This document shows, one piece after another, positions 1-64,000 of a stretch of 64,000 bases of DNA. The stretch is taken from contig NZ_CP044016.1 of NCBI RefSeq assembly GCF_004337365.2, positions 1,612,001-1,676,000 on the forward strand, written 5' to 3'. The position numbers and the translations under genes are program-made. Source of the DNA: Rhizosphaericola mali (GTDB lineage Bacteria > Bacteroidota > Bacteroidia > Chitinophagales > Chitinophagaceae). Below the pieces are notes generated by a model that worked only from the letters and a program-made list of their open reading frames with translations, searched no databases and was not told the DNA's origin. Within the stretch, counting starts at the first letter, position 1, and each line of letters opens with the position of its first letter.

Positions 1-246
1 GCGGCGCACGTGATGTCTCCATTTGCTGGAGAAGGCGTCAATATGGCAATGTTGGATGCATTAGAATTAAGAGAATGTTTACTTTCTGAAACGCATTCCA
101 GTTTAAAGCAGGCGATTGAAAATTTTGAAAATAAAATGCGACCAAGAGCAGCAACTATCGCTAAAAAATCTTTGGATAATGGCGAATTGATGCATTCTGA
201 AAATGCATTGGAATCAATGATTGATTTCTTTTCGGAAGTGAAATAA
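1..246 (+). CDS. FAD-dependent monooxygenase, C-terminal end (TetX-like), partial
   Basis: Only the last 81 codons are inside the window; the reading frame is open from base 1, so the gene begins upstream. The visible part starts AAHVMSPFAGEGVNMAM, the C-terminal FAD-binding motif of class A flavoprotein hydroxylases, where the preceding Gly-Asp would contact the FAD ribityl and phosphate groups. The SPFAGEGVN wording is typical of the TetX-like branch, which hydroxylates small aromatic or polycyclic substrates, including tetracyclines in true TetX. Substrate cannot be read from this fragment. The next gene, 155 bp downstream on the same strand, is an ABC-F ATPase. The family call is firm; resistance function is not shown. 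Confidence 0.8.
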   Translation, partial: AAHVMSPFAGEGVNMAMLDALELRECLLSETHSSLKQAIENFENKMRPRAATIAKKSLDNGELMHSENALESMIDFFSEVK

Positions 247-259
247 AAAACTTTTATTT
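241..259 (+). terminator. weak A/T-only hairpin after the monooxygenase
   Basis: AAATAAAA and TTTTATTT are 8-bp inverted arms around a 3-nt loop, overlapping the stop codon and ending in T-rich sequence. There is no G or C in the stem, so it is only a weak terminator candidate. Confidence 0.25.
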
Positions 260-400
260 TGAAATTATAGTTACCTTCACACTCGAAACAATAAAGCAAA
301 TAATAAAAAAATGTAGGATTTAATTTCTTTCAACATCATTTATAGAAAAGGAAAAAGAGATTGTCTTTTATCCATTGTTTATCTATTAAAGAAAGAAATT

Positions 401-1987
401 ATGCTTTATTTACAGAATGTTTCTTACACATTTCCCAATAAACATTTATTATTTAGCGGACTCAATTTGTCCATTAAAAAAGGCGAAAAAATTGCATTGG
501 TTGGCAATAATGGAGTTGGTAAATCCACTTTATTACAATTAATTACCAGACAAATAATTCCGTCTGAAGGTCAGATATTCTGCAATGCCAAACTATATAC
601 CGTACCGCAACATTTTGGGCAACTCAATGATTTATCCATAGAAGATGCGTTGCAGATTTCGTCCAAACTAAAAGCTTTGCACGCTATTTTGGATGGCGAT
701 GCATCTGTGGAAAACTACGACGCATTGGCGGATGATTGGGATATTGAGCATCGTGTTTTGGAAGCTTTACAGGATTGGCATTTACCTGAATTGGATCTAA
801 CCAAAAAGCTTTCTAGCTTGAGTGGCGGACAAAAAACAAAATTGTTTTTGGCGGGCATTAAAATCCATCAACCGGATTTGGTGATAATGGACGAGCCGAG
901 TAATCATTTGGACTCTACATCGCGGGAACAATTGTACCAATATATTTCCCACACCAACCAAACATTGATAGTTGTAAGTCATGACCGAACATTGCTCAAT
1001 TTACTACTCAAAATTTGTGAACTAACACCAACTGGCATCAAATTGTACGGTGGAAACTATCAATTTTTCAAAGAACAAAAAGCATTGGAATTGACCGCAT
1101 TGTCGGAAGATGTTTTGGAAAAAGAAAAAGCTATTCGCAAAGCTAAAGACAAGGAACGCGAGACTTCAGAACGCCAACAAAAACTAGATGCACGCGGCAA
1201 AGGAAAGCAAGCAAAATCAGGCGTAGCGAGGATTATGATGAATACGCTTCGTAATAGTGCTGAAAATAGTACGGCAAAATTGAAAGATACACACGCACAA
1301 AAAATTGGTGGTTTGCAATCTGAATTGAAAGATTTACGTGCGGGAATTCCAGCTTTGGATCAGATGAAATTTCAGTTTGATTATTCCAATTTACATAAAG
1401 GAAAAACATTAGTTAGAGCCTTAAATATCAACTATAGTTTTGGAACAAAAAAACTGTGGAGCAACCCATTAAATTTTGAAATATTAAGTGGTGAACGTAT
1501 TGCCATCACTGGAAACAACGGCAGTGGTAAGACAACTTTGATTCAATTGATATTGGGAAAATTACAAGCTTGCGAAGGTGAGATTTTTCGATTTTACAAT
1601 GCAATAATTTATATAGATCAGGATTATTCCGTTTTGCAAAATCAACTCTCCGTTTTCCAACAAGCGGAAAGTTTTAATTCTGGTCATTTAGAAGGACATG
1701 AAATCAAAATTCGTCTCAATAGATTTTTATTTCACAAAGATGATTGGGACAAAACTTGTGCGCAATTGAGTGGTGGCGAGCGTATGCGTTTGCTATTGTG
1801 TTGCTTGACGATACAACGAAATGCACCGGACATTATCATTTTGGATGAACCAACAAACAATCTCGATATTCAAAATGTGGACATACTGACTGCCGCCATC
1901 AAAGATTATCAAGGAACTTTAATAGTCATTTCGCACGACGAAGTGTTTAAAAAAGAAATTGGCATTCATCGAAATATTCAATTATGA
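401..1987 (+). CDS. ABC-F family ATPase (two nucleotide-binding domains)
   Basis: 528 aa soluble protein with two ABC ATPase domains and no membrane segment, the ABC-F layout. Domain 1 has Walker A GNNGVGKST (about residues 35-43), signature LSGGQ (about 140) and Walker B IMDEPSNHLD (about 160-170). A charged Lys/Glu-rich linker covers about 225-340. Domain 2 has GNNGSGKTT (about 370), LSGGE (about 455) and ILDEPTNNLD (about 480). ABC-F proteins act on the ribosome, as translation factors (EttA/Uup type) or antibiotic-resistance proteins (Msr/Lsa/Vga type). The 528-aa length and a neighbour that may be TetX-like leave a resistance role open, but nothing seen here decides it. The start at 401 follows the A/G-rich stretch AAAGAAAG. 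Confidence 0.85.
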   Translation: MLYLQNVSYTFPNKHLLFSGLNLSIKKGEKIALVGNNGVGKSTLLQLITRQIIPSEGQIFCNAKLYTVPQHFGQLNDLSIEDALQISSKLKALHAILDGDASVENYDALADDWDIEHRVLEALQDWHLPELDLTKKLSSLSGGQKTKLFLAGIKIHQPDLVIMDEPSNHLDSTSREQLYQYISHTNQTLIVVSHDRTLLNLLLKICELTPTGIKLYGGNYQFFKEQKALELTALSEDVLEKEKAIRKAKDKERETSERQQKLDARGKGKQAKSGVARIMMNTLRNSAENSTAKLKDTHAQKIGGLQSELKDLRAGIPALDQMKFQFDYSNLHKGKTLVRALNINYSFGTKKLWSNPLNFEILSGERIAITGNNGSGKTTLIQLILGKLQACEGEIFRFYNAIIYIDQDYSVLQNQLSVFQQAESFNSGHLEGHEIKIRLNRFLFHKDDWDKTCAQLSGGERMRLLLCCLTIQRNAPDIIILDEPTNNLDIQNVDILTAAIKDYQGTLIVISHDEVFKKEIGIHRNIQL

Positions 1988-2074
1988 GCCGTACAGACAA
2001 GCAAATTAGAGCTTTTTAGACAAATAAAAAGATGATTTTCTTCTCAATTTTGTCTTATCAAAAAATGATTAATT

Positions 2075-2968
2075 ATGCAAAAAGTATGGTTTATAACAGG
2101 GAGTTCAAGAGGTCTAGGACGCAATATAACAGAAGCGGTTTTAGCAAACGGAGACATCGTAGTAGCTACAGCGAGAAATATAGTCGCATTAAATGATTTG
2201 ACTATAAAATATCCCAATCAAGTATTGGCTTTAAATTTAGACGTTGCAGACAAATCGCAGATAAAATCTGCAGTGGAAACGACCATTGATAAATTTGGAA
2301 GAATCGATGTTTTGGTGAATAATGCAGGATTTGGAATTACGGGTGCTGCCGAGGCGTTTACAGAGGACCAAGTGGAAAGTCAGTTAATGGTTAACTTGAT
2401 TGCGCCCATCGCTATTACGCGTGCAGTTTTGCCTTATATGCGCAAACAACGTAATGGATTTATTATGCAAATTAGTTCGGTTGGCGGCCGCATTGGCAAT
2501 GCAGGATTGAGTTTGTATTCCGCTGCCAAATTTGGATTGACTGGTTTCTCTGAATGTTTGCAAAAAGAAGTTGGAGATTTGGGTATAAAAGTAACATCGA
2601 TTGAGCCCGGAGGATTTCGCACAGATTGGGCAGGAAGTTCTATGAGTTTTGCGCCAGTTGTAGAAGGCTATGAAAATTCTGTCGAAGCGACGAAAGCATT
2701 TCTCACTTCTGGTAAATATGTGCCACTTGGAGATCCCGAAAAAGCGGCAAAAGTGATTGTCGATTTAGCCGACCATCCAACGCCTCCAATGCACTTGATA
2801 TTGGGAAGCGAAGGTGCGGCAATCATCCAAAAGACAAACGAAGCTAGAACTTTAGAATATGAAAAATGGCTAGATGTAACAAAATCTACGGACGTAATTG
2901 GTGAAATTAATTTCCTAGAAACAGAAGAAGGCAAACTATTCTTAAAACAAAAAGGGCTAGAAATGTAA
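2075..2968 (+). CDS. short-chain dehydrogenase/reductase
   Basis: 297 aa classical SDR. The N-terminus has the Rossmann motif TGSSRGLG (about residues 8-15), then NNAG (about 87-90), a catalytic Ser in ISSVGG (about 138-142) and YSAAK (Tyr and Lys about 151 and 155), followed by PGG. It should be a cytosolic NAD(P)(H)-dependent oxidoreductase; the substrate is not apparent. It is slightly long for a classical SDR, with about 50 extra residues at the C-terminus. A strong hairpin terminator directly follows, and then an AraC-type regulator gene: the same SDR-then-AraC order as at 6227-7893. Confidence 0.88.
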   Translation: MQKVWFITGSSRGLGRNITEAVLANGDIVVATARNIVALNDLTIKYPNQVLALNLDVADKSQIKSAVETTIDKFGRIDVLVNNAGFGITGAAEAFTEDQVESQLMVNLIAPIAITRAVLPYMRKQRNGFIMQISSVGGRIGNAGLSLYSAAKFGLTGFSECLQKEVGDLGIKVTSIEPGGFRTDWAGSSMSFAPVVEGYENSVEATKAFLTSGKYVPLGDPEKAAKVIVDLADHPTPPMHLILGSEGAAIIQKTNEARTLEYEKWLDVTKSTDVIGEINFLETEEGKLFLKQKGLEM

Positions 2969-2981
2969 TATTACGCACCAT

Positions 2982-3017
2982 AAAACGAATCCGTTTTAAT
3001 GAAAATGGGTTCGTTTT
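2982..3017 (+). terminator. rho-independent terminator of the SDR gene
   Basis: AAAACGAATCC (2982-2992) pairs with GGGTTCGTTTT (3007-3017) with a single G-T wobble, and the inner TTTT/AAAA extends the stem to a small loop. It ends in a T run. It lies across the 2999 start of the longer AraC reading frame and so argues for the 3041 start. Confidence 0.75.
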
Positions 3018-3040
3018 TGTTTATATTTGAAAGTATTATT

Positions 3041-3847
3041 ATGGAAAATTTAAACGAAATAAAATCGGGCATTACCTATTCTTGCTATCATCAAGTTAGC
3101 AGAGAAGGTGAGCATTTTGTGCCGTTTCACACGTTGAGTTTCCAAATTGCAGGTTCCTTGAAATTATTTGACGGAAGAAAAGAATATGTATCCCAAATCA
3201 ACAGATTTCGGTTTATCAAAAGAAATCAGTTGGTAAAATTCATCAAAACACCGCCAGCGCAAGGTCAATTTGAATCCATTAGTATTTATTTCGATCAAGA
3301 ATCACTCAAAAAGTATAGTTTGGATTTTGGAATTACGGCGGACACGCATGCAGACAAACAGTCTATTTTTTCCATTGCTAAAAATGAAGCGCTCGAAAAC
3401 TATATTCAGACGCTATTGCTTTATAAAAATACAGGCGATTTGGAAAACAAAAATCTTGTAAAACTCAAAATACAAGAAGGTTTGATGTTATTGCTAAAAA
3501 CCGAACCCGTATTAAAAAATATCTTGTTTGACTTTTCGGAACCTTTTAAAATAGATCTGGAAGCTTTTATGAATCAGAACTATACTTTTAATGTACATGT
3601 GGAAAAATTCGCCTATTTAACAGGTCGTAGTTTGGCTACATTCAAAAGAGATTTTGAAAAAATATTTAATAGTTCGCCCCGTAAATGGCTACAACAAAAG
3701 CGACTCGAACAAGCTCATTATCTAATTTCCCAAAAAGGAAAAACCGTCTCTGATATTTACCTTGATTTAGGATTCGAAGATATTGCACATTTTTCTCATG
3801 CATTCAAAAAAGAATTTGGAGTAGCGCCAAGTTTAGTAAATAAATAG
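3041..3847 (+). CDS. AraC-family transcriptional regulator
   Basis: 268 aa from the chosen ATG. The N-terminal part (about 1-160) looks like a cupin-type sensor domain; the C-terminal 100 residues hold the two helix-turn-helix units, with TGRSLATFKRDF in the first and DIYLDLGFEDIAHFSHAFKK in the second. The open frame extends upstream to 2999, but that start lies inside a terminator hairpin, and MENLNEIKSGITYSC aligns with the start of the paralogue at 7090. The two proteins are close along their length, especially from EPFKID to the end. Likely ligand-responsive control of a neighbouring oxidoreductase, which is inference from position. Confidence 0.87.
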   Translation: MENLNEIKSGITYSCYHQVSREGEHFVPFHTLSFQIAGSLKLFDGRKEYVSQINRFRFIKRNQLVKFIKTPPAQGQFESISIYFDQESLKKYSLDFGITADTHADKQSIFSIAKNEALENYIQTLLLYKNTGDLENKNLVKLKIQEGLMLLLKTEPVLKNILFDFSEPFKIDLEAFMNQNYTFNVHVEKFAYLTGRSLATFKRDFEKIFNSSPRKWLQQKRLEQAHYLISQKGKTVSDIYLDLGFEDIAHFSHAFKKEFGVAPSLVNK

Positions 3848-3850
3848 CCA

Positions 3851-3900
3851 TTATAAAAAGATAAAGCCAAACGTTCAAGTTTGGCTTTATCTTTTTATAA
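3851..3900. terminator. bidirectional terminator between AraC and thioesterase genes
   Basis: A perfect 22-bp inverted repeat (3851-3872 with 3879-3900) with a 6-nt GTTCAA loop, rich in A on the left and T on the right, so it can end transcription from both convergent genes. Its right arm covers the stop codon of the minus-strand gene. Confidence 0.85.
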
Positions 3901-4314
3901 ATGATCAAATTCCGTCAAAGATTTTCGCATCCAATCTGGAATCTCGATCGTGGTGCGTGTTTGTGTATCAAACATGATCTGAGCAGTTGTTCCAGTCGCG
4001 TGAACGACTGTTTCACCTTTCTTTTCGGAAGTGATTACGTATTCCAATACAAAACTTTTAGTACCGAGTTTAGTTGTCCGTATCCAAACTTTCGGGTTGG
4101 AATCCAATAAACGCAATTCTTTTTTATAGTCCACATTTACGTTTCCGATGAGAAACATATCTTTTTGCCAATTCCAATTTGGACAAGCGTTGACCATAAA
4201 ATAGCCACGCGCCACTTCGAAATAAGTTACATAAATAGCATTATTTACGTGTCCCAGAGCGTCCAAATCGTTCCATCGAATCTGAATAGGCAAACTAAAA
4301 TTAAATCCTTCCAT
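3895..4314 (-). CDS. acyl-CoA thioesterase, hotdog fold (YbgC/FadM-like)
   Basis: 139 aa, the usual size for single-domain 4-hydroxybenzoyl-CoA thioesterase-type proteins. The N-terminal signature RWNDLDALGHVNNAIY (about residues 12-27) contains the family's catalytic Asp and the GHVNN turn. It should be a cytosolic thioesterase hydrolysing an acyl- or aryl-CoA; which one is unknown. It lies 51 bp downstream of the AcuI/YhdH-type oxidoreductase on the same strand, so the two may be cotranscribed. An acrylyl-CoA-reductase-like enzyme beside a CoA thioesterase would fit short-chain acyl-CoA handling, but that link is inference. Confidence 0.85.
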   Translation of the reverse strand: MEGFNFSLPIQIRWNDLDALGHVNNAIYVTYFEVARGYFMVNACPNWNWQKDMFLIGNVNVDYKKELRLLDSNPKVWIRTTKLGTKSFVLEYVITSEKKGETVVHATGTTAQIMFDTQTRTTIEIPDWMRKSLTEFDHL

Positions 4315-4365
4315 ATTGTTATTTTATCGTTAGAAATAGATTTTCAAATAAATATAAAAACCAAG

Positions 4366-5361
4366 TTACTTCAACTTAACTATATAGCGACCCGTTAATT
4401 TTCCCTGACTGATTTTGGCAATACTGTCAGGCAACTCATCCAAACTAATTTCCGTTACAGTATCTTCCAAATTATCTGGACGCCAGTCACTTGCAAAATG
4501 TTTCCATATTGGTTCACGTTTTTTGATCGGGTAATTTACAGTGTCAATTCCCATCAAGTTAATGCCTTTTAGAATAAATGGAAAAACCGTAATTGGAATA
4601 TCACCACCAGCAACCATACCACAATTGGTCACCGTGCCACCATAATCAGTCATTTTTATTAAATTAGCCAAAATTTCACCGCCAACGGTATCAACAGCAC
4701 CTGCGAATCTTGGTTTCAATATAGCTTTGGGTGATTTTACGTTTAATTCATCTCTATCCAAAATCTCCGAAGCGCCAATAGATTTCAAATATTCACTAGC
4801 GGAAGCTTTACCGCTCACGGCTGCCACTTTGTAGCCCAATTTATGTAAAATACCAACCGCCAATGATCCCACGCCACCAGATGCGCCACTCACGGCGATA
4901 ACACCATCTTCGGGTGTTACATCATTATGAATCAATGCCGCCACACTTTGTCCCGCCGCGAGACCAGCAGTGCCGTACATCATGCTTTCTTTCATGGTCA
5001 AACCTTCGGGTAATTTTACCAACCAATCGGCAGGAACGCTTGCCAATTCTGAAAAACCTCCGTCTGTATTCATCCCAAAATCGAAACCGGTAACGATTAC
5101 TTCATCACCGGGTTTCCAAGCTTCGGTTTGGGAAGAAACGACGACGCCAACCGCATCAATTCCGGGCGTATGTGGAAATTCCGTGGTCACGCCATAAGTT
5201 CCCAATGCGGACAATGCATCTTTGTAATTCAAAGAAGAATAATGGACTTCGATCAATACCTCCGAAGGTTTCAAAGCACTGATATCCCTTGTTACAATAG
5301 CGTTTGAGACAGTTCCATCTGCCGATTTTTCTGTCAATAGACAGCGATATGTTTTGTTCAT
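4366..5361 (-). CDS. MDR-type oxidoreductase, AcuI/YhdH-like (acrylyl-CoA reductase family)
   Basis: 331 aa zinc-independent medium-chain dehydrogenase. The N-terminal GroES-like fold includes SSLNYKDALSALG and PGIDAVG; the nucleotide-binding part has SGASGGVGSLAVGIL; the C-terminus ends KLTGRYIVKLK, typical of the YhdH/AcuI group of NADPH-dependent acrylyl-CoA reductases or quinone oxidoreductases. An upstream TTG at 5370 is possible, but ATG at 5361 gives the usual family start MNKTYRCL. A -7 match, TATATTTG on the minus strand, lies at 5381-5388. The gene is divergent from a TetR regulator with a dyad between them, so TetR repression is likely. Substrate not established. Confidence 0.86.
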   Translation of the reverse strand: MNKTYRCLLTEKSADGTVSNAIVTRDISALKPSEVLIEVHYSSLNYKDALSALGTYGVTTEFPHTPGIDAVGVVVSSQTEAWKPGDEVIVTGFDFGMNTDGGFSELASVPADWLVKLPEGLTMKESMMYGTAGLAAGQSVAALIHNDVTPEDGVIAVSGASGGVGSLAVGILHKLGYKVAAVSGKASASEYLKSIGASEILDRDELNVKSPKAILKPRFAGAVDTVGGEILANLIKMTDYGGTVTNCGMVAGGDIPITVFPFILKGINLMGIDTVNYPIKKREPIWKHFASDWRPDNLEDTVTEISLDELPDSIAKISQGKLTGRYIVKLK

Positions 5362-5380
5362 ATTGCGCAAATTATTTTTA

Positions 5381-5388
5381 CAAATATA
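5381..5388 (-). promoter_or_regulatory. -7 element of the YhdH-like gene
   Basis: Minus-strand TATATTTG matches TAnnTTTG exactly and ends 19 nt before the ATG at 5361. Confidence 0.55.
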
Positions 5389-5391
5389 GCA

Positions 5392-5409
5392 ACCTATTAA
5401 CTAGTAGGT
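5392..5409. promoter_or_regulatory. probable TetR operator between divergent genes
   Basis: ACCTATTAA/CTAGTAGGT is an imperfect palindrome in which 7 of 9 positions per half-site pair. It sits between the two divergent -7 elements, where a bound TetR dimer would block both promoters. Confidence 0.55.
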
Positions 5410-5411
5410 AG

Positions 5412-5419
5412 TATCTTTG
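5412..5419 (+). promoter_or_regulatory. -7 element of the tetR-family gene
   Basis: TATCTTTG matches TAnnTTTG exactly, 17 nt before the ATG at 5437. Confidence 0.6.
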
Positions 5420-5436
5420 CATAAATATTTTTTAAA

Positions 5437-5997
5437 ATGACCAAAAGAGAAGAGATTTTGCAAACCGCCGATCAATTAATGATGGAGAAGGGTTATAATG
5501 CGTTTAGCTTTTATGATATTGCTGAGAAAGTCGGCATCAAAACGGCTTCGATTCATTATCATTTTCCAGCTAAAAAAGATTTGGGTATTGCTATTATCAA
5601 CCTTCATAAAACGGATTTGGTCAAGGTATTTGAAAGATACGCTGAGCGTTCTCCGATAGACAAATTGGAATTGTTTTTTAAAATTTACACACGAGTTAAA
5701 GAAAATCATCACGTCTGCATTATGGGATCCTTGGCGTCCGATGTCAATACGATTTCGGATGACATGCGCGATACGTTGCAGGATTTTTGCCAGTTTTTTT
5801 TGGATTGGTTGTCAGATTCCTTGGAAGAAGGTCGAGCGAAAGGTCTTTTCCAATTTAAAGGAACTTCACGTATCAAGGCGATGATGATTTATACCAATAT
5901 GATGGGCATTGTGCAAATGAATCGTCTAACAGACACCAATGATCTAGAAATGATGAAAGATCAAATCAGAAATGATTTAAAAGTAGTTATCGCTTAA
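5437..5997 (+). CDS. TetR-family transcriptional repressor
   Basis: 186 aa. The N-terminal 47 residues form the TetR DNA-binding domain: TKREEILQTADQLMMEKGY followed by DIAEKVGIKTASIHYHFPAKKDL, with the typical recognition helix and HYHF turn. The rest would be the ligand-binding and dimerisation domain, with no recognisable ligand class. It is divergent from the YhdH-like oxidoreductase, and a palindrome at 5392-5409 lies between the two -7 elements, so it probably represses both its own gene and the yhdH-like/thioesterase unit. The first in-frame ATG of the family-like start is used. Confidence 0.9.
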   Translation: MTKREEILQTADQLMMEKGYNAFSFYDIAEKVGIKTASIHYHFPAKKDLGIAIINLHKTDLVKVFERYAERSPIDKLELFFKIYTRVKENHHVCIMGSLASDVNTISDDMRDTLQDFCQFFLDWLSDSLEEGRAKGLFQFKGTSRIKAMMIYTNMMGIVQMNRLTDTNDLEMMKDQIRNDLKVVIA

Positions 5998-6198
5998 AAG
6001 AACGATATAATGCATCCATAATTACTATTTTTTTAACCCATTAATCGTATTGCTCTTTAAAATAGAAATCCAAGGCTATAACTTAAATTATAATTTTCTC
6101 TTTTGTTTATAAGACTTTGTATTGACAATTCCAACAACTTGAACTTTTGAACAAACAAATCTGGACTTTTCAACAAATAACGAGATATTTTCTGAGAC

Positions 6199-6206
6199 TA
6201 ACTTTG
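6199..6206 (+). promoter_or_regulatory. -7 element of SDR gene, in a 19-nt segment repeated at 24366
   Basis: TAACTTTG matches TAnnTTTG exactly, 20 nt before the ATG at 6227. The surrounding AACTTTGCAGTATAAAATT (6200-6218) recurs without a mismatch at 24366-24384. Confidence 0.65.
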
Positions 6207-6226
6207 CAGTATAAAATTTAATCAAA

Positions 6227-7039
6227 ATGGCAAAGACAGTTTTAATAACAGGTGCTTCAGCTGGAATAGGTAAAGCAACCGCAATTTTTTTGGCGCAAAA
6301 TGGCTACAAAGTTTATGGCGCCGCGCGCAGAACCGATAAAATGGAAGAGTTGAAAACATTGGGCATCCGACCGATTGCTTTAGATGTTACCAATGAGGAA
6401 AGTATGGTGGCTTGTGTGGAACAGATTTTCAAGGAAGTTGGCAGTATCGATATTTTGGTGAATAATGCAGGCTTTGGCTCGGAAGGTGCTATCGAAGATA
6501 TTCCAATGCAAGATGCAAAATACCAAATGGAGGTCAACGTATTTGGTGCCATGCGTTTAACGCAATTGGTTTTACCCAAAATGCGTCAAAATAAATTTGG
6601 GAAAATTGTAAATATTTCTTCCGTTGGTGGAAAAATCGCTCTGCCTTTGGGCGGTTGGTACCACGCAAGCAAGTTTGCCATTGAGGCGTTAAGCGACGCT
6701 CTGCGGATGGAAGTGAAACAATTTGGGATAGATGTCATCGTGATTGAACCCGGTGGTGTAAAGTCTGAATGGGGCAATATTGCAATGGACAGTTTGATCC
6801 GTATTTCAGGCAATTCGGCCTATAAAGACATGGTGAAAGGCGCAGAAAAAAGCTATAAAAAAACAGAAAAGAACAACTCAGAACCAATTGTCATTGCGCA
6901 ACTAATTAAAAAAGGAATTGAGGCAAGCAAACCCAAAACACGCTATTCCGGTGGTTTTATGGCAAAACCACTATTGTTTTTGCGCAGTATCTTGTCAGAC
7001 AAAATATTAGAGCGACTCATTATGAGCCAAACAAAATAG
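6227..7039 (+). CDS. short-chain dehydrogenase/reductase
   Basis: 270 aa classical SDR with TGASAGIG (about residues 7-14), NNAG (about 81-84), SSVGG (about 130-134) and YHASK (about 145-149), then a PGG motif. The C-terminal KPLLFLRSILSD region resembles SDRs that attach to membranes or act on lipophilic substrates, but no real membrane helix is evident. It should be an NAD(P)(H)-dependent oxidoreductase of unknown substrate. An AraC regulator starts 50 bp downstream on the same strand. This SDR is not especially close to the SDR at 2075, although the two AraC partners are close paralogues. Confidence 0.88.
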   Translation: MAKTVLITGASAGIGKATAIFLAQNGYKVYGAARRTDKMEELKTLGIRPIALDVTNEESMVACVEQIFKEVGSIDILVNNAGFGSEGAIEDIPMQDAKYQMEVNVFGAMRLTQLVLPKMRQNKFGKIVNISSVGGKIALPLGGWYHASKFAIEALSDALRMEVKQFGIDVIVIEPGGVKSEWGNIAMDSLIRISGNSAYKDMVKGAEKSYKKTEKNNSEPIVIAQLIKKGIEASKPKTRYSGGFMAKPLLFLRSILSDKILERLIMSQTK

Positions 7040-7089
7040 CCAACTAAGTTGATCATAAATCAGTAAATTTAGCGACTATAAAAGATCGT

Positions 7090-7893
7090 ATGGAAAATAT
7101 CATCCAACTTCAGCAGAACATAATATATTCTTGTAGCGATGAGAAGATAAAAAGTACAGAGCATTATTTCCCGGAACATGCACTAGGAATAATGCTGTCT
7201 GGAGAATCGCAATATTTCACCAACGATGGCACTTTTGTGATGGAAGAAGGCGCAATTTGCCTTATGCGCAGAAATCAATTGTTCAAAAAAATGAAAACTC
7301 TGGGTTCCAATGGCGAACCAATTGCGTTGATAAGTCTATTTTTTGACCAAAATATTTTGCATGAATATGCCACAGAAAATAATATTGCCACACAAAATGC
7401 GTATAAAGGAGCGCCGATGATCAACCTATCTGGCAATGTTTTTTTGAAAGCATTTTTTGACTCTTTATTGCCTTACATCGACGATCCGAAGAAACTTACC
7501 GCCAAGATTGCGAGGCTTAAAAGTATGGAAGCCATCGAGTTGTTACTCCAGGCAGATGACTTCATTTTGAATTTTTTGTTTGACTTTCAAGAGCCTTATA
7601 AGATTGACATTGAAGCTTATATGAATCTTCATTTCCAATATAATATTCCCATTGCTTCATTTGCAAAATTCACAGGTCGTAGTCTTTCTAGTTTCAAAAG
7701 AGACTTTACTAAAATATTTGAAACAACACCCGAAAAATGGTTACAGCAAAAACGTTTGGAGCAGGCTTATTTTCTCATTTCCAAGAAAAAACAACGTCCA
7801 TCAGATGTGTATTTAGAAGTAGGTTTCGAAAATCTTTCTCACTTTTCTATCTCTTTTAAAAAGAAGTATGGTGTCAATCCTTCGGAACTATAA
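7090..7893 (+). CDS. AraC-family transcriptional regulator
   Basis: 267 aa; N-terminal sensor-like domain, then a C-terminal double helix-turn-helix with TGRSLSSFKRDFTKIFETTP and DVYLEVGFENLSHFSISFKK. It is a close paralogue of the regulator at 3041, sharing the N-terminal MEN...YSC pattern and the motif KWLQQKRLEQA. It follows the SDR at 6227 with 50 bp between, and its stop lies 3 bp from the stop of the convergent AraC gene at 7897, leaving no room for a separate terminator. Likely regulates the SDR or its own unit; this is inferred from position. Confidence 0.88.
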   Translation: MENIIQLQQNIIYSCSDEKIKSTEHYFPEHALGIMLSGESQYFTNDGTFVMEEGAICLMRRNQLFKKMKTLGSNGEPIALISLFFDQNILHEYATENNIATQNAYKGAPMINLSGNVFLKAFFDSLLPYIDDPKKLTAKIARLKSMEAIELLLQADDFILNFLFDFQEPYKIDIEAYMNLHFQYNIPIASFAKFTGRSLSSFKRDFTKIFETTPEKWLQQKRLEQAYFLISKKKQRPSDVYLEVGFENLSHFSISFKKKYGVNPSEL

Positions 7894-7896
7894 TTT

Positions 7897-8838
7897 TTAC
7901 AACAAATCGATACTATATCTTTTGGGTTTTTGACCGATATGTTTTTCAAATACTTTGGTAAAATGGCTTAGGTTTTCAAAGCCCAATTGATATCCGACTT
8001 CTGAGACTGATAGTTTTTCTTCTCTTAGTAGTCGTGCTGCTTCTTTCATGCGTAAATGCTGGTAAAAATCATAAATTCCCATTCCGAATATTTGTGTGAA
8101 GAGTTCTCGCATTTTTAATTCATTCATTCCCGCTATTTGTTTGAGTTCAGCAATGGGCGTAGGTTTGTCCAACGACGATTCTATCTTGTTTTTCACTTTA
8201 TAAATGGCATCAATATCATGTTCGCTCAGTGCTTTATGGACCAAATAGGAACGGTTGTTCAAACTTTTAAATAAATAAAAAAGCAATTGCAATGCTTTTA
8301 ATTTGTAATGAAATGCGTTAAGCTCTTTCGAAGGTTCACTTTTCAAAATATCATTTACTGTCCTCAAAATATCATCTGTCATAATTTCCTCAATGAGAAA
8401 ATTATGGTATTTATCAAATAAAAATTGAAATTTTTGTGCGTCCAATCCTAAAAAACTTTTCAAATAAGTAGCACTTACCGCAATAGAAACAATTTCTTTA
8501 TAAGTGCCTTTTTTGAAAAAACTCATCTGCGAAGCAGTAGCTGGATATATGCTTACACGCGGCGTTAGTCCGGCAACTTTACATTTTTTTCTGTCAATAT
8601 TTTCGATCGTGTTGAGAAAGAAAAAACAGATACAATCCTCAATAGCTTTGGGTGCGAAAGTCTTTCTTGTAAAGTTTTTTTTCACCACGTATGTCGTTGC
8701 AAACATCGACAGCTCAGGTAAAAAATCAAAAAACTGTTGCTGTTTTATGTCGATATATTTTAGAATAGTTTTGTCAACATCATACCCTATTTTATGAATA
8801 AATGTACTCAAACTATTCTCATCCGTTTTCTTATTCAT
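7897..8838 (-). CDS. AraC-family transcriptional regulator
   Basis: 313 aa. The C-terminal domain (about 215-310) has two helix-turn-helix units: IAELKQIAGMNELKMRELF and SVSEVGYQLGFENLSHFTKVFEK. The GMGIYDFYQHLRMKEAARLL wording is typical of the PchR/FeR-like branch of AraC regulators in Bacteroidota. The N-terminal part is unlike the regulators at 3041 and 7090. The gene is divergent from the flavin monooxygenase at 8924, and the intergenic region carries mirrored 10-bp copies of TACGACTATT next to each start codon, a good candidate for its binding sites. Confidence 0.88.
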   Translation of the reverse strand: MNKKTDENSLSTFIHKIGYDVDKTILKYIDIKQQQFFDFLPELSMFATTYVVKKNFTRKTFAPKAIEDCICFFFLNTIENIDRKKCKVAGLTPRVSIYPATASQMSFFKKGTYKEIVSIAVSATYLKSFLGLDAQKFQFLFDKYHNFLIEEIMTDDILRTVNDILKSEPSKELNAFHYKLKALQLLFYLFKSLNNRSYLVHKALSEHDIDAIYKVKNKIESSLDKPTPIAELKQIAGMNELKMRELFTQIFGMGIYDFYQHLRMKEAARLLREEKLSVSEVGYQLGFENLSHFTKVFEKHIGQKPKRYSIDLL

Positions 8839-8844
8839 AATTTT

Positions 8845-8854
8845 TACGACTATT
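8845..8854 (-). repeat. mirrored 10-mer, copy next to the AraC start
   Basis: TACGACTATT on the plus strand, ending 7 nt from the AraC start; its reverse complement lies at 8911-8920 beside the divergent gene. Candidate regulator site. Confidence 0.45.
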
Positions 8855-8894
8855 TTTATTAGTTATTTGATTATTTTATTCGTAAAGATACTTA

Positions 8895-8902
8895 GAACTT
8901 TG
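8895..8902 (+). promoter_or_regulatory. -7-like element of the monooxygenase gene
   Basis: GAACTTTG differs from TAnnTTTG only in the first base; it ends 21 nt before the ATG at 8924. The same variant occurs upstream of the SDR at 34983 and the MFS gene at 35855. Confidence 0.45.
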
Positions 8903-8910
8903 CATTATTA

Positions 8911-8920
8911 AATAGTCGTA
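8911..8920 (+). repeat. mirrored 10-mer, copy next to the monooxygenase start
   Basis: AATAGTCGTA, exact reverse complement of 8845-8854, ending 3 nt before the ATG at 8924. It would lie in or just upstream of the ribosome-binding region. Confidence 0.45.
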
Positions 8921-8923
8921 TCA

Positions 8924-10018
8924 ATGAAAAAGCAAGTATTAATATCAGGAGCAAGCGTTGCGGGGTTGAGTTTGGCATATTGGTTAAACAAATTTGACTT
9001 TGAGGTTACCGTCGTGGAGATTTCCAAGAGTTTGCGCAGAGGTGGCTCTCCGATAGACGTGAGAGGTGAGGCTTTAAACGTAGCCAAAGAAATGGGAATA
9101 TTGGAAAAAATAAAGGCAAAAGAGTTTATACATCAAGATGAAATAGTCAACGCACACAATGAAACTATAGTATCATTTTCTTTGAATGACCAGCCCGAAT
9201 ATCGTGGTGATATTGAAATTCATCGAGATGATTTGGTAGATATTTTATTTGAAAATATTCCCAAAGATCAAGTTCATTTTCTGTTTGGAAACAGAATCGG
9301 AACCTTGGTACAATCTGACACAAATGTAGATGTGACCTTAAAAAATGGAGAAACGTTGTCGTTTGATTTTGTATTTGGAGCTGATGGAACACATTCTGCT
9401 GTCAGAAAATTGGCGTTTGGAAAAGAAGAAAACTATAGTCAATTTTTTAATGAATATTTTGCAATCATAGAAGCGCCAGATGTAAAACCAAATCATCCCA
9501 ATGGTGGTGCAATGTATAACGAGCCAGGCAAAATGGTCGGATTATATCCATTCAAAAATGGCGTCAATGCATTTCTCGTATTCAGTTCGCCAAAATTAGA
9601 TTGGGACTATAAAAATCAAGCACAACAGAAACAAATTATCAAAGAGCATTTTCAGAATGGGAAATGGCGTATTCCAGAAATATTAAATGCGCTGGACAAA
9701 GTGGAGCATATTTATTTCGATGAAGTTTGCCAGATTCATATGTCTTCTTGGACAACAGGACGTGTCGCGCTTCTTGGTGATGCGGCGCATGCCGCTAGTT
9801 TTCACACCGGAATGGGTACTAGTTTGGCGATGCAAGGTGCTACTTTATTAGCTCAAAAATTACACGAAATTGAAGATTATCAACAAGCATTTACAGCTTA
9901 TAACGAAAGTTTCAGACCGTTTGTAGAAAGTATACAGGCTAAAATTACACGAGGTATGAAATATTTAGTTCCACAAACGGAAGAAGATATCCAAGAAGCG
10001 TATAAAAGATTTAAATAA
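8924..10018 (+). CDS. FAD-dependent monooxygenase (class A)
   Basis: 364 aa flavoprotein hydroxylase. The N-terminal FAD-binding motif is ISGASVAGLSLAYWL (about residues 6-20), followed by an acidic VVEIS strand end; an internal FGADGTHSAVRK motif (about 147-158) is the DG motif; GDAAHAASFHTGMGTSLAMQG (about 285-305) is the C-terminal GD motif. These define a single-component NAD(P)H-dependent hydroxylase; the substrate is unknown. GASVAGLSLAYWL is common in monooxygenases related to TetX and tryptophan-halogenase-like enzymes. Divergent AraC control is suggested by the mirrored repeats. It ends 57 bp from the convergent MFS exporter gene, with no clear terminator between them. Confidence 0.88.
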   Translation: MKKQVLISGASVAGLSLAYWLNKFDFEVTVVEISKSLRRGGSPIDVRGEALNVAKEMGILEKIKAKEFIHQDEIVNAHNETIVSFSLNDQPEYRGDIEIHRDDLVDILFENIPKDQVHFLFGNRIGTLVQSDTNVDVTLKNGETLSFDFVFGADGTHSAVRKLAFGKEENYSQFFNEYFAIIEAPDVKPNHPNGGAMYNEPGKMVGLYPFKNGVNAFLVFSSPKLDWDYKNQAQQKQIIKEHFQNGKWRIPEILNALDKVEHIYFDEVCQIHMSSWTTGRVALLGDAAHAASFHTGMGTSLAMQGATLLAQKLHEIEDYQQAFTAYNESFRPFVESIQAKITRGMKYLVPQTEEDIQEAYKRFK

Positions 10019-10075
10019 ATATATTACCGTAATGAATTTTAAATAATTTAAACCAATTATATAATATATTTTATT

Positions 10076-11470
10076 TTAAATAGTGGGTTTAAATTTTTTC
10101 ACTTCGGGTAATTTCAAACAAGGAATTACCGCAAGTGCAATAACAAAAGCTGAAATTAAGAACCCACCATTAAGCGCATAATGCTGTGCCAACAATTTCG
10201 ATTTTCCATGAGATATGAAATATTTGCTAATGTATGATTGTAAAATCCCTCCAACGGCAATCCCAACAGAACCACCAATTTGTTGCAACAAACTATTCAA
10301 TGAAGTTGCTGTTGCCGTTTGATTTGGGTTTACAGAATTTACCAACGCAGTTGAGACAGGAGAAACTACAAAACTTAACCCAACGCCTCTTACTAACATC
10401 GCAAAAATGATAAAATAAATGGAAGTGCCTACATCGACAACGGCAAACATTGCCATAGAGATAGCTGTGATAATAATTCCGATAATGGAAATGCTCCTGA
10501 TAATACCTCGATCTGCTAGTCTTCCTGAATAAGGTCTGGTAAAAAACATAATTAAAGCATTCGGAAGCATCAATAACCCAGATTGTATTTCAGAATAACC
10601 AAGCAAACCTTGTAATAAAAATGGAAGAAAAAACAATCCTCCATATAGGGCTAAAGATCGAATAATAGTAATAATCGCTGCACTAGCAAAAACATTAGAT
10701 TTAAATACTGTTAAATCAATCAATGGATTAGCTTTTTTAGCCGATTTTAAAAATACAAAAAATGTAATAACACTTACAGCTAGCCCAATTACCAATACCC
10801 AATTGATATCTTTAGGATTAGAAAGCAAGTTAATTGCATATTGAATTGATATAATGAAAAGGCCAAACCAAATATATCCATTTATATCAAAGCGTTCTTT
10901 AATTTTAGGTTGCGCTTTTAAATAAGTAAGGTATTTCAAACTAAGTAATATAGTTGCAATCCCGATTGGAATATTCACAAAAAATATACTTTCCCATCCG
11001 AAATAATGCGTCAAGACCCCACCTAATGTCGGTCCAATAGCAGGTCCCATCACATTTCCTATCCCCCACCAGCCAATAGCAGTACCTCGCTCTTCTTTTG
11101 GAAAACTGTCTGAAAGAATCGCCAATGATGTCGGAGAAATAGCGCCACCTCCTGAAGCTTGCAAAACCCTAGCTGCGATTAAAATAGGGAGGCTTTGAGC
11201 AACACTACAAAGCAAGGATCCTATAGTAAAAATAAGTACACTACCTATAAATAAGTTAAAATAACCAATTCTATTTTTAAGCCAATTCGTTAGAGGTATA
11301 AAAAGGCTAAACGAAACCATATATGCAGTAGTAACCCATTCTACATCATGAAGATTTGTATTGAATCGTTTTTGGATCACAGGAAGCGAGACACTAACAA
11401 TACTACTATCAATCATAGCCATTGATGTACCTAGCATCAATGTCAACAAAACAAGAGATTTATGCTGCAT
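10076..11470 (-). CDS. MFS multidrug exporter, DHA2 (EmrB/QacA) family
   Basis: 464 aa, with about 14 hydrophobic segments. The first membrane segment has MIDSSIVSVSLPVIQ, the DHA2 motif with the acidic residue in TM1; the TM5 antiporter motif is GPAIGPTLGG (about residues 143-152). It should be an inner-membrane proton-driven drug exporter. The AraC gene at 11538 lies 67 bp upstream on the same strand, with a short hairpin (11495-11522) between, so the pair form a regulator-exporter module. EmrB-type exporters often work with an adaptor and outer-membrane factor; none is adjacent here. Confidence 0.88.
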   Translation of the reverse strand: MQHKSLVLLTLMLGTSMAMIDSSIVSVSLPVIQKRFNTNLHDVEWVTTAYMVSFSLFIPLTNWLKNRIGYFNLFIGSVLIFTIGSLLCSVAQSLPILIAARVLQASGGGAISPTSLAILSDSFPKEERGTAIGWWGIGNVMGPAIGPTLGGVLTHYFGWESIFFVNIPIGIATILLSLKYLTYLKAQPKIKERFDINGYIWFGLFIISIQYAINLLSNPKDINWVLVIGLAVSVITFFVFLKSAKKANPLIDLTVFKSNVFASAAIITIIRSLALYGGLFFLPFLLQGLLGYSEIQSGLLMLPNALIMFFTRPYSGRLADRGIIRSISIIGIIITAISMAMFAVVDVGTSIYFIIFAMLVRGVGLSFVVSPVSTALVNSVNPNQTATATSLNSLLQQIGGSVGIAVGGILQSYISKYFISHGKSKLLAQHYALNGGFLISAFVIALAVIPCLKLPEVKKFKPTI

Positions 11471-11494
11471 ATCTTTTTCAAGTTAAAGTTTTAA

Positions 11495-11522
11495 AGATAG
11501 GGAAATATTATTTTCACTATCT
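11495..11522 (-). terminator. hairpin between AraC and MFS genes
   Basis: AGATAG (11495-11500) pairs with CTATCT (11517-11522) around an A/T-rich inner stem, followed on the minus strand by a T-rich stretch. It may be a partial terminator or attenuator. Confidence 0.35.
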
Positions 11523-11537
11523 ATTAAAAACTACTAA

Positions 11538-12428
11538 CTAATTCAAATGCTTATATTCATTGGGGGTCATCCCCGTTCTTTGTTTGAACAAACGGGTAAA
11601 ATGCTGCGGATATTTGAATCCTAAATCATAAGCAACTTCACTGATCGATTTGTCAATGGAAAAAATGCGCTCTTTTGCTACGTCGATTACTTTGGTTTGG
11701 ATGTATTCCTGCGCAGATTTTCCGGTTTCTTTTTTGATCAAATCACCAAAATAATTGGACGAAATATGCAAGCTATCTGCGCAGAAAGCGACGGATGGCA
11801 AACCAATATTCTGTGGTTTTTCACTGTGGAAATAACCATTTAAAATCTCTTCAAATTTTGCCAAAATACCTTTGTTTGTATTTTCTCTTGTAATGAATTG
11901 GCGATCATAAAAACGGGTGCAATAATCCAATAGTAATTCCAAATGAGAAGTAATCAATTTTTTACTGTGCTTATCGATATTTTGCTCCAATTCAAATTGC
12001 ATTTTAGAAAAAATATCCAATATCAAAATTTTTTCCTTTTCGGAAAGATGCAGCGCTTCATTGGTATTGTAGGAAAAAAAATTATAGTCATTCATTTGCT
12101 TTGCCAAAGAAGTATGCAACAACAAATCCGGATGAAAACAAATCGCCATTCCAAATGGTTGATAGGGTTCTGTATTCACTACTTCCACCACTTGACCAGG
12201 CGCAAAAAATACCAAAGTACCTTCTTGATAATCATAATAGGTATTGCCGTATCTTAGATCACCACATTTGGTTTGTTTCAATACGATGCAGTAGACTTCA
12301 AAAGTCATTTTGGCACTCTTGTGTGGATTAGATTTCGATAAATCCACTACGTTAATCAGCGGATTCAAGGTAGTATTATTGTAGAAATGGCTGTAATTAT
12401 TGACCGTATCTAATTTTATCGTTTCCAT
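11538..12428 (-). CDS. AraC-family transcriptional regulator
   Basis: 296 aa. The N-terminal cupin-like part includes YGNTYYDYQEGTLVFFAPGQ; the C-terminal helix-turn-helix units are in SVAFCADSLHISSNYFGDLI and EVAYDLGFKYPQHFTRLFKQ, with RTGMTPNEYK. It belongs to the helix-turn-helix group that carries the FYDRQFITRE segment and is paralogous to the regulator at 33989. It lies upstream of the DHA2 exporter on the same strand and divergent from the AraC gene at 12587. The shared intergenic region has paired TTATGGTAA repeats 21 bp apart. Confidence 0.88.
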   Translation of the reverse strand: METIKLDTVNNYSHFYNNTTLNPLINVVDLSKSNPHKSAKMTFEVYCIVLKQTKCGDLRYGNTYYDYQEGTLVFFAPGQVVEVVNTEPYQPFGMAICFHPDLLLHTSLAKQMNDYNFFSYNTNEALHLSEKEKILILDIFSKMQFELEQNIDKHSKKLITSHLELLLDYCTRFYDRQFITRENTNKGILAKFEEILNGYFHSEKPQNIGLPSVAFCADSLHISSNYFGDLIKKETGKSAQEYIQTKVIDVAKERIFSIDKSISEVAYDLGFKYPQHFTRLFKQRTGMTPNEYKHLN

Positions 12429-12464
12429 ACATTATGATTTTCTATTCAAAATTACTTATTCTAC

Positions 12465-12510
12465 ATACGTTTCACCAAGTAATCGGTAATTATGGTAAGA
12501 GAAAACGTAT
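12465..12510. repeat. 8-bp inverted repeat in the AraC/AraC intergenic region
   Basis: ATACGTTT (12465-12472) and AAACGTAT (12503-12510) are exact reverse complements 30 nt apart. The second copy lies between the two TTATGGTAA repeats. Confidence 0.4.
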
Positions 12511-12519
12511 TTATGGTAA
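12490..12519 (+). promoter_or_regulatory. candidate AraC operator: two TTATGGTAA repeats, 21 bp apart
   Basis: TTATGGTAA occurs at 12490-12498 and 12511-12519, a start-to-start distance of 21 bp or two helical turns, as expected for an AraC-family direct-repeat operator. It lies between two divergent AraC genes. Confidence 0.5.
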
Positions 12520-12574
12520 TTGTAAAATTATTGTATTTTGTCCAATGAGCACAAAGAATAATATTTGAATTGTA

Positions 12575-12582
12575 TAACTTTG
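12575..12582 (+). promoter_or_regulatory. -7 element very close to the AraC start
   Basis: TAACTTTG matches TAnnTTTG exactly but ends only 4 nt before the ATG at 12587, so the transcript could be leaderless. Confidence 0.5.
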
Positions 12583-12586
12583 CGTT

Positions 12587-13498
12587 ATGGAAAACTCTGA
12601 ATCACTTTGGCAATATTACCAACGAACAAAAAAGCAAATACCGGAGGATTTTTTAGCGTCACGAGGTACAACAAGTCATTTTAATGTGATGCAGCGATTC
12701 TCTTGCACTGGAAGCTTACCCTTTCAACGTATAGATTATTACAAAATTTGCTTGATCAAAAATGCGGCCTTATTGCATACCGAAAGTAAAACGGTGGCGA
12801 TCAATACGCCCAGTATTGTATTTTCCAGTCCGGAGAAAAAATATGGTTGGGAATCTTTGGGTGATGAACAGATTGGCTTTATTTGTTTGTTTAACGATGC
12901 ATATTTATCGGCAGAACTAAAGGCTTCATTGAAAAAATTGTATAGTTTATTTCAAAATTCCGTATATCCTTTAATCACGCTTTCTGAGGAAGAATATGCA
13001 ATATTTAACCAATATTTTCAAAGGCTAGAGGATGAATATACAAGCGATTTTGAATATAAAACAGAAGGAATTTATTATTTATTGAAACTCATTATTTATC
13101 AAGGAATCAAAACGCAAATCAACCATTGTCCGAAAGTAAAATCAACTTCCAATATTAATCCAATCGTATCCAAATTTATGCAATTATTGGACGGCCAATT
13201 TCCGGTAGATTCACCATTGAATGAGTTGAAATATAAGTCCGCGAGCGAATTTGCAGAGGCTTTGCACGTGCATGTCAATCATCTCAACCATACGTTGAAA
13301 ACTATCACCGGAAAATCCACAACGCAGATCATTAATGAAAAAATTACAGCCGAAGCGATTGATTTGCTTTCCAATACAGACTGGAGTATTACAGAAATTG
13401 GCAATAGTTTGGGATTTGAATATTTGCAGCATTTCACTTTATTTATAAAAAAGCAAACCGGTAAAAATCCAAAATCATTCCGAAGTGTTGTTGTTTAA
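12587..13498 (+). CDS. AraC-family transcriptional regulator
   Basis: 303 aa. The C-terminal helix-turn-helix domain has SASEFAEALHVHVNHLNHTL and EIGNSLGFEYLQHFTLFIKK, with the TGKNPKSFR ending usual in this branch. The N-terminal part is a sensor domain with no obvious ligand. Start at 12587 is the first ATG of the frame; the next in-frame Met is about 34 codons later. A -7 match lies only 4 nt upstream. It is divergent from the AraC gene at 11538 and followed by a Bcr/CflA-type exporter with its own promoter. Likely activates or represses that exporter; inferred from synteny. Confidence 0.87.
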   Translation: MENSESLWQYYQRTKKQIPEDFLASRGTTSHFNVMQRFSCTGSLPFQRIDYYKICLIKNAALLHTESKTVAINTPSIVFSSPEKKYGWESLGDEQIGFICLFNDAYLSAELKASLKKLYSLFQNSVYPLITLSEEEYAIFNQYFQRLEDEYTSDFEYKTEGIYYLLKLIIYQGIKTQINHCPKVKSTSNINPIVSKFMQLLDGQFPVDSPLNELKYKSASEFAEALHVHVNHLNHTLKTITGKSTTQIINEKITAEAIDLLSNTDWSITEIGNSLGFEYLQHFTLFIKKQTGKNPKSFRSVVV

Positions 13499-13538
13499 AA
13501 TATTTGATTTAATTAAAAACTAATTTGATTTTGGTAAC

Positions 13539-13567
13539 TTGATCCTGCAATATCCATTCTACCTTTG
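13539..13567 (+). promoter_or_regulatory. promoter of the Bcr/CflA-type exporter
   Basis: TTG at 13539-13541 and TACCTTTG at 13560-13567 are separated by 18 nt, matching the -33/-7 layout. The -7 covers the TTG at 13565 and so excludes that longer start. Confidence 0.6.
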
Positions 13568-13585
13568 CGGTATCAATCGTTAAAA

Positions 13586-14806
13586 ATGGAATCGATGAAA
13601 AAGTTAAAGAAAGAACACGAAAGGATCAGTACGATATTGGCATTTATCTTAATACCGTTATCTGGGTTTGCCATGGACGTCTACATTCCATCCTTTCCAC
13701 AAATGGCGAATGACTTGCAAGTTACTCCTGCGAATATCAAATTAACAATGACTGTTTATTTGATCAGCTATGGCGTGTCACAACTTTTCGTTGGAATGAT
13801 ATTGGATAGTTTTGGTCGTTACAAAATCCACCTTTGGTCATTGGCAATATTTGTCGTGAGCAATATTTTTATAGTTTTAACGAAAGATATTTACTTCATT
13901 CACTTTTTGCGTTTTGTACAAGGTATTACGATTTCCTTTATAGTTGTGAGCAAACGAGCATTTTTTATTGATGTATTTACAGGTGAGAAACGCAAACATT
14001 ACACAAGTATGCTTACGGTTGTTTGGTCGACTGCGCCAATATTAGCTCCGTTTCTAGGTGGTTATTTGCAAAAAGGATTCGGATGGCAATCCAATTTTTA
14101 TTTCTTGGCGATTTACGGTTTCGTAATGTTGTTATTGGAATTGAAATATAGTGGTGAAACAATCATCGAAAAACAATCCTTGAAACTCAAAAATGTTTTT
14201 CAAGTGTATTCCAAACTATTATCTGCAAAAGATTTCAGCATCGGCATACTCGTGTTAGGATTTAGCTATGGAATGGTAATGGTATTCGGAATGAGCATAC
14301 CATTTATAGTCGAACATCATTTTCATCTATCTCCTGTAGAATCGGGGTATTGTGCTTTATCCTCCGGCGTCGCTATATTTTTCGGTGGCTTTTTAAGTAA
14401 AAAAATGATTGATCGACCTTTCTATAAAAAGCTTTGGTTAGCAGCCATTTCAGAAATGATAGTAGCGCTATTTATGCTTTTTACTTCCGGTTGGTCATTG
14501 CCATTATTCGCATTGATAGGTTTGGTTATGTTGATACATTTTTGGCAAGGATTTACCTACAATTCTTATTTCACTTATTCCTTAGTTCGTTTTCCGGAAT
14601 ATGCAGCCACCGCAAGTGGATTGGCTAGTGGCGGATCTTATATTGTGTTTTCAATAGCGAGTTATTTTATTTCCAATTCGCTCGTAATTGACAACCAAAA
14701 AGCACTTTCCTATTCTTATTTGATCTTGTTGGCGGTCATTGTTGTTTTGCTTTTGATTTTAAAACGCTATGTTACAAAATCCCAAAAAAAATTAGCATTA
14801 GCGTAA
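13586..14806 (+). CDS. MFS drug exporter, Bcr/CflA-like (DHA1)
   Basis: 406 aa from ATG 13586; ATG 13595 is an alternative. The TM1 segment GFAMDVYIPSFPQMANDLQV is the Bcr/CflA signature with the acidic residue in TM1; about 12 hydrophobic segments follow, and the protein ends in a basic tail. A longer frame would begin with TTG at 13565, but this lies in the -7 element TACCTTTG. It is an inner-membrane proton-coupled exporter of small drugs or metabolites; the substrate is unknown. Placed after the AraC gene at 12587, it mirrors the AraC/DHA2 pair on the other strand. Confidence 0.87.
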   Translation: MESMKKLKKEHERISTILAFILIPLSGFAMDVYIPSFPQMANDLQVTPANIKLTMTVYLISYGVSQLFVGMILDSFGRYKIHLWSLAIFVVSNIFIVLTKDIYFIHFLRFVQGITISFIVVSKRAFFIDVFTGEKRKHYTSMLTVVWSTAPILAPFLGGYLQKGFGWQSNFYFLAIYGFVMLLLELKYSGETIIEKQSLKLKNVFQVYSKLLSAKDFSIGILVLGFSYGMVMVFGMSIPFIVEHHFHLSPVESGYCALSSGVAIFFGGFLSKKMIDRPFYKKLWLAAISEMIVALFMLFTSGWSLPLFALIGLVMLIHFWQGFTYNSYFTYSLVRFPEYAATASGLASGGSYIVFSIASYFISNSLVIDNQKALSYSYLILLAVIVVLLLILKRYVTKSQKKLALA

Positions 14807-14846
14807 ATTAATAGCCCCGTTTCAGCGGAAACGGGGCTATTAATTT
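14805..14846. terminator. bidirectional terminator between MFS and bicupin genes
   Basis: A perfect 19-bp inverted repeat (14805-14823 with 14828-14846) with the 4-nt loop AGCG and GC-rich core GCCCCGTTTC. It overlaps both stop codons. Confidence 0.88.
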
Positions 14847-15870
14847 ATTTGATAAAACGCTTTGCTTTTTTAGGTAAAGCAGCATAAGTTTCGTCACTTA
14901 TTCCAAAATTCCCTTGAATGATATCTTTCGGATTTTGAGCAATCCATTCACTCAAATCAACAGATTGATAATGTCCACTATTAAATCCTACCAGAACTTT
15001 GAGAACAGTATTACCAGTATTCTTAATATAATGCCCCGCTCCCATCGGCGCATAACCTAAATCACCTGCTTCATATTCATCTTTTACAAAGTGTCCTTGA
15101 GCTAAAAACACGCCAACTTCAGCAGTCCCTTCTAAAAAGTATTGCCATTCATCTGCATTTGGATGCCAATGTAATTCACGCAAACCACCTGGCATAATTT
15201 CTATAAGCGATCCGCAAATAGTTGTGGAAATTGGAAAATCATTTTGAGTCACAACTCTCTGAAAACCGCCTTCAAATATTCTAGGTGTCTGCGCATGTAA
15301 CGGATATTTATGCATTGTAATCAATTCTTGCTTTTCACGCTGTGTAAGTAATCCGTTTGCATTTGTAGGGATTTCACATTGAGCAAAATATGCTTCACCT
15401 TGGTATAAAGTTTTTACTTGCGCTTCTGTCAATCCAAGACTTTGAGCCGCTATAGCAGATGGAACGCTGGAAACAAAATCAGTGATACTAAAAGTGTGGT
15501 CCTCAGAGAAATTACCATTATCAAAAATTAAGATAAAATGAGAGGACTCCACCCCAACCCCTTGCAAAACATGTCCGTAACCTTTTGGAAAATACCAAAC
15601 ATCTCCTGGATAAAAGAAATCTGTATAAATAGATCCATCTGGATGCATAATTGTAGTACGAATACATCCTGTTACAACATAACCCCATTCTGCAGCATTC
15701 GCATGCCAGTGTAATTCACGTACTGCACCTGGGTCTAAATGCATACTTACGCCAGCTAGCCCAACAGATGCTGGAAATTCATTAATTGATGCACCTCTGG
15801 TAATACCTCCTGGACCTAATTTAGGTTTTTCCGCTTCTAGTTTGTATTTAAATTTGGGTAATTCAGCCAT
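14845..15870 (-). CDS. bicupin, oxalate decarboxylase-like
   Basis: 341 aa with two cupin domains. Domain 1 has RELHWHANAAEW (His54, His56, Glu61) and His100; domain 2 has RELHWHPNADEW (His234, His236, Glu241) and His280, the two sets of metal ligands of oxalate decarboxylase OxdC. Arg51 matches the catalytic Arg92 of Bacillus OxdC. The lid reads SEDH (122-125) where OxdC has SENS; the catalytic Glu is kept as Glu123. No signal peptide, so it is cytosolic, as OxdC is. The reaction would be oxalate to formate plus CO2 with Mn(II), but no formate or oxalate transport gene is beside it. A -7 match lies at 15924-15931. Family call firm, substrate likely but unproven. Confidence 0.82.
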   Translation of the reverse strand: MAELPKFKYKLEAEKPKLGPGGITRGASINEFPASVGLAGVSMHLDPGAVRELHWHANAAEWGYVVTGCIRTTIMHPDGSIYTDFFYPGDVWYFPKGYGHVLQGVGVESSHFILIFDNGNFSEDHTFSITDFVSSVPSAIAAQSLGLTEAQVKTLYQGEAYFAQCEIPTNANGLLTQREKQELITMHKYPLHAQTPRIFEGGFQRVVTQNDFPISTTICGSLIEIMPGGLRELHWHPNADEWQYFLEGTAEVGVFLAQGHFVKDEYEAGDLGYAPMGAGHYIKNTGNTVLKVLVGFNSGHYQSVDLSEWIAQNPKDIIQGNFGISDETYAALPKKAKRFIK

Positions 15871-15923
15871 AGATTTTTTTTATATTTTTTCTAAATTTAA
15901 TTAAATATCTTAATCACTGTACA

Positions 15924-15931
15924 CAAACATA
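15924..15931 (-). promoter_or_regulatory. -7 element of the bicupin gene
   Basis: Minus-strand TATGTTTG matches TAnnTTTG, 53 nt before the ATG at 15870. Confidence 0.45.
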
Positions 15932-16026
15932 CCATTCTAAAAATATAACACTATTTCACCGTGCATTTAGGTTACATTGATTTTCAGATTATTTAAATTT
16001 TATGGAAAATAATTTTATTAAAGAAC

Positions 16027-16089
16027 TGTAATAAAGTCGTGACTGCTATTTTATTAAAGATTCTAATATTAAATTTATTAAAAAAATTT
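16027..16089. repeat. non-coding similarity segment, copy A
   Basis: By eye, 48 of 63 aligned columns are identical to 19819-19880, with one gap, in the same orientation. Both copies lie upstream of minus-strand genes. The low-complexity composition limits confidence. Confidence 0.35.
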
Positions 16090-16347
16090 GAGAAGTTTTG
16101 TTAAATCATAAACAGGACAAATAGTTATTAGAAAAATTGTTGAATTCTTTTCATTTTTTTTGATAATTGATTGTAGGCAAATCTACAAATAGGATTACCG
16201 TTTAAGAGAGATGGTATTATTTTTTTAAGAATTATTTCTCAATTTGAAAAGGATTCTTGAATCAATATGCAATGTCTGAAATATATTTTTTGACAAACAA
16301 ATCATCTATTTAATTAAACAAACTAAATGTATAACAGATTAATTTTA

Positions 16348-16395
16348 ATAAACTACTGTTAGTATATCTATTTTTGAAATCTAACAATAGTTTAT
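16348..16395 (-). terminator. terminator of the TonB receptor/ThuA-like operon
   Basis: 15-bp arms (16348-16362 and 16381-16395) with one mismatch and an 18-nt loop, starting 17 bp beyond the stop codon of the minus-strand gene at 16412. Confidence 0.6.
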
Positions 16396-16411
16396 AACAA
16401 TTTTATTGAAT

Positions 16412-17110
16412 TTACTTAAGTCCAATAGTCCAAGCTATAGCTGCATTAAATAGTCTTAAACCATCTTTGGTTAAATAGGGAAATGTTTCATTATTTAGAA
16501 GAAACATAGTTCTTCTTGCAGGAGCTAGAAAATCATAATCCATAGTAGCTCCTTTTTCATAACCATAAATAATTGCTTTCTCGGGTTGACCAGGCAATGT
16601 TGCAATAATATTTGCACCTAATCCAGGCTTTCCCCACCCTATTAATTGATCTCCTTCAAATGCCACTGCAATACCAGAGGGGATACCAGCACTCATTGGA
16701 TGTGGTGCATTAACTAGCCAGATATAATGATCTTTAATTCCCTTTCCAAAATCCCCCTCTCTTAGTTTGCCAGTATATCTCATATCATCTTGAATATCAC
16801 TTTCCCAAATCATTACTGGTATATTTATATCTTTATATTTTCCTCCTAATGCTCTAGCACTGACATTTGCAGAAATTAAAATTAAATCAAATCCATTTGT
16901 AGATGATATCGGCGCTTCTGCGTCTATAAGTGAGGTCTTATAACCAATTGAATCTAAGTAATTTTTTATCTGAATATCAATATATTTTAGTTTATAGTTT
17001 TCTCTATAAACTATAGCAATTTTTTTTCTTTGAATTTGAGAATCTTGAGCAAATAGAAAATTAGTAGTTATACAAAGTATAAAACCTATAATCAATAATA
17101 TTTTGTTCAT
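16412..17110 (-). CDS. secreted ThuA/glutamine-amidotransferase-like protein
   Basis: 232 aa with an N-terminal signal peptide (basic MNK, a hydrophobic stretch, FAQDS cleavage region at about 21-23). The mature part starts KIAIVYRENYKLKYID and has alternating strand/helix segments, LILISANVS, a GYEKGATMDYDFLAPARR stretch and the ending LFNAAIAWTIG, as in ThuA-like or class I amidotransferase-like folds. No catalytic triad can be assigned by eye. It starts 13 bp after the TonB receptor stop, so it is cotranscribed and probably periplasmic. Function unknown; handling of the receptor's cargo is inference. Confidence 0.6.
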   Translation of the reverse strand: MNKILLIIGFILCITTNFLFAQDSQIQRKKIAIVYRENYKLKYIDIQIKNYLDSIGYKTSLIDAEAPISSTNGFDLILISANVSARALGGKYKDINIPVMIWESDIQDDMRYTGKLREGDFGKGIKDHYIWLVNAPHPMSAGIPSGIAVAFEGDQLIGWGKPGLGANIIATLPGQPEKAIIYGYEKGATMDYDFLAPARRTMFLLNNETFPYLTKDGLRLFNAAIAWTIGLK

Positions 17111-17123
17111 GTTTTATATTTAT

Positions 17124-19544
17124 TTAAAATTTCAATGCTATACTACCTAAAAATCTAGCAGGTGGCTGTGGAGTCAATCTAACCGACCAAGCCTTTTCAC
17201 TTGTTAAGTTATCTACTTTCAACCCAATTCTAAATTTAGGTTGTTCATAATATATTGTAGCATCGCAAATCACATAAGAAGGAAGAGATACTCTTACAAG
17301 CTCTAAACCATTTGTCGTTTGTACTCTTGTATTAGTCTGAAAAGAAGTATTTCCTGTATTACATCCAAAACCAAACCCAAATCCGGATAGTGGACCACTC
17401 GTAAAATGATAACTTCCCCAGAAATTAAATGTTTTAGATGGACCAGATGCTGAAGGTCTTAAACCTTGCGTCAAGGAGTCTGATTTTGTCATGAGTAAGT
17501 TATTATAGGCATAGCCAGCAACTATATTTAAACCGTTAATAGGATTAGCTGTAATATCTAATTCAAATCCTTTACTACGTTCTGTACCATCTTGAATATT
17601 GTAGTTATAATCTTCTGGATCTGGACGCAATACATCTTTGATATTGATATTATAAATACTAGCAGTTCCAACTAATTTATGTTCCCATATATCTGCTTTT
17701 ACTCCATATTCAAATTGATTACCATGCTCTGGTACAAATTGATTGCCATTTTTATCAACTCCGCTAGCACTAAAAAAAGCATTCATATAGTTGGCAAATA
17801 ACGAAACTCTGTTTTTCACGACTTCATACACAATACCCTCCTTATGAGACAACGCAGTTTGTCCGTAAGGTCCAACAGTCAGCCCATTATTAGAAAGCCC
17901 TCCAGTGGTTTGTCCAGTTAATATATTATAGGTTCCTGCAGATTGAAATCTATTAATTCTGAGACTTCCCATTACTAATAATCGATCCGTAATATTGAAT
18001 ACATCAGATACATATGCCGCATAGGTATTATCAGCATTAGATTCTTTTCTCGGAGTGCCTTTAGTTGTTAAAGAATCTATTTGAAATTTAGTAAATCGAA
18101 ACGTACTTGGTGGATTGATAAAATTGACATTAGCACTATTGACAGTTGTTCTGTCAAATGAATTAGAGTTATTATAATAATCTAATCCCAAAACTACTCT
18201 ATTTCTAAACCTACCTATGAGAAAATCTCCAATAAAGTTTTGTTGTAAATTAGTGGCCATGAAATTTGTATTTCCAGCGATGACATTTACTTTTATAGTA
18301 GTATCCCCTGGCTGACCTGCTAATGCAGTAATATACCCATTAATTGTAGATCTCGTTCTTGACACAATTGTTTGTGATGTCCATGTAGAAGATATTTTAT
18401 AGTTTGCTTGAGCAAAAATATTCATCATTTGTGTAGTATAAGGGACATCATCTCCTAAAAAAGTCTTACGATAGGGAAATTGCATATCTAATATAGACTC
18501 ATTCTTTGGCGTTTTTACTGAAGGATTAAACCGAACTACAGAAGTACCCTTGGCCTGTCCAAACTCCATATCAATTGTGAGGGATAATTTGTCAGAAAGT
18601 TGATAAAAAAAACTAGGCGCGATAGCTAAACTATTAGTAAAACCATTATCTTGAAAACTCTTTTCAAATGTAGTAGCGGCATTCAATCTAAACAATGCAG
18701 TCTTATCCGCATTGATTGGACTATTATAATCAATTGTCATTCTATTAAAGTTCCAACTACCGCCAGTATAAGAAACTTCACCACCTTTTCCATTGTAAGG
18801 CTTTTTTGTCACTCTATTATATACGCCACCATAACTACTGGCAATATTACTCCCAAATAAAGTAGCAGAAGGTCCCTTAATGGCTTCTAAACGTTCTAAA
18901 TTACAATTGTCTAAAAATGAAAAGGCCGCACCAGCAACACCATTTCTTGCATTCGGTTCCGTATCAAAACCTCTAGATCGAAAAGTAACTCTTCCTTGAT
19001 TGGCAATCATCGGAATCCCAGCACCAGGTATATTTTTGGCCACACTACCTAGATCCATTGCCATTTGTTCTGTTATTAATTCTTTAGACACTGAATTGTA
19101 TACCTGAGGATTTTCAAGATATTTCAAGGGCATTCTAGCCACATAAGGACTTTCCTTACGTGAAAACTTATTATTTCTACTTAGTACCCTAACTTCTTGT
19201 AATAGCGCAATATTTTCTTTCGTAAGACGATAATTGAAAACTAAGTTTTCTCCTGGCTGTACGGTTAAAACAGTATCTTTTTCTACAGCGTCAAGAATTT
19301 GGATACGTAAAGTATATTTTCCTGGTTGAATATTATCAAAAGAATAAAAGCCATCATTGTTGGTTAAGGTACCTTTTTTTATTTCTTTCAAAAAAATTGG
19401 GATCATTTCTTGTGGAATACTATCATTAGATAATATTTGTCCCGTAATTTTAGTAGTATTTTCTTCTATTTGTTGAGCATAAGTGCTAGATGTATAAAAA
19501 CTAAAAATTGAAATTAAAAATAAAGTAAATAAATACTTGCGCAT
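17124..19544 (-). CDS. TonB-dependent outer-membrane receptor, siderophore type
   Basis: 806 aa. A signal peptide ends near residue 23 (TYAQQ). A carboxypeptidase-regulatory-like beta-sandwich follows (about 31-110), then the plug (about 150-260) with LERLEAIKGPSATLFG and YGGVYNRVTKKP, and a 22-strand-type barrel ending RFLGSIALKF with a terminal Phe. The plug wording is that of the FhuA/FpvA-like siderophore receptor group, so ferric-siderophore uptake is most likely; the ligand is not known. The secreted ThuA-like gene is 13 bp downstream. A -7 match lies at 19568-19575. No Fur-box-like palindrome was recognised. Confidence 0.9.
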   Translation of the reverse strand: MRKYLFTLFLISIFSFYTSSTYAQQIEENTTKITGQILSNDSIPQEMIPIFLKEIKKGTLTNNDGFYSFDNIQPGKYTLRIQILDAVEKDTVLTVQPGENLVFNYRLTKENIALLQEVRVLSRNNKFSRKESPYVARMPLKYLENPQVYNSVSKELITEQMAMDLGSVAKNIPGAGIPMIANQGRVTFRSRGFDTEPNARNGVAGAAFSFLDNCNLERLEAIKGPSATLFGSNIASSYGGVYNRVTKKPYNGKGGEVSYTGGSWNFNRMTIDYNSPINADKTALFRLNAATTFEKSFQDNGFTNSLAIAPSFFYQLSDKLSLTIDMEFGQAKGTSVVRFNPSVKTPKNESILDMQFPYRKTFLGDDVPYTTQMMNIFAQANYKISSTWTSQTIVSRTRSTINGYITALAGQPGDTTIKVNVIAGNTNFMATNLQQNFIGDFLIGRFRNRVVLGLDYYNNSNSFDRTTVNSANVNFINPPSTFRFTKFQIDSLTTKGTPRKESNADNTYAAYVSDVFNITDRLLVMGSLRINRFQSAGTYNILTGQTTGGLSNNGLTVGPYGQTALSHKEGIVYEVVKNRVSLFANYMNAFFSASGVDKNGNQFVPEHGNQFEYGVKADIWEHKLVGTASIYNINIKDVLRPDPEDYNYNIQDGTERSKGFELDITANPINGLNIVAGYAYNNLLMTKSDSLTQGLRPSASGPSKTFNFWGSYHFTSGPLSGFGFGFGCNTGNTSFQTNTRVQTTNGLELVRVSLPSYVICDATIYYEQPKFRIGLKVDNLTSEKAWSVRLTPQPPARFLGSIALKF

Positions 19545-19567
19545 ACTATAGTTAAATTGATTTGCGC

Positions 19568-19575
19568 CAAAATTA
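19568..19575 (-). promoter_or_regulatory. -7 element of the TonB receptor gene
   Basis: Minus-strand TAATTTTG matches TAnnTTTG, 23 nt before the ATG at 19544. Confidence 0.5.
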
Positions 19576-19818
19576 TACGGTAAATTAAAGTCCCATTTAC
19601 GAAATGCGGAAAAATAAAATATAAATCAAAAATAATAGATTATTCAAAATTTATTCAGAATTTAACACTATGGATAAATTGCTATTATTTATGAGAAGGA
19701 TTTAAATCGTTTAATTTTTGATCCTATTTTAAATAAATTAAGTTCAAATTATATTACAATAACTCCTTGAGGGTAAATGCTATAATGATTATTAAATAAA
19801 CCTTATTTATTGAGGTTT

Positions 19819-19880
19819 TGTAATATAATAGTGGCTGTTATTTAGTTAAAAATTCTAGTTTTAAATACATTCATAAATTT
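19819..19880. repeat. non-coding similarity segment, copy B
   Basis: Partner of 16027-16089; 48 of 63 aligned columns identical, same orientation, about 275 bp upstream of the TonB gene start. Confidence 0.35.
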
Positions 19881-20590
19881 AGTTTTTTTTTGAATCAAGA
19901 AAAGCTGGCATCTTAGAAATAAAAAGAGTCATTTCATTTTTCTGGTTTTGTTAATAATATATGGTTGTAAACTATCGCTATGTTGATTCTTATAAGGATA
20001 CTAAATACATACAAATGTAAGATTGGTAAAGCATCCTTTGTTTCTAATGATATTGTATGCTTACTTTTTAATTTTACATCCTTTAAAAATGGGTAACGTG
20101 CAAGATTCTACAGATCATTTCAAATTATTACATTAATCTAATGTATAAAATAACTTAATAAATATTACAGTCATTAACATATTTTCTTCGTCCAAAAGAA
20201 ACGCTGATTCCTTTAGTATTCCAAGTGTGTTGTCATACCTATATAGCTATAGAAAACAATATTTTGTATAATTATTTTTATTATTTAATAATAATACTTA
20301 TTCATGACACTGTAATCCAATTGCAAGTTTAGGAATTTTTAGTATATAACTGTTAAACTTATTTAATTTATAATTTACTAATAATCAATATATTATATTT
20401 TTTAATTATTTCTATTTTAACAAATTTCTTATTTTTAGATCAGAACATTAATCTGCAATTTAGATCATTCCGTAACTTTTTTCTCCTCTCTGCGTCTTAA
20501 TTGTAATTAGAAAAACGACGCGCCTTTTTCCTAAATAAAATAAATATCAAATAGCGAATTTACCATTCATCATGGATAAATACCATTAAA

Positions 20591-20606
20591 GTAGTAAACA
20601 TACTAC
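20591..20606. promoter_or_regulatory. perfect dyad upstream of the -7 element
   Basis: GTAGTA-aaca-TACTAC, a perfect 6-bp inverted repeat with 4-nt spacer, ending 17 nt before the -7 at 20624, where the -33 region would be. Candidate repressor site. Confidence 0.45.
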
Positions 20607-20623
20607 TATGTAATGCATAGTTC

Positions 20624-20631
20624 TATATTTG
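20624..20631 (+). promoter_or_regulatory. -7 element of the small exported protein gene
   Basis: TATATTTG matches TAnnTTTG exactly and lies over the upstream TTG start at 20629, supporting the 20665 start. Confidence 0.6.
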
Positions 20632-20664
20632 TGTAATAAATTTAAAAAAAATAAAAATATAATC

Positions 20665-21099
20665 ATGAAAAAATTACTAATTATCGCAGCAGCATTTATT
20701 GCTATTTCTTTGCAAGTATCTGCAAATTCATCAAACAAAACGAAAGATGATAAAGATGACTCTATCAATGTTTTTGTTCATAGTAATGCATCAAAAATAG
20801 TGTGGCATTATCATGATAATTTTGATATCGCCACGTTTACTAAAGATGGCTATTTAATGAAAGCTTATTATGATGCACAAGGAAATATGGTATCAACAAC
20901 TCGTGCATTGAAAAATAGAAATGAGCTTCCAATGGTGGTACTAAACAATCTTGATAAACAATACCCAGGATGGGGTATGACAGATTTATTCGAAGAAAAT
21001 GGTTTAGACAAAGAAATGGTGTATTATGCAAAAGTAACAGACGGAGATCGTTCCTTGATTTTAAAAATTACTCCTAAAGGAAGAATCAGTAAGTTTTAA
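20665..21099 (+). CDS. small exported protein, PepSY-like
   Basis: 144 aa with a clear signal peptide MKKLLIIAAAFIAISLQVSA, cleavage after SANS likely near residue 20-22. The mature part is acidic then compact, with repeated Tyr/Trp positions (HYHDNFDIATF, YYDAQGNMVSTTRAL, YPGWGMTDLF) and the ending LILKITPKGRISKF. This resembles small periplasmic PepSY-like or BLIP-like proteins of Bacteroidota, where the two related units make a beta-lactamase-inhibitor-like fold; that relationship is a judgement by eye. A longer frame from 20629 starts inside the -7 element and was set aside. Function unknown. Confidence 0.75.
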   Translation: MKKLLIIAAAFIAISLQVSANSSNKTKDDKDDSINVFVHSNASKIVWHYHDNFDIATFTKDGYLMKAYYDAQGNMVSTTRALKNRNELPMVVLNNLDKQYPGWGMTDLFEENGLDKEMVYYAKVTDGDRSLILKITPKGRISKF

Positions 21100-21105
21100 A
21101 TTTTC

Positions 21106-21147
21106 TTATCATAATAGAAGCCGCAGTTGAGGCTTCTATTATGATAA
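21106..21147. terminator. 17-bp palindrome after the PepSY-like gene
   Basis: Perfect inverted repeat TTATCATAATAGAAGCC (21106-21122) with 21131-21147, loop of 8 nt. No long T run follows, so it is a terminator candidate. Confidence 0.55.
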
Positions 21148-21200
21148 TACTTTGATCGTTCTCATTACAATTTATACTTTCGTCTAAATTTTTTATTTTT

Positions 21201-22184
21201 ATGAAAGTAATCACTATAGAAGAGCATGTGGCATTTGAAGAAATGCAACAATATATTCCACTAGAATATCTGAAAAATAAACAAACTTCTAGCGCCGCAA
21301 CAATGCATCAAGCGAAACTAGAAGATATTGTGGATGCACGACTAAAATCAATGGATGATTCGGGCATTTCTATGCAAGTTTTATCGGTAGAAAATATGGA
21401 TATTCAATTGATTAAAAATCCAGTACAAGCAATTTTCTATGCTCAAAAATATAATGATTTATTAGCAGAAAAAATCAAAGACTACCCAACCAGATTTGCG
21501 GCCTTTGCTCATTTACCATTGGTTGATCCACAAGCAGCAGCTATTGAGTTGGAACGAACGGTTACAAAATATGGATTTAAAGGCGTCATGTTACGTGGCA
21601 CAACCAATGATTTATTTTTAGATACACCACATTTTGCACCGTTATTGGCTATGGCAGAGCGTTTAAATGTACCTATTTATATACATCCGGGCATCCCTCC
21701 TCAGTCAGTCTTGGATGCATATTATAGTAACGTGGGAGAACTGAAAGGTATTGCTGAAACAATTGCCTGTTGGGGCTGGGGCTGGCATACGGAAACGGCA
21801 ATCCATGTGTTGCGGTTACTATATGCAGGTATTTTCGATAAATATCCCAAATTGAATATAGTAGTTGGTCACATGGGTGAAATGTTGCCTTTTATGTGGG
21901 AGCGTTCTAATCGTGGTTTTACGCCTGGTTTTGGTGGCGAAAATAAGCGTACGCTAAAAGAAACTTTTTCAGAACAACTATATATTACGACAAGTGGATT
22001 TTTTTCCATGCCACCATTACAATTAGCCTTAGATACTATCGGTATTGACCATATCATTTTTTCTATTGACTATCCTTTTAGTGATAATAAAATTGGGATG
22101 GATTTTTTCCATAGTTTACAACTACCAAAAGATGATTTAGAAAAATTAGCTTTTCTGAATGCAGAAAAGCTTTTAGGATTGTAG
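21201..22184 (+). CDS. amidohydrolase, gamma-resorcylate decarboxylase-like
   Basis: 327 aa, the size of ACMSD-type decarboxylases in the amidohydrolase superfamily. Visible metal and catalytic positions are ITIEEHV (Glu7/Glu8 and His9), YIHPGIPPQ, VVGHMGEMLPFMWER and FSIDYPFSDN; the EEH, IHPG and FS(T/I)DYPF trio is the pattern of gamma-resorcylate and 2,3-dihydroxybenzoate decarboxylases. It should decarboxylate a phenolic acid or ring-cleavage product in the cytosol using a divalent metal. It has no ring-cleavage neighbours, so the natural substrate cannot be named. It has no signal peptide, and nothing else in the neighbourhood fixes its pathway. Confidence 0.8.
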   Translation: MKVITIEEHVAFEEMQQYIPLEYLKNKQTSSAATMHQAKLEDIVDARLKSMDDSGISMQVLSVENMDIQLIKNPVQAIFYAQKYNDLLAEKIKDYPTRFAAFAHLPLVDPQAAAIELERTVTKYGFKGVMLRGTTNDLFLDTPHFAPLLAMAERLNVPIYIHPGIPPQSVLDAYYSNVGELKGIAETIACWGWGWHTETAIHVLRLLYAGIFDKYPKLNIVVGHMGEMLPFMWERSNRGFTPGFGGENKRTLKETFSEQLYITTSGFFSMPPLQLALDTIGIDHIIFSIDYPFSDNKIGMDFFHSLQLPKDDLEKLAFLNAEKLLGL

Positions 22185-22257
22185 GCCAATAATTAACAAT
22201 CTGTTCTATTCATTTGAATTAAATAATATGTAAATTACATGTCTCAATTTTAATTCA

Positions 22258-22899
22258 GTGAAAATGATAAGATACATAAGTTATGTACTTCTGTTTTTCG
22301 TAATGCCTGTAATAGGCTGTGCTAGGACAGATCATAAAGAGAAAAAAGTAGTAAATGAAGAACATCAAAATCTCGACACTGCAACTTTTGCGGCAGGTTG
22401 TTTTTGGTGTGTAGAAGCACAATTTAAAGAGTTGAAAGGCGTAGTTTCCGTCACGTCTGGTTTTACGGGTGGCACTGTCCCTAATCCAAGTTATGAGGAA
22501 GTGTGCACGGGAACGACGGGCCATGCAGAGGCTTGCAATATTATCTACAATCCTAAAGTGGTCACTTTTGATGAATTATTAGAAGCCTTTTTTGTCGTAC
22601 ATGATCCTACGCAACTCAATCGACAAGGTAATGATGAAGGCACGCAATATCGCTCAGAAATATTTTACCATAATGCCGATCAGGAAAAATTAGCGAAATA
22701 CTATATTCAAAAATTAAATCAAGAAAAAGTATATCCCAATCCTATTGTGACGCAGATTGCGCCGTATAAAATTTTCTATAAAGCGGAAGACTATCATCAA
22801 GATTATTACACCAATAATAAAAATCAACCTTATTGTCAATTGGTGATTCAACCAGAATTAGCGAAATTTAGAAAAGTATTTAAAGATAAATTGAAATAG
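22258..22899 (+). CDS. msrA: peptide-methionine (S)-S-oxide reductase MsrA, lipoprotein form
   Basis: 213 aa from GTG 22258; ATG 22264 (211 aa) is equally possible. The start carries a lipoprotein signal with lipobox VIGC at residue 21, so the enzyme should be anchored in the envelope. The catalytic motif GCFWC has the nucleophile at Cys48, and TGGTVPNPSYEEVCTGTTGHAE and QYRSEIFYH are the usual MsrA motifs. It repairs oxidised methionine (S form) in proteins. It is followed without a gap by msrB, which also has a lipobox, so the pair would handle both epimers outside the cytosol. The reductant, usually a thioredoxin-like partner, is not adjacent. Confidence 0.92.
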   Translation: MKMIRYISYVLLFFVMPVIGCARTDHKEKKVVNEEHQNLDTATFAAGCFWCVEAQFKELKGVVSVTSGFTGGTVPNPSYEEVCTGTTGHAEACNIIYNPKVVTFDELLEAFFVVHDPTQLNRQGNDEGTQYRSEIFYHNADQEKLAKYYIQKLNQEKVYPNPIVTQIAPYKIFYKAEDYHQDYYTNNKNQPYCQLVIQPELAKFRKVFKDKLK

Positions 22900-23424
22900 A
22901 TGAAAAATATAGTTCGACTTAGTTTGGTACTAGTTATTGCGAGTCTATTTTCTTGCAATTCTAACGCGCAAAAAAATAATGAACGATCAATGAATAACAA
23001 TCCTTATTACTCCAGAACCGATACGACGATATTGAATGTTTCTAATGCAGAATGGAAAAAAATATTGTCCTCCGAATTATATGAAGTCGCACGCGAAAAA
23101 GGTACAGAGCGTGCTTTCACTGGCAAATATTGGGATAGTGAGGCAAAAGGCACTTACTATTGCGCCGTTTGTGGCAATCAATTATTTCGATCTGATGCAA
23201 AATTTGCAAGTACTTGCGGCTGGCCGAGTTTTTTTGAACCCGTACGGAAAAATAGTGTAATTTATTTGGAAGATCATTCCTATGGAATGGACCGCACTGA
23301 GGTTGAATGTGCGCGTTGTCATTCGCATTTGGGACATATTTTTGATGATGGCCCCGCTCCTAGTCACAACCGTTATTGTATGAATTCTATTTGTTTGGAT
23401 TTCGTGCCAGATACAAAATTATAG
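22900..23424 (+). CDS. msrB: peptide-methionine (R)-S-oxide reductase MsrB, lipoprotein form
   Basis: 174 aa; start ATG immediately follows the msrA stop, so the two are translationally close. Lipobox LFSC puts Cys19 as the acylated residue. Zinc ligands are visible in CAVC and CARC, the substrate region in CGWPSFFEPV, and the catalytic Cys in RYCMNS (Cys160); HLGHIFDDGP is also typical. It reduces the R epimer of methionine sulfoxide in proteins. As with MsrA, the lipoprotein signal implies a periplasmic or surface-facing location. The AraC gene at 23455 follows closely and could be part of the same transcript. Confidence 0.92.
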   Translation: MKNIVRLSLVLVIASLFSCNSNAQKNNERSMNNNPYYSRTDTTILNVSNAEWKKILSSELYEVAREKGTERAFTGKYWDSEAKGTYYCAVCGNQLFRSDAKFASTCGWPSFFEPVRKNSVIYLEDHSYGMDRTEVECARCHSHLGHIFDDGPAPSHNRYCMNSICLDFVPDTKL

Positions 23425-23454
23425 TTTATTCTTTTTCAATGCTTACATTCGCCC

Positions 23455-24303
23455 ATGCAATTCACTTATTCAGATAGTAATACCAACGGACATTTGATTT
23501 TATGGAAAAATGATCCTCATTTCGATCGCTTTTTCTTTGGAAAAGATCGTCCCAACAAATTATTGACAATTGCTTGGAACACGGGAGAAAACCAACAAAT
23601 AAAAATTGATGGAATAAACTATAATTTTCCTTCAAAGAGCGTATTGCCATTAATGGTCAATCAAAGTTTTACTTTTACAAATCCTAAAAATATAGTTGCT
23701 TGGCAATTTAATCGGGATTTTTATTGCATTGTAGATCACGACAAAGAAGTGAGTTGCGTAGGATTTATTTTTTATGGTTTGGAGAGTCCGATATTTTTAC
23801 ATTTAACGGAAAATTTGCAACGCAAATTTCAATTGCTTTTGGATGTGTTTTTAGAAGAAATAGAAACGAAAGATAATATTCAAATGGAAATGTTACAAAT
23901 GCTTTTGAAACGCTTAATTATCTTAGTTACAAGGCAAGCCAAACTTGAATTTGTCGATCACAAAGAGATTTCCGAAGATAAATTTGATGTCATTCGCGAC
24001 TATAATATTTTGGTGGAAAATCATTTTAAAGAGCAACATTCCGTACAATTTTACGCCGATCACTTGCATAAATCGCCCAAAACATTATCCAATTATTTTG
24101 CTTTATATCATCATCAATCTCCATTAGCGGTGATACAACAGCGTATTATATTAGAGGCGAAAAGATTATTGATGTACACAGAATCTTCCGCTAAAGAAAT
24201 CGCGTACGAATTAGGATTTGAAGAGGTCGCGCATTTCAGTAATTATTTCAAAAATCAAACGGGAATGGCACCTTCTGAATTCAAACAACATCAACATGCC
24301 TAA
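23455..24303 (+). CDS. AraC-family transcriptional regulator
   Basis: 282 aa. The C-terminal helix-turn-helix domain has HSVQFYADHLHKSPKTLSNYF and EIAYELGFEEVAHFSNYFKN, ending TGMAPSEFKQ, a standard Bacteroidota AraC pattern. The N-terminal part (about 1-160) is a sensor domain. Only 30 bp separates it from msrB, and no promoter match was convincing, so read-through from msrAB is possible. It is followed by the AhpD-like gene at 24392, which has its own promoter-like segment; the regulator may control that gene, but there is no direct evidence. Confidence 0.87.
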   Translation: MQFTYSDSNTNGHLILWKNDPHFDRFFFGKDRPNKLLTIAWNTGENQQIKIDGINYNFPSKSVLPLMVNQSFTFTNPKNIVAWQFNRDFYCIVDHDKEVSCVGFIFYGLESPIFLHLTENLQRKFQLLLDVFLEEIETKDNIQMEMLQMLLKRLIILVTRQAKLEFVDHKEISEDKFDVIRDYNILVENHFKEQHSVQFYADHLHKSPKTLSNYFALYHHQSPLAVIQQRIILEAKRLLMYTESSAKEIAYELGFEEVAHFSNYFKNQTGMAPSEFKQHQHA

Positions 24304-24365
24304 TTAGGGAAATATTTGCAACACTTCGGGAAGTTTTCTTATTGTTCAATCGTCTAATCTGTACC

Positions 24366-24384
24366 AACTTTGCAGTATAAAATT
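24366..24384 (+). promoter_or_regulatory. promoter-like segment identical to 6200-6218
   Basis: AACTTTGCAGTATAAAATT, 19 nt without mismatch to 6200-6218. The ATG follows 8 nt later; the -7 here begins CA rather than TA. Confidence 0.55.
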
Positions 24385-24391
24385 ATAGAAA

Positions 24392-24925
24392 ATGAAAACA
24401 ATAAATGTCCCAGCAAGAGACCAAGTAACTGAACAAAATCAACACTTATTTGACAATTTGAAAAAAATGGTAGGATTTGTTCCTAATTTATATGCAACAT
24501 TTGCTAATTCTGATAATGCCTTGGCCAATTATTTAACTTTACAATCTGGTAAAACATCCTTAAGCGGAAAAGAAAAAGAAATCGTTAATCTCGTTGTAAG
24601 TCAATATAATCAATGTGTTTATTGTCTAAGCGCACACACACAAATTGCTAAAATGCAAGGTTTTACGGACGAACAAATCATCGAAATCCGCAAAGCAGAT
24701 ATCACTTTTGATACAAAATTTAATGCTTTATCTCAATTAGTAAAAAGTTCTGTGGAAAATAAAGGACATGCTACACCAGAAATTGTAGATGCCTTTTTTG
24801 AAGCGGGTTACAACGAAGGAAATTTGGTAGACGTGGTCGTATTAATCGGAGATAAAATTATCACTAACTATTTATATGCAATTACAAACATTCCAGTTGA
24901 TTGGCCTTTAGCACCAGAAATTTAA
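24392..24925 (+). CDS. carboxymuconolactone decarboxylase / AhpD-like peroxidase family
   Basis: 177 aa. The core motif QYNQCVYCLSAHT places Cys75, Cys78 and His82 in the AhpD-type CxxC...H active site; AhpD-like proteins reduce peroxides or act as disulfide reductants, while the carboxymuconolactone branch lacks the CxxC. The CxxC here therefore favours a redox role. No signal peptide, so it is cytosolic. It follows an AraC regulator and an MsrA/MsrB pair, in a region with several redox-linked genes. Partner AhpC is not adjacent. Confidence 0.85.
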   Translation: MKTINVPARDQVTEQNQHLFDNLKKMVGFVPNLYATFANSDNALANYLTLQSGKTSLSGKEKEIVNLVVSQYNQCVYCLSAHTQIAKMQGFTDEQIIEIRKADITFDTKFNALSQLVKSSVENKGHATPEIVDAFFEAGYNEGNLVDVVVLIGDKIITNYLYAITNIPVDWPLAPEI

Positions 24926-24937
24926 ATTAGAGATTTA

Positions 24938-24989
24938 ATAAATATAGGCAAACGAATAAATTTAAATTTATTCGTTTGCCTATATTTAT
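24938..24989. terminator. 26-bp palindromic bidirectional terminator
   Basis: 24938-24963 and 24964-24989 are perfect reverse complements with no spacer, centre TTTAAA. It lies between the convergent AhpD-like and TolC-like genes. Confidence 0.85.
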
Positions 24990-25001
24990 AGTATAGAAAC
25001 T

Positions 25002-26396
25002 CTATTTTGTTCCTCCTCCTAATGCTGCATACAAATTCACTACAGCTTGTAACTGCTGTAATTTATCTGTAATAGAGCTATGTTGAGCCGTCAAAAGATT
25101 TTGCTCAGAAGTAAGTACATCTGTGAAGTTAGTTGTGCTTGTATATTTTAATAGTTCTTTGGTAAAATGTACAGCCTTTTGTAAATTGGCAATTTGTGCT
25201 GTACGAGATGGTTTTTTTTCTTCCACCATATTGAATTGATACAATGCATTGGATACTTCTTCTCCAGCAGTTAATAGTACTTTTTGATAATTGTACTTGG
25301 CAGCTTCATAATTTGCTTCCGCAATTTTAAGTCTTTGTTTGTTTAGTCCATTATTGAAAATAGGTTGAGTTAAGCCTGCAACTAAATTGGAGAAAAAGGA
25401 TGTAGTACTAAAAAAATTATTCAATTTAGTTCCATAAAAACCAGCCTCGCCAGTTATTGTTAATGCGGGATAGAAATAAGCACGAGCCACATTTGTCAAT
25501 TCAAAATAGCTTCTCAACTGGTATTCTGCTTGTTTTACATCTGGTCTATTTGCAAGTAGTTGAGTAGGCACTCCTATTTTTAATGTTTCATAAATAGGTT
25601 CATTAAACAGAGAATCTCTTGCTATTGGACCTGGAGATCGACCTAACAATAAAGAAATCGTATTTTCGGATTGTCGAATATTATTTTTTATATCAGGAAC
25701 TGTTGCTAAAACAGAATAATAATTGGCAGCACTTTGCACCACCGCTGCACCAGTAACTACGTCTGCATCTTTTAATTTGCGCATAGTAGTTGTATCTAAT
25801 GCATAGCGCGTTAATGACTGTTGAGCTATATTTAATTGAGCATCATATGCCATTAATTGAAAATATGCCGCTGCGATATCTGCAACAATTTGTGTCTGTA
25901 CTGCTTGACGATTAGCATCACTTGCTAACAATGTTGCTAACATTGACTTTTTTGTACTGCTCAATTTCCCCCAAATATCTACTTGCCAAGAGGTTAAACC
26001 ATACAATTGATAGATTCGAGTGGCGCTACCTTGCGTATTTGCATTGGTTAGTTTATGATAAGCTCCAGCAGAAGCATCAATTGTAGCAGTTGGTATAAAT
26101 GCCAATTTACTTTGATCAAAATTAGCTTCTGCCGATTTTATATTTACAATAGCAGTTTTTAAATCTAAATTACTTTGAATTCCTTCGGAAATTAAATTCT
26201 GTAGAATAGTATCTTGAAAAATTTCTTTCCATGAAAGTGATGCCATATTAACACTATCTCCAATAGGATTTCTAAATAAACTATCTGGTATCCGTTCACG
26301 ATTGACATAGGGCTTGTTAACTTTACAACCAATTATAGTCGCCATCACTATAGCTACAATTATTAAAGATAAATATTTATTATACCAAAATCTCAT
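25002..26396 (-). CDS. outer-membrane efflux factor, TolC/OprM-like lipoprotein
   Basis: 464 aa. The N-terminal signal has lipobox IIGC (Cys near residue 24), so it should be lipid-anchored like OprM. The remainder is alpha-helical with OEP-type repeats; DIWGKLSSTKKS and LAGLTQPIFNNGLNKQRLK are typical of the outer-membrane factor family. It lies 47 bp after the RND pump on the same strand as the third gene of the operon. It would form the outer-membrane exit duct for the adaptor and pump encoded upstream. The long palindrome just downstream should end the operon. Confidence 0.92.
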   Translation of the reverse strand: MRFWYNKYLSLIIVAIVMATIIGCKVNKPYVNRERIPDSLFRNPIGDSVNMASLSWKEIFQDTILQNLISEGIQSNLDLKTAIVNIKSAEANFDQSKLAFIPTATIDASAGAYHKLTNANTQGSATRIYQLYGLTSWQVDIWGKLSSTKKSMLATLLASDANRQAVQTQIVADIAAAYFQLMAYDAQLNIAQQSLTRYALDTTTMRKLKDADVVTGAAVVQSAANYYSVLATVPDIKNNIRQSENTISLLLGRSPGPIARDSLFNEPIYETLKIGVPTQLLANRPDVKQAEYQLRSYFELTNVARAYFYPALTITGEAGFYGTKLNNFFSTTSFFSNLVAGLTQPIFNNGLNKQRLKIAEANYEAAKYNYQKVLLTAGEEVSNALYQFNMVEEKKPSRTAQIANLQKAVHFTKELLKYTSTTNFTDVLTSEQNLLTAQHSSITDKLQQLQAVVNLYAALGGGTK

Positions 26397-26443
26397 TCTG
26401 TTACTGATTTAAAATTTCACACACCAAATTACGGTTCACTTTA

Positions 26444-29400
26444 TTATTTTTCATCCAGAATTAATTCATCATTTTCATCGTATTTATTAACGCCCATTTT
26501 TTCTTGCAAACCTTGGAATATTACATATAATCCAGGAATCACAAAAACGCCTAAAAATGTTCCAAACAGCATACCTCCAATAGAACCAATACCTATTGAT
26601 TTATTACCATTAGCACCTACACCACTAGAGAATACCAACGGCAGCAAACCAAATATAAAAGCTAATGAGGTCATTAAAATAGGACGAATCCTAATCTTTG
26701 CACCAGCAATGGCACTCTCCAATAATCCCATTCCTTCTTTTCGCTTTTCCAAAGAAAATTCTACCATTAAAATGGCATTTTTAGCCAATAACCCAATCAA
26801 CATAATCATACAAATCTGGACGTATATATTATCATCAATGTCAAACATTTTAGCAAATACAAATATGCCAAAAAGCCCGATTGGTAAGGAAAATAATACG
26901 GCGAAAGGAAGAACATAGCTTTCATAAAGTGCGCTCAATAATAGATATACAAAACACAAACTCAAAGAAAATATAATAATAGCTTGAGCGCCAGTACTTT
27001 GTTCTTCTTTACTAATACCACTATATTCAAAACTATAACCCGGAGGTAAGTCAGATACGGCGACATCATTAATGGCTTGCATCGCTTGTCCCGTACTATA
27101 GCCATCTGCAGGAGATCCGCTTACAGAAATAGCATTATACATATTAAACCTTGCCATAGTTGATGGTCCATAGACTTTTTTCATCGTAATATACTCTGAA
27201 ATGGGTGTCATGGTGCCGCTACTATTTCTAATTTTAATATTACTTAATTGACTTATATTTCCACGATAAATGGTATCTGCTTGTAGGATAATTTCATATT
27301 GCTGACCAAATTCTGTAAAATTACTTACATACGAACTTCCATAATAGACATTGATCAAATTAAGTATATTGATAGGGGCAATTCCATTGTCTTCACATTT
27401 GGGTACATTTACATCTACACGATATTGTGGAAAGTTTGGATTAAATGCAGTTGCGGCATATTGAATTTCTGAACGAGTATTTAAAGTATTTAAAAATTTC
27501 TGAGACACTGCATAAAATTCTTGAATACTATGCCCCCCTCTATCTTCTAGTTGAAAAGTAAAACCACCACTTGTTCCGAAACCACTTATTGTAGGTTGTT
27601 GCATAAAATTAATAGCAACTCCGGGAATGTGTTTCGTCTTTTCAGTCAATTCTTTTATGATCATTCTATCTGTAACACCAGGACGCTTGCTCCAATTCGT
27701 CAATCTCAAAATCAACATACCATAAGAACTCCCACTACCGCCTAATTGGTTTTGACCAAGTGTTGTCATTGTTGCTTGGATTTCGGGAATAGTACGACTA
27801 ATACTGTCAATTTCGTGATTGACGACTTGGACACGTTCTTTCGTAGCCGCGGCAGGCAATGTTACATTCACAAAGACAGTTCCCATATCTTCCGAAGGAA
27901 CAAAGCTTGAGGGCATACTCTTAATTATAATGTAAAAAAAGCCACCAAAAATCAAAACAATAAGAATGGTCAACCATTTCCTTTTCGCGATGGAACTAAC
28001 CGCATTGGAATATTTATTTACAACTTTATCATAGCCATTATTAAATCCTGACTTTATTTTTTGCAAAACAGTCTTTTTTTCCCCATCTTTCACATGAACT
28101 GGTGGTTTCAAAAACATCGCTGCCAATGCGGGGCTTAGTGTTAATGCATTAAGTGCAGAAATCATGATTGCAAATGCCAACGTAATACCAAATTGCTTAT
28201 AAAATACACCAGCCGAACCACTCATAAAAGTTACAGGTAAAAAGACTGAAGCCATTACCAATGTAATAGAAACAATGGCAGGCGCGATTTCTCCCATTGC
28301 ATCAATTGCTGCTTTTCTCGGTGAAGTATATCCATTTTCCAATTTACTATGCACAGCTTCCACCACTACCACTGCATCATCTACTACAATTCCGATTGCC
28401 AAAACCAGTGCAAACAAAGTGAGTAGATTTAAACTATAACCAAATATATATAAAAAGAAAAAAGTACCAATAATAGAAACAGGTACAGAAATACCATGAA
28501 TAATCGTAGAACGAACGTCCTGTAAAAAGATTAAAATCACTAAAAATACAAGTAAGAAACACTCTATTAAAGTGTGTAATACCTTGTCAATACTCTCACT
28601 TAAAAAATTATTAATATTTACTAATTCTACCGATTGAATACCAGACGGAAAGCTCTTTGCCGCATCTGCCATTACTTTTTGAGCCCCCAAAATAACATCT
28701 TGTGCATTTGATCCAGGAGTCTGACTGATAGCAATGGAAACACCAGGCCTACCATTAATAAAAGTTGAAGCAGTGTAAGTCTGGGTACCTAGTTCAACTC
28801 TTGCGACATCTTTTAAATATAAATATTGCCCATCACCAATAGCTTTTACTATTATATTTTTAAATTGATCTATAGACACCAAAGTTCCAGAATAGGTTAA
28901 ATCATATTGAAATGCTTGATTTCCATTGTCACCAACTTTCCCAGGAGCGGCGTTAAAATTTTGATTATTTAAAGCGGTTGTGACGTCCGAAGGATTTAAG
29001 CCATAATCTGCCATTTTATCCGGTTCTAACCATATACGCATAGAATAGGTCATAGCACCTCCAAACACATTGGCTCCTCCTACTCCATTGGCTCTTTGTA
29101 ATTGAGGTACTAAATTGATCGCTGCATAATTTTGAAGAAATTTTTGATCAAATTGTGGGCTATTACTATAGAGTCCGACAATGAGCACATTACTATTTTG
29201 TTGTTTACGTACAGTAACACCCGCTTGAGTTACGGCAGCTGGCAATTTGGACAGAACGGTACTAATACGATTCTGTACATCCACAGCCGCTTGATCTGGA
29301 TCGACACCTACTGAAAAGAAAATACTAATAGTTGCAGTTCCTGTATTACTAGACGAAGAGGTCATATAAGACATCCCTTCCACGCCATTGATTTGTTGTT

Positions 29401-29596
29401 CCAAAGGAAAAACAACACTATTTATTAAGGTGGTAGTATTCGCCCCTGGATAAGATGCGGAAACTTGAATCGTGGGTGGTGCTATATCTGGATATTGCGC
29501 TACAGGCAAACTACTAATCCCCATAATACCTAATACGATTATAATCACCGAAATAACTGTACTTAGTACGGGTCTTCTAATGAAAAGTTTTAACAT
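26444..29596 (-). CDS. RND multidrug efflux pump, HAE1 (AcrB-like)
   Basis: 1050 aa, the standard HAE1 length. FIRRPVLSTVISVIIIVLGI at the start is the first membrane segment. The proton-relay Asp pair is visible in GIVVDDAVVVVEAVH in TM4, and a Lys/Asn-bearing LAKNAILMVEFSL in TM10. Porter and docking regions lie between TM1-2 and TM7-8. It is an inner-membrane, proton-driven exporter working in a tripartite complex with the adaptor 4 bp upstream and the TolC-like factor 47 bp downstream. Substrates are not predictable from sequence. The operon is divergent from a LytS/LytTR pair. Confidence 0.95.
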   Translation of the reverse strand: MLKLFIRRPVLSTVISVIIIVLGIMGISSLPVAQYPDIAPPTIQVSASYPGANTTTLINSVVFPLEQQINGVEGMSYMTSSSSNTGTATISIFFSVGVDPDQAAVDVQNRISTVLSKLPAAVTQAGVTVRKQQNSNVLIVGLYSNSPQFDQKFLQNYAAINLVPQLQRANGVGGANVFGGAMTYSMRIWLEPDKMADYGLNPSDVTTALNNQNFNAAPGKVGDNGNQAFQYDLTYSGTLVSIDQFKNIIVKAIGDGQYLYLKDVARVELGTQTYTASTFINGRPGVSIAISQTPGSNAQDVILGAQKVMADAAKSFPSGIQSVELVNINNFLSESIDKVLHTLIECFLLVFLVILIFLQDVRSTIIHGISVPVSIIGTFFFLYIFGYSLNLLTLFALVLAIGIVVDDAVVVVEAVHSKLENGYTSPRKAAIDAMGEIAPAIVSITLVMASVFLPVTFMSGSAGVFYKQFGITLAFAIMISALNALTLSPALAAMFLKPPVHVKDGEKKTVLQKIKSGFNNGYDKVVNKYSNAVSSIAKRKWLTILIVLIFGGFFYIIIKSMPSSFVPSEDMGTVFVNVTLPAAATKERVQVVNHEIDSISRTIPEIQATMTTLGQNQLGGSGSSYGMLILRLTNWSKRPGVTDRMIIKELTEKTKHIPGVAINFMQQPTISGFGTSGGFTFQLEDRGGHSIQEFYAVSQKFLNTLNTRSEIQYAATAFNPNFPQYRVDVNVPKCEDNGIAPINILNLINVYYGSSYVSNFTEFGQQYEIILQADTIYRGNISQLSNIKIRNSSGTMTPISEYITMKKVYGPSTMARFNMYNAISVSGSPADGYSTGQAMQAINDVAVSDLPPGYSFEYSGISKEEQSTGAQAIIIFSLSLCFVYLLLSALYESYVLPFAVLFSLPIGLFGIFVFAKMFDIDDNIYVQICMIMLIGLLAKNAILMVEFSLEKRKEGMGLLESAIAGAKIRIRPILMTSLAFIFGLLPLVFSSGVGANGNKSIGIGSIGGMLFGTFLGVFVIPGLYVIFQGLQEKMGVNKYDENDELILDEK

Positions 29597-29599
29597 GGC

Positions 29600-30751
29600 T
29601 TAAGGATTAGAATTAGTTTGCATGGTATTATAAAGACTATCCGTATTGATACGCATCGGTTTTATAACAGTACTATCACTGATATTTAAACCATTTAATA
29701 ATACTTTTTCCCCACTTTTTACACCTTTTGTAATTACAAGAAAATCGCCATCATCTGTAGTTGATGTATTTACAGCGACACTTATTACTTTATTCCCAGG
29801 AATGATTTTATATACAAATGATTTGTCTTGCAATTGATAAATGGCTACAGCTGGCACTAATAATGCACTGTCCATATCTCGAGGAATACGCACTGTTGCA
29901 CTTGATCCATTTTGAATAATTCCCATCGAATTACTGAAAGTGGCTTTTAATGTTGCCGTTCCTGTTGTACTTTGAATACCTCCGCTAGCCGTTTCTAATT
30001 TTCCTTTCACAGGATAAATAGTCCCATTTGCCAACACAAGTGTTACGGGTGGTATATGACTTAATTTTTCGGTCATGGTATTTCCTGCTACATGAGCCAT
30101 AAAACCTAATAATTGTCGCTCACTAAAGGAGAAATAAGCATACACGCTTGACGTATTGGATAATGTAGTAAGAGGGTTGGTAGTTGTACTACTTACCAAC
30201 GCACCAATTTTATAAGGAATTAATCCGATCACTCCATTTTGTGGACTTCTTAAATAAGTATATCCTTGATTTGTCTGTGCATTTGCCAAGGTTGCATTGG
30301 CTTGAGCCAATGCGGCTTGTTGAGATTGTAAGGTATATTGAGCAGCTTCAAGTTCATATTTACTCACAATATCTTGCTCCACCAACGGCCTAACCTTTTC
30401 AACATTCATTCTTGCAGTATTCACATTTGCAACTGCAATTTTAACTGCCGCTTTAGCTGTTTTTATATCTTGTTCGTATTGCGGATTTTTGATCCTAAAT
30501 AATAATTGGCCTTTTGTAACGGTCGCACCTTCTGGTACATAGATTTCTTCTAAATATCCAGATACCATTGGACGAATTTCAACGACATTTTGACCTTGTA
30601 TAGTTGTTGGAAAATCTCTATATACGGTTACTTCCTTCGGTTTTAATTCCAATACCTGATAACTTTGAATTGCCTTTGTTTTGGTCTCGGTCATTTTGCT
30701 TTTACAGGCTGTAAAAGCGATCATTAAAATGAGAAAATATATTCTATGCAT
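29600..30751 (-). CDS. RND efflux adaptor (membrane fusion protein), AcrA-like lipoprotein
   Basis: 383 aa with lipobox FTAC (Cys near residue 16), so anchored to the inner membrane by lipid. The lipoyl-like half motifs VVEIRPMVSGYLEEIYVPEGATVTKGQLL flank a helical hairpin (about 90-165), followed by beta-barrel and membrane-proximal parts containing SGEKVLLNG. It is the first gene of the operon: adaptor, pump, outer-membrane factor. No -7 element matching TAnnTTTG was recognised upstream. Its start lies about 290 bp from the LytS start, with transcription diverging. Confidence 0.92.
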   Translation of the reverse strand: MHRIYFLILMIAFTACKSKMTETKTKAIQSYQVLELKPKEVTVYRDFPTTIQGQNVVEIRPMVSGYLEEIYVPEGATVTKGQLLFRIKNPQYEQDIKTAKAAVKIAVANVNTARMNVEKVRPLVEQDIVSKYELEAAQYTLQSQQAALAQANATLANAQTNQGYTYLRSPQNGVIGLIPYKIGALVSSTTTNPLTTLSNTSSVYAYFSFSERQLLGFMAHVAGNTMTEKLSHIPPVTLVLANGTIYPVKGKLETASGGIQSTTGTATLKATFSNSMGIIQNGSSATVRIPRDMDSALLVPAVAIYQLQDKSFVYKIIPGNKVISVAVNTSTTDDGDFLVITKGVKSGEKVLLNGLNISDSTVIKPMRINTDSLYNTMQTNSNP

Positions 30752-30964
30752 ATAGGAGCTTGTAAGTTAATTGCTATTAAGATATAGTAAACAATCTAAT
30801 TTAAAATTACATTTTTTAAATAGGAACTTTATTTTATTTCGATTAAACATTTATTTTTTTCGGTCAATATATGTGATTTCATTACGCGATCGAAACAAAG
30901 TTTGCATAGAAATTTGAAGAAATTTTGTTTTTTATATAAAACATTCTATTAAAACGAGACATTG

Positions 30965-30996
30965 AACGTTTAGATGCTTAAGTCGTCCGTTTCATA
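30965..30996 (+). promoter_or_regulatory. candidate LytTR operator upstream of the kinase gene
   Basis: AACGTTTAG (30965-30973) fits the known LytTR half-site pattern [TA][AC][CA]GTTN[AG][TG]. A second CGTTT begins at 30988, 21 bp after the first at 30967. The -7 TATTTTTG begins 41 bp after the second. Confidence 0.55.
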
Positions 30997-31028
30997 TTGG
31001 AGTAAGTTGCTCAATATCATTGAAGTTG

Positions 31029-31036
31029 TATTTTTG
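31029..31036 (+). promoter_or_regulatory. -7 element of the kinase gene
   Basis: TATTTTTG matches TAnnTTTG exactly and ends 6 nt before ATG 31043. It lies inside the longer reading frame from 30974 and so supports the later start. The same octamer occurs at 32913. Confidence 0.55.
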
Positions 31037-31042
31037 TTAAAT

Positions 31043-32065
31043 ATGAACCAATTTCCAAAAGCCAAATTAATCAGATTAAGTTTTACATTATCATTTGCTA
31101 TTTCGCTCATGATGGTATTCTTTTTTTGGGCTTCTGGAAAGTTTCAAGGAATCATAATTTATCGATTCGTTGGTGCATTTATTTTTTTTTTACTGACAAA
31201 CTGGGTAAACATTTTTTTATTTCAACAAACTAATAAATTTAATACTTCTAAAATTGGCAAACTATTATTTTTGTTAATTAGTTATATTGGAACTCTGCTA
31301 TCCTGGATGACCTCGTGGTATGTTTCTAGATTTTTGGCCCACTACGTTATACATAATTCTGAAATTGATAAAGTAACTAAATTTTCCATAGTTGCCTTAT
31401 CCGTTTTTTGTTCGGATGTTGTAATTTTATTAATCCAAAGATTGGTAATTTCCCAGTATAATGAATCTCGAAAAGAGATTGAAAACCTATCTCTAAAAGC
31501 AAATTTAGCAGATGCCTCAAATCTTTTATTACGCCAACAACTACAACCTCATTTTCTATTTAATGCCTTAGCTACACTGAAGTCCTTATACAAATATAAT
31601 GTTGGGCAGGGTGAGGAATATCTAGTGCATCTAGCCAGTTTTTTAAGAGAATCCTTATTGCACAAAGCTGCACATACGGTATTATTGGAAGATGAGCTAA
31701 TATTTTGTAATCACTATATAAAAATGCAGGAAATTCGATTTGGCGCTGCTATGAACTATAAAGTGCATATATCTGAAAAAACTGCGAAGACAAAACATTT
31801 ACCTTATTTTTCCTTACAGCCTTTAATTGAAAATGCATTCAAACACAATGATTTTACAGAAGAAAAGCCACTTAAAATAGAAATATTTGAAGATGAAGAT
31901 TACATCGTTGTGCGAAATAACTTAAAAGAACGAAGACAAGTATCTGAATCTACTGGCAACGGATTATCTAATCTCTCGGAACGCTATAAATTGTTAAACG
32001 AGGCACCGATCCAAATTATCACAAACGATGGTAGATTTGACGTGCGATTAAAATTATTGGGATAA
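31043..32065 (+). CDS. sensor histidine kinase, LytS/YehU-type
   Basis: 340 aa from ATG 31043. Several hydrophobic segments (about 10-140) form a membrane sensor region, followed by the His_kinase domain with LQPHFLFNAL (phospho-acceptor His170) and an ATP-binding part with LQPLIENAFKHN and GNGLSNLSERY. A longer frame from 30974 adds 23 residues, but these would cover the candidate operator and the -7 TATTTTTG. The stop is directly followed by the response-regulator ATG, so they form an operon. Signal sensed is unknown. The gene is divergent from the RND efflux operon. Confidence 0.9.
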   Translation: MNQFPKAKLIRLSFTLSFAISLMMVFFFWASGKFQGIIIYRFVGAFIFFLLTNWVNIFLFQQTNKFNTSKIGKLLFLLISYIGTLLSWMTSWYVSRFLAHYVIHNSEIDKVTKFSIVALSVFCSDVVILLIQRLVISQYNESRKEIENLSLKANLADASNLLLRQQLQPHFLFNALATLKSLYKYNVGQGEEYLVHLASFLRESLLHKAAHTVLLEDELIFCNHYIKMQEIRFGAAMNYKVHISEKTAKTKHLPYFSLQPLIENAFKHNDFTEEKPLKIEIFEDEDYIVVRNNLKERRQVSESTGNGLSNLSERYKLLNEAPIQIITNDGRFDVRLKLLG

Positions 32066-32824
32066 ATGAATATTATCATTATAGAAGACGAAAGACTTAC
32101 TGCTGCAGACTTGCAAGCGACTATAGAATCTATTGATAACAGCTTAGTAGTGGTAAAAATAATAAAATCTATAGAAGAGGGTATCTTTTATTTTAAAAAG
32201 CATGTTGAGGTTGATTTGATATTTAGTGATATCCGTTTGGGGGATGGTTTAAGTTTTGAAATATTAGGACCCTTGCAGATTCCTGTAATTTTCTGTACGG
32301 CTTATGATGAATACGCATTGACAGCTTTTAAGGCCAATGGAATAGACTATATACTCAAACCTTTCACCGATAAGGAAGTGCGGCTCGCTATTGATAAATT
32401 TAAACAACTCAAAGGCAATCAAACCGAAAATATCCAGCAGCAATATGAAGCCTTGTCGGAAATTTTCAAATATTCCGCACCAAAGCCGGCTTCACTATTG
32501 ATACGACTCAGAGATAAAATCATTCCGATAAAGTTTGAACAATTTGCTCTTTTTTATTTGGAAAATAATATTGTAAATGCCGTTACATTTGATAGTGAAA
32601 CATATCATCCGAGTAAGACGTTGGATGAATTGGAACAAATGGCGGGCGATGCTTTTTTTCGGGTAAATAGACAATATTTGATTCATAGAAATGTCGTGAA
32701 ACACGCATCCAATATACTTTCTAGAAAATTATCCATCAGCATCAACATACCGCATGCTGCCGATATATTAATAAGCCGGGAGAAATCGCCTCAATTTTTA
32801 AAATGGCTATCTGGTGATTTGTAA
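32066..32824 (+). CDS. response regulator with LytTR DNA-binding domain
   Basis: 252 aa. The receiver domain (about 1-120) has the acidic pocket IIEDE, the phospho-acceptor Asp55 in FSDIRLGDG and Lys in YILKPF. The C-terminal LytTR domain (about 145-250) includes FFRVNRQYLIHRNVV. It starts immediately after the kinase stop, so the pair are cotranscribed and cognate. Candidate LytTR sites occur upstream of the kinase gene and of the next gene at 32940, with the same geometry, suggesting autoregulation and control of the outer-membrane protein gene. Confidence 0.93.
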   Translation: MNIIIIEDERLTAADLQATIESIDNSLVVVKIIKSIEEGIFYFKKHVEVDLIFSDIRLGDGLSFEILGPLQIPVIFCTAYDEYALTAFKANGIDYILKPFTDKEVRLAIDKFKQLKGNQTENIQQQYEALSEIFKYSAPKPASLLIRLRDKIIPIKFEQFALFYLENNIVNAVTFDSETYHPSKTLDELEQMAGDAFFRVNRQYLIHRNVVKHASNILSRKLSISINIPHAADILISREKSPQFLKWLSGDL

Positions 32825-32847
32825 CTGATCATTCGGATAGAAATTTG

Positions 32848-32877
32848 ATCGTTTGGCATTTAGAATTGTACGTTTCA
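32848..32877 (+). promoter_or_regulatory. candidate LytTR operator upstream of the outer-membrane protein gene
   Basis: ATCGTTTGG (32848-32856) and TACGTTTCA (32869-32877) place CGTTT at 32850 and 32871, 21 bp apart, with CAT following each. The -7 TATTTTTG starts 42 bp after the second repeat, the same layout as upstream of the kinase gene. Confidence 0.55.
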
Positions 32878-32912
32878 CATAGAAACTACTTTTCCTACAA
32901 TAAGTGCATAGT

Positions 32913-32920
32913 TATTTTTG
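32913..32920 (+). promoter_or_regulatory. -7 element of the outer-membrane protein gene
   Basis: TATTTTTG, exact TAnnTTTG match, ending 19 nt before the ATG at 32940. Confidence 0.55.
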
Positions 32921-32939
32921 ATCAAATTTTATTTCCGAT

Positions 32940-33968
32940 ATGCGACATCTCTCTCTGGCAGTTCTCTGTTTTCTTATTTTGAATCATACATTGGCACAAA
33001 AAGATACAAGTAAACTCTCCCAACCAGATTCTGCAACAATGGCAACAATACGTGCGAGGATTATAGAAAATGCTGCAATATTAAATCCTCGATTACGACA
33101 ATTTTACATAGCTCATGAGGAACAAGGGACGAGCGATATCACTTCTAAATATAAAGATGGCACAGAAGCTTCTAGTGGCACATTTCGTATCGAACGTACA
33201 CTTATAAATATGAATATGCCCATATTGCAACGTGGAAAAAGTACATTAATTTCGAGTTATGGATTCGTCAACCAGATTTTTCATATCGGAACAAATATGC
33301 CTAATGGTTCAGTGGAAAACACTACCAAATCCATGCAAATGCTTACTGCTGGACTTACCTATGCAACGCAGCAAAAATTATTTGGAAAAGATTTAACTAT
33401 TATTGGTATGACTAGTGGATTATTCACAGCTAGTTTCGATAAGGCTCAACTTACTGCTATGGCAATAGCGAGTCTTACGTTGAAAAGAACGGCAACGACA
33501 CAGATGTCTGTAGGTGCAGCATTTTTATATGACCCCTCTAGTCCATCTCCATTTTTACCGACATTTAGTTACTATCATAAATTCACCGATGCCAATTTAG
33601 ATTTCATGCTCGACTTGCCATATAGATTGTCTATTCGCAGACAATTTTCCCAAAAATTCTCTTTAGCATTTTCTAACGATATGATTGGTTACAATTCCTT
33701 TTTCGACCAAGCTAACCTAACCACGGATAACAGACAAAAATTTGTTTATTCTTATCTAGAAGTAAAATCAGGATTTTTAGCAGAATACAGATTGGGTAAA
33801 AAAGCTATTTTGAGCCTAAGTAGTGGCATCAATTCACCATTGAAATCGAGAATTTTCGAAAACTATTCTAAACCAAATGATTATTTAATTAAAAATAATT
33901 TGCATGTAGTTCCGTATGTGCAGATTGGATTTTCAATGTTACCGTTCTGGAATGGTTTGAATTTGTAA
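32940..33968 (+). CDS. predicted outer-membrane beta-barrel protein
   Basis: 342 aa with a signal peptide (MRHLSLAVLCFLILNHTLAQ, cleavage about residue 20). The mature part has many alternating hydrophobic/polar strands, such as LSIRRQFSQKFSLAFSNDMI, and no TonB box or plug, as in small barrels of Bacteroidota; no specific family is recognised. The upstream region carries a candidate LytTR operator matching that of the kinase gene, so it is probably a target of that two-component system. No terminator was recognised directly after it. Function unknown. Confidence 0.7.
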   Translation: MRHLSLAVLCFLILNHTLAQKDTSKLSQPDSATMATIRARIIENAAILNPRLRQFYIAHEEQGTSDITSKYKDGTEASSGTFRIERTLINMNMPILQRGKSTLISSYGFVNQIFHIGTNMPNGSVENTTKSMQMLTAGLTYATQQKLFGKDLTIIGMTSGLFTASFDKAQLTAMAIASLTLKRTATTQMSVGAAFLYDPSSPSPFLPTFSYYHKFTDANLDFMLDLPYRLSIRRQFSQKFSLAFSNDMIGYNSFFDQANLTTDNRQKFVYSYLEVKSGFLAEYRLGKKAILSLSSGINSPLKSRIFENYSKPNDYLIKNNLHVVPYVQIGFSMLPFWNGLNL

Positions 33969-33988
33969 AAATATAGTTAGCTAATATA

Positions 33989-34903
33989 TCAATTGAACAA
34001 ATTTCTAAATTCCAAAGGGCTCAAATTCGTTTTAGATTTGAATAGTTTTGTAAATGATGCTGGATGTTCAAAACCTAATTCATATGCTATTTCACTGATC
34101 GTAAGATGTGTAGTAGATAGCTTTTCTTTGGCTTTGTCAATTAGTTTATTTTGAATATATTGTTGTGTTGTTTGACCTATAAAAACTTTTAATAAACTTG
34201 TTAAATAGTTGGGCGTCAGATGCATTTCTTCTGCAATATCTGTTACAGACGGAATCCCGTTGTTTAATAGATTTTGTTCTTTGATCTTTTCATTTAATAA
34301 TTGGTCTAACTTAGATAAAATTTCGTGATTTACCTTTTTTCTAGTAATAAATTGTCGTTCGTAAAATCGCTCTGTATAATTACATAAAAGCTCTATTTGC
34401 GAGAGAATAATGTTTTGGGTAAATTTATCCAAATTCGACTGATATTCTTTTTGAATATTCTTAAAAATATCGATCAACATGAGTTCTTCTTTTTTGGATA
34501 AAAAAAGTGCTTCATTTACAGCATATCCAAAGAAATCATATGTGTTCAACTTTTGAGCTAATCCAGTTCCCCATATAAAATCTGGATGAACGAGCAACAA
34601 CCAACCCGAAGGTTCAGCTTCTGCATTGGGATCAATTTCTATACGAATGACTTGTTGGGGAGCGACCAAAGCTAGAACGCCCTCTTGAAAATCATATGGT
34701 TGTCGCCCATAGTTGAATTTCTTACTAACATTACGTTTTAATCCAATAGAATAAAAGTTTTGAACCCATTTAATATCGGTATATTCTGGAGGGTATTGCA
34801 CTAAACTATAATCAATCAAGCTCACCAAAGGATGCTCTGGTTCGGGTAAATGTGCAAATTTGTGAAAATCATATATCGAGTTAAGTGTAAGTTCTACTTT
34901 CAT
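33989..34903 (-). CDS. AraC-family transcriptional regulator
   Basis: 304 aa from ATG 34903. C-terminal helix-turn-helix units contain SVTDIAEEMHLTPNYLTSLL and ISEIAYELGFEHPASFTKLF, ending NLSPLEFRN. It is a paralogue of the regulator at 11538: both have YDFQEGVLAL/YDYQEGTLVF and FYERQFITRK/FYDRQFITRE. A longer frame from 35032 overlaps the end of the SDR gene and a terminator hairpin, so it was rejected; MKVELTLNS gives a start like that of the paralogue. A -7 match lies at 34921-34928. With the upstream SDR it forms a third SDR/AraC pair in the window. Confidence 0.87.
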   Translation of the reverse strand: MKVELTLNSIYDFHKFAHLPEPEHPLVSLIDYSLVQYPPEYTDIKWVQNFYSIGLKRNVSKKFNYGRQPYDFQEGVLALVAPQQVIRIEIDPNAEAEPSGWLLLVHPDFIWGTGLAQKLNTYDFFGYAVNEALFLSKKEELMLIDIFKNIQKEYQSNLDKFTQNIILSQIELLCNYTERFYERQFITRKKVNHEILSKLDQLLNEKIKEQNLLNNGIPSVTDIAEEMHLTPNYLTSLLKVFIGQTTQQYIQNKLIDKAKEKLSTTHLTISEIAYELGFEHPASFTKLFKSKTNLSPLEFRNLFN

Positions 34904-34920
34904 AGTTTTTATTCTGTATA

Positions 34921-34928
34921 CAAATTTA
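34921..34928 (-). promoter_or_regulatory. -7 element of the AraC gene
   Basis: Minus-strand TAAATTTG matches TAnnTTTG, 17 nt before ATG 34903. Confidence 0.55.
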
Positions 34929-34938
34929 AACTTTAAAA

Positions 34939-34971
34939 TATCGGAAATAAGTTGTTGACTTATTTCCGATA
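34939..34971 (-). terminator. terminator between SDR and AraC genes
   Basis: 14-bp perfect stem (34939-34952 with 34958-34971), 5-nt loop, followed on the minus strand by TTTTAAAGTTT. The SDR stop is 12 bp before it. Confidence 0.75.
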
Positions 34972-34982
34972 CCTTATAAAAA

Positions 34983-35729
34983 TTACCATTCTTGATCTGT
35001 TGGCAAAATGAATATTTCAGAAACGTCCACATAATCTGGAGACTCTAATGCATAAATCATACTATTGGCAATATCATTTGGTGTTAAAAAAGTCATTTGA
35101 TTTTGTAAGGATTCCATACCCTTTTTATAGTTTGTATCCGTAATCTGATCATATAGATTTGTTGCTACCGCTCCAGGTTGAATGCTTGTCACTCGAATAT
35201 TATATTTTTTGCCAATTTCCATACGCATAATATCAGAAAAAGCGGCTACAAAATATTTAGTACCACAATACACGGCTAAACCTTTGAACAATTTTCTTCC
35301 TGCTATTGAAGAAAGATTGATGATATGTCCATTCCTTTGTTGAATCAATTCTGGTAAAACTGCTGCAGTTACATTCAATACTCCTTTGATATTGATGTCC
35401 ACCATTTGATCCCATTCGTTTATTTTAAATGTGTCAATATCCGCAGCAGGCATTATTCCAGCATTGTTAATTAGGATATCTATTTTTCCAAAATGATTTT
35501 TGATTTTTTCGATTGCATTTTGAACACTTTTCTTATCTGCAACATCCATTGGACAAGCCAATGCCGTAAAGCCTTGTGTCGTTAAATCATCTACGATTTG
35601 ATGAAGTTTAGATTCGCTACGTGCAGCAAGGACAACTTTTACGCCTTTTTGTGCTAATATTTCAGCTACACCTTTTCCGATTCCACTTGAAGCACCTGTA
35701 ATTAAGGCGACTTTGTCTTTTAATTCCAT
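34983..35729 (-). CDS. short-chain dehydrogenase/reductase
   Basis: 248 aa, the usual length. TGASSGIG (about residues 12-19), NNAGIM (about 87-92), LSSIAG (about 138-143) and YCGTK (about 152-156) are the cofactor and catalytic motifs of a classical SDR; IQPGAVATNL follows. Similar proteins are often annotated as NADP-dependent alcohol or serine dehydrogenases of the YdfG type; the substrate is not known here. It lies 125 bp downstream of the MFS gene with a small dyad, ATGGAA-N5-TTCCAT (35791-35807), and a -7-like GAACTTTG (35750-35757) between. Confidence 0.88.
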   Translation of the reverse strand: MELKDKVALITGASSGIGKGVAEILAQKGVKVVLAARSESKLHQIVDDLTTQGFTALACPMDVADKKSVQNAIEKIKNHFGKIDILINNAGIMPAADIDTFKINEWDQMVDINIKGVLNVTAAVLPELIQQRNGHIINLSSIAGRKLFKGLAVYCGTKYFVAAFSDIMRMEIGKKYNIRVTSIQPGAVATNLYDQITDTNYKKGMESLQNQMTFLTPNDIANSMIYALESPDYVDVSEIFILPTDQEW

Positions 35730-35749
35730 TTGATAATTATTTTAAAAGA

Positions 35750-35757
35750 CAAAGTTC
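35750..35757 (-). promoter_or_regulatory. -7-like element of the SDR gene
   Basis: Minus-strand GAACTTTG, 20 nt before the ATG at 35729; the variant seen at 8895 and 37129. Confidence 0.4.
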
Positions 35758-35790
35758 AGTGGATTTATAACCTTTCATTTTGCCGTATCA

Positions 35791-35807
35791 ATGGAATGCA
35801 TTTCCAT
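35791..35807. promoter_or_regulatory. dyad upstream of the SDR gene
   Basis: ATGGAA-N5-TTCCAT, 6-bp perfect arms, about 34 bp upstream of the -7-like element. Candidate regulator site. Confidence 0.35.
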
Positions 35808-35854
35808 ATCCACGATAAGTAGATTAAAATACAATTTGGTTGAGTAAGAGAAAT

Positions 35855-37000
35855 CTAAACTAATTTTTTGCTCTTGTAAAACAAACAAAACAGCAATCCT
35901 CCTATTGACATTGCGGCACCAATCAAAGAAGGATAATTATAGGGACGATGATTTTCTAGTGGCAAACTACCTAAATACGCACCTAATGCATTCGCTATAT
36001 TAAAGGCAGCTTGGATCAGTGCAGTTGCCATCATTTGAGATTTAGGAGCTGCGTGTAAAATCATAATATTAATAGGTGAAATTAAAGCCATGGAAAATGT
36101 ACCACTCAAAAAACAAAGGAGTATGGATATATTGCTATTTCCAGAAAATTGAAAGGTCAATAACAAATTGACACACATAACAGCTAACAAAATTAATGTA
36201 GATGTTTTCGGTCCAATTTTGTCTGCCATTCTACCACCAACTATATTTCCGACCACCATTCCAAAGCCGATCACAATCATCACATAAGGCATATAGGTAA
36301 CTTTAAACCCAGAGACAATAGTCATTAAAGGATCAATATAACTCAACCAAGCAAATAGACCACCAAAGCCAATAGACGTAACCAATAAAACAATCCATAC
36401 ATTTTTTTCCACTAAAATATTGGGTTGTTTTTCTGCTGACTTTGAGTTTTCATCTTGAATGTCTGGCAATAATAATTGTACCAATAAGATGGTGAGCAGA
36501 CTCATGAAAGTCAAAATGGCAAAATAATATCGCCAACTAAATTGATGCCCTATATAGGTCATAAGTGGCACCATTGCTAGATTGGCAATAGTCAATCCTG
36601 AAAACATAAAAGATATATTTCTAGCGGCTTTTCCTTCTTTTGCCATAGCTACTGCCACCACTGTTCCTACGCCGAAAAATGCGCCATGAGGTAAGCCAGA
36701 TAAAAATCTGGATGTTAGCATAAAAGTATAACTGTTGGCAAAAATGGAAAAACTGTTGAATACAGCATATATAGCCATTAAAAACATTAGAACCTTTTTA
36801 GGGGGGAATTTCTTGGTAGTACCGATCAACAATGGAGCACCAATTACCACACCTAATGCATATGCTGATATAAAATGTCCAGCTTTCGGAATAGAAACAG
36901 AAAGAGATTGACTAATATCAGTCAATAAACCCATAATACCAAATTCAGTCGTCCCTATGGCTAATCCGCCAAGAGCAAGAGGTAATAATCTTTTATCCAT
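35855..37000 (-). CDS. MFS transporter, DHA1 family (AraJ/YdhP-like)
   Basis: 381 aa, about 12 membrane segments. GGLAIGTTEFGIMGLLTDI in the first segment is the hallmark of the AraJ/YdhP/sugar-efflux-like DHA1 group. It should be an inner-membrane proton-driven exporter. It lies upstream of the SDR/AraC pair on the same strand. Upstream, an inverted repeat (37108-37152) encloses a -7-like element. Substrate unknown. Confidence 0.87.
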   Translation of the reverse strand: MDKRLLPLALGGLAIGTTEFGIMGLLTDISQSLSVSIPKAGHFISAYALGVVIGAPLLIGTTKKFPPKKVLMFLMAIYAVFNSFSIFANSYTFMLTSRFLSGLPHGAFFGVGTVVAVAMAKEGKAARNISFMFSGLTIANLAMVPLMTYIGHQFSWRYYFAILTFMSLLTILLVQLLLPDIQDENSKSAEKQPNILVEKNVWIVLLVTSIGFGGLFAWLSYIDPLMTIVSGFKVTYMPYVMIVIGFGMVVGNIVGGRMADKIGPKTSTLILLAVMCVNLLLTFQFSGNSNISILLCFLSGTFSMALISPINIMILHAAPKSQMMATALIQAAFNIANALGAYLGSLPLENHRPYNYPSLIGAAMSIGGLLFCLFYKSKKLV

Positions 37001-37107
37001 ACTATAAACTACAAAAGAAGTCCAACGACTTCTTGCTATGATTTTTTAAATTTATTATTCAAATTAATCGACAGTTAACGAGAGCAACTAACTAAAAAAA
37101 AGTGCTA

Positions 37108-37152
37108 TTATCTATATTATCAACTTGGCAAAGTTCTATAATAAATAGATAA
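37108..37152. promoter_or_regulatory. inverted repeat enclosing a -7-like element, upstream of the MFS gene
   Basis: TTATCTATATTAT (37108-37120) and ATAATAAATAGATAA (37138-37152) are inverted arms with a 2-nt difference; between them minus-strand GAACTTTG (37129-37136) is a -7 variant. Operator-over-promoter candidate; the leader would be about 128 nt. Confidence 0.4.
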
Positions 37153-37249
37153 GATAAAAATAATTTAAATTTTAGCATCCATTATAAAAGTAATATACTG
37201 CCATTAAAAAAGCATATGCACATTTCTATTCTTTAATAAATGAGGAAAT

Positions 37250-37277
37250 AAAAAGCGACCAAGATTAGTCGCTTTTT
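37250..37277 (-). terminator. terminator of the NAD-binding SDR gene
   Basis: 10-bp stem AAAAAGCGAC (37250-37259) with GTCGCTTTTT (37268-37277), 8-nt loop and T run on the minus strand, just past the stop of the gene at 37290. Confidence 0.8.
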
Positions 37278-37289
37278 TGAGGATTTTAT

Positions 37290-38168
37290 TTAGAAATAAT
37301 GTTCTCGCATATCTTCCAACAGTCCTATATGTGTGGGAGTCCAGCCTAATTCAGCTTTTGTAATATCGGCTTTTGCAGGACTATCAAATTGGATAAACAT
37401 TGCCATCCATTGAAAATGTTGTGATAATGCATCGCCAGTAACAGAAGCTAGAGGAAGTTTTTTTTCATCGGAGATAACTTTGGCAATTTCTTTCAAGGGA
37501 ATACCTTCATCGCCAATCGCATGATAAATAGCTCTTACAGCGCCTTTTTCCAATGCCAAAATAAACAAATTAGCCGCGTCTTGACGATTAACCGCGGGCC
37601 AACGATTGGTTCCTTCATTCGGATAAGCCGCTTTGCCGTTTTGGATAGATTGATGAATAATAAATGGCACAAAACCTTTGTCGCCCTTGTCGTGTACGCT
37701 CGGAGGCAAACGAATGATAGACGCTTTAATACCTTTTGCAGCTAATTCCAATGCTGTTTTTTCTGAAAAACGAGGAGAGGCTGGATCACAAGCATCTGAC
37801 TCCGTTACAAATTCACCTTTTTTTGCAATACCCAAAATACCACTTGTAATCACGATAGGTTTATCTGTGCCTTCTAGTACGCTTCCCATCGCTTCGATGG
37901 CAGCTTTGTCAATCTGTGCATTTTCCTGAAATTTGCTAAAATCATGTATGAATGCAGTGTGGATTACGCCATCAGCCTCAGTCGCACCTATTTTTAATAT
38001 TTCCAAATCTGTCAATTCACCCATTAATGGTTCTGCGCCCAAAGATTTCACTTTTTCAAAAGAAGCTTCAGATCGTACCAATCCGATCACTTGATGTCCT
38101 TGTTTTATTAATTGCGAAACTATAACGGAGCCAATATGTCCGGATGCTCCTGTAATAAATACTTTCAT
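37290..38168 (-). CDS. atypical/extended SDR, NAD(P)-binding epimerase-like protein
   Basis: 292 aa. The N-terminal TGASGHIGSVIVSQL (about residues 6-20) is the NAD(P)-binding motif of extended or atypical SDRs; GATEADGVIHTAF, VITSGILG and LPPSVHDKGDKGFVPF follow. The classical YxxxK is not clear, as in several NAD(P)H-binding epimerase-like and NmrA-like proteins. It probably binds NADPH and acts on a small molecule or senses redox state. It is divergent from a Crp-family regulator at 38275, with 106 bp between; that regulator may control it. Confidence 0.82.
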   Translation of the reverse strand: MKVFITGASGHIGSVIVSQLIKQGHQVIGLVRSEASFEKVKSLGAEPLMGELTDLEILKIGATEADGVIHTAFIHDFSKFQENAQIDKAAIEAMGSVLEGTDKPIVITSGILGIAKKGEFVTESDACDPASPRFSEKTALELAAKGIKASIIRLPPSVHDKGDKGFVPFIIHQSIQNGKAAYPNEGTNRWPAVNRQDAANLFILALEKGAVRAIYHAIGDEGIPLKEIAKVISDEKKLPLASVTGDALSQHFQWMAMFIQFDSPAKADITKAELGWTPTHIGLLEDMREHYF

Positions 38169-38187
38169 AATTTTAATTTTAATGATA

Positions 38188-38195
38188 CAAAATTA
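38188..38195 (-). promoter_or_regulatory. -7 element of the atypical SDR gene
   Basis: Minus-strand TAATTTTG matches TAnnTTTG, 19 nt before the ATG at 38168. Confidence 0.5.
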
Positions 38196-38274
38196 CGATG
38201 CATGCCAAGCGAAAAACAAGGTCATTTGACGCAAAAATGAAGGTTAAGCAATTTAATTTACTAATTTTAGGTAT

Positions 38275-38856
38275 ATGATAGTGTTCGATCAGTATATAAA
38301 AGCATTGTTGCCGACGATTTCGGAAAATGAATTACAAATATTCAAATCAGCGGGCGAATTCCTAAAATTGAGACGCAAAGAAAAAATCTTAACGGAAGGT
38401 GCTATTTTTTCTGCCAAGATTTATGTGCAAAATGGTTTATTACGTAACTATAGTATTTCGGATAATGGTCAGGAACACATTATGAAATTTACCGATGCTG
38501 GCAGTTGGACGACTGATCCGGAAAGCTTTTACGGAGGAACTCCATCCAAATATAATATTGAAGCAATTGAAAATTCGGAATTGATTTTATTTGAAAAAGA
38601 AAAATTTGAATCTTTAAAAACAGAAATCCCTATTATCAATGCATTGACAGAAAGTATTATTTCTAGTACAGCTCAACTTAATCAAAATAGATTACTACTA
38701 AATCTAAGTGCGACACCTGAGGAAAAATATATCGACTTTATACAACAATATGCCGACATATTTCCCCGAATTCCAATGCATATGATTGCTTCCTATTTGG
38801 GCATTTCAAGAGAAACGCTTACTAGAGTAAGGCAAAATCTGTTGGTAGGTAGATAA
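38275..38856 (+). CDS. Crp/Fnr-family transcriptional regulator
   Basis: 193 aa. The N-terminal cyclic-nucleotide-binding-like barrel (about 20-120) is followed by a short C-terminal helix-turn-helix with IASYLGISRETLTRVRQNL (about residues 172-190). The second half is shorter than in Escherichia coli CRP. No FeS Cys cluster is visible, so it is unlikely to be a true Fnr. Divergent from the atypical SDR at 37290, which is its likely target. This arrangement, a small Crp-like regulator divergent from an NAD(P)-binding reductase, is common in Bacteroidota. Confidence 0.87.
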   Translation: MIVFDQYIKALLPTISENELQIFKSAGEFLKLRRKEKILTEGAIFSAKIYVQNGLLRNYSISDNGQEHIMKFTDAGSWTTDPESFYGGTPSKYNIEAIENSELILFEKEKFESLKTEIPIINALTESIISSTAQLNQNRLLLNLSATPEEKYIDFIQQYADIFPRIPMHMIASYLGISRETLTRVRQNLLVGR

Positions 38857-39093
38857 CAATTGTGCAGACTGGACAATTTAAAAGATTATTTACGCATTCA
38901 TAAATCATTTCTAAAATGATTATCCAATCCAAAAGAAATAATTTTGCATTAATATATCATCTAAAAAGTAGAAAAGAATTATTTATACAATTTTTAAAAT
39001 TTCAGAATTGTCGAAAAAAAACAACCAAGAATGAAAATGAAAAAATAAAATTGTTTTACCTATTTAAATAGAGCTTTTTTATGTTGTTATATT

Positions 39094-40980
39094 TTAGAAT
39101 AATTCGCTTAATTCGAGCCAGCGCAATTCCTTTTCATCAATGGCATTATTTATCTCTCCAATCCGAAGACTTAATGAATTTACATCTTCAAATGCCAAAG
39201 TAGCGTCCGCTAGTTTACTTTCAATTTCAGTTTTTTCTGAATTTAATTTTTTCAATTCTCTTTCTAAAGAATCAAATTCTTTTTTCTCATTATAGGATGC
39301 TTTTTTCTTAGGCGCTTCTGGATCTTTGGTTACTATCTTTTTCTCTATAACTGTTGTATTAGAAGCTTCTAATTTTTTAAGGTCTTCTTGTTGTTTTTCC
39401 CAAACTCTATATTGCGAGTAATTACCTGGAAAATCCCGAATTTCACCTTCGCCTTCAAATACAAAAAGATGATTTACCAATTTATCCATGAAATATCGAT
39501 CATGCGAAACGATCAATACACAACCTTGATATTCTGATAAAAATCGCTCTAAAACTGCCAACGTCGGAAGATCCAAATCGTTTGTAGGTTCATCTAAAAT
39601 TAAGAAATTGGGATTTTTGAATAAGATAGTGAGTAGTTGCAAACGCTTTTTTTCACCACCACTCAATTTGTCCAAAAATGTATATTGTTTATCTGGTGTA
39701 AATAAAAATAATTCCAAAAATTGACTAGCACTCAGACTACCGCCTTTGGCTAATGGAAAGCTTTCTGCAAAAGATTTTACGTATTCAATGACACGCATGT
39801 TCTCTTTTACTTCCAATCCTTTTTGAGAAAAATTACCAAATACAATCGTCTCTCCTACATTGATTTTACCACTATCAATAGGTTCTAGTTCTTGTAAAAT
39901 ATTGACAAATGTAGATTTCCCAACTCCATTTTTGCCAATAACACCAACACGCTCTCCCCTACTAAAAGTATAATCAAAACCTTTCAAAATTGATTTTTCT
40001 CCAAAACTTTTGTAAACTTTCTTTAATTCAATAATCTTTCCACCCAATCGGTTCATTTTCATGTCCAATTGCACTTGATCATCTACAATTTTTTGTTTGG
40101 CTACCGCCTCAATTTCATAAAAATTATCTTGACGCGCTTTACTTTTTGTACCTCTCGCACGTGGTTGCTTACGCATCCATTCTAATTCTTTTCTAAATTC
40201 ATTTTTGGCTTTGTCAATCGTAGCTGATTCACTATCAATACGTTCTGCTTTTTTCTCTAAATAATTTTGATAGTCACCTTTGTAAATATAGATTTTGGAA
40301 TTTTCTAATTCCCAAATAGTATTGGTTACTTCGTCCAGAAAGTAACGATCGTGCGTTACTAAAAGAAGTGTTATATTCTCTTGATTCAAATAATTTTCTA
40401 ACCATTCCACCATTCCTACATCCAAATGATTGGTAGGCTCGTCCATGATTAGAAATATATGTTTGGGTTCCAAACCAATATCGATCAATATCCTTGCGAG
40501 TGCTACACGCTTGCGTTGTCCGCCACTCAATTTACCAACAACATCATTGAGATTATGGATATTTAATTTACCCAAAATTTGTTTGACTTTGGCTTCAAAA
40601 TCCCACGCATTCAAAGATTCAATTTCAGAAATCATATTACTGATACCATCAATATCTTCTGTTTCCATCGCATGCTCATAAGCTTTAATTGCTTCTACAA
40701 CTGGATGCTTGGCATGTAATATATTTTCGATAACGGTTTTTTCTTCTTCGAAATGTGGTTCTTGTTCGAAAAAAGCAACTGTAACTTCTTTATTTATCCA
40801 AATCTTCCCACTATCTGGCGTGTCCTCTCCTGCCAAAATACGCAACATGGTCGTTTTACCCTCACCATTTCTGGCAATGATGGCTATTTTTTCACCTTCA
40901 TTGATATTAAACGATAAATTATTGAAACATGGTGTGATACCAAAACTCTTTGAAATATTCTCTACGGATACGTAATGCAT
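39094..40980 (-). CDS. ABC-F family ATPase, Uup-like
   Basis: 628 aa from ATG 40980. Two ABC domains: Walker A IARNGEGKTT (about residues 35-44, first Gly replaced by Ala) and GKNGVGKST in the second, signatures KLSGGQRKR and KLSGGEKKR, Walker B IMDEPTNHLD and ILDEPTNDLD. The C-terminal coiled coil (about 545-625), rich in Lys/Glu, is typical of Uup. Uup-type proteins bind ribosomes and also affect precise excision of transposons in Escherichia coli. A longer frame from 41007 lies upstream of the -7 element at 40985-40992, and the ATG at 40980 is only 4 nt from that element. Confidence 0.87.
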   Translation of the reverse strand: MHYVSVENISKSFGITPCFNNLSFNINEGEKIAIIARNGEGKTTMLRILAGEDTPDSGKIWINKEVTVAFFEQEPHFEEEKTVIENILHAKHPVVEAIKAYEHAMETEDIDGISNMISEIESLNAWDFEAKVKQILGKLNIHNLNDVVGKLSGGQRKRVALARILIDIGLEPKHIFLIMDEPTNHLDVGMVEWLENYLNQENITLLLVTHDRYFLDEVTNTIWELENSKIYIYKGDYQNYLEKKAERIDSESATIDKAKNEFRKELEWMRKQPRARGTKSKARQDNFYEIEAVAKQKIVDDQVQLDMKMNRLGGKIIELKKVYKSFGEKSILKGFDYTFSRGERVGVIGKNGVGKSTFVNILQELEPIDSGKINVGETIVFGNFSQKGLEVKENMRVIEYVKSFAESFPLAKGGSLSASQFLELFLFTPDKQYTFLDKLSGGEKKRLQLLTILFKNPNFLILDEPTNDLDLPTLAVLERFLSEYQGCVLIVSHDRYFMDKLVNHLFVFEGEGEIRDFPGNYSQYRVWEKQQEDLKKLEASNTTVIEKKIVTKDPEAPKKKASYNEKKEFDSLERELKKLNSEKTEIESKLADATLAFEDVNSLSLRIGEINNAIDEKELRWLELSELF

Positions 40981-40984
40981 GTCG

Positions 40985-40992
40985 CAAATATA
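40985..40992 (-). promoter_or_regulatory. -7 element next to the ABC-F start
   Basis: Minus-strand TATATTTG matches TAnnTTTG exactly and ends 4 nt before ATG 40980: possible leaderless transcript. Confidence 0.5.
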
Positions 40993-41138
40993 GCAGCAAT
41001 ATTTCAAGGAATAAATTTTAGGAAATTAAGTAGAATAATTTTCAATAAATAATTGAAATATTTACCTTTAGAGCGAATTGAAAAGACAATTGCTTCACCA
41101 AATATCGGCTGATTTATTTATATTAAATTAGTAAAATT

Positions 41139-41858
41139 ATGGCAACAAACAACGCTTCAACAATTGAAGTAATTAAGAAAAACGGCTTGCTTCCAATGTA
41201 TTATTATGACAATATTGAAGTAGCCAAACAAGTTATTGATATTTTGTATGCTGCAGGCATTTTTGCAGTGGAATATACCAATCGCGGAGAAAAAACAGAA
41301 GAGATATTTAAAGAATTGATCGCTTATCGTGATGCAAATTATCCAGATTTATTAATTGGTGCAGGTACGATTAAAAAAGCGGAAGATGCTGCATTATATA
41401 TAGACTTAGGTGCGTCATTTATCAGTAGTCCTGGAATGATCAAAGAAATCGGGAAAACGGTTCAAGATAAAGGAGCTCTTTGGATTCCAGGTTGTATGAC
41501 CATTTCTGAAATAATGGAAGCTGAAATTTGCGGTGCTACAGTAGTTAAATTGTGTCCTGCGAGTATTTTAAAATCTAGTTTTTTGGTGGGTATCAAAAAT
41601 ATTTTCCCAAAAATCGCCTTTATTCCAATGGGTGGACTAGATGTAGATAGATATGTGTTGACACCTTGGTTAGATGCTGGAGCTGCGTCGCTTTCAATCG
41701 GAAGTCGCCTTTTAGGTAAAGCTCTTTTGGATAATAAAGCTTTCGATATCATTGAATTGAGAGTTAGAAAAGCGCTATCCATTATTAAGTTAATCGCAAG
41801 TGTAAAACAAGAAGAAAAACAAACACTTGACGAAATCAGAAAAAAGACCGCGATTTAA
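41139..41858 (+). CDS. KDPG/KHG aldolase-like protein
   Basis: 239 aa, slightly longer than Escherichia coli Eda. The Schiff-base Lys lies in VVKLCPAS (about residues 141-148), the partner Glu in AVEYTNRG (about 42-49), and GAGTIKKAEDA and PMGGLDVDRYV are typical of the class I aldolase family. It would cleave 2-keto-3-deoxy-6-phosphogluconate or 4-hydroxy-2-oxoglutarate to pyruvate plus an aldehyde. No Entner-Doudoroff dehydratase or uronate gene is near; instead nadC follows 14 bp later, apparently in the same operon. Activity on KDPG is therefore likely by family but not certain. Confidence 0.82.
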   Translation: MATNNASTIEVIKKNGLLPMYYYDNIEVAKQVIDILYAAGIFAVEYTNRGEKTEEIFKELIAYRDANYPDLLIGAGTIKKAEDAALYIDLGASFISSPGMIKEIGKTVQDKGALWIPGCMTISEIMEAEICGATVVKLCPASILKSSFLVGIKNIFPKIAFIPMGGLDVDRYVLTPWLDAGAASLSIGSRLLGKALLDNKAFDIIELRVRKALSIIKLIASVKQEEKQTLDEIRKKTAI

Positions 41859-41872
41859 AATTTGGATAAATA

Positions 41873-42733
41873 ATGATCGATTATGACAAAATGCTTCTTC
41901 ATTTAATTGAAGAAGCATTATTAGAAGATGTAGGAAGTGGTGATTATTCTACATTGAGTTGTATCCCGAAAGAACAACAAGGAAAAGCAGTTCTCAAAAT
42001 CAAACAAGATGGAATTCTTGCGGGGGTACATGTTGCTGAAAAAATATTTCATTTTTTACAACCAGATGCAACATTTCATATAGTTAAAAATGATGGAGAG
42101 CCGATGAAATTTGGCGATATTGCTTTTCATGTGGAAGCAAGCACACATACGATTTTGAAAGCGGAAAGATTGGCTTTGAATTGTATGCAACGTATGAGCG
42201 GAATCGCAACATTGACCAATAGATATGTTCAATTATTAAATGGATATTCAACCCAACTTTTAGATACGCGAAAGACCACACCCAATTTTAGGCTATTGGA
42301 AAAAGAAGCTGTAAAGATTGGCGGCGGAACGAATCATAGATTTGGCTTATTTGACATGATTATGTTGAAAGACAATCATATCGACTATTGTGGTGGCATC
42401 GAAAAAGCAATTGAAAAGTCTCATAATTATGTTCTTACTAATAATTTGAATTTAAAAATTGAAGTGGAAACACGTGATTTGGATGATGTAAAAAAAGTAA
42501 TGTCCGTAGGAAAGGGAAAGGTTTTTAGAATCATGCTGGACAATTTTACCCCCGAACAGGTAAATGAGGCGGTTAAATTAATAAATCACCAATACGAAAC
42601 GGAAGCAAGCGGCGGTATTAATTTTGATACAATTCAATCTTACGCACAAGCGGGCGTTGATTTTGTGAGTGTTGGCGGATTGATCCACCAAGCGCAAAGT
42701 TTGGATTTAAGTTTAAAAGCGGAAATGGTTTAA
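41873..42733 (+). CDS. nadC: nicotinate-nucleotide pyrophosphorylase (quinolinate phosphoribosyltransferase)
   Basis: 286 aa, the normal NadC size. Active-site motifs: LDTRKTTPNFRLLEKEAV (about residues 134-151), GGGTNHRFGLFDMIMLKDNHI (about 155-175), and SGGINFDTIQSYAQAGVDFVSVGG near the C-terminus. It converts quinolinate and PRPP to nicotinate mononucleotide, CO2 and pyrophosphate in de novo NAD synthesis. It follows the aldolase gene by 14 bp and is followed 3 bp later by the YciH-like gene, so the three are probably cotranscribed. nadA and nadB are not in the window. Confidence 0.96.
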   Translation: MIDYDKMLLHLIEEALLEDVGSGDYSTLSCIPKEQQGKAVLKIKQDGILAGVHVAEKIFHFLQPDATFHIVKNDGEPMKFGDIAFHVEASTHTILKAERLALNCMQRMSGIATLTNRYVQLLNGYSTQLLDTRKTTPNFRLLEKEAVKIGGGTNHRFGLFDMIMLKDNHIDYCGGIEKAIEKSHNYVLTNNLNLKIEVETRDLDDVKKVMSVGKGKVFRIMLDNFTPEQVNEAVKLINHQYETEASGGINFDTIQSYAQAGVDFVSVGGLIHQAQSLDLSLKAEMV

Positions 42734-42736
42734 GAT

Positions 42737-43084
42737 ATGGCGAAGAAAAACAGTGCAGATAAAAATGGATTTGTTTATAGTACTGATCCCAACTTTAGCT
42801 TCAATAATGAGGAAGAGGATGTCGATACCTTGGTGCCAAGTGAACAGAAATTGCGTATTTGGTTAGATTCTAAAAAACGTGCAGGCAAAACTGTAACTTT
42901 GGTAACTGGATTTATCGGTAAAGAGGAAGATTTGCAAGCATTAGGCAAACAACTTAAAAATACTTGCGGTACTGGGGGCAATGCAAAAGATAGTGAAATT
43001 ATCATACAAGGTGATCAACGTGATAAAATATTGCAATGGCTATTGAAAAATAAATATTCGCAAAGTAAAAAAGCGGGTGCCTGA
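42737..43084 (+). CDS. yciH: SUI1-family translation factor, YciH-like
   Basis: 115 aa. The C-terminal 80 residues form the SUI1/eIF1 domain with KRAGKTVTLVTGFIGKEEDL, GKQLKNTCGTGGNAKD and IIIQGDQRDKILQWL. The eIF1-like bacterial YciH acts on the small ribosomal subunit and affects initiation fidelity. The N-terminal 40 residues are acidic and probably disordered. It starts 3 bp after nadC and probably shares its transcript. Confidence 0.9.
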   Translation: MAKKNSADKNGFVYSTDPNFSFNNEEEDVDTLVPSEQKLRIWLDSKKRAGKTVTLVTGFIGKEEDLQALGKQLKNTCGTGGNAKDSEIIIQGDQRDKILQWLLKNKYSQSKKAGA

Positions 43085-43123
43085 TTTAATTTTATACGGA
43101 AGGGAAAACAATTAACTTTAGAT

Positions 43124-43477
43124 ATGCATTTACCTTGGCATCAATATTTATTTGGAACATTGTTTATCCTTGCAGGATTAAATCATTTTAGGAAACCTAG
43201 AATGTATATAAAAATTATTCCGCCTATTTTCAAAAATAAAAAAATGTGGAATATTCTGGCAGGAGTTGGAGAAATTGTCCTTGGTATTGGCATGATAGTT
43301 CCTATGCTTTCCAATATATCTGCTTGGGGAATTATCGTCTTGTTAATTGCCATTTTTCCAGCCAATATTTATATGTATACACATGAGGAAGTAAGCATGG
43401 GATTATCTAAAACATTGAGGTTAATACGACTACCTTTCCAATTTGTATTAATTGCTTGGGCTTGGTTATATACTTAG
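43124..43477 (+). CDS. DoxX-like small membrane protein
   Basis: 117 aa with about four hydrophobic segments; FILAGLNHFRKPRMYIKIIPP and AGVGEIVLGIGMIVPML are the N-terminal and second segments typical of the DoxX/MauE-like family. The partner or substrate is not known; DoxX-like proteins can belong to thiosulfate or redox membrane complexes. It lies 40 bp after the YciH-like gene. A perfect 19-bp palindrome follows. Confidence 0.78.
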   Translation: MHLPWHQYLFGTLFILAGLNHFRKPRMYIKIIPPIFKNKKMWNILAGVGEIVLGIGMIVPMLSNISAWGIIVLLIAIFPANIYMYTHEEVSMGLSKTLRLIRLPFQFVLIAWAWLYT

Positions 43478-43500
43478 TAAAATATTCATTGAAATAAAAT

Positions 43501-43538
43501 ATAAAAGCCAGTCAATATTAATATTGACTGGCTTTTAT
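43501..43538. terminator. 19-bp palindromic bidirectional terminator
   Basis: 43501-43519 and 43520-43538 are perfect reverse complements (AAAAGCCAGTCAATATT core), between the convergent DoxX-like and YtxH genes. Confidence 0.88.
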
Positions 43539-43551
43539 TCAAATATCTTAA

Positions 43552-43857
43552 TTACGCGTTTTCTACTTCACTTTTTAACTGATGATAGCTTTCTTTGCTT
43601 TCTTCAATCAAATTCAATACTTTTTCACGTACATCATCACTCAAACCATCCACTTGCTTACCAAAAACATCTTTTAAATCATCTAATTCAGAAACTGATT
43701 TTTTCTTCAATTTCAACAATTTCTTTTTCAAATCATCTGCAGAATCAGCGATTTTCTGGCGTGTTTCTTTACCAGACTGAGGAGCCAATAACAATCCAAC
43801 AACAGCTCCAGCTACTATACCTGAAATACTTCCGATTAAAATTTGTTTTGCACTCAT
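43552..43857 (-). CDS. YtxH-domain envelope protein
   Basis: 101 aa from ATG 43857. The start MSAKQILIGSISGIVAGAV with GLLLAPQSGKETR is the YtxH pattern: one short glycine-rich membrane segment followed by a charged helical tail (Lys/Asp-rich, about 30-100). The open frame extends upstream to 43887, but the usual family start is MSAKQILIG. Proposed roles of YtxH proteins are in stress or envelope stability; the exact function is unknown. Confidence 0.82.
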   Translation of the reverse strand: MSAKQILIGSISGIVAGAVVGLLLAPQSGKETRQKIADSADDLKKKLLKLKKKSVSELDDLKDVFGKQVDGLSDDVREKVLNLIEESKESYHQLKSEVENA

Positions 43858-44069
43858 TTTATTATGTTTTAAAAGGTTAAATAACAATAATTGTCTTTAA
43901 TTGGTTTAATTAGGACAAGAACAATGCCATTTTACTTATTTTACTCACAGAAAAGGCAATTTCTATATAAATTTATCAACTTTTTGCCATTTCTAACTTC
44001 ATTTAAAGTGATATCTTTTTTTTGACCACGAGAATTATTAAAAGATTAATACAAAAGGAACATTAACAA

Positions 44070-45551
44070 TTACTTAGAAAACTTATCCTCAAGATATTTG
44101 AGAAAAATAGTACTGTCTAATGTTGAATCTGTTACTTTTTTACATAATTGCTCACTATCATATTTCTTGCCGTATTGATGAATGTTTTGGCGTAACCATT
44201 GTAATGTTGTATTCAAATTACCATTAGAAATTTCGGACTCAATATTTGGATTATCTGATTTCAATTTATCCCAAAATTGCGCGGCATATAAACTACCCAA
44301 ACTATAGGTAGGAAAATATCCCAAACTTCCAATACTCCAATGAATGTCTTGCAAACAGCCACTTTTATCATCAGGAACATCAATTCCTAATAATTCCTTA
44401 TACTTTTCATTCCAAATTTTACTTATATCTTTTGTTGAGATAGTACCCGCAATTAATTCTTTTTCAATCAAATAGCGGATATAAATGTGAAAATGATAGG
44501 TTACTTCATCTGCTTCTGTTCTGATGAGAGATGGCTCAATTCGATTCACCGCTTGCATAAAAACTTCCAATTTAATTTCACTTAGTTGCTCTGGAAAAAA
44601 TCGCTGTGCTTCAGGTAAATAATGATACCAAAAAGCACCGTTTTTTCCTACACAATTTTCCCAAAAGCGACTTTGAGACTCATGAATACTTAAAGATGTA
44701 AAAGTTCCCAATGGCAAACCATATTCCTCAATCGGTAATCCCAATTCATACAAAGCGTGCCCCCCTTCATGAATCGTACTCCACGTATTGTTACTAAAAT
44801 CGTTTTCATCTATACGTGTTGTAATACGCACATCTGTCGCACTGAAATTCGTCGTAAATGGATGTTCGGATATATCTAAACGCGTCTTATCTTTATCCAA
44901 ACCCATTTGTTCGGCCAAATATTTTCCCCACTCAAGTTGTTTTGCTGCATCATATTTTTTATGTAAAAAATGCGTATCAATATTTTTATTCTTATATTTT
45001 TCTAGTATTTCAGATAAACCAGGCAATAAATCTGCAAATACTTTATCTAACATTTCTACGGAAGCACTTTCTTCATATTCCTGTAATAAAGCATCGTATG
45101 GATGTTCTTCATATCCGTAAATTTCCGCTTCTTCTTTTTTCAGATTGATTAATTCTTCTAAAGCAGGAGCGTAAATAGAAAAATCATTTTTTCTGCGAGC
45201 CTCAATCCATTTATGATATGCTTTAGAAACGGTTTCAGACATTTTACGCACAAAAGCGGGTGTTTTCTTTTTCAAACGAAGCACCTCCTTTAGACGAATC
45301 TTTACGTTATCCAATTCATTTTCGGACAAATCCTTTTGTTCCAATAATTGCTGCATCACATTTTCATACGCTGGATCTATGAGCCAAGTATGTGCGGTTT
45401 CGGATAAGGTCGCAATTTGTTGCGAGCGAATTTCTGCAGATTTAGCTGGCATATAAGTTTCTTTATCCCATTCCAAAACGGCGGCCGCATATTGTAAATC
45501 CGCAATTTTACGTGATTGCTCAACAAACTCTGTATATAAAGAATCCATCAT
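44070..45551 (-). CDS. metallocarboxypeptidase, M32 family (Taq type)
   Basis: 493 aa, typical of M32. The zinc-binding HEGGH (about residues 259-263) lies in STIHEGGHALYELG, with SLSIHESQSRFWEN and GIDVPDDKSGCLQDIHWS elsewhere, both typical of the family. It removes C-terminal residues from peptides in the cytosol; no signal peptide. It lies 106 bp downstream of ndk on the same strand, after a strong terminator, so it has its own transcription. Confidence 0.94.
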   Translation of the reverse strand: MMDSLYTEFVEQSRKIADLQYAAAVLEWDKETYMPAKSAEIRSQQIATLSETAHTWLIDPAYENVMQQLLEQKDLSENELDNVKIRLKEVLRLKKKTPAFVRKMSETVSKAYHKWIEARRKNDFSIYAPALEELINLKKEEAEIYGYEEHPYDALLQEYEESASVEMLDKVFADLLPGLSEILEKYKNKNIDTHFLHKKYDAAKQLEWGKYLAEQMGLDKDKTRLDISEHPFTTNFSATDVRITTRIDENDFSNNTWSTIHEGGHALYELGLPIEEYGLPLGTFTSLSIHESQSRFWENCVGKNGAFWYHYLPEAQRFFPEQLSEIKLEVFMQAVNRIEPSLIRTEADEVTYHFHIYIRYLIEKELIAGTISTKDISKIWNEKYKELLGIDVPDDKSGCLQDIHWSIGSLGYFPTYSLGSLYAAQFWDKLKSDNPNIESEISNGNLNTTLQWLRQNIHQYGKKYDSEQLCKKVTDSTLDSTIFLKYLEDKFSK

Positions 45552-45606
45552 TTAATTTTTTCAAAAATAATATATCCAACTTAATTGTTCATTGACACAC
45601 ATAAAA

Positions 45607-45635
45607 AAACCTAAAGCCTTGTGAGCTTTAGGTTT
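45607..45635 (-). terminator. terminator of ndk
   Basis: 11-bp stem AAACCTAAAGC (45607-45617) with GCTTTAGGTTT (45625-45635), 7-nt loop, followed on the minus strand by a 7-T run. Confidence 0.88.
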
Positions 45636-45657
45636 CTAACTTTATTAAAAGAGTTAA

Positions 45658-46074
45658 TTAGAATCTTTCCAATTGAGAAAAGAAGAAATTACCTTCAATT
45701 TCAGCATTTTCATCGCTATCACTACCGTGAACAGCATTTTCACCGATAGAAGCAGCAAAGTTTTTACGGATAGTACCTTCTGCAGCATCTGCAGGATTAG
45801 TAGCTCCAATCAAAGTTCTGAAATCAGCAACTGCATTATCTTTTTCCAAAATCGCAGCGATGATAGGCGCACTACTCATAAAATCAACCAATTCACCGTA
45901 GAAAGGTCTTTCGCTATGAACAGCATAGAATGCACCAGCTTGTTCTTTAGTTAATTTAGTCCATTTCAAAGCTTTGATACTAAATCCACCTTTGATAATT
46001 TGATCTAAGATTGCACCAGTATAGCCTTTTTGTGTAGCATCAGGCTTGATCATGGTAAAAGTCTTATTGCTCAT
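45658..46074 (-). CDS. ndk: nucleoside-diphosphate kinase
   Basis: 138 aa. The catalytic His116 lies in [26 protein letters not shown] at the start and [17 protein letters not shown] before the active site are the family signatures. It transfers phosphate between nucleoside tri- and diphosphates via phosphohistidine. A -7 match TACATTTG on the minus strand (46101-46108) lies 26 nt upstream. It is divergent from the NrnA-like gene. Confidence 0.97.
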
Positions 46075-46100
46075 GATATATTTCTTTTAAAATTTGGGCG

Positions 46101-46108
46101 CAAATGTA
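46101..46108 (-). promoter_or_regulatory. -7 element of ndk
   Basis: Minus-strand TACATTTG, exact TAnnTTTG match, 26 nt before the ATG. Confidence 0.5.
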
Positions 46109-46212
46109 GGAATAAGAAGTGGAAGTTCCCATCTATTTTGTGTTTAATTTATATTAAATAGCAAATACTATTATAAAATAAGAAAAAATATTTGACTATA
46201 TAATATGAAAAC

Positions 46213-47262
46213 ATGAATTTTGCCCGTCTTATGGAGCCAATTACAGAAATTTACTCATACCTAAAACAACCCAAAGAAGCGTTTATAACAATGCATCAGA
46301 AACCTGATGGCGATGCGTTAGGCTCAACCTTGGGTTTATCATTGTTTTTAAAAAAATTAGGTTTTAGAACGCACGTCATCTCTCCTACCAATTGGCCGGC
46401 TTTTTTGAATTGGTTACCAGGTTGTGATCAGGTTTTAGATTATGAAGCAAATCTGGATCTTACGAAAAAAATAATCTCAAATTGTGAATATATATTTTGT
46501 TTGGACTTCAATGTTTTGAGTCGAACAAAAAATATGGAGTCTTTACTTGCAGAAGCGGATGGAATCAAAGTACTAATTGATCACCATGAGCAACCGCAAA
46601 AGGAAAGTTTCAATTACGGTATTAGCAATACAAACAAAAGTTCCACTTGTGAAATGGTTTATGACTTAATCGTTGATGCTGGCTATGCACATTTGATAGA
46701 TACAGAAATTGCAACTTGTTTGTATACAGGTATGATGACTGATACTGGTTCGTTCCGGTTTCCATCCACAAAAGCGTCTGTACATCAAGCCATTACGCAT
46801 TTCAAACATTTGGGATTAAATCATACTGCAATTCATGAGCGCATATATGACAGTTTCATGGAATCTCGTTTGCGTTTTTTAGGAAATGCACTTTTGAATA
46901 GAATGGAGGTTTTATATGAATTTAATACAGCGATAATGGCGATTCCTAAATCTGATTTAGTTAAATTTAGCACTAAAACGGGCGATACGGAAGGAATTGT
47001 AAATTATATGTTAGCTTTACAAGGTATCAAGTTTGCCGCTATTGTAATTGACAGAGACGATAGTGCTAGAAAATGGAGTTTTAGAAGTAAGGGGAAATTT
47101 GACGTAAATACATTTGCAAGAAAACATTTTAATGGTGGAGGTCATAAAAATGCCGCTGGCGGTGCGACATCTGACTCATTAGAAGAAACGGTTGCAAATT
47201 TCAAAAAGGTAATAAGAGAATATGTATCTGAATTAACAGAGCCATATATATCTGAATTATAA
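46213..47262 (+). CDS. DHH/DHHA1 phosphoesterase, NrnA-like
   Basis: 349 aa; ATG 46231 (MEPITEI) is an alternative start. DHH motifs are visible: KPDGDALGSTLGL (metal-binding Asp residues), LDFNV, DHHEQP (the DHH), and TGMMTDTGSFRFPSTKASVH; the C-terminal DHHA1 substrate motif is GGGHKNAAGG. These proteins degrade nano-RNAs and convert pAp to AMP. It is followed 30 bp later by the FKBP lipoprotein gene on the same strand, so cotranscription is likely. Confidence 0.9.
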   Translation: MNFARLMEPITEIYSYLKQPKEAFITMHQKPDGDALGSTLGLSLFLKKLGFRTHVISPTNWPAFLNWLPGCDQVLDYEANLDLTKKIISNCEYIFCLDFNVLSRTKNMESLLAEADGIKVLIDHHEQPQKESFNYGISNTNKSSTCEMVYDLIVDAGYAHLIDTEIATCLYTGMMTDTGSFRFPSTKASVHQAITHFKHLGLNHTAIHERIYDSFMESRLRFLGNALLNRMEVLYEFNTAIMAIPKSDLVKFSTKTGDTEGIVNYMLALQGIKFAAIVIDRDDSARKWSFRSKGKFDVNTFARKHFNGGGHKNAAGGATSDSLEETVANFKKVIREYVSELTEPYISEL

Positions 47263-47292
47263 ATTTAAAAAAACAATTAATTAGTCTAAGAA

Positions 47293-48249
47293 ATGAGACG
47301 TACTTTATCATTTGTGGCAGCCGGAGCTGCATTGTTCTTTGCTGCTTGTGGCAACACTGGATTTAAAAAAACTAAATCTGGATTGGAATACAAAATCATC
47401 GCAGGAAAAGGAAACGAAAAAGATTCAACTTTTAAAGCAGGTGAATTTGTAAAATTCAATGTAGAATTCAGTGTTAAAAGAAAAGGTAAATCAGATACTA
47501 CTTTATACACTACTTACGAAGGTATGCCTACATATACAATGGTAGATACATCTGTACGAGCACAATTGTCTTATATGGAGTTAATTCCATTGGCAAAAGT
47601 TGGAGATAGTCTTGATTTCAAAGTACAAGTAGATACCTTAATAAATAGAGGATTAGTTAACCCTAACGAAATTTTCAGTAAGGGTGCAGTTATAGAAGGA
47701 CATCTAACTTTATTGAAAAAATTCAAGTCAGAACCTGATGTTAATGCGGACGCAATGGCTGAATTTAATCTTGAAAAAGGTAAAGAGTTCAATACAGTGA
47801 AAGCATATTTGGCTGATAAAAAAATCAATGCTACACAAACAAAAGATAGCTTATTTGTATTAGTAACGAATCCTGGAGATCAAACCATGAAAGCTGACTC
47901 AGGTATGGTTGCAACAATCAAATACAAAGGTGTATTGATGAAAGATGGTAAAGTATTCGATACAAATATGGACAAATCTAAAAATCATGACGAACCATTG
48001 ACTGTAAACGTAGGTCAACACATGGTAATTCCAGGTTGGGATTTAGGTTTGAAAAATTTTGGTAAAGGTGGTAAAGGTCAAATCTTCGTACCTGCATTCT
48101 TAGGATACGGACCAAGACCAAACGGAGCAATTCCTGCCAATTCAAATTTAATATTTGACATTGAAGTTTTAGATGTTAAAAAAGATACAGCTAAAAAACC
48201 TCAAATGCCAATGATGCCTCAAATGCAACAAGGTCAAGGAGCACATTAA
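47293..48249 (+). CDS. FKBP-type peptidyl-prolyl isomerase, lipoprotein with two domains
   Basis: 318 aa. Lipobox FAAC at about residue 19 predicts an envelope lipoprotein. The N-terminal domain (about 25-150) has a weak FKBP-like fold; the C-terminal domain (about 195-295) has full FKBP motifs, GQHMVIPGWDLGLKNF, FVPAFLGYG and AIPANSNLIFDIEVL. It assists folding of exported proteins by proline isomerisation. The first domain appears to lack several active-site aromatic residues, so it may be a chaperone or binding module. The tail is Gln/Met/Pro-rich. Confidence 0.88.
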   Translation: MRRTLSFVAAGAALFFAACGNTGFKKTKSGLEYKIIAGKGNEKDSTFKAGEFVKFNVEFSVKRKGKSDTTLYTTYEGMPTYTMVDTSVRAQLSYMELIPLAKVGDSLDFKVQVDTLINRGLVNPNEIFSKGAVIEGHLTLLKKFKSEPDVNADAMAEFNLEKGKEFNTVKAYLADKKINATQTKDSLFVLVTNPGDQTMKADSGMVATIKYKGVLMKDGKVFDTNMDKSKNHDEPLTVNVGQHMVIPGWDLGLKNFGKGGKGQIFVPAFLGYGPRPNGAIPANSNLIFDIEVLDVKKDTAKKPQMPMMPQMQQGQGAH

Positions 48250-48264
48250 TCCACTTCTTCTTCA

Positions 48265-48320
48265 ACAAGAATAAATAAAAGCCGTTTGGAATATTCCAAA
48301 CGGCTTTTATTTATTCTTGT
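48265..48320. terminator. 28-bp palindromic terminator after the FKBP gene
   Basis: 48265-48292 and 48293-48320 are perfect reverse complements with GGAATATTCC at the centre and AAAAGCCG/CGGCTTTT in the stem. It is the longest perfect palindrome I found in the window. Confidence 0.88.
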
Positions 48321-48429
48321 AAATTGACATTTTCATCGTGTCGTAAAACCCTCTCAAACATCGATCAAAAATGAATGAAATTTGTTATTTATAAACTGTC
48401 CATCATATCTTATTATCAAGATCATATAA

Positions 48430-48825
48430 TTAAATTCTGAATACTTTTGTTAAATTATAAAATAGTTTTTGGCACATTTCTAGCTTTGAAATAACGCTTC
48501 TCAAATCATAAATATATTCATTGCGAAATTCGTTTAACAATAACTGTTCCTCTGATTTGGTTCGGCAATATTTATATCGTTTAAGTATTTCCGCCGATTT
48601 ATATAAATTGCGCGTTTCATAGTCTATTGTTTCATTCCAATCAAGCTCTAGATCTTTTACAAATCTCCAATTTACGTAGCGAGTACAATTTTCATAAATT
48701 GTTATTTCCTCAATTAATTTACAATATCTAGGAAACTCATCTAAATAAACTAGAATCTCATTAAGACTGTCAATAAAATTTAAGGAATCCCATATGTTCT
48801 TCTCTCTTTCAAATCTTTGGCACAT
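48430..48825 (-). CDS. hypothetical protein, 131 aa
   Basis: A predicted cytosolic, helix-rich, acidic protein with no signal peptide or recognised family. Short hydrophobic patches alternate with charged residues, as in a helical bundle. Support for being real: a TAnnTTTG match on the minus strand (48842-48849) ends 16 nt before the ATG, and the groEL terminator lies upstream, leaving a proper intergenic space. No overlapping gene on the other strand. It has no operon partner. Whether it is a true gene is moderately uncertain. Confidence 0.55.
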   Translation of the reverse strand: MCQRFEREKNIWDSLNFIDSLNEILVYLDEFPRYCKLIEEITIYENCTRYVNWRFVKDLELDWNETIDYETRNLYKSAEILKRYKYCRTKSEEQLLLNEFRNEYIYDLRSVISKLEMCQKLFYNLTKVFRI

Positions 48826-48841
48826 TTTTCTATCTTTTTCA

Positions 48842-48849
48842 CAAAATTA
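48842..48849 (-). promoter_or_regulatory. -7 element of the hypothetical gene
   Basis: Minus-strand TAATTTTG, exact TAnnTTTG match, 16 nt before ATG 48825. Confidence 0.45.
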
Positions 48850-48903
48850 TAGGAGGGCTTAAAATTATAATATCAAAAAAAGACCATAATCTTATTTAAA
48901 AAC

Positions 48904-48934
48904 AAAATAGCCTCGCAATTTGCGAGGCTATTTT
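48904..48934 (-). terminator. terminator of groESL
   Basis: 14-bp stem AAAATAGCCTCGCA (48904-48917) with TGCGAGGCTATTTT (48921-48934) and 3-nt loop, about 25 bp after the groEL stop. Confidence 0.88.
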
Positions 48935-48959
48935 TATAGGATTAAGTTCGAATTTAATC

Positions 48960-50630
<1,671 letters not shown>

Positions 50631-50684
50631 TTAAGGTAAAATATTTCATACTTACTTATAACCTATAACTTATAACTCAAATAC

Positions 50685-50972
50685 TTATTTACCTAAAATA
50701 GCAACAATGTCGCTTTCGCGCATAATTAAGTAATCAATTCCTTCCACAGGAAGTTCTGTACCCGCGTATTTACCATAAAGGACAATATCACCAACTTTTA
50801 CAGTCAATGGCTCGTCTTTTTTACCTGCGCCTACGGCTACAATCTCACCTCTTTGAGGTTTTTCTTTAGCTGTATCTGGGATGATAATACCACCTGCTGT
50901 TTTTTCTTCAGCTGCTGCTGGCTTGATGATCACTCTGTCATGTAATGGAGTTACATTCAATTTTTTAGCCAT
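50685..50972 (-). CDS. groES: co-chaperonin GroES (Hsp10)
   Basis: 95 aa, normal length. [20 protein letters not shown] contains the N-terminal beta-barrel strand and the start of the mobile loop; [24 protein letters not shown] follows. It caps the GroEL cavity. It is the first gene of groESL; the region upstream (51004-51019) has a perfect short dyad but no CIRCE-like element (TTAGCACTC-N9-GAGTGCTAA). Confidence 0.97.
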
Positions 50973-51003
50973 AATTATATGCTTTTTTTAATTTTTCGAA
51001 TTA

Positions 51004-51019
51004 ACCTAAATCGTTAGGT
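51004..51019. promoter_or_regulatory. dyad upstream of groES
   Basis: ACCTAA-ATCG-TTAGGT, a perfect 6-bp inverted repeat 32 bp upstream of the groES start. Possible heat-shock operator unlike CIRCE; TTGACA on the minus strand lies slightly further upstream. Confidence 0.35.
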
Positions 51020-51163
51020 ATCTCAATTTTGTCAATTAGCTTGCCAATCCAAAGAGAACGACAATATTTCAACATTTACTAGAATTATTTAAATATATCT
51101 TTAACAAATGGCAGTTTTCTACAATATATACAATGACAAATTGTCAAAATGTCTGAAAAAATA

Positions 51164-51185
51164 AAAGCTCCCAACTGGGAGCTTT
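51164..51185 (-). terminator. terminator after the HU/SPOR-like gene
   Basis: AAAGCTCCCA (51164-51173) pairs with TGGGAGCTTT (51176-51185), immediately downstream of the stop at 51190, followed on the minus strand by a T-rich stretch. Confidence 0.8.
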
Positions 51186-51189
51186 ATGA

Positions 51190-52107
51190 TTAATTATATT
51201 TTGCAATCTGTATGGGCCTTTGGAAGTATTTAAAAAGAGAATCTTTCACTTTTGTAGTATCTGCCGTTTTAGGTATAGGAGAATACAACCGATAAAACAA
51301 ACCCTGACTTGTCTGTACACTATCAAAATCAACTGCATTGCCATAACCTTTCAATGTCGCAATACGCGCATGTGCTCTTTGTGCGTCTTTGGTAATTTCA
51401 AATACAAATTTGTAAATATCCGTATTAACTTTAGTCATTGGTAGCGCTTTAGCTTTAGACGTATCAACAGATATATTTTCCTTATTTGTATCGGCGCTTT
51501 CTGTAGCAACTTGTTCTACCTTCTCTGGCAATAATTCGGCATTAGATTTCGGTTTATTTACAAAGTAATAAATGCCATAACCAACAATACCGAGAAGTAC
51601 AACAACCACAACAATCGCCATATAGTTGACTTGAGGTTTAGCCCTATTAGATTGAATACGTTTACGATTCACGGATTCTTCCGCCTCAGCTCGGTCATAG
51701 ATATCTGCGGAAAGAGCTTTTTCCGAACCTTCGCCATCTCTAAAACCAGAAATTGGATTTTGAGAAAAACTATACCCCCCTGTTTTCAAAGAATGAATAT
51801 ATCCGATACCATTAATCATCAAAACTCCAGTACCTATATTCATTAATTGGCGACTTTCTTCTAAAAAATACTCAATATCAGAAGCAACGATTGATGGGTT
51901 TTTGTTTAAAACTTCTTTTGCAAAAGCGACAAATTCAGGTGTGGTTGTCACTTGCTTGTTAAATTCAAAGGTTGCCTCTGGAATTGTTTGTCCATTTTCT
52001 ATGGAAATAGAACCGCCTTTTAGCGTTACAATACCTATTTTTTCTAATGACAATGACTTATTTTGAATCAAATAGTCATGCATTATTTGTGATAATTTGT
52101 TTGACAA
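51190..52107 (-). CDS. HU-CCDC81/SPOR-domain-like membrane protein
   Basis: 305 aa. The N-terminal part (about 1-120), with LEKIGIVTLKGG and MINGIGYIHSL, resembles the prokaryotic HU-CCDC81-type domain of Bacteroidota. A single membrane segment (about 160-182) follows a basic NRKRIQSNRAK stretch. The C-terminal part (about 225-305) resembles a SPOR domain, which binds denuded peptidoglycan at division sites. Orientation would put the HU-like domain in the cytosol and SPOR in the periplasm. It might couple DNA or nucleoid to the division wall; that is inference. No cell-division genes are adjacent. Confidence 0.7.
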   Translation of the reverse strand: MSNKLSQIMHDYLIQNKSLSLEKIGIVTLKGGSISIENGQTIPEATFEFNKQVTTTPEFVAFAKEVLNKNPSIVASDIEYFLEESRQLMNIGTGVLMINGIGYIHSLKTGGYSFSQNPISGFRDGEGSEKALSADIYDRAEAEESVNRKRIQSNRAKPQVNYMAIVVVVVLLGIVGYGIYYFVNKPKSNAELLPEKVEQVATESADTNKENISVDTSKAKALPMTKVNTDIYKFVFEITKDAQRAHARIATLKGYGNAVDFDSVQTSQGLFYRLYSPIPKTADTTKVKDSLFKYFQRPIQIAKYN

Positions 52108-52307
52108 AGTGCCTTGCTTTTTCGATATTATTAAATGATTGACAAATAATAAGACTACAACGTCTAAATGAATTATTTTAGTACAAGGTTAGGTCAATAT
52201 TACCAATATTACAAATATTAATATCTAAAAATCAAATAGATACAACTTTCTGTGACGATAGCTGTATCTATTAAATTATAATAAACTATAAAATTATTTT
52301 CTATAAA

Positions 52308-54428
52308 TTATAAGATCGATTGCGGAGCGTATATTTTCTTTGCTTCACTGTAAAATAGTGTTGCAATATCTAAATAGCTTTTTGCAAATTCTTCGGTTGG
52401 CTGATTTTTATTTATTTGTAAAACTAAATCCGCAAAATTGGCATAACCTTCCGGCAAAACAATTTCTCCACTTGCTACGAAATTCGCATCAAATTCTTTA
52501 ATAATACCGGCTTGCGTATTGCTGGTGATGCTTTTTGATAATAACAAGGCCTTTGCAGTACCTATATATATGTTGTAACTATGATAAATACTGTCTGCCC
52601 AACTCTTGGCATCAAATGATTCATGCGCCCACACCAATTTTTCCTCTGACTCATATAACAATGTTGCTACTAAATCTACAACAACACCAGCACATTCACC
52701 TACGCCTATTTCGGTTTTAAAATCTTCATATTGTCCCCAATCGATAAATTCATCTTCAGTCAATGTCGATTGATCCGCAATTGGTTTTAATAATTGGTAA
52801 AAATAATCTTTACCATTTCTATCATAGTATGCTTTAAAAGTTTCTTCTTCTTGCGCATTAGCACCAAAATCATTCAATAATGCACGCAAAACTTGCGGAG
52901 CTCTTTTCGTAGGAACTTTAATGACTCTTTCGGATGCTCGTCCCAAACCATCACCTAAAGAACCTCCCCCTAACATAACTTGAACAGCGGGCACAATCTT
53001 TCCAGCAACTTTAATAGAACTACCGTGAAAACCAATCTCTGCCAATCCATGTTGACCACAGGAATTCATACAACCACTGATTTTAATTTTTAGTTCATGA
53101 TTGTAAATCAATTCTGGATATTCTTTATACAAAACATCTTCCAATACTTTTGCCATTTCTGTACTATTAGAAATACCAAGATTGCAGGTGTCCGTTCCTG
53201 GGCAAGTCGTAATATCCGTAATACTATCAAAACCTGGTGTTGCTAGCCCTAATTCACTTAGTTTTTCAAATACATAAGGCAAATTTTCTTTGCGAACATA
53301 TTTCAATAGCAAACCTTGATTTTGCGTAATACGTATATCATCTGCAACATACCCTTCCAAAGCATTGGCAAAAGCACGAGCTTGCTCAGATGGCATATCA
53401 CCTGTTAGAACTTTGACATATACACAGTAAAAATCTTCTTGTTTTTGTTGGTACACATTGGACTTAATCCATTTTTCATACAAATCCTTATCTGAAATTT
53501 CCACACTTGGTGCTATTTTTACATCAGACAATTGTACTTCGGAAAATACTTTTGTGTTTACGTGAAATGATGTAGACTTATTAGCAATTCGTTCTTCCGC
53601 AACCAATTTCAAAACATCTTCCAAACCCAATTTTTGCAATAAATATTTGAATCTAGCTTTGTTTCTATTATTTCGTTCTCCATAGCGATCAAATACACGA
53701 ATCACACTTTCCGTAAGCGGAATCATTTGATCTTCAGGTAAGAATTCTTCAATTACATGCGCCATCAAAGGTTGCGCACCAAGGCCGCCACCAAGCATTA
53801 CTTTAAAACCGCGTATTTCTTGTCCGTTTTCAAATTTTACTTTAGGAATAAAACCTAAATCGTGAATAAATGTAAAAGCGGTATCTTTTTCACTTGAGGA
53901 AAATGCTATTTTGAATTTACGTCCCATATCTTGACATATCGGATTTCTCACAAAAAATTCAAACATTGCTTGTGCATATGGAGATATATCAAAAGGTTCG
54001 TCTTTGTCAATTCCGGCATTGGGAGAAGCTGTCACATTACGAACGGTATTGCCACAAGCTTCACGTAAAGTAATATCATCTTCTGCCAATTTAACCCAAA
54101 GTTCTGGCGTTTTATCCAAACTCACATAATGAATCTGCACATCTTGACGTGTTGTAAAATGTAATTTTTTACTTGCATATTCATCCGAAAGATCTGCAAT
54201 TCGAACAATCTGTTTAAAATTTATTTTTCCAAATGGTAATTTAATACGCACCATTTGTACACCTGGCTGGCGTTGTCCATATACGCCACGAGCAAGGCGC
54301 AAACTTTTAAATTTTGTTTCGTCTATTTTACCCTCTTGAAATAATCTAATCTTCTTATCTAAATCAATAATCTCCTTCTCAACTACGGGATTGTGTAAAT
54401 CTTCCAATTCAGTTCTGAAACTCTGCAT
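52308..54428 (-). CDS. sulfite/nitrite reductase, siroheme-[4Fe-4S] hemoprotein type
   Basis: 706 aa. Cluster ligands are visible in TCPGTDTCNLGIS (C-x5-C, about residues 407 and 413) and SGCMNSCGQHG (C-x3-C, about 452 and 456). The N-terminal half contains VRIKLPFGKINFKQI and FTTRQDVQIHYV, as in siroheme enzymes of the CysI/NirA family. It reduces sulfite to sulfide or nitrite to ammonia. It is about 130 residues longer than CysI: the C-terminal region (about 560-706) is helical, with AKSWADSIYHSYNIYIGTAKAL resembling HEPN-type helices. No cysJ, cysH or nir genes adjoin it. Confidence 0.85.
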   Translation of the reverse strand: MQSFRTELEDLHNPVVEKEIIDLDKKIRLFQEGKIDETKFKSLRLARGVYGQRQPGVQMVRIKLPFGKINFKQIVRIADLSDEYASKKLHFTTRQDVQIHYVSLDKTPELWVKLAEDDITLREACGNTVRNVTASPNAGIDKDEPFDISPYAQAMFEFFVRNPICQDMGRKFKIAFSSSEKDTAFTFIHDLGFIPKVKFENGQEIRGFKVMLGGGLGAQPLMAHVIEEFLPEDQMIPLTESVIRVFDRYGERNNRNKARFKYLLQKLGLEDVLKLVAEERIANKSTSFHVNTKVFSEVQLSDVKIAPSVEISDKDLYEKWIKSNVYQQKQEDFYCVYVKVLTGDMPSEQARAFANALEGYVADDIRITQNQGLLLKYVRKENLPYVFEKLSELGLATPGFDSITDITTCPGTDTCNLGISNSTEMAKVLEDVLYKEYPELIYNHELKIKISGCMNSCGQHGLAEIGFHGSSIKVAGKIVPAVQVMLGGGSLGDGLGRASERVIKVPTKRAPQVLRALLNDFGANAQEEETFKAYYDRNGKDYFYQLLKPIADQSTLTEDEFIDWGQYEDFKTEIGVGECAGVVVDLVATLLYESEEKLVWAHESFDAKSWADSIYHSYNIYIGTAKALLLSKSITSNTQAGIIKEFDANFVASGEIVLPEGYANFADLVLQINKNQPTEEFAKSYLDIATLFYSEAKKIYAPQSIL

Positions 54429-54503
54429 ATACGTCGCTTATTTTACTCTATAATTATTATAGACTACAAAAATAAGAAAACTATACTATTTCGATAGAGT
54501 TAT

Positions 54504-55340
54504 TTATTTAGATGCTAAAAAATTGGATAATTGTTTCATGCCAATATTTTTGGCAACAATTTTCCCTTGGGGATCGACAAGGATATTTTGAGGTATTTGG
54601 TGGATGGCATACTTTCTAGCCGCAGCGTTATTCCAAGATTGATCGTTCCAAAGATTTGTCCAAGAAATCTGATCTTGTTTCATTGCATTCCTCCATTGAT
54701 TTTTGTAATCATCCATGGAAATCTCCAAAACTAAAAAACCTTTTTGAGCAAATTCTGCGGCTAACTTTTTTAATTCTGGATGTTCGGCTCGACAAGGCGC
54801 ACACCAACTTGCCCAAAAATTAATCAACACATATTTGCCCAAATAATCATGTAAAGAAATGAATTTGTCATTTTGATCTGGCAAGGTAAAATCTGGCGCA
54901 GGTTTTCCAACTTGCACATTTTCCAAACTTTCTAATTCTTCTTTAAAATATTGAAAAGAAGAATTATGGGGAGCATTTGTATTTAAAATTTGCAAATATT
55001 TTTCATTCCACTCTTCAGATTTATCAATATTAAAATAGCTGTAAATTAACCATTGAGGAACAATAGAATCGGAAGAATTTTGGTTTACAAATGCCAATAA
55101 ATCTGTTCTGTATATGGATAGTTGACGATTGTAATTGTTTAATACTTCCGTCCTATCATTTGGTAAAAGAGGTTGACTAGATTGTTGAAAGTAGTAATGA
55201 ATGGAATCCTCGTAAGGTGAAAACTTAGAATGAATCTCTTTAAAATGCGATGAAGTATATTGTTGCAAAATAGACTGAGATTTTCCTATATTTTGAAAAA
55301 AAAGGAATAAAAAAACTATAAGTATCTTCTTAGAAAGCAT
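54504..55340 (-). CDS. thioredoxin-family protein, TlpA/ResA-like
   Basis: 278 aa. A signal peptide (MLSKKILIVFLFLFFQNIGKSQ) targets it to the periplasm. The N-terminal half is helical with no recognised domain; the C-terminal half (about 150-278) is a TlpA/AhpC-TSA fold with VGKPAPDFTLPDQND and WASWCAPCRAEHPEL, giving the CxxC at about 180-183. It is probably a membrane-side disulfide reductase or peroxiredoxin-like protein. The exonuclease stop directly precedes its ATG, so the two are cotranscribed. Confidence 0.87.
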   Translation of the reverse strand: MLSKKILIVFLFLFFQNIGKSQSILQQYTSSHFKEIHSKFSPYEDSIHYYFQQSSQPLLPNDRTEVLNNYNRQLSIYRTDLLAFVNQNSSDSIVPQWLIYSYFNIDKSEEWNEKYLQILNTNAPHNSSFQYFKEELESLENVQVGKPAPDFTLPDQNDKFISLHDYLGKYVLINFWASWCAPCRAEHPELKKLAAEFAQKGFLVLEISMDDYKNQWRNAMKQDQISWTNLWNDQSWNNAAARKYAIHQIPQNILVDPQGKIVAKNIGMKQLSNFLASK

Positions 55341-55928
55341 CTATTTATATACTTTTTTCTTTTTAACCACTAATGGAGCAGGTTTTTCAATCATAGAATC
55401 GATTAATTTACCTCCACCATGGTTAATAATTCTGTCAAATATTATTGCGGTCGCATATGCATCTCCTCCTGCTCTATGATGATTGGCTAGATCTATCTCC
55501 ATTGCTTTACAAAGAAAATCAAGACCATACCGCTCCAAACCAGGAAATGCCTTCCTTGTAAGCTTAAGCGTACACAACTTTTCTGTCTGAAATTTAATAC
55601 CATTTTTTGCAAAGAAATATTGCATGAAGGGGTAATCAAAACCTACATTATGTGCAACAAATATGCGATCTTCTAGGAGATTAAAGACCTTGTCGGCGAC
55701 TTCGCTAAAGTCCGGAGCAGAAGCGACCATTTTATTGGAAATATTGGTAAGATGTGCGACGTATGGAGGTATGGGCATACCAGGATTTATCAAGGTTTCG
55801 TATTTACCTTCAATCTCTTTTCCATTATGTAAAACAATTGCAATTTCTGTAATTCCATTACTATTTGCGGGGCTCCCTGTTGTCTCTATATCTACGATTG
55901 CAAATTTATTTTTTACCGCCACTTCCAC
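55341..55928 (-). CDS. DEDDh 3'-5' exonuclease (DnaQ-like)
   Basis: 195 aa. Exo motif I is FAIVDIETTGSPANSNG (Asp and Glu), motif II HNVGFDYPFM (Asp), motif III HHRAGGDAYAT (His and Asp), which together give the DEDDh metal site of the DnaQ/RNase T superfamily. It removes nucleotides from DNA or RNA 3' ends; a free exonuclease rather than the polymerase epsilon subunit is likely, as no polymerase is adjacent. It starts the operon with the TlpA-like protein, whose ATG follows its stop. Confidence 0.88.
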   Translation of the reverse strand: MEVAVKNKFAIVDIETTGSPANSNGITEIAIVLHNGKEIEGKYETLINPGMPIPPYVAHLTNISNKMVASAPDFSEVADKVFNLLEDRIFVAHNVGFDYPFMQYFFAKNGIKFQTEKLCTLKLTRKAFPGLERYGLDFLCKAMEIDLANHHRAGGDAYATAIIFDRIINHGGGKLIDSMIEKPAPLVVKKKKVYK

Positions 55929-56050
55929 TTAATTTAAAAATCCAAACTAAAGTATTTTACCCAATATAAATGAAAATATTTATTTTAACATTTCATTTTT
56001 GTAAAATTACGAATTCTCACTTAATTTTACATAATTAACACCCTGATCTT

Positions 56051-56323
56051 ATGCGTAAAGTACTGTTTTCAATCGGAATTTTGGTTGCATTTAGTTCTTG
56101 TAACTACGTTGATGATGTTTTTGTTACCTTAGAAAAACAAATCCAATCTAAAATTTCTTTGCAAAATTTATTCTCAGAACCTGATAGATCAGAAAGATTA
56201 GACAATAACAAACTCATTCAGTTAAATATTCCTACTTCAGTATCAACAAGTGATTCTACTTCTACAAAGAATAGCAATATTGATATGTTTTCGCAATTCT
56301 TTATGGAAAAATTAGGATTTTAG
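56051..56323 (+). CDS. small lipoprotein, 90 aa
   Basis: Signal peptide and lipobox FSSC (Cys about residue 17) predict a lipoprotein. The mature part is Ser/Thr-rich and contains LEKQIQSKISLQNLF; the end IDMFSQFFMEKLGF is hydrophobic. No family is recognised. It lies between the divergent exonuclease and valS, with its own intergenic spaces. Moderately supported by the signal and length. Confidence 0.6.
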   Translation: MRKVLFSIGILVAFSSCNYVDDVFVTLEKQIQSKISLQNLFSEPDRSERLDNNKLIQLNIPTSVSTSDSTSTKNSNIDMFSQFFMEKLGF

Positions 56324-56385
56324 TTTCGATATTACAACTCCCCAAAAGTGTTGGCTTTTAATCATTTCAAAATATTTTATTTAGT

Positions 56386-56393
56386 TATCTTTG
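56386..56393 (+). promoter_or_regulatory. -7 element of valS
   Basis: TATCTTTG, exact TAnnTTTG match, 39 nt before ATG 56433; it covers the upstream TTG at 56391. Confidence 0.55.
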
Positions 56394-56432
56394 TATTCGG
56401 GTAAAATCACACTACCGATTAAGGAATATATA

Positions 56433-59048
56433 ATGGAACTAAGTAAGAATTACAATCCTTCTGAAACAGAAGTTAAATGGAATCGCCACTGGAGCGATAA
56501 AAAATATTTTCATAGCCAACCGGACAGCCGTCCATCATTTACCGTCGTCATACCTCCTCCAAATGTAACTGGAGTGTTGCACATGGGACATACTTTGAAC
56601 GAAACTGTTCAAGATATTCTTGTAAGAAGAGCAAGAATGACAGGATTTAATGCTTGTTGGGTTCCTGGTAGTGATCATGCGTCTATTGCGACAGAAGCGA
56701 AAGTCGTACAAATGTTACATGAACGTGGCATTGATAAGAAAACACTTTCTCGCCCTGAATTTTTGAAATACGCATTTGAATGGAAAGAAAAATATGGCGG
56801 AATCATCTATAGCCAAATTGCAAAATTAGGTTGTAGTGTTGATTGGGATCGTGTTTCTTTCACTATGGATGATCATTACTATAAAGCGGTTATTAAGGTT
56901 TTTGTCAATTTATATAAAAAAGGTTGGATTTATCGTGGTGCGCGCATGATCAATTGGGATCCAATTGCTCAAACAGCACTAAGTGATGAAGAAGTTGAAT
57001 ATAAAGATGGTCAGGGAAAATTGTATTATGTAAAATACAAAGTTGCCAATGGCATTATTTCACCTAAAGGGGAAGATTTTATCACTATCGCTACGCAAAG
57101 ACCAGAAACAATCATGGGAGATGCTGCAATATGTATCAATCCAAATGACGAACGTTATCATTGGTTAAAAGGACAAAAAGTCATCGTACCAATGATCAAT
57201 CGCGAGATTCCAATCATTGAAGATGATTATGTAGATATTGAATTCGGTACAGGTTGTTTGAAAGTTACGCCAGCACACGATATCAATGACTATAATTTGG
57301 GTCTAAAGCATAACCTTCCTGTTATTGATATTTTGAATCAAGACGGAACGTTAAGCGAGGCTGCGCAAATATTTGTTGGGGTAGAAAGATTTGAAGCGAG
57401 AAAAAAAGTAGTTGCTTTATTGGAAAAGGAAGGACTTTTAATAAAGGAAGAAGTTTACACAACTAGATTAGGCTATTCTCAGAGAACAAACTGTGTAGTA
57501 GAACCGAGAATCTCCACGCAATGGTTTGTCAAAATGAAGGAATTGGCAGAACCAGCTTTACATGCTGTAGTTGATGGAAATATCAAAATACATCCTGGTG
57601 ATAAATTTTTAGCTACGTATAAATATTGGCTAGAAAATGTAAAAGATTGGTGTATCAGCCGTCAACTTTGGTGGGGACAACAAATCCCTGCATATTACGA
57701 CGAAGATGGCAATCTCTTCGTTGCGGAAACAAAAGATGAAGCCCAACAATTAGCTGGAGATAAATCATTGACACAAGACGAAGATGTTTTGGATACTTGG
57801 TTCTCTTCTTGGTTATGGCCTACGGAAGTTTTCAAAGGAATTACAGAGCCCGGCAATGAAGAAATTAAATATTATTATCCAACATCTGTTTTGGTTACTG
57901 GACAAGATATTATTTTCTTTTGGGTAGCGAGAATGGTAATGGCAGGCTTGGAATTTGAACATGAAATTCCATTCAAAGATGTTTATTTCACCGGAATGGT
58001 ACGTGACAAACAAGGTCGCAAAATGAGTAAATCTTTGGGAAATTCACCAGATTTACTTGGTTTGATTGATAAATATGGTGCAGATGCTGTTCGTTTTGGT
58101 ACGATGATCTCCGCTCCTGCTGGTAATGATTTATTGTTTGACGAAGCAGCATTGGAACAAGGACGTAATTTCAACAATAAAATGTGGAATGCGTTGAAAT
58201 TGATTCAAATGTGGCAAGCGAAAAGCGAAGATATTGCACCAGATAATGCACAACAATTTGCATTGGATTGGATGGAAAATCGCTTGATGCAAGCGCAAAA
58301 AGAAGTAGAAAAATTACATAAGGAATTCAAATTAAGTGAAGGCTTAAAAGTAATTTACTCTTTGATTTGGGATGATTTCTGTTCTTGGTATTTGGAATGG
58401 ATCAAACCTGGATTTGAATCCCCTATTTCAGCAACGGTTTTGGATAAAACGATTCGTTTTTACGAAGATTTGTTGCAATTGCTTCATCCATATTTACCTT
58501 TTATTACAGAAGAAATTTATCATCTATTAAAAGAACAAACCGAAGATCTTTGTATCAAACAATTTGGGGAAATAAAAGAGATAAACTCTTCGATTTTGGA
58601 ATCTGGTGAACTATTGAAAAAAGTAATTTCTGCGATTCGTGATGCAAGAAATAAGAATCAAATTAAACCAAAAGATTTGATCAAATTACATATCGAATCT
58701 GAGAATAAAAGTAATTACCAAACGATAGAAAATATCTTATCCAAACAAGTAAATACGGAATCGATAGACTATAATCCTTGCACTAATACCAATACGATAG
58801 TTGTGGCTATTGAAAAAGATAAATTTTTCATAGAATCCAATAAGGAAATTGATACAGAAGCATTGAAAAATAGTTTGTTGGCAGACTTAGAGCATCAAGA
58901 AAAATTCTTAGTTTCTGTACAGAAAAAACTTTCAAATGAAAGATTCGTTCAAAATGCAAAACCAGAAGTGGTTGCATTGGAACAGAAAAAACAATCCGAT
59001 GCAGAAGCTAGAATTATTACGATAAAAGAAAGTCTGGCTCAACTATAA
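56433..59048 (+). CDS. valS: valyl-tRNA synthetase
   Basis: 871 aa from ATG 56433. PPPNVTGVLHMGHTLN has the HIGH-type motif (HMGH), and RKMSKSLGN is KMSKS; WCISRQLWWGQQIPAYY and the editing domain with RPETIMGDAAI are typical of ValRS. A C-terminal coiled coil (about 800-871) is the tRNA-binding end. It charges tRNA-Val with valine. A longer frame from 56391 begins in the -7 element and was rejected. Confidence 0.97.
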   Translation: MELSKNYNPSETEVKWNRHWSDKKYFHSQPDSRPSFTVVIPPPNVTGVLHMGHTLNETVQDILVRRARMTGFNACWVPGSDHASIATEAKVVQMLHERGIDKKTLSRPEFLKYAFEWKEKYGGIIYSQIAKLGCSVDWDRVSFTMDDHYYKAVIKVFVNLYKKGWIYRGARMINWDPIAQTALSDEEVEYKDGQGKLYYVKYKVANGIISPKGEDFITIATQRPETIMGDAAICINPNDERYHWLKGQKVIVPMINREIPIIEDDYVDIEFGTGCLKVTPAHDINDYNLGLKHNLPVIDILNQDGTLSEAAQIFVGVERFEARKKVVALLEKEGLLIKEEVYTTRLGYSQRTNCVVEPRISTQWFVKMKELAEPALHAVVDGNIKIHPGDKFLATYKYWLENVKDWCISRQLWWGQQIPAYYDEDGNLFVAETKDEAQQLAGDKSLTQDEDVLDTWFSSWLWPTEVFKGITEPGNEEIKYYYPTSVLVTGQDIIFFWVARMVMAGLEFEHEIPFKDVYFTGMVRDKQGRKMSKSLGNSPDLLGLIDKYGADAVRFGTMISAPAGNDLLFDEAALEQGRNFNNKMWNALKLIQMWQAKSEDIAPDNAQQFALDWMENRLMQAQKEVEKLHKEFKLSEGLKVIYSLIWDDFCSWYLEWIKPGFESPISATVLDKTIRFYEDLLQLLHPYLPFITEEIYHLLKEQTEDLCIKQFGEIKEINSSILESGELLKKVISAIRDARNKNQIKPKDLIKLHIESENKSNYQTIENILSKQVNTESIDYNPCTNTNTIVVAIEKDKFFIESNKEIDTEALKNSLLADLEHQEKFLVSVQKKLSNERFVQNAKPEVVALEQKKQSDAEARIITIKESLAQL

Positions 59049-59065
59049 GTTCTGAAAATTATCCG

Positions 59066-59099
59066 ATAAAAAGCACTTCAATCTTGAAGTGCTTTTTAT
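59066..59099. terminator. terminator of valS
   Basis: 15-bp stem ATAAAAAGCACTTCA (59066-59080) with 59085-59099, loop ATCT, followed by AT-rich sequence. Confidence 0.85.
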
Positions 59100-59120
59100 A
59101 TATTTGGAAAAATTAACTTC

Positions 59121-59693
59121 ATGAAAAACCTGTTTTTTACATTTCTCGCACTTGTATCTTTAGATCATTTATTTGCACAAAATCATTCGGGTAGTGAAAT
59201 AAGTATTGGTGTAGAAGGTGGACTACCTTTAAGCACACTAAAAGAAACTCATAAATTCGGTTTCGGTGGAACAGTAAAATATGCCTGCAATTTGGATGAA
59301 ACAATTGCTCTAACTTTACAATCAGGTTATATTGTTTATCCAGGGAAATCTTTTAAATCTATATATTACCCAAATAGCAGTCAAGCTCCATATTCAGAGA
59401 AAATGAGTTTTCCCAATTTGAGACAAATTCCACTAAAAGCAGGTGCACGTTTTTCTTTTGGTAATATTTATTTAGAGCCGCAACTTGGGGTATCATTTAC
59501 GTCCACACCTCAAAAGAGTTATACGGAATTTGATATTAATAAAACTAGCAACACGGCCTTCACCTACGCTGGAAATATTGGCATTTTTGCGACAAAAGAA
59601 ATTGATATTAGTGCGCGCTATGAAGGCTTCAAAATGAATGACAGAAACGTTTCCATTATTGGACTTAGAGTGGGATACAATTTTTCTTTTTAA
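59121..59693 (+). CDS. outer-membrane beta-barrel protein
   Basis: 190 aa with signal peptide (MKNLFFTFLALVSLDHLFAQ). The mature part has alternating beta-strands, starts SEISIGVEGGLPLSTLK, and ends IGLRVGYNFSF with terminal Phe, the outer-membrane insertion signature; the length fits an eight-stranded OmpA/OmpX-like barrel (porin family). No OmpA C-terminal domain. Function is structural or unknown. Not in an operon; the valS terminator separates them. Confidence 0.82.
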   Translation: MKNLFFTFLALVSLDHLFAQNHSGSEISIGVEGGLPLSTLKETHKFGFGGTVKYACNLDETIALTLQSGYIVYPGKSFKSIYYPNSSQAPYSEKMSFPNLRQIPLKAGARFSFGNIYLEPQLGVSFTSTPQKSYTEFDINKTSNTAFTYAGNIGIFATKEIDISARYEGFKMNDRNVSIIGLRVGYNFSF

Positions 59694-59748
59694 TTATAAC
59701 ATACATTTATTAACAGTTTTGTAATATTCTTGTAAATCAATTTCATTA

Positions 59749-59756
59749 TATTTGAA
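59749..59756 (+). promoter_or_regulatory. -7 element of the MetX-like gene
   Basis: TATATTTG, exact TAnnTTTG match, 29 nt before ATG 59786. Confidence 0.5.
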
Positions 59757-59785
59757 AGGTATTTTTCACAATTTAAACGATTACA

Positions 59786-60835
59786 ATGCCTCAGAATTAT
59801 TACAACAGAGAAAATCATGGCAATTACGAATTAATCCCAGTAGGCAATTTTAAACTTGCAGAAGGCGGCATTATTCCCAATTTGGAATTGGCAATTAGGA
59901 CATTTGGCACTTTAAATGAAGACAAAAGTAATGCGATTTTAATGACTACTTGGTTTTCAGGTACGACTAAAATATTGGAAGATGCTTACGTTGGAAAAGA
60001 CCACGCATTGAATCCAGAAAAATATTTTATTATTCTTGTCAATCAAATAGGAAATGGTTTATCTACTTCACCTTGGAATGCAGATGAAAGTATCAAAGCT
60101 GGCAAATTTCCCAAAGTAAGAATTGAGGATGATGTAAAGGCGCAATACAAATTATTAACGGAACATTTTGGTATTCAGAAATTGGTTTTAGTATTGGGTG
60201 GTTCTATGGGTGCGCAACAAACGTATGAGTGGGCTGTTCGTTTTCCAGATTTCATGGAACGAGCAGCACCGATTGCGGGCTATGCGAAAAACACAGAACA
60301 TGATTTTATATTTACCAAAACTTTGATAGATACAATTACGATGGATCCTGCGTACAAAGAAGGCGCTTATGAATCAATCGATGCAATGAAAGGTGCTTTA
60401 GACCGACATGGTGATATTTGGAACGTAGTTGGATATAATCCAGAAATGTATCGTATAGAAGCGTACAAAAACCTTGGCTTTAAAGATGGATTAGATTTTG
60501 GAAAAAATTTCACAATGAAATATTTCGAACCAATGGATCCAAATACCTTATTGTTATGTGCTTGGAAATGGCAAAGAGGTGATGTTAGTCGAAATACAAA
60601 TGGAGATTTAAAAGCAGCACTTGGACGCATCAAATGTAAAATGTTCTGCATGCCAATATTACAAGATATGTTCTTCGTAACTAGTGATTGTAAATTAGAA
60701 CAAGAAATGATTCCTAATAGTGAATGGAGGCCTATTGACACAGTTTGGGGTCATTTGGGATTATTTGGAATGGATCCAAATTATATGCCGCAAGTGGACA
60801 AAATTTTGAATGAATTATTAGCGACAGAAGTTTAA
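59786..60835 (+). CDS. alpha/beta-hydrolase, homoserine O-acetyltransferase-like
   Basis: 349 aa, the length of MetX. LELAIRTFGTLNEDKSNAIL at the start and GGSMGAQQTYEWAVRFPDF (nucleophile Ser in GGSMG) are the MetX family signatures; the C-terminal catalytic Asp is probably in LQDMFFVTSDCK and His in VWGHLGLFGMD. However, the usual MetX oxyanion-region pattern after NPEKYFIILVNQIGNG is different, so this may be a related hydrolase of unknown substrate. It is convergent with aspartate kinase, first enzyme of the homoserine/methionine route, 404 bp away with one gene between. Methionine synthesis is suggested but not certain. Confidence 0.75.
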   Translation: MPQNYYNRENHGNYELIPVGNFKLAEGGIIPNLELAIRTFGTLNEDKSNAILMTTWFSGTTKILEDAYVGKDHALNPEKYFIILVNQIGNGLSTSPWNADESIKAGKFPKVRIEDDVKAQYKLLTEHFGIQKLVLVLGGSMGAQQTYEWAVRFPDFMERAAPIAGYAKNTEHDFIFTKTLIDTITMDPAYKEGAYESIDAMKGALDRHGDIWNVVGYNPEMYRIEAYKNLGFKDGLDFGKNFTMKYFEPMDPNTLLLCAWKWQRGDVSRNTNGDLKAALGRIKCKMFCMPILQDMFFVTSDCKLEQEMIPNSEWRPIDTVWGHLGLFGMDPNYMPQVDKILNELLATEV

Positions 60836-60840
60836 AATAA

Positions 60841-60876
60841 AAAAAAGCGTAAGTGAAAATTCACTTACGCTTTTTT
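60841..60876. terminator. bidirectional terminator between MetX-like and holin-like genes
   Basis: 17-bp perfect stem (60841-60857 with 60860-60876) and 2-nt loop, A-run to T-run. It starts 6 bp after the stop of the plus-strand gene. Confidence 0.88.
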
Positions 60877-60879
60877 TCT

Positions 60880-61209
60880 TTATCCTATAATCGCTCTTGC
60901 AATACCTAACACAACTCCAAATATTAATGCACTCAGAAATCCATCGACATGAAATTTCTTTCCCATGATTGCACTTGCCAATAAAATAATTACAGCTGTG
61001 ATAACTAATGAGAACAATCCTAAAGTTAAAAACGTAATAGGAAAGCTTAAAAAAGCTAAAACAGGTCTAACTATTGCATTTAAAATTCCTAATACAAATG
61101 CTACACCAACGGCTGCGCCGTAGCTTTCTACAGAAACTCCAGGTAGTATTTTTGCCAAAATAAATACCAAGAAACCCGTAACTAAAAGACTGATAATAAA
61201 ACTAATCAT
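60880..61209 (-). CDS. phage-holin-family-4-like membrane protein (YvlD-like)
   Basis: 109 aa with four hydrophobic segments; ILNAIVRPVLAFLSFPITFLTLGLF is the family-typical stretch, with conserved NA-x3-RP. Despite the name, most such proteins are chromosomal and not phage lysis genes. It lies downstream of the aspartate kinase gene on the same strand, 29 bp away. Function unknown. Confidence 0.82.
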   Translation of the reverse strand: MISFIISLLVTGFLVFILAKILPGVSVESYGAAVGVAFVLGILNAIVRPVLAFLSFPITFLTLGLFSLVITAVIILLASAIMGKKFHVDGFLSALIFGVVLGIARAIIG

Positions 61210-61238
61210 ATGCTTTCATTTTTATTATCTAAATATAC

Positions 61239-62507
61239 CTAAAATTTTGAAATTACTTGGATCGTTTTAGGATCTTTTTGACTGATAACTTGTTCTGATT
61301 TAGGTAAATACATCTGTGCCGCATCCACTGTGTAATGACGCAATGTGGTCAACTCCAATTTTTCTTCATGTGAAAATTCAAATTGCGTTTCTAGTTCGTT
61401 TTTTAAATTTTCTAATTTCAATGCATCATTATCGACACAGATTTGAATAGTTATTGCGCCAATAGAAATTAAATTTGCTTTTAATAAATTATGATGCAAC
61501 GCTTCGTAAATAGCTTCCAAAGGCTTTCCTCCTATAAATGCAAAATCTTTGGTTTTTAAAGTTACCAATGCTTGATCGCGCTTAACTATAATTAACGGAG
61601 GTAAAACATTATTTTTTTCTCCATTAATAACCGTTCCTTCTAATTCTACATTTTTAAAACATTTAACCAAAAGAGGAATATTTTTATTTTGAAGTGGTTT
61701 TATAGTTTTGGGATGAATGACTTGCGCACCATAAAAAGCCATTTCAATTACTTCTTCATAGTCCAAATGTCGGATACTTTGAGCCTCAGGATAAATTTTC
61801 GGATCCGCACTCATCACACCGTCCACATCTTTCCAAATAGTTACACTTTCGGTTTCTAATAAATTGCCAAAAATGGCGGCAGTAAAATCACTTCCTTCTC
61901 TTCCTAATGTAGTCGATTCATTATCATCTGTTGCGCCGATAAATCCTTGCGTAACAATAATATGTTCTTTTTGAACTAAAGGTAAAATAGTTTCTTGCAT
62001 TTTACCACCCGTAAATTCCCAATCGATAATTGCTTCGCGGTAATTATTGCTCGTTCGGATAATATCACGAACATCTATCCATGCATTTTCCAAACCATTT
62101 TCTTTAAGAGTAAAACTAAAAATGGTCGAACTTAATAATTCACCCAAACAAACAATTTGATCATAATAATAATTGTATTCTCTCACGGGTTGATCATGCA
62201 AAAGCCACTCAACCTCTGTAAATAAATCACGTAGTTGGGATTCACAATTTTCTTTTTCAATTTCAAGTAATTGTTTGACAATTTCTAAGTGAAAATCTTT
62301 CAAATCTTGAAATAATCGAAGCGCTTCTTTTTGTCTATTTTCAAAAAAGTCCAAACTTACTTTTTCTAACGCATTCGTTGTTTTGCCGATGGCAGAGATA
62401 ACAATAACCAAGTCGTCGTCAGGAGCAAACGTCTTTACAATATTCGTTGCATTTCTTAAATTCATTGCGTCTTGTACACTCGCACCACCAAATTTGAATA
62501 TTTTCAT
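61239..62507 (-). CDS. lysC: aspartate kinase, monofunctional
   Basis: 422 aa from ATG 62507, where MKIFKFGGASVQDAM is the usual start with the ATP-binding KFGGASV. Further motifs are TTLGREGSDFTAAIFG (substrate region) and SADPKIYPEAQSIRHLDYEEVIEMAFYG. The C-terminal quarter holds ACT-like segments for feedback control. It phosphorylates aspartate at the head of lysine, threonine and methionine synthesis. A longer frame from 62561 begins upstream of the -7 match at 62526-62533, so it was not used. The MetX-like gene lies nearby and could belong to the same route. Confidence 0.93.
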   Translation of the reverse strand: MKIFKFGGASVQDAMNLRNATNIVKTFAPDDDLVIVISAIGKTTNALEKVSLDFFENRQKEALRLFQDLKDFHLEIVKQLLEIEKENCESQLRDLFTEVEWLLHDQPVREYNYYYDQIVCLGELLSSTIFSFTLKENGLENAWIDVRDIIRTSNNYREAIIDWEFTGGKMQETILPLVQKEHIIVTQGFIGATDDNESTTLGREGSDFTAAIFGNLLETESVTIWKDVDGVMSADPKIYPEAQSIRHLDYEEVIEMAFYGAQVIHPKTIKPLQNKNIPLLVKCFKNVELEGTVINGEKNNVLPPLIIVKRDQALVTLKTKDFAFIGGKPLEAIYEALHHNLLKANLISIGAITIQICVDNDALKLENLKNELETQFEFSHEEKLELTTLRHYTVDAAQMYLPKSEQVISQKDPKTIQVISKF

Positions 62508-62525
62508 ACCGTATTTTAAGTTTGG

Positions 62526-62533
62526 CAAATATA
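62526..62533 (-). promoter_or_regulatory. -7 element of aspartate kinase gene
   Basis: Minus-strand TATATTTG, exact TAnnTTTG match, 18 nt before ATG 62507. It lies inside the longer frame and supports the later start. Confidence 0.6.
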
Positions 62534-62625
62534 CATTTTTGAAAAAAATCATTTCATTCAAATATTAAACTGCCGATTTTCTTTTTTTCTAATAAAAAAT
62601 TAAAATTGAAATGAGGCAAAATATT

Positions 62626-62640
62626 GGCATCAAATATGCC
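62626..62640 (+). promoter_or_regulatory. short hairpin with T run before the CAP gene
   Basis: GGCAT (62626-62630) pairs with ATGCC (62636-62640) and TTTTCTTTTTTC follows. It could be a leader attenuator or a short terminator, as no plus-strand gene lies upstream. Confidence 0.25.
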
Positions 62641-62663
62641 TTTTCTTTTTTCAAATTTATTTT

Positions 62664-63134
62664 ATGAAACGCAGTGGTTTTCTTCTCAGCATTCTTGCAT
62701 TACTTTTTGTCCTACCTAATTTCCTTTCCGCTCAAAGTTTATCAAATCGACAACTTAAAAAATATAGAAATCAAGTATTTGAAATGATTAATGATTATCG
62801 CACTTCGCACGGATTGTCCGCATTGACCTTTTCTGATATTATGAATAAAACTGCGCAGACACACAGCGACAATATGGCCAATGGTTCCGTTCCATTCAGT
62901 CATGAAGGATTTGATAAAAGATACGCTTATTTAAAATCCCAAATACCTGGTTTTCATGCTTGTGCTGAGAATGTCGCTTATGGTGACATGACACCTGAAG
63001 AAGCAGTTGCTGGTTGGTTAAAAAGTCCAGGACATTTAAAAAATTTAAGTAGTACCAAATATAATCAAACGGGCATCGGCGTACAGATTTCCAAAGAAGG
63101 CTATTTGTACTATACGCAAATGTTTGCCAATTGA
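62664..63134 (+). CDS. secreted CAP-domain (SCP/PR-1-like) protein
   Basis: 156 aa with a signal peptide (MKRSGFLLSILALLFVLPNF, ending SAQS). The CAP domain has MINDYRTSHGLSALTF, THSDNMANGSVPFSHEGFDKR (His and Glu of the cavity), AENVAYG and GHLKNLSSTKYNQTGIGV. Bacterial CAP proteins are secreted, and some bind sterols or lipids; the function of most is unknown. It has no obvious partner nearby, and the ABC gene 45 bp downstream on the same strand could be cotranscribed. Confidence 0.87.
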   Translation: MKRSGFLLSILALLFVLPNFLSAQSLSNRQLKKYRNQVFEMINDYRTSHGLSALTFSDIMNKTAQTHSDNMANGSVPFSHEGFDKRYAYLKSQIPGFHACAENVAYGDMTPEEAVAGWLKSPGHLKNLSSTKYNQTGIGVQISKEGYLYYTQMFAN

Positions 63135-63179
63135 TAAAATCTTCGAAATAGAATAAAAATGTTTGTCTAAATTGCAGGC

Positions 63180-63941
63180 ATGGAAAAAGCAATCATTTCC
63201 GTAAAAGGATTAGAAAAAAGTTACGGACATTTCCATGCCGTAAAAGGAATCAGCTTTGATGTAATGGAAGGGGAAATTTTTGGACTTTTAGGTCCAAATG
63301 GTGCCGGAAAATCTACTACATTAGAAATAATAGAAACCCTTCGTACCAAATCTGCAGGCTCTATTACTGTAGATGGTTTTGATATCGATACACATCCAGA
63401 AGAAATAAAAAAACGCATTGGCGTACAATTGCAAAGTTCGGGTTATTATCCAGGCTTAAACTTGGTACAATTGATTCAATTATTTTCCGGATTGTACAAT
63501 CGTAAAGTAGATCCAATGCAATTATTGGATTCTGTTAATCTGCGAGACAAAGCCAAAAACAAATATAAAGAACTCAGCGGCGGTCAAAAACAACGTTTTT
63601 CTATTGCGACAACTTTAATTAATGATCCTAGAATCATTTTTTTGGACGAACCTACAACTGGTTTGGATCCGCAAGCGAGACGCAATCTTTGGGATTTGAT
63701 TTTGGATATACGCAAAAAAGGAACGACAATTATCATCACGACACATTATATGGATGAGGCTGAGATTTTATGCGATCGAGTTGCCATTGTAGATTCGGGT
63801 AATATAGTTTCTTTGGCTACACCAGATCAATTAATTGATGATCTTGTCGCTACTGGATTTGAACGTGCCAAAGATGTAAAAAAAGCCAATTTGGAAGATG
63901 TTTTTATTAATTTAACCGGAAAAGCATTAAGAGAAGCTTAA
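63180..63941 (+). CDS. ABC transporter ATP-binding protein (ABC-2/CcmA-like)
   Basis: 253 aa single ABC domain: Walker A GPNGAGKSTT (about residues 38-47), signature ELSGGQKQRFS, Walker B IIFLDEPTTGLDPQARR, followed by the TTHYMDEAEILCDRVAIVDSG H-loop region. This wording is typical of the CcmA/NatA/DrrA exporter ATPases, which pair with an ABC-2 permease. No permease follows directly: the next gene is a YfiT-like protein, whose ATG lies 1 bp after the stop. The permease might lie further downstream outside the window. Substrate unknown. Confidence 0.88.
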   Translation: MEKAIISVKGLEKSYGHFHAVKGISFDVMEGEIFGLLGPNGAGKSTTLEIIETLRTKSAGSITVDGFDIDTHPEEIKKRIGVQLQSSGYYPGLNLVQLIQLFSGLYNRKVDPMQLLDSVNLRDKAKNKYKELSGGQKQRFSIATTLINDPRIIFLDEPTTGLDPQARRNLWDLILDIRKKGTTIIITTHYMDEAEILCDRVAIVDSGNIVSLATPDQLIDDLVATGFERAKDVKKANLEDVFINLTGKALREA

Positions 63942-63942
63942 T

Positions 63943-64000
63943 ATGGAAACAAGTTTGCAATATCCGATCGGAAAATATGAGCCCAAACCGTATAGCGAAG
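63943..64000 (+). CDS. YfiT/DinB-like metal-dependent hydrolase, N-terminus only (partial)
   Basis: Nineteen codons are visible: METSLQYPIGKYEPKPYSE. The LQYPIGKYEP pattern is the usual start of YfiT-type putative metal-dependent hydrolases of the DinB-like fold, such as bacillithiol-transferase relatives. The start lies 1 bp after the ABC ATPase stop, so the genes are probably cotranscribed. The rest of the gene is beyond the window; function not certain. Confidence 0.55.
   Translation, partial: METSLQYPIGKYEPKPYSE

Follow-up and report, generated by a model that had tools for sequence, protein, structure and literature searches.

Three genes stand in a row on the forward strand of a stretch of 64,000 nucleotides of the Rhizosphaericola mali genome, referred to here as the window. 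The first (31043–32065) encodes a LytS-type histidine kinase (PF06580) of 340 residues (His_kinase 66.9 bits, cut-off 25.2). The second (32066–32824) encodes a response regulator of 252 residues, comprising a Response_reg domain and a LytTR domain (43.9 and 41.9 bits, each exceeding its cut-off). The third (32940–33968) encodes a 342-residue protein of the DUF6268 family (PF19783), which is probably an outer-membrane β-barrel and is the proposed target, as supported by Pfam and the promoter matrix. An AlphaFold2 model of this protein, calculated from two sequences, has a mean pLDDT of 44.7 and a pTM of 0.43, values too low for a fold search. The domain search thus finds the LytTR regulator gene between the two promoters described below, as the initial annotation had it, with His_kinase, Response_reg-LytTR and DUF6268 in succession. 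With a PF06580 kinase and a receiver-LytTR regulator, the genes have the composition of a LytTR two-component system. They do not form an LRS, which pairs a LytTR protein with a transmembrane inhibitor and has no kinase: here the LytTR protein has a receiver domain and is paired with a His_kinase.

The kinase most likely starts at the ATG at 31043, as judged from homology and from the position of the −7 box; the start at 30974 given by the mechanical open reading frame would overlap the operator and was rejected. In Sphingobacterium alkalisoli, which has the same gene order (regulator 61% and DUF6268 protein 42% identical), the kinase homologue is 46% identical and aligns from the second residue on. 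As the start lies 6 nt past the −7 box, the kinase mRNA is predicted to be nearly leaderless, beginning near 31041 with a leader of about 2 nt; the DUF6268 mRNA is predicted to begin near 32925.

Both the kinase operon and the DUF6268 gene are preceded by an operator of two half-sites and a −7 box, all on the forward strand. The CGTTT pairs by which the initial annotation recognized these promoters lie exactly where it placed them, at 30967/30988 and 32850/32871, with a spacing of 21 bp; the second copy in each pair (30988 and 32871) does read CGTTTCA, and TATTTTTG begins 41 bp further on in the first promoter (31029) and 42 bp further on in the second (32913). A matrix trained on relatives gives the full half-sites, and ranks the two operators first and second in the window over both strands. 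The operator of the kinase operon is composed of TTGAACGTTTAG (30962–30973) and TCGTCCGTTTCA (30983–30994), with a pair score of 16.9, and its −7 box TATTTTTG (31029–31036), 41 bp past the conserved C, matches the published consensus. The operator of the outer-membrane gene is composed of TTGATCGTTTGG (32845–32856) and TTGTACGTTTCA (32866–32877), with a pair score of 15.3, and its −7 box TATTTTTG (32913–32920) lies 42 bp past the conserved C; this promoter scores 17.9 bits with model R2 (see below).

The general consensus of a LytTR half-site is [TA][AC][CA]GTTN[AG][TG]. Compared by eye with these 9 bp, AACGTTTAG fits at 9 of 9 positions, ATCGTTTGG has one miss, and TCCGTTTCA and TACGTTTCA miss the final two. 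The window sites follow the rule of two repeats of 9–11 nt, 11–13 nt apart and upstream of a promoter; repeats and spacers of these lengths are described for LytTR regulators with mapped sites in the available part of PMC4847170. The housekeeping promoter of the Bacteroidota comprises a −33 TTTG and a −7 TAnnTTTG element, the box spanning −12 to −5 (available sections of PMC9723704 and PMC6847099). This TAnnTTTG box of the primary-sigma promoter is present at both window promoters, which share TATTTTTG with the housekeeping type and have an operator at the place where an activator would assist.

The pattern CGTTT-N16-CGTTT occurs three times in the window, with 0.16 expected from shuffles; the third occurrence (1630–1655) is absent from the best 15 matrix matches of the window. 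Among those 15, a −7 box lies at the right distance only at the two reported sites, and these are likewise the only places in the 64-kb window where a CGTTT pair with up to two mismatches is followed by a strict TAnnTTTG at 40–42 bp. Exact CGTTT-N16-CGTTTCA is found at the same two sites alone in the 4.70-Mb genome. One mismatch adds 24 places (26 matches, versus 76 for the reversed control), and the pair followed by TAnnTTTG at about the same distance occurs genome-wide only at the two window sites, with none in the reversed control. By count alone, two exact copies in the genome are only mildly surprising, about 0.7 being expected by chance as estimated from the 24 one-mismatch places. Their significance derives from their placement on the two sides of a single LytTR gene, inside a span of 2 kb, and from their recovery by models trained without them.

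Upstream regions of LytTR kinase genes (140 distinct, 117 after removal of near-duplicates) show the same periodicity. A motif-free search for any repeated 9-mer peaks at a lag of 21 (23 of 117 regions, some of which contain other repeats), with 0–11 regions at the other lags from 9 to 44. The matrix of the four window half-sites, which the initial annotation had suggested building, also peaks at lag 21 when run on relatives (15 of 112 regions), with 11 regions at lag 20, at most 9 at other lags from 12 to 40, and 6 regions on the reverse strand. The initial annotation held that a lack of enrichment in related genomes would count against it; the lag-21 peak shows that the enrichment is there.

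The two-half-site matrix was trained on regions upstream of kinase genes in other genomes, with the own genome excluded, from the starting word TTGTCCGTTTCA, which was picked after inspection of the window and some relatives. It selected 37 of 112 regions, a number that is no proof because the matrix was trained iteratively on its own matches. The half-site it describes is approximately [AT]TGTC[CT]G[GT]TTCA, with a consensus of about TTGTCCGTTTCA; the paired LytTR arrangement is thereby supported, and the half-site is extended to about 12 bp from the CGTTT initially proposed. The tests relied on are sites outside matrix training (the window, the DUF6268 promoters and the downstream genes) and the distance to the −7 box, which was unused in training. 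Across 32 sites with scores above 15 (L042 was excluded because its best pair is out of register), TA-TT boxes at 40–42 bp past the conserved C give 27 matches, where a single site may count at two offsets, and at most 3 matches are seen at other offsets from 10 to 69. The cut-off of 11.5 was set afterwards, as the score of the weakest of six DUF6268 promoters, and is reached by 60 of 4,000 random 370-bp stretches of the window, the two sites included. A matrix trained on 14 Chryseobacterium loci only was set aside as too diverged, ranking the window sites just 19th and 70th by the repeats alone.

Operator and −7 box occur together before the kinase gene in 32 of 117 LytTR loci, and the remaining 85 are without this combination by the criteria applied. 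Operator presence fits the regulator tree better than shuffled labels do, taking 18 changes (mean of 28.2 and minimum of 23 when shuffled), and many gains and losses remain. A signal recurring at nearly fixed promoter distances in many related bacteria is real, and it is of a known general kind.

Genes downstream of the regulator carry the operator as well. A scan of the 370 bases that span the end of the regulator gene and the sequence behind it, in 116 loci (window excluded), gives scores of at least 11.5 in 46 loci for the coding strand and in 3 for the opposite one; of the 46, 40 have a −7-like box at 39–43 bp. For the DUF6268 family, 22 genes were compared (21 of 22 homology matches plus that of L037; a 69-residue fragment was excluded), and a kinase–regulator pair is in reach of 14 of them (13 and the window). 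All six DUF6268 genes next to close regulators (E of 1e-50 or better) have the operator, with scores of 11.5–22.7. It is found before none of the eight next to distant kinase–regulator pairs (E of 1e-8 to 1e-15; maximum score 3.4) and before none of the eight with no such pair in reach (maximum 6.4). The Sphingobacterium alkalisoli DUF6268 promoter possesses the operator with TAAATTTG at 42 bp. For the orthologous DUF6268 gene of L037, an assessment by eye of 'no repeat' was overturned by the matrix (score 15.1, TAAATTTG at 42 bp). The sequence of the operators, their geometry, their recurrence at the same relative places and their link to close regulators are thus matters of observation.

These comparisons bear on the reading in which the window sites are a chance likeness, or belong to an unrelated regulator such as that encoded by the AraC-type gene at 33989–35032. 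Such a reading could draw on the shortness of CGTTT, on the post hoc nature of the first claim and on the single-mismatch copies scattered over the genome, but it is largely refuted and very improbable, as models trained without the window sites find them, the motif tracks close regulators and the DUF6268 controls give zero.

Some further repeats were noted near genes of these families. A GTATAAAA-like word is, by eye, repeated about 21 bp apart before the DUF6268 genes of L214 and L216, and other words are repeated at lag 21 before those of L217 and L218, all four having distant pairs; these perhaps serve LytTR regulators of different specificity that are associated with the DUF6268 family. 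In Chryseobacterium, Mucilaginibacter and Pedobacter (for example L050, L054 and L085), the protein after the regulator often has a GFAVLELFTSEGCSSCPPAD-like motif, and we take it to be DUF1223; the operator of these genes lies 42 bp from the −7 box. Some other target-gene products are, by eye, presumably DUF1223-like or TonB-receptor-like.

The set of operators extends beyond the locus. Model R2 was built from downstream-gene promoters of relatives (21 of 36 after a 68% identity cut), the own genome being absent. Among the 150 of 1,766 candidates scored in the own genome, R2 ranks the promoter of a TolC–MFP–RND operon first (23.7 bits; 1535523–1535593, minus strand), the window DUF6268 promoter second (17.9 bits) and three sites of a second LytTR locus third to fifth. 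The operon, composed of OEP, HlyD and ACR_tran genes, lies at approximately 1535 kb in the genome, about 109 kb away from the reported sites, and is likely to be a further target. TolC homologues directly follow the regulator gene in three relatives, where the best pairs score 17.3 (L193), 10.3 (L045, below the cut-off) and 13.9 (L047), with boxes at 41–42 bp. The LytTR regulon initially proposed is supported, and it is not confined to the two reported places: the efflux operon and the second LytTR-DUF6268 locus also carry such operators. Three tandem half-sites in 21-bp steps were also observed at about 1535.6 kb (L127:1569–1622), on the strand opposite the TolC gene; one is identical to TCGTCCGTTTCA of the window, and by eye a −7 box is lacking where one would be expected.

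At E ≤ 0.02, R2 gives zero matches in eight of eight genomes with 0–3 regulator matches, which are smaller on the whole. Of nine genomes selected because relatives of the regulator are close or numerous in them, six give matches; four of these supplied sequences for training (G007, G137, G290 and G355), and 4 of the 16 matches coincide with training sites. At the same threshold nothing is found in the regulator-rich genomes G001 (same genus), G008 and G009. Model R1, built from kinase promoters (20 of the 32 sites, with one sequence, L011, from the same-genus G001), was rejected as a finder of the window sites, being good for the second locus and weak for the window. Its five best matches in the own genome all belong to the second locus, the window kinase site is 29th of 42 (11.9 bits, E of about 1), and the outer-membrane site is absent from the 42 matches. 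In 39 genomes, R1 yields 33 matches at E ≤ 0.05 and is unspecific: many of them fall within coding sequence, and some come from genomes with few regulators, such as G006, G011 and G038.

On the minus strand of the window (25002–30751), genes that by eye encode an outer-membrane efflux factor, an RND pump and an MFP are arranged divergently from the kinase operon. The RND pump (26444–30751) was considered as a target and is not claimed as one, since it has only a weak match on its own strand (30910–30963; 5.6 bits, E of 1.4) and no operator among the best 15 matrix matches of the window.

The second LytTR module, at approximately 1.80 Mb (about 1797.5–1805.2 kb; L203 and L253), resembles the window in possessing a kinase, a regulator, a DUF6268-like gene, 21-bp operators and the 41/42 spacing. 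It differs in its divergent gene order, its mostly GTCC-type half-sites and its extra target genes. Operators precede the genes of the DUF6268-like protein, the kinase, a second regulator, an LPG_synthase_TM protein and a GMC oxidoreductase. The DUF6268-like protein matches that of the window, yet no Pfam model at E ≤ 0.001. The extra regulator has SEI, versus SDI in the other two, so that the phosphate-accepting Asp seems to be replaced by Glu.

Another LytTR regulator, for example that of this second locus (39% identical), might bind the window operators instead of, or together with, the local one. There are 20 regulator matches in the own genome (itself included), and operators of the same build precede five genes at the second locus. 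GTCC, which is common in relatives, is missing from three of the four window half-sites, so another LytTR regulator could own or share the sites; in Streptococcus mutans, LytTR systems are reported to cross-regulate (accessible text of PMC6193735). We consider this unlikely, however: the half-sites of the second locus are mostly GTCC[AG]TTT or similar, whereas those of the window read NNCGTTT, and the two window operators lie on either side of their own regulator gene, in a gene order kept in Sphingobacterium alkalisoli.

The preferred reading is that the sites are operators of the LytTR regulator encoded between them, which would autoregulate its operon and control the DUF6268 gene; taken as a whole, it is highly likely. 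Judging from the sequence, the sensor system very probably switches on its own genes and the neighbouring outer-membrane gene through these sites. We infer binding, phosphorylation, autoregulation, activation rather than repression, and a signal. The membrane histidine kinase would phosphorylate the regulator, probably on Asp55, and two LytTR domains would occupy the two half-sites (approximately TTGTCCGTTTCA), which lie two helical turns from each other on the same side of the helix. The dimer, extending from about −80 to −48, would adjoin the promoter on its upstream side and would aid RNA polymerase at the TAnnTTTG −7 box. Through operator 1 the kinase–regulator operon would be positively autoregulated, and operator 2 would drive the adjacent gene of the DUF6268 outer-membrane protein.

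Repression at these sites has a precedent in AgrA of Staphylococcus aureus, which represses one promoter, that of bsaA, by binding immediately downstream of it (available part of PMC4227749). The window pairs, in contrast, precede the −7 box by a nearly fixed interval and are centred near −64, comparable to the AgrA repeats centred near −60 at activated promoters (PMC4227749, same part). Activation fits this position better than a steric block, and a repressor role is quite improbable. The repeat of Escherichia coli YpdB, GGCATTTCAT, resembles GTCCATTTCA of some relatives (available part of PMC4847170). The window differs from both AgrA and YpdB in half-site sequence, in having the Bacteroidota −7 box in place of −35/−10 elements, and in its targets.

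The nearest published case, as far as the available sections of PMC6193735 describe it, is the LRS-like pair of Bacteroides. In Bacteroides thetaiotaomicron and B. ovatus, these operons have TCCGG...TCA-type repeats of 11 bp with an 11-bp spacer, followed after 11 bp by a TGTA (or TGTG)-19 bp-TATCTTTG promoter, and so in the same phylum a promoter is built much like those of the window. The repeat period is 22 bp there and 21 bp in the window. The Bacteroides operons encode a transmembrane LytTR protein and a DUF2154/NfeD membrane protein, whereas the window encodes a histidine kinase and a receiver-LytTR regulator, and in those sections no downstream target promoter is described.

Kinase and target promoters differ in spacing. 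With the strict TAnnTTTG box and the window included, kinase promoters have spacings of 40 (three), 41 (seven) and 42 bp (one), that is, 10 of 11 at 40–41, whereas target promoters have 41 (one) and 42 bp (30), that is, 30 of 31 at 42. The contrast has a Fisher p of 8e-8 (6e-6 with a single Chryseobacterium), values that overstate independence because the sequences share ancestry. When one mismatch is allowed, kinase promoters number 16 at 40–41 versus 12 at 42, and target promoters 2 versus 37; the contrast is weaker since the spacing then comes to 42 bp in many kinase promoters of Mucilaginibacter and Pedobacter. The first open-frame ATG lies 1–6 nt past the box in 11 of 31 kinase promoters (6 nt in the window) and always at least 11 nt past it in target promoters (41 where found). 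With the box spanning −12 to −5, a gap of 4 nt corresponds to an mRNA starting at the start codon. Leaderless mRNAs make up 5.5% in Flavobacterium psychrophilum, according to the accessible part of PMC9723704.

We tentatively propose, as a possibility somewhat short of even, a two-class LytTR promoter code in the Bacteroidota, in which spacing and the absence of a leader set feedback gain versus output. If so, the kinase–regulator operon would have 40–41 bp and in many cases a nearly leaderless mRNA, and the genes served would have exactly 42 bp and mRNAs with leaders. A difference of a single base pair in spacing, together with the missing leader, would then tune the feedback loop against the output, and the shared outputs would be envelope and efflux genes (DUF6268, TolC–MFP–RND and others).

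Genomes of this family have up to 39 regulator matches each. Searches of open-access literature yielded neither operators nor a list of targets for LytTR regulators coupled to a kinase in the Bacteroidota, nor any description of DUF6268 as a LytTR target. A pair that may belong to this group is FJOH_RS09515/RS09520 of Flavobacterium johnsoniae: in each of five lines coevolved with an antibiotic producer one of the two genes was mutated, the LytTR-type regulator gene in two lines and the histidine kinase gene, which carries the adjoining locus tag, in three; the discussion, in the available part of the paper, covers just the regulator mutations (PMC10197871). With the motif and its fixed distance to the −7 box, candidate targets of such systems can be read from sequence. 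The uncharacterized DUF6268 family thereby gains a regulatory context, and the system is linked to an RND efflux operon.
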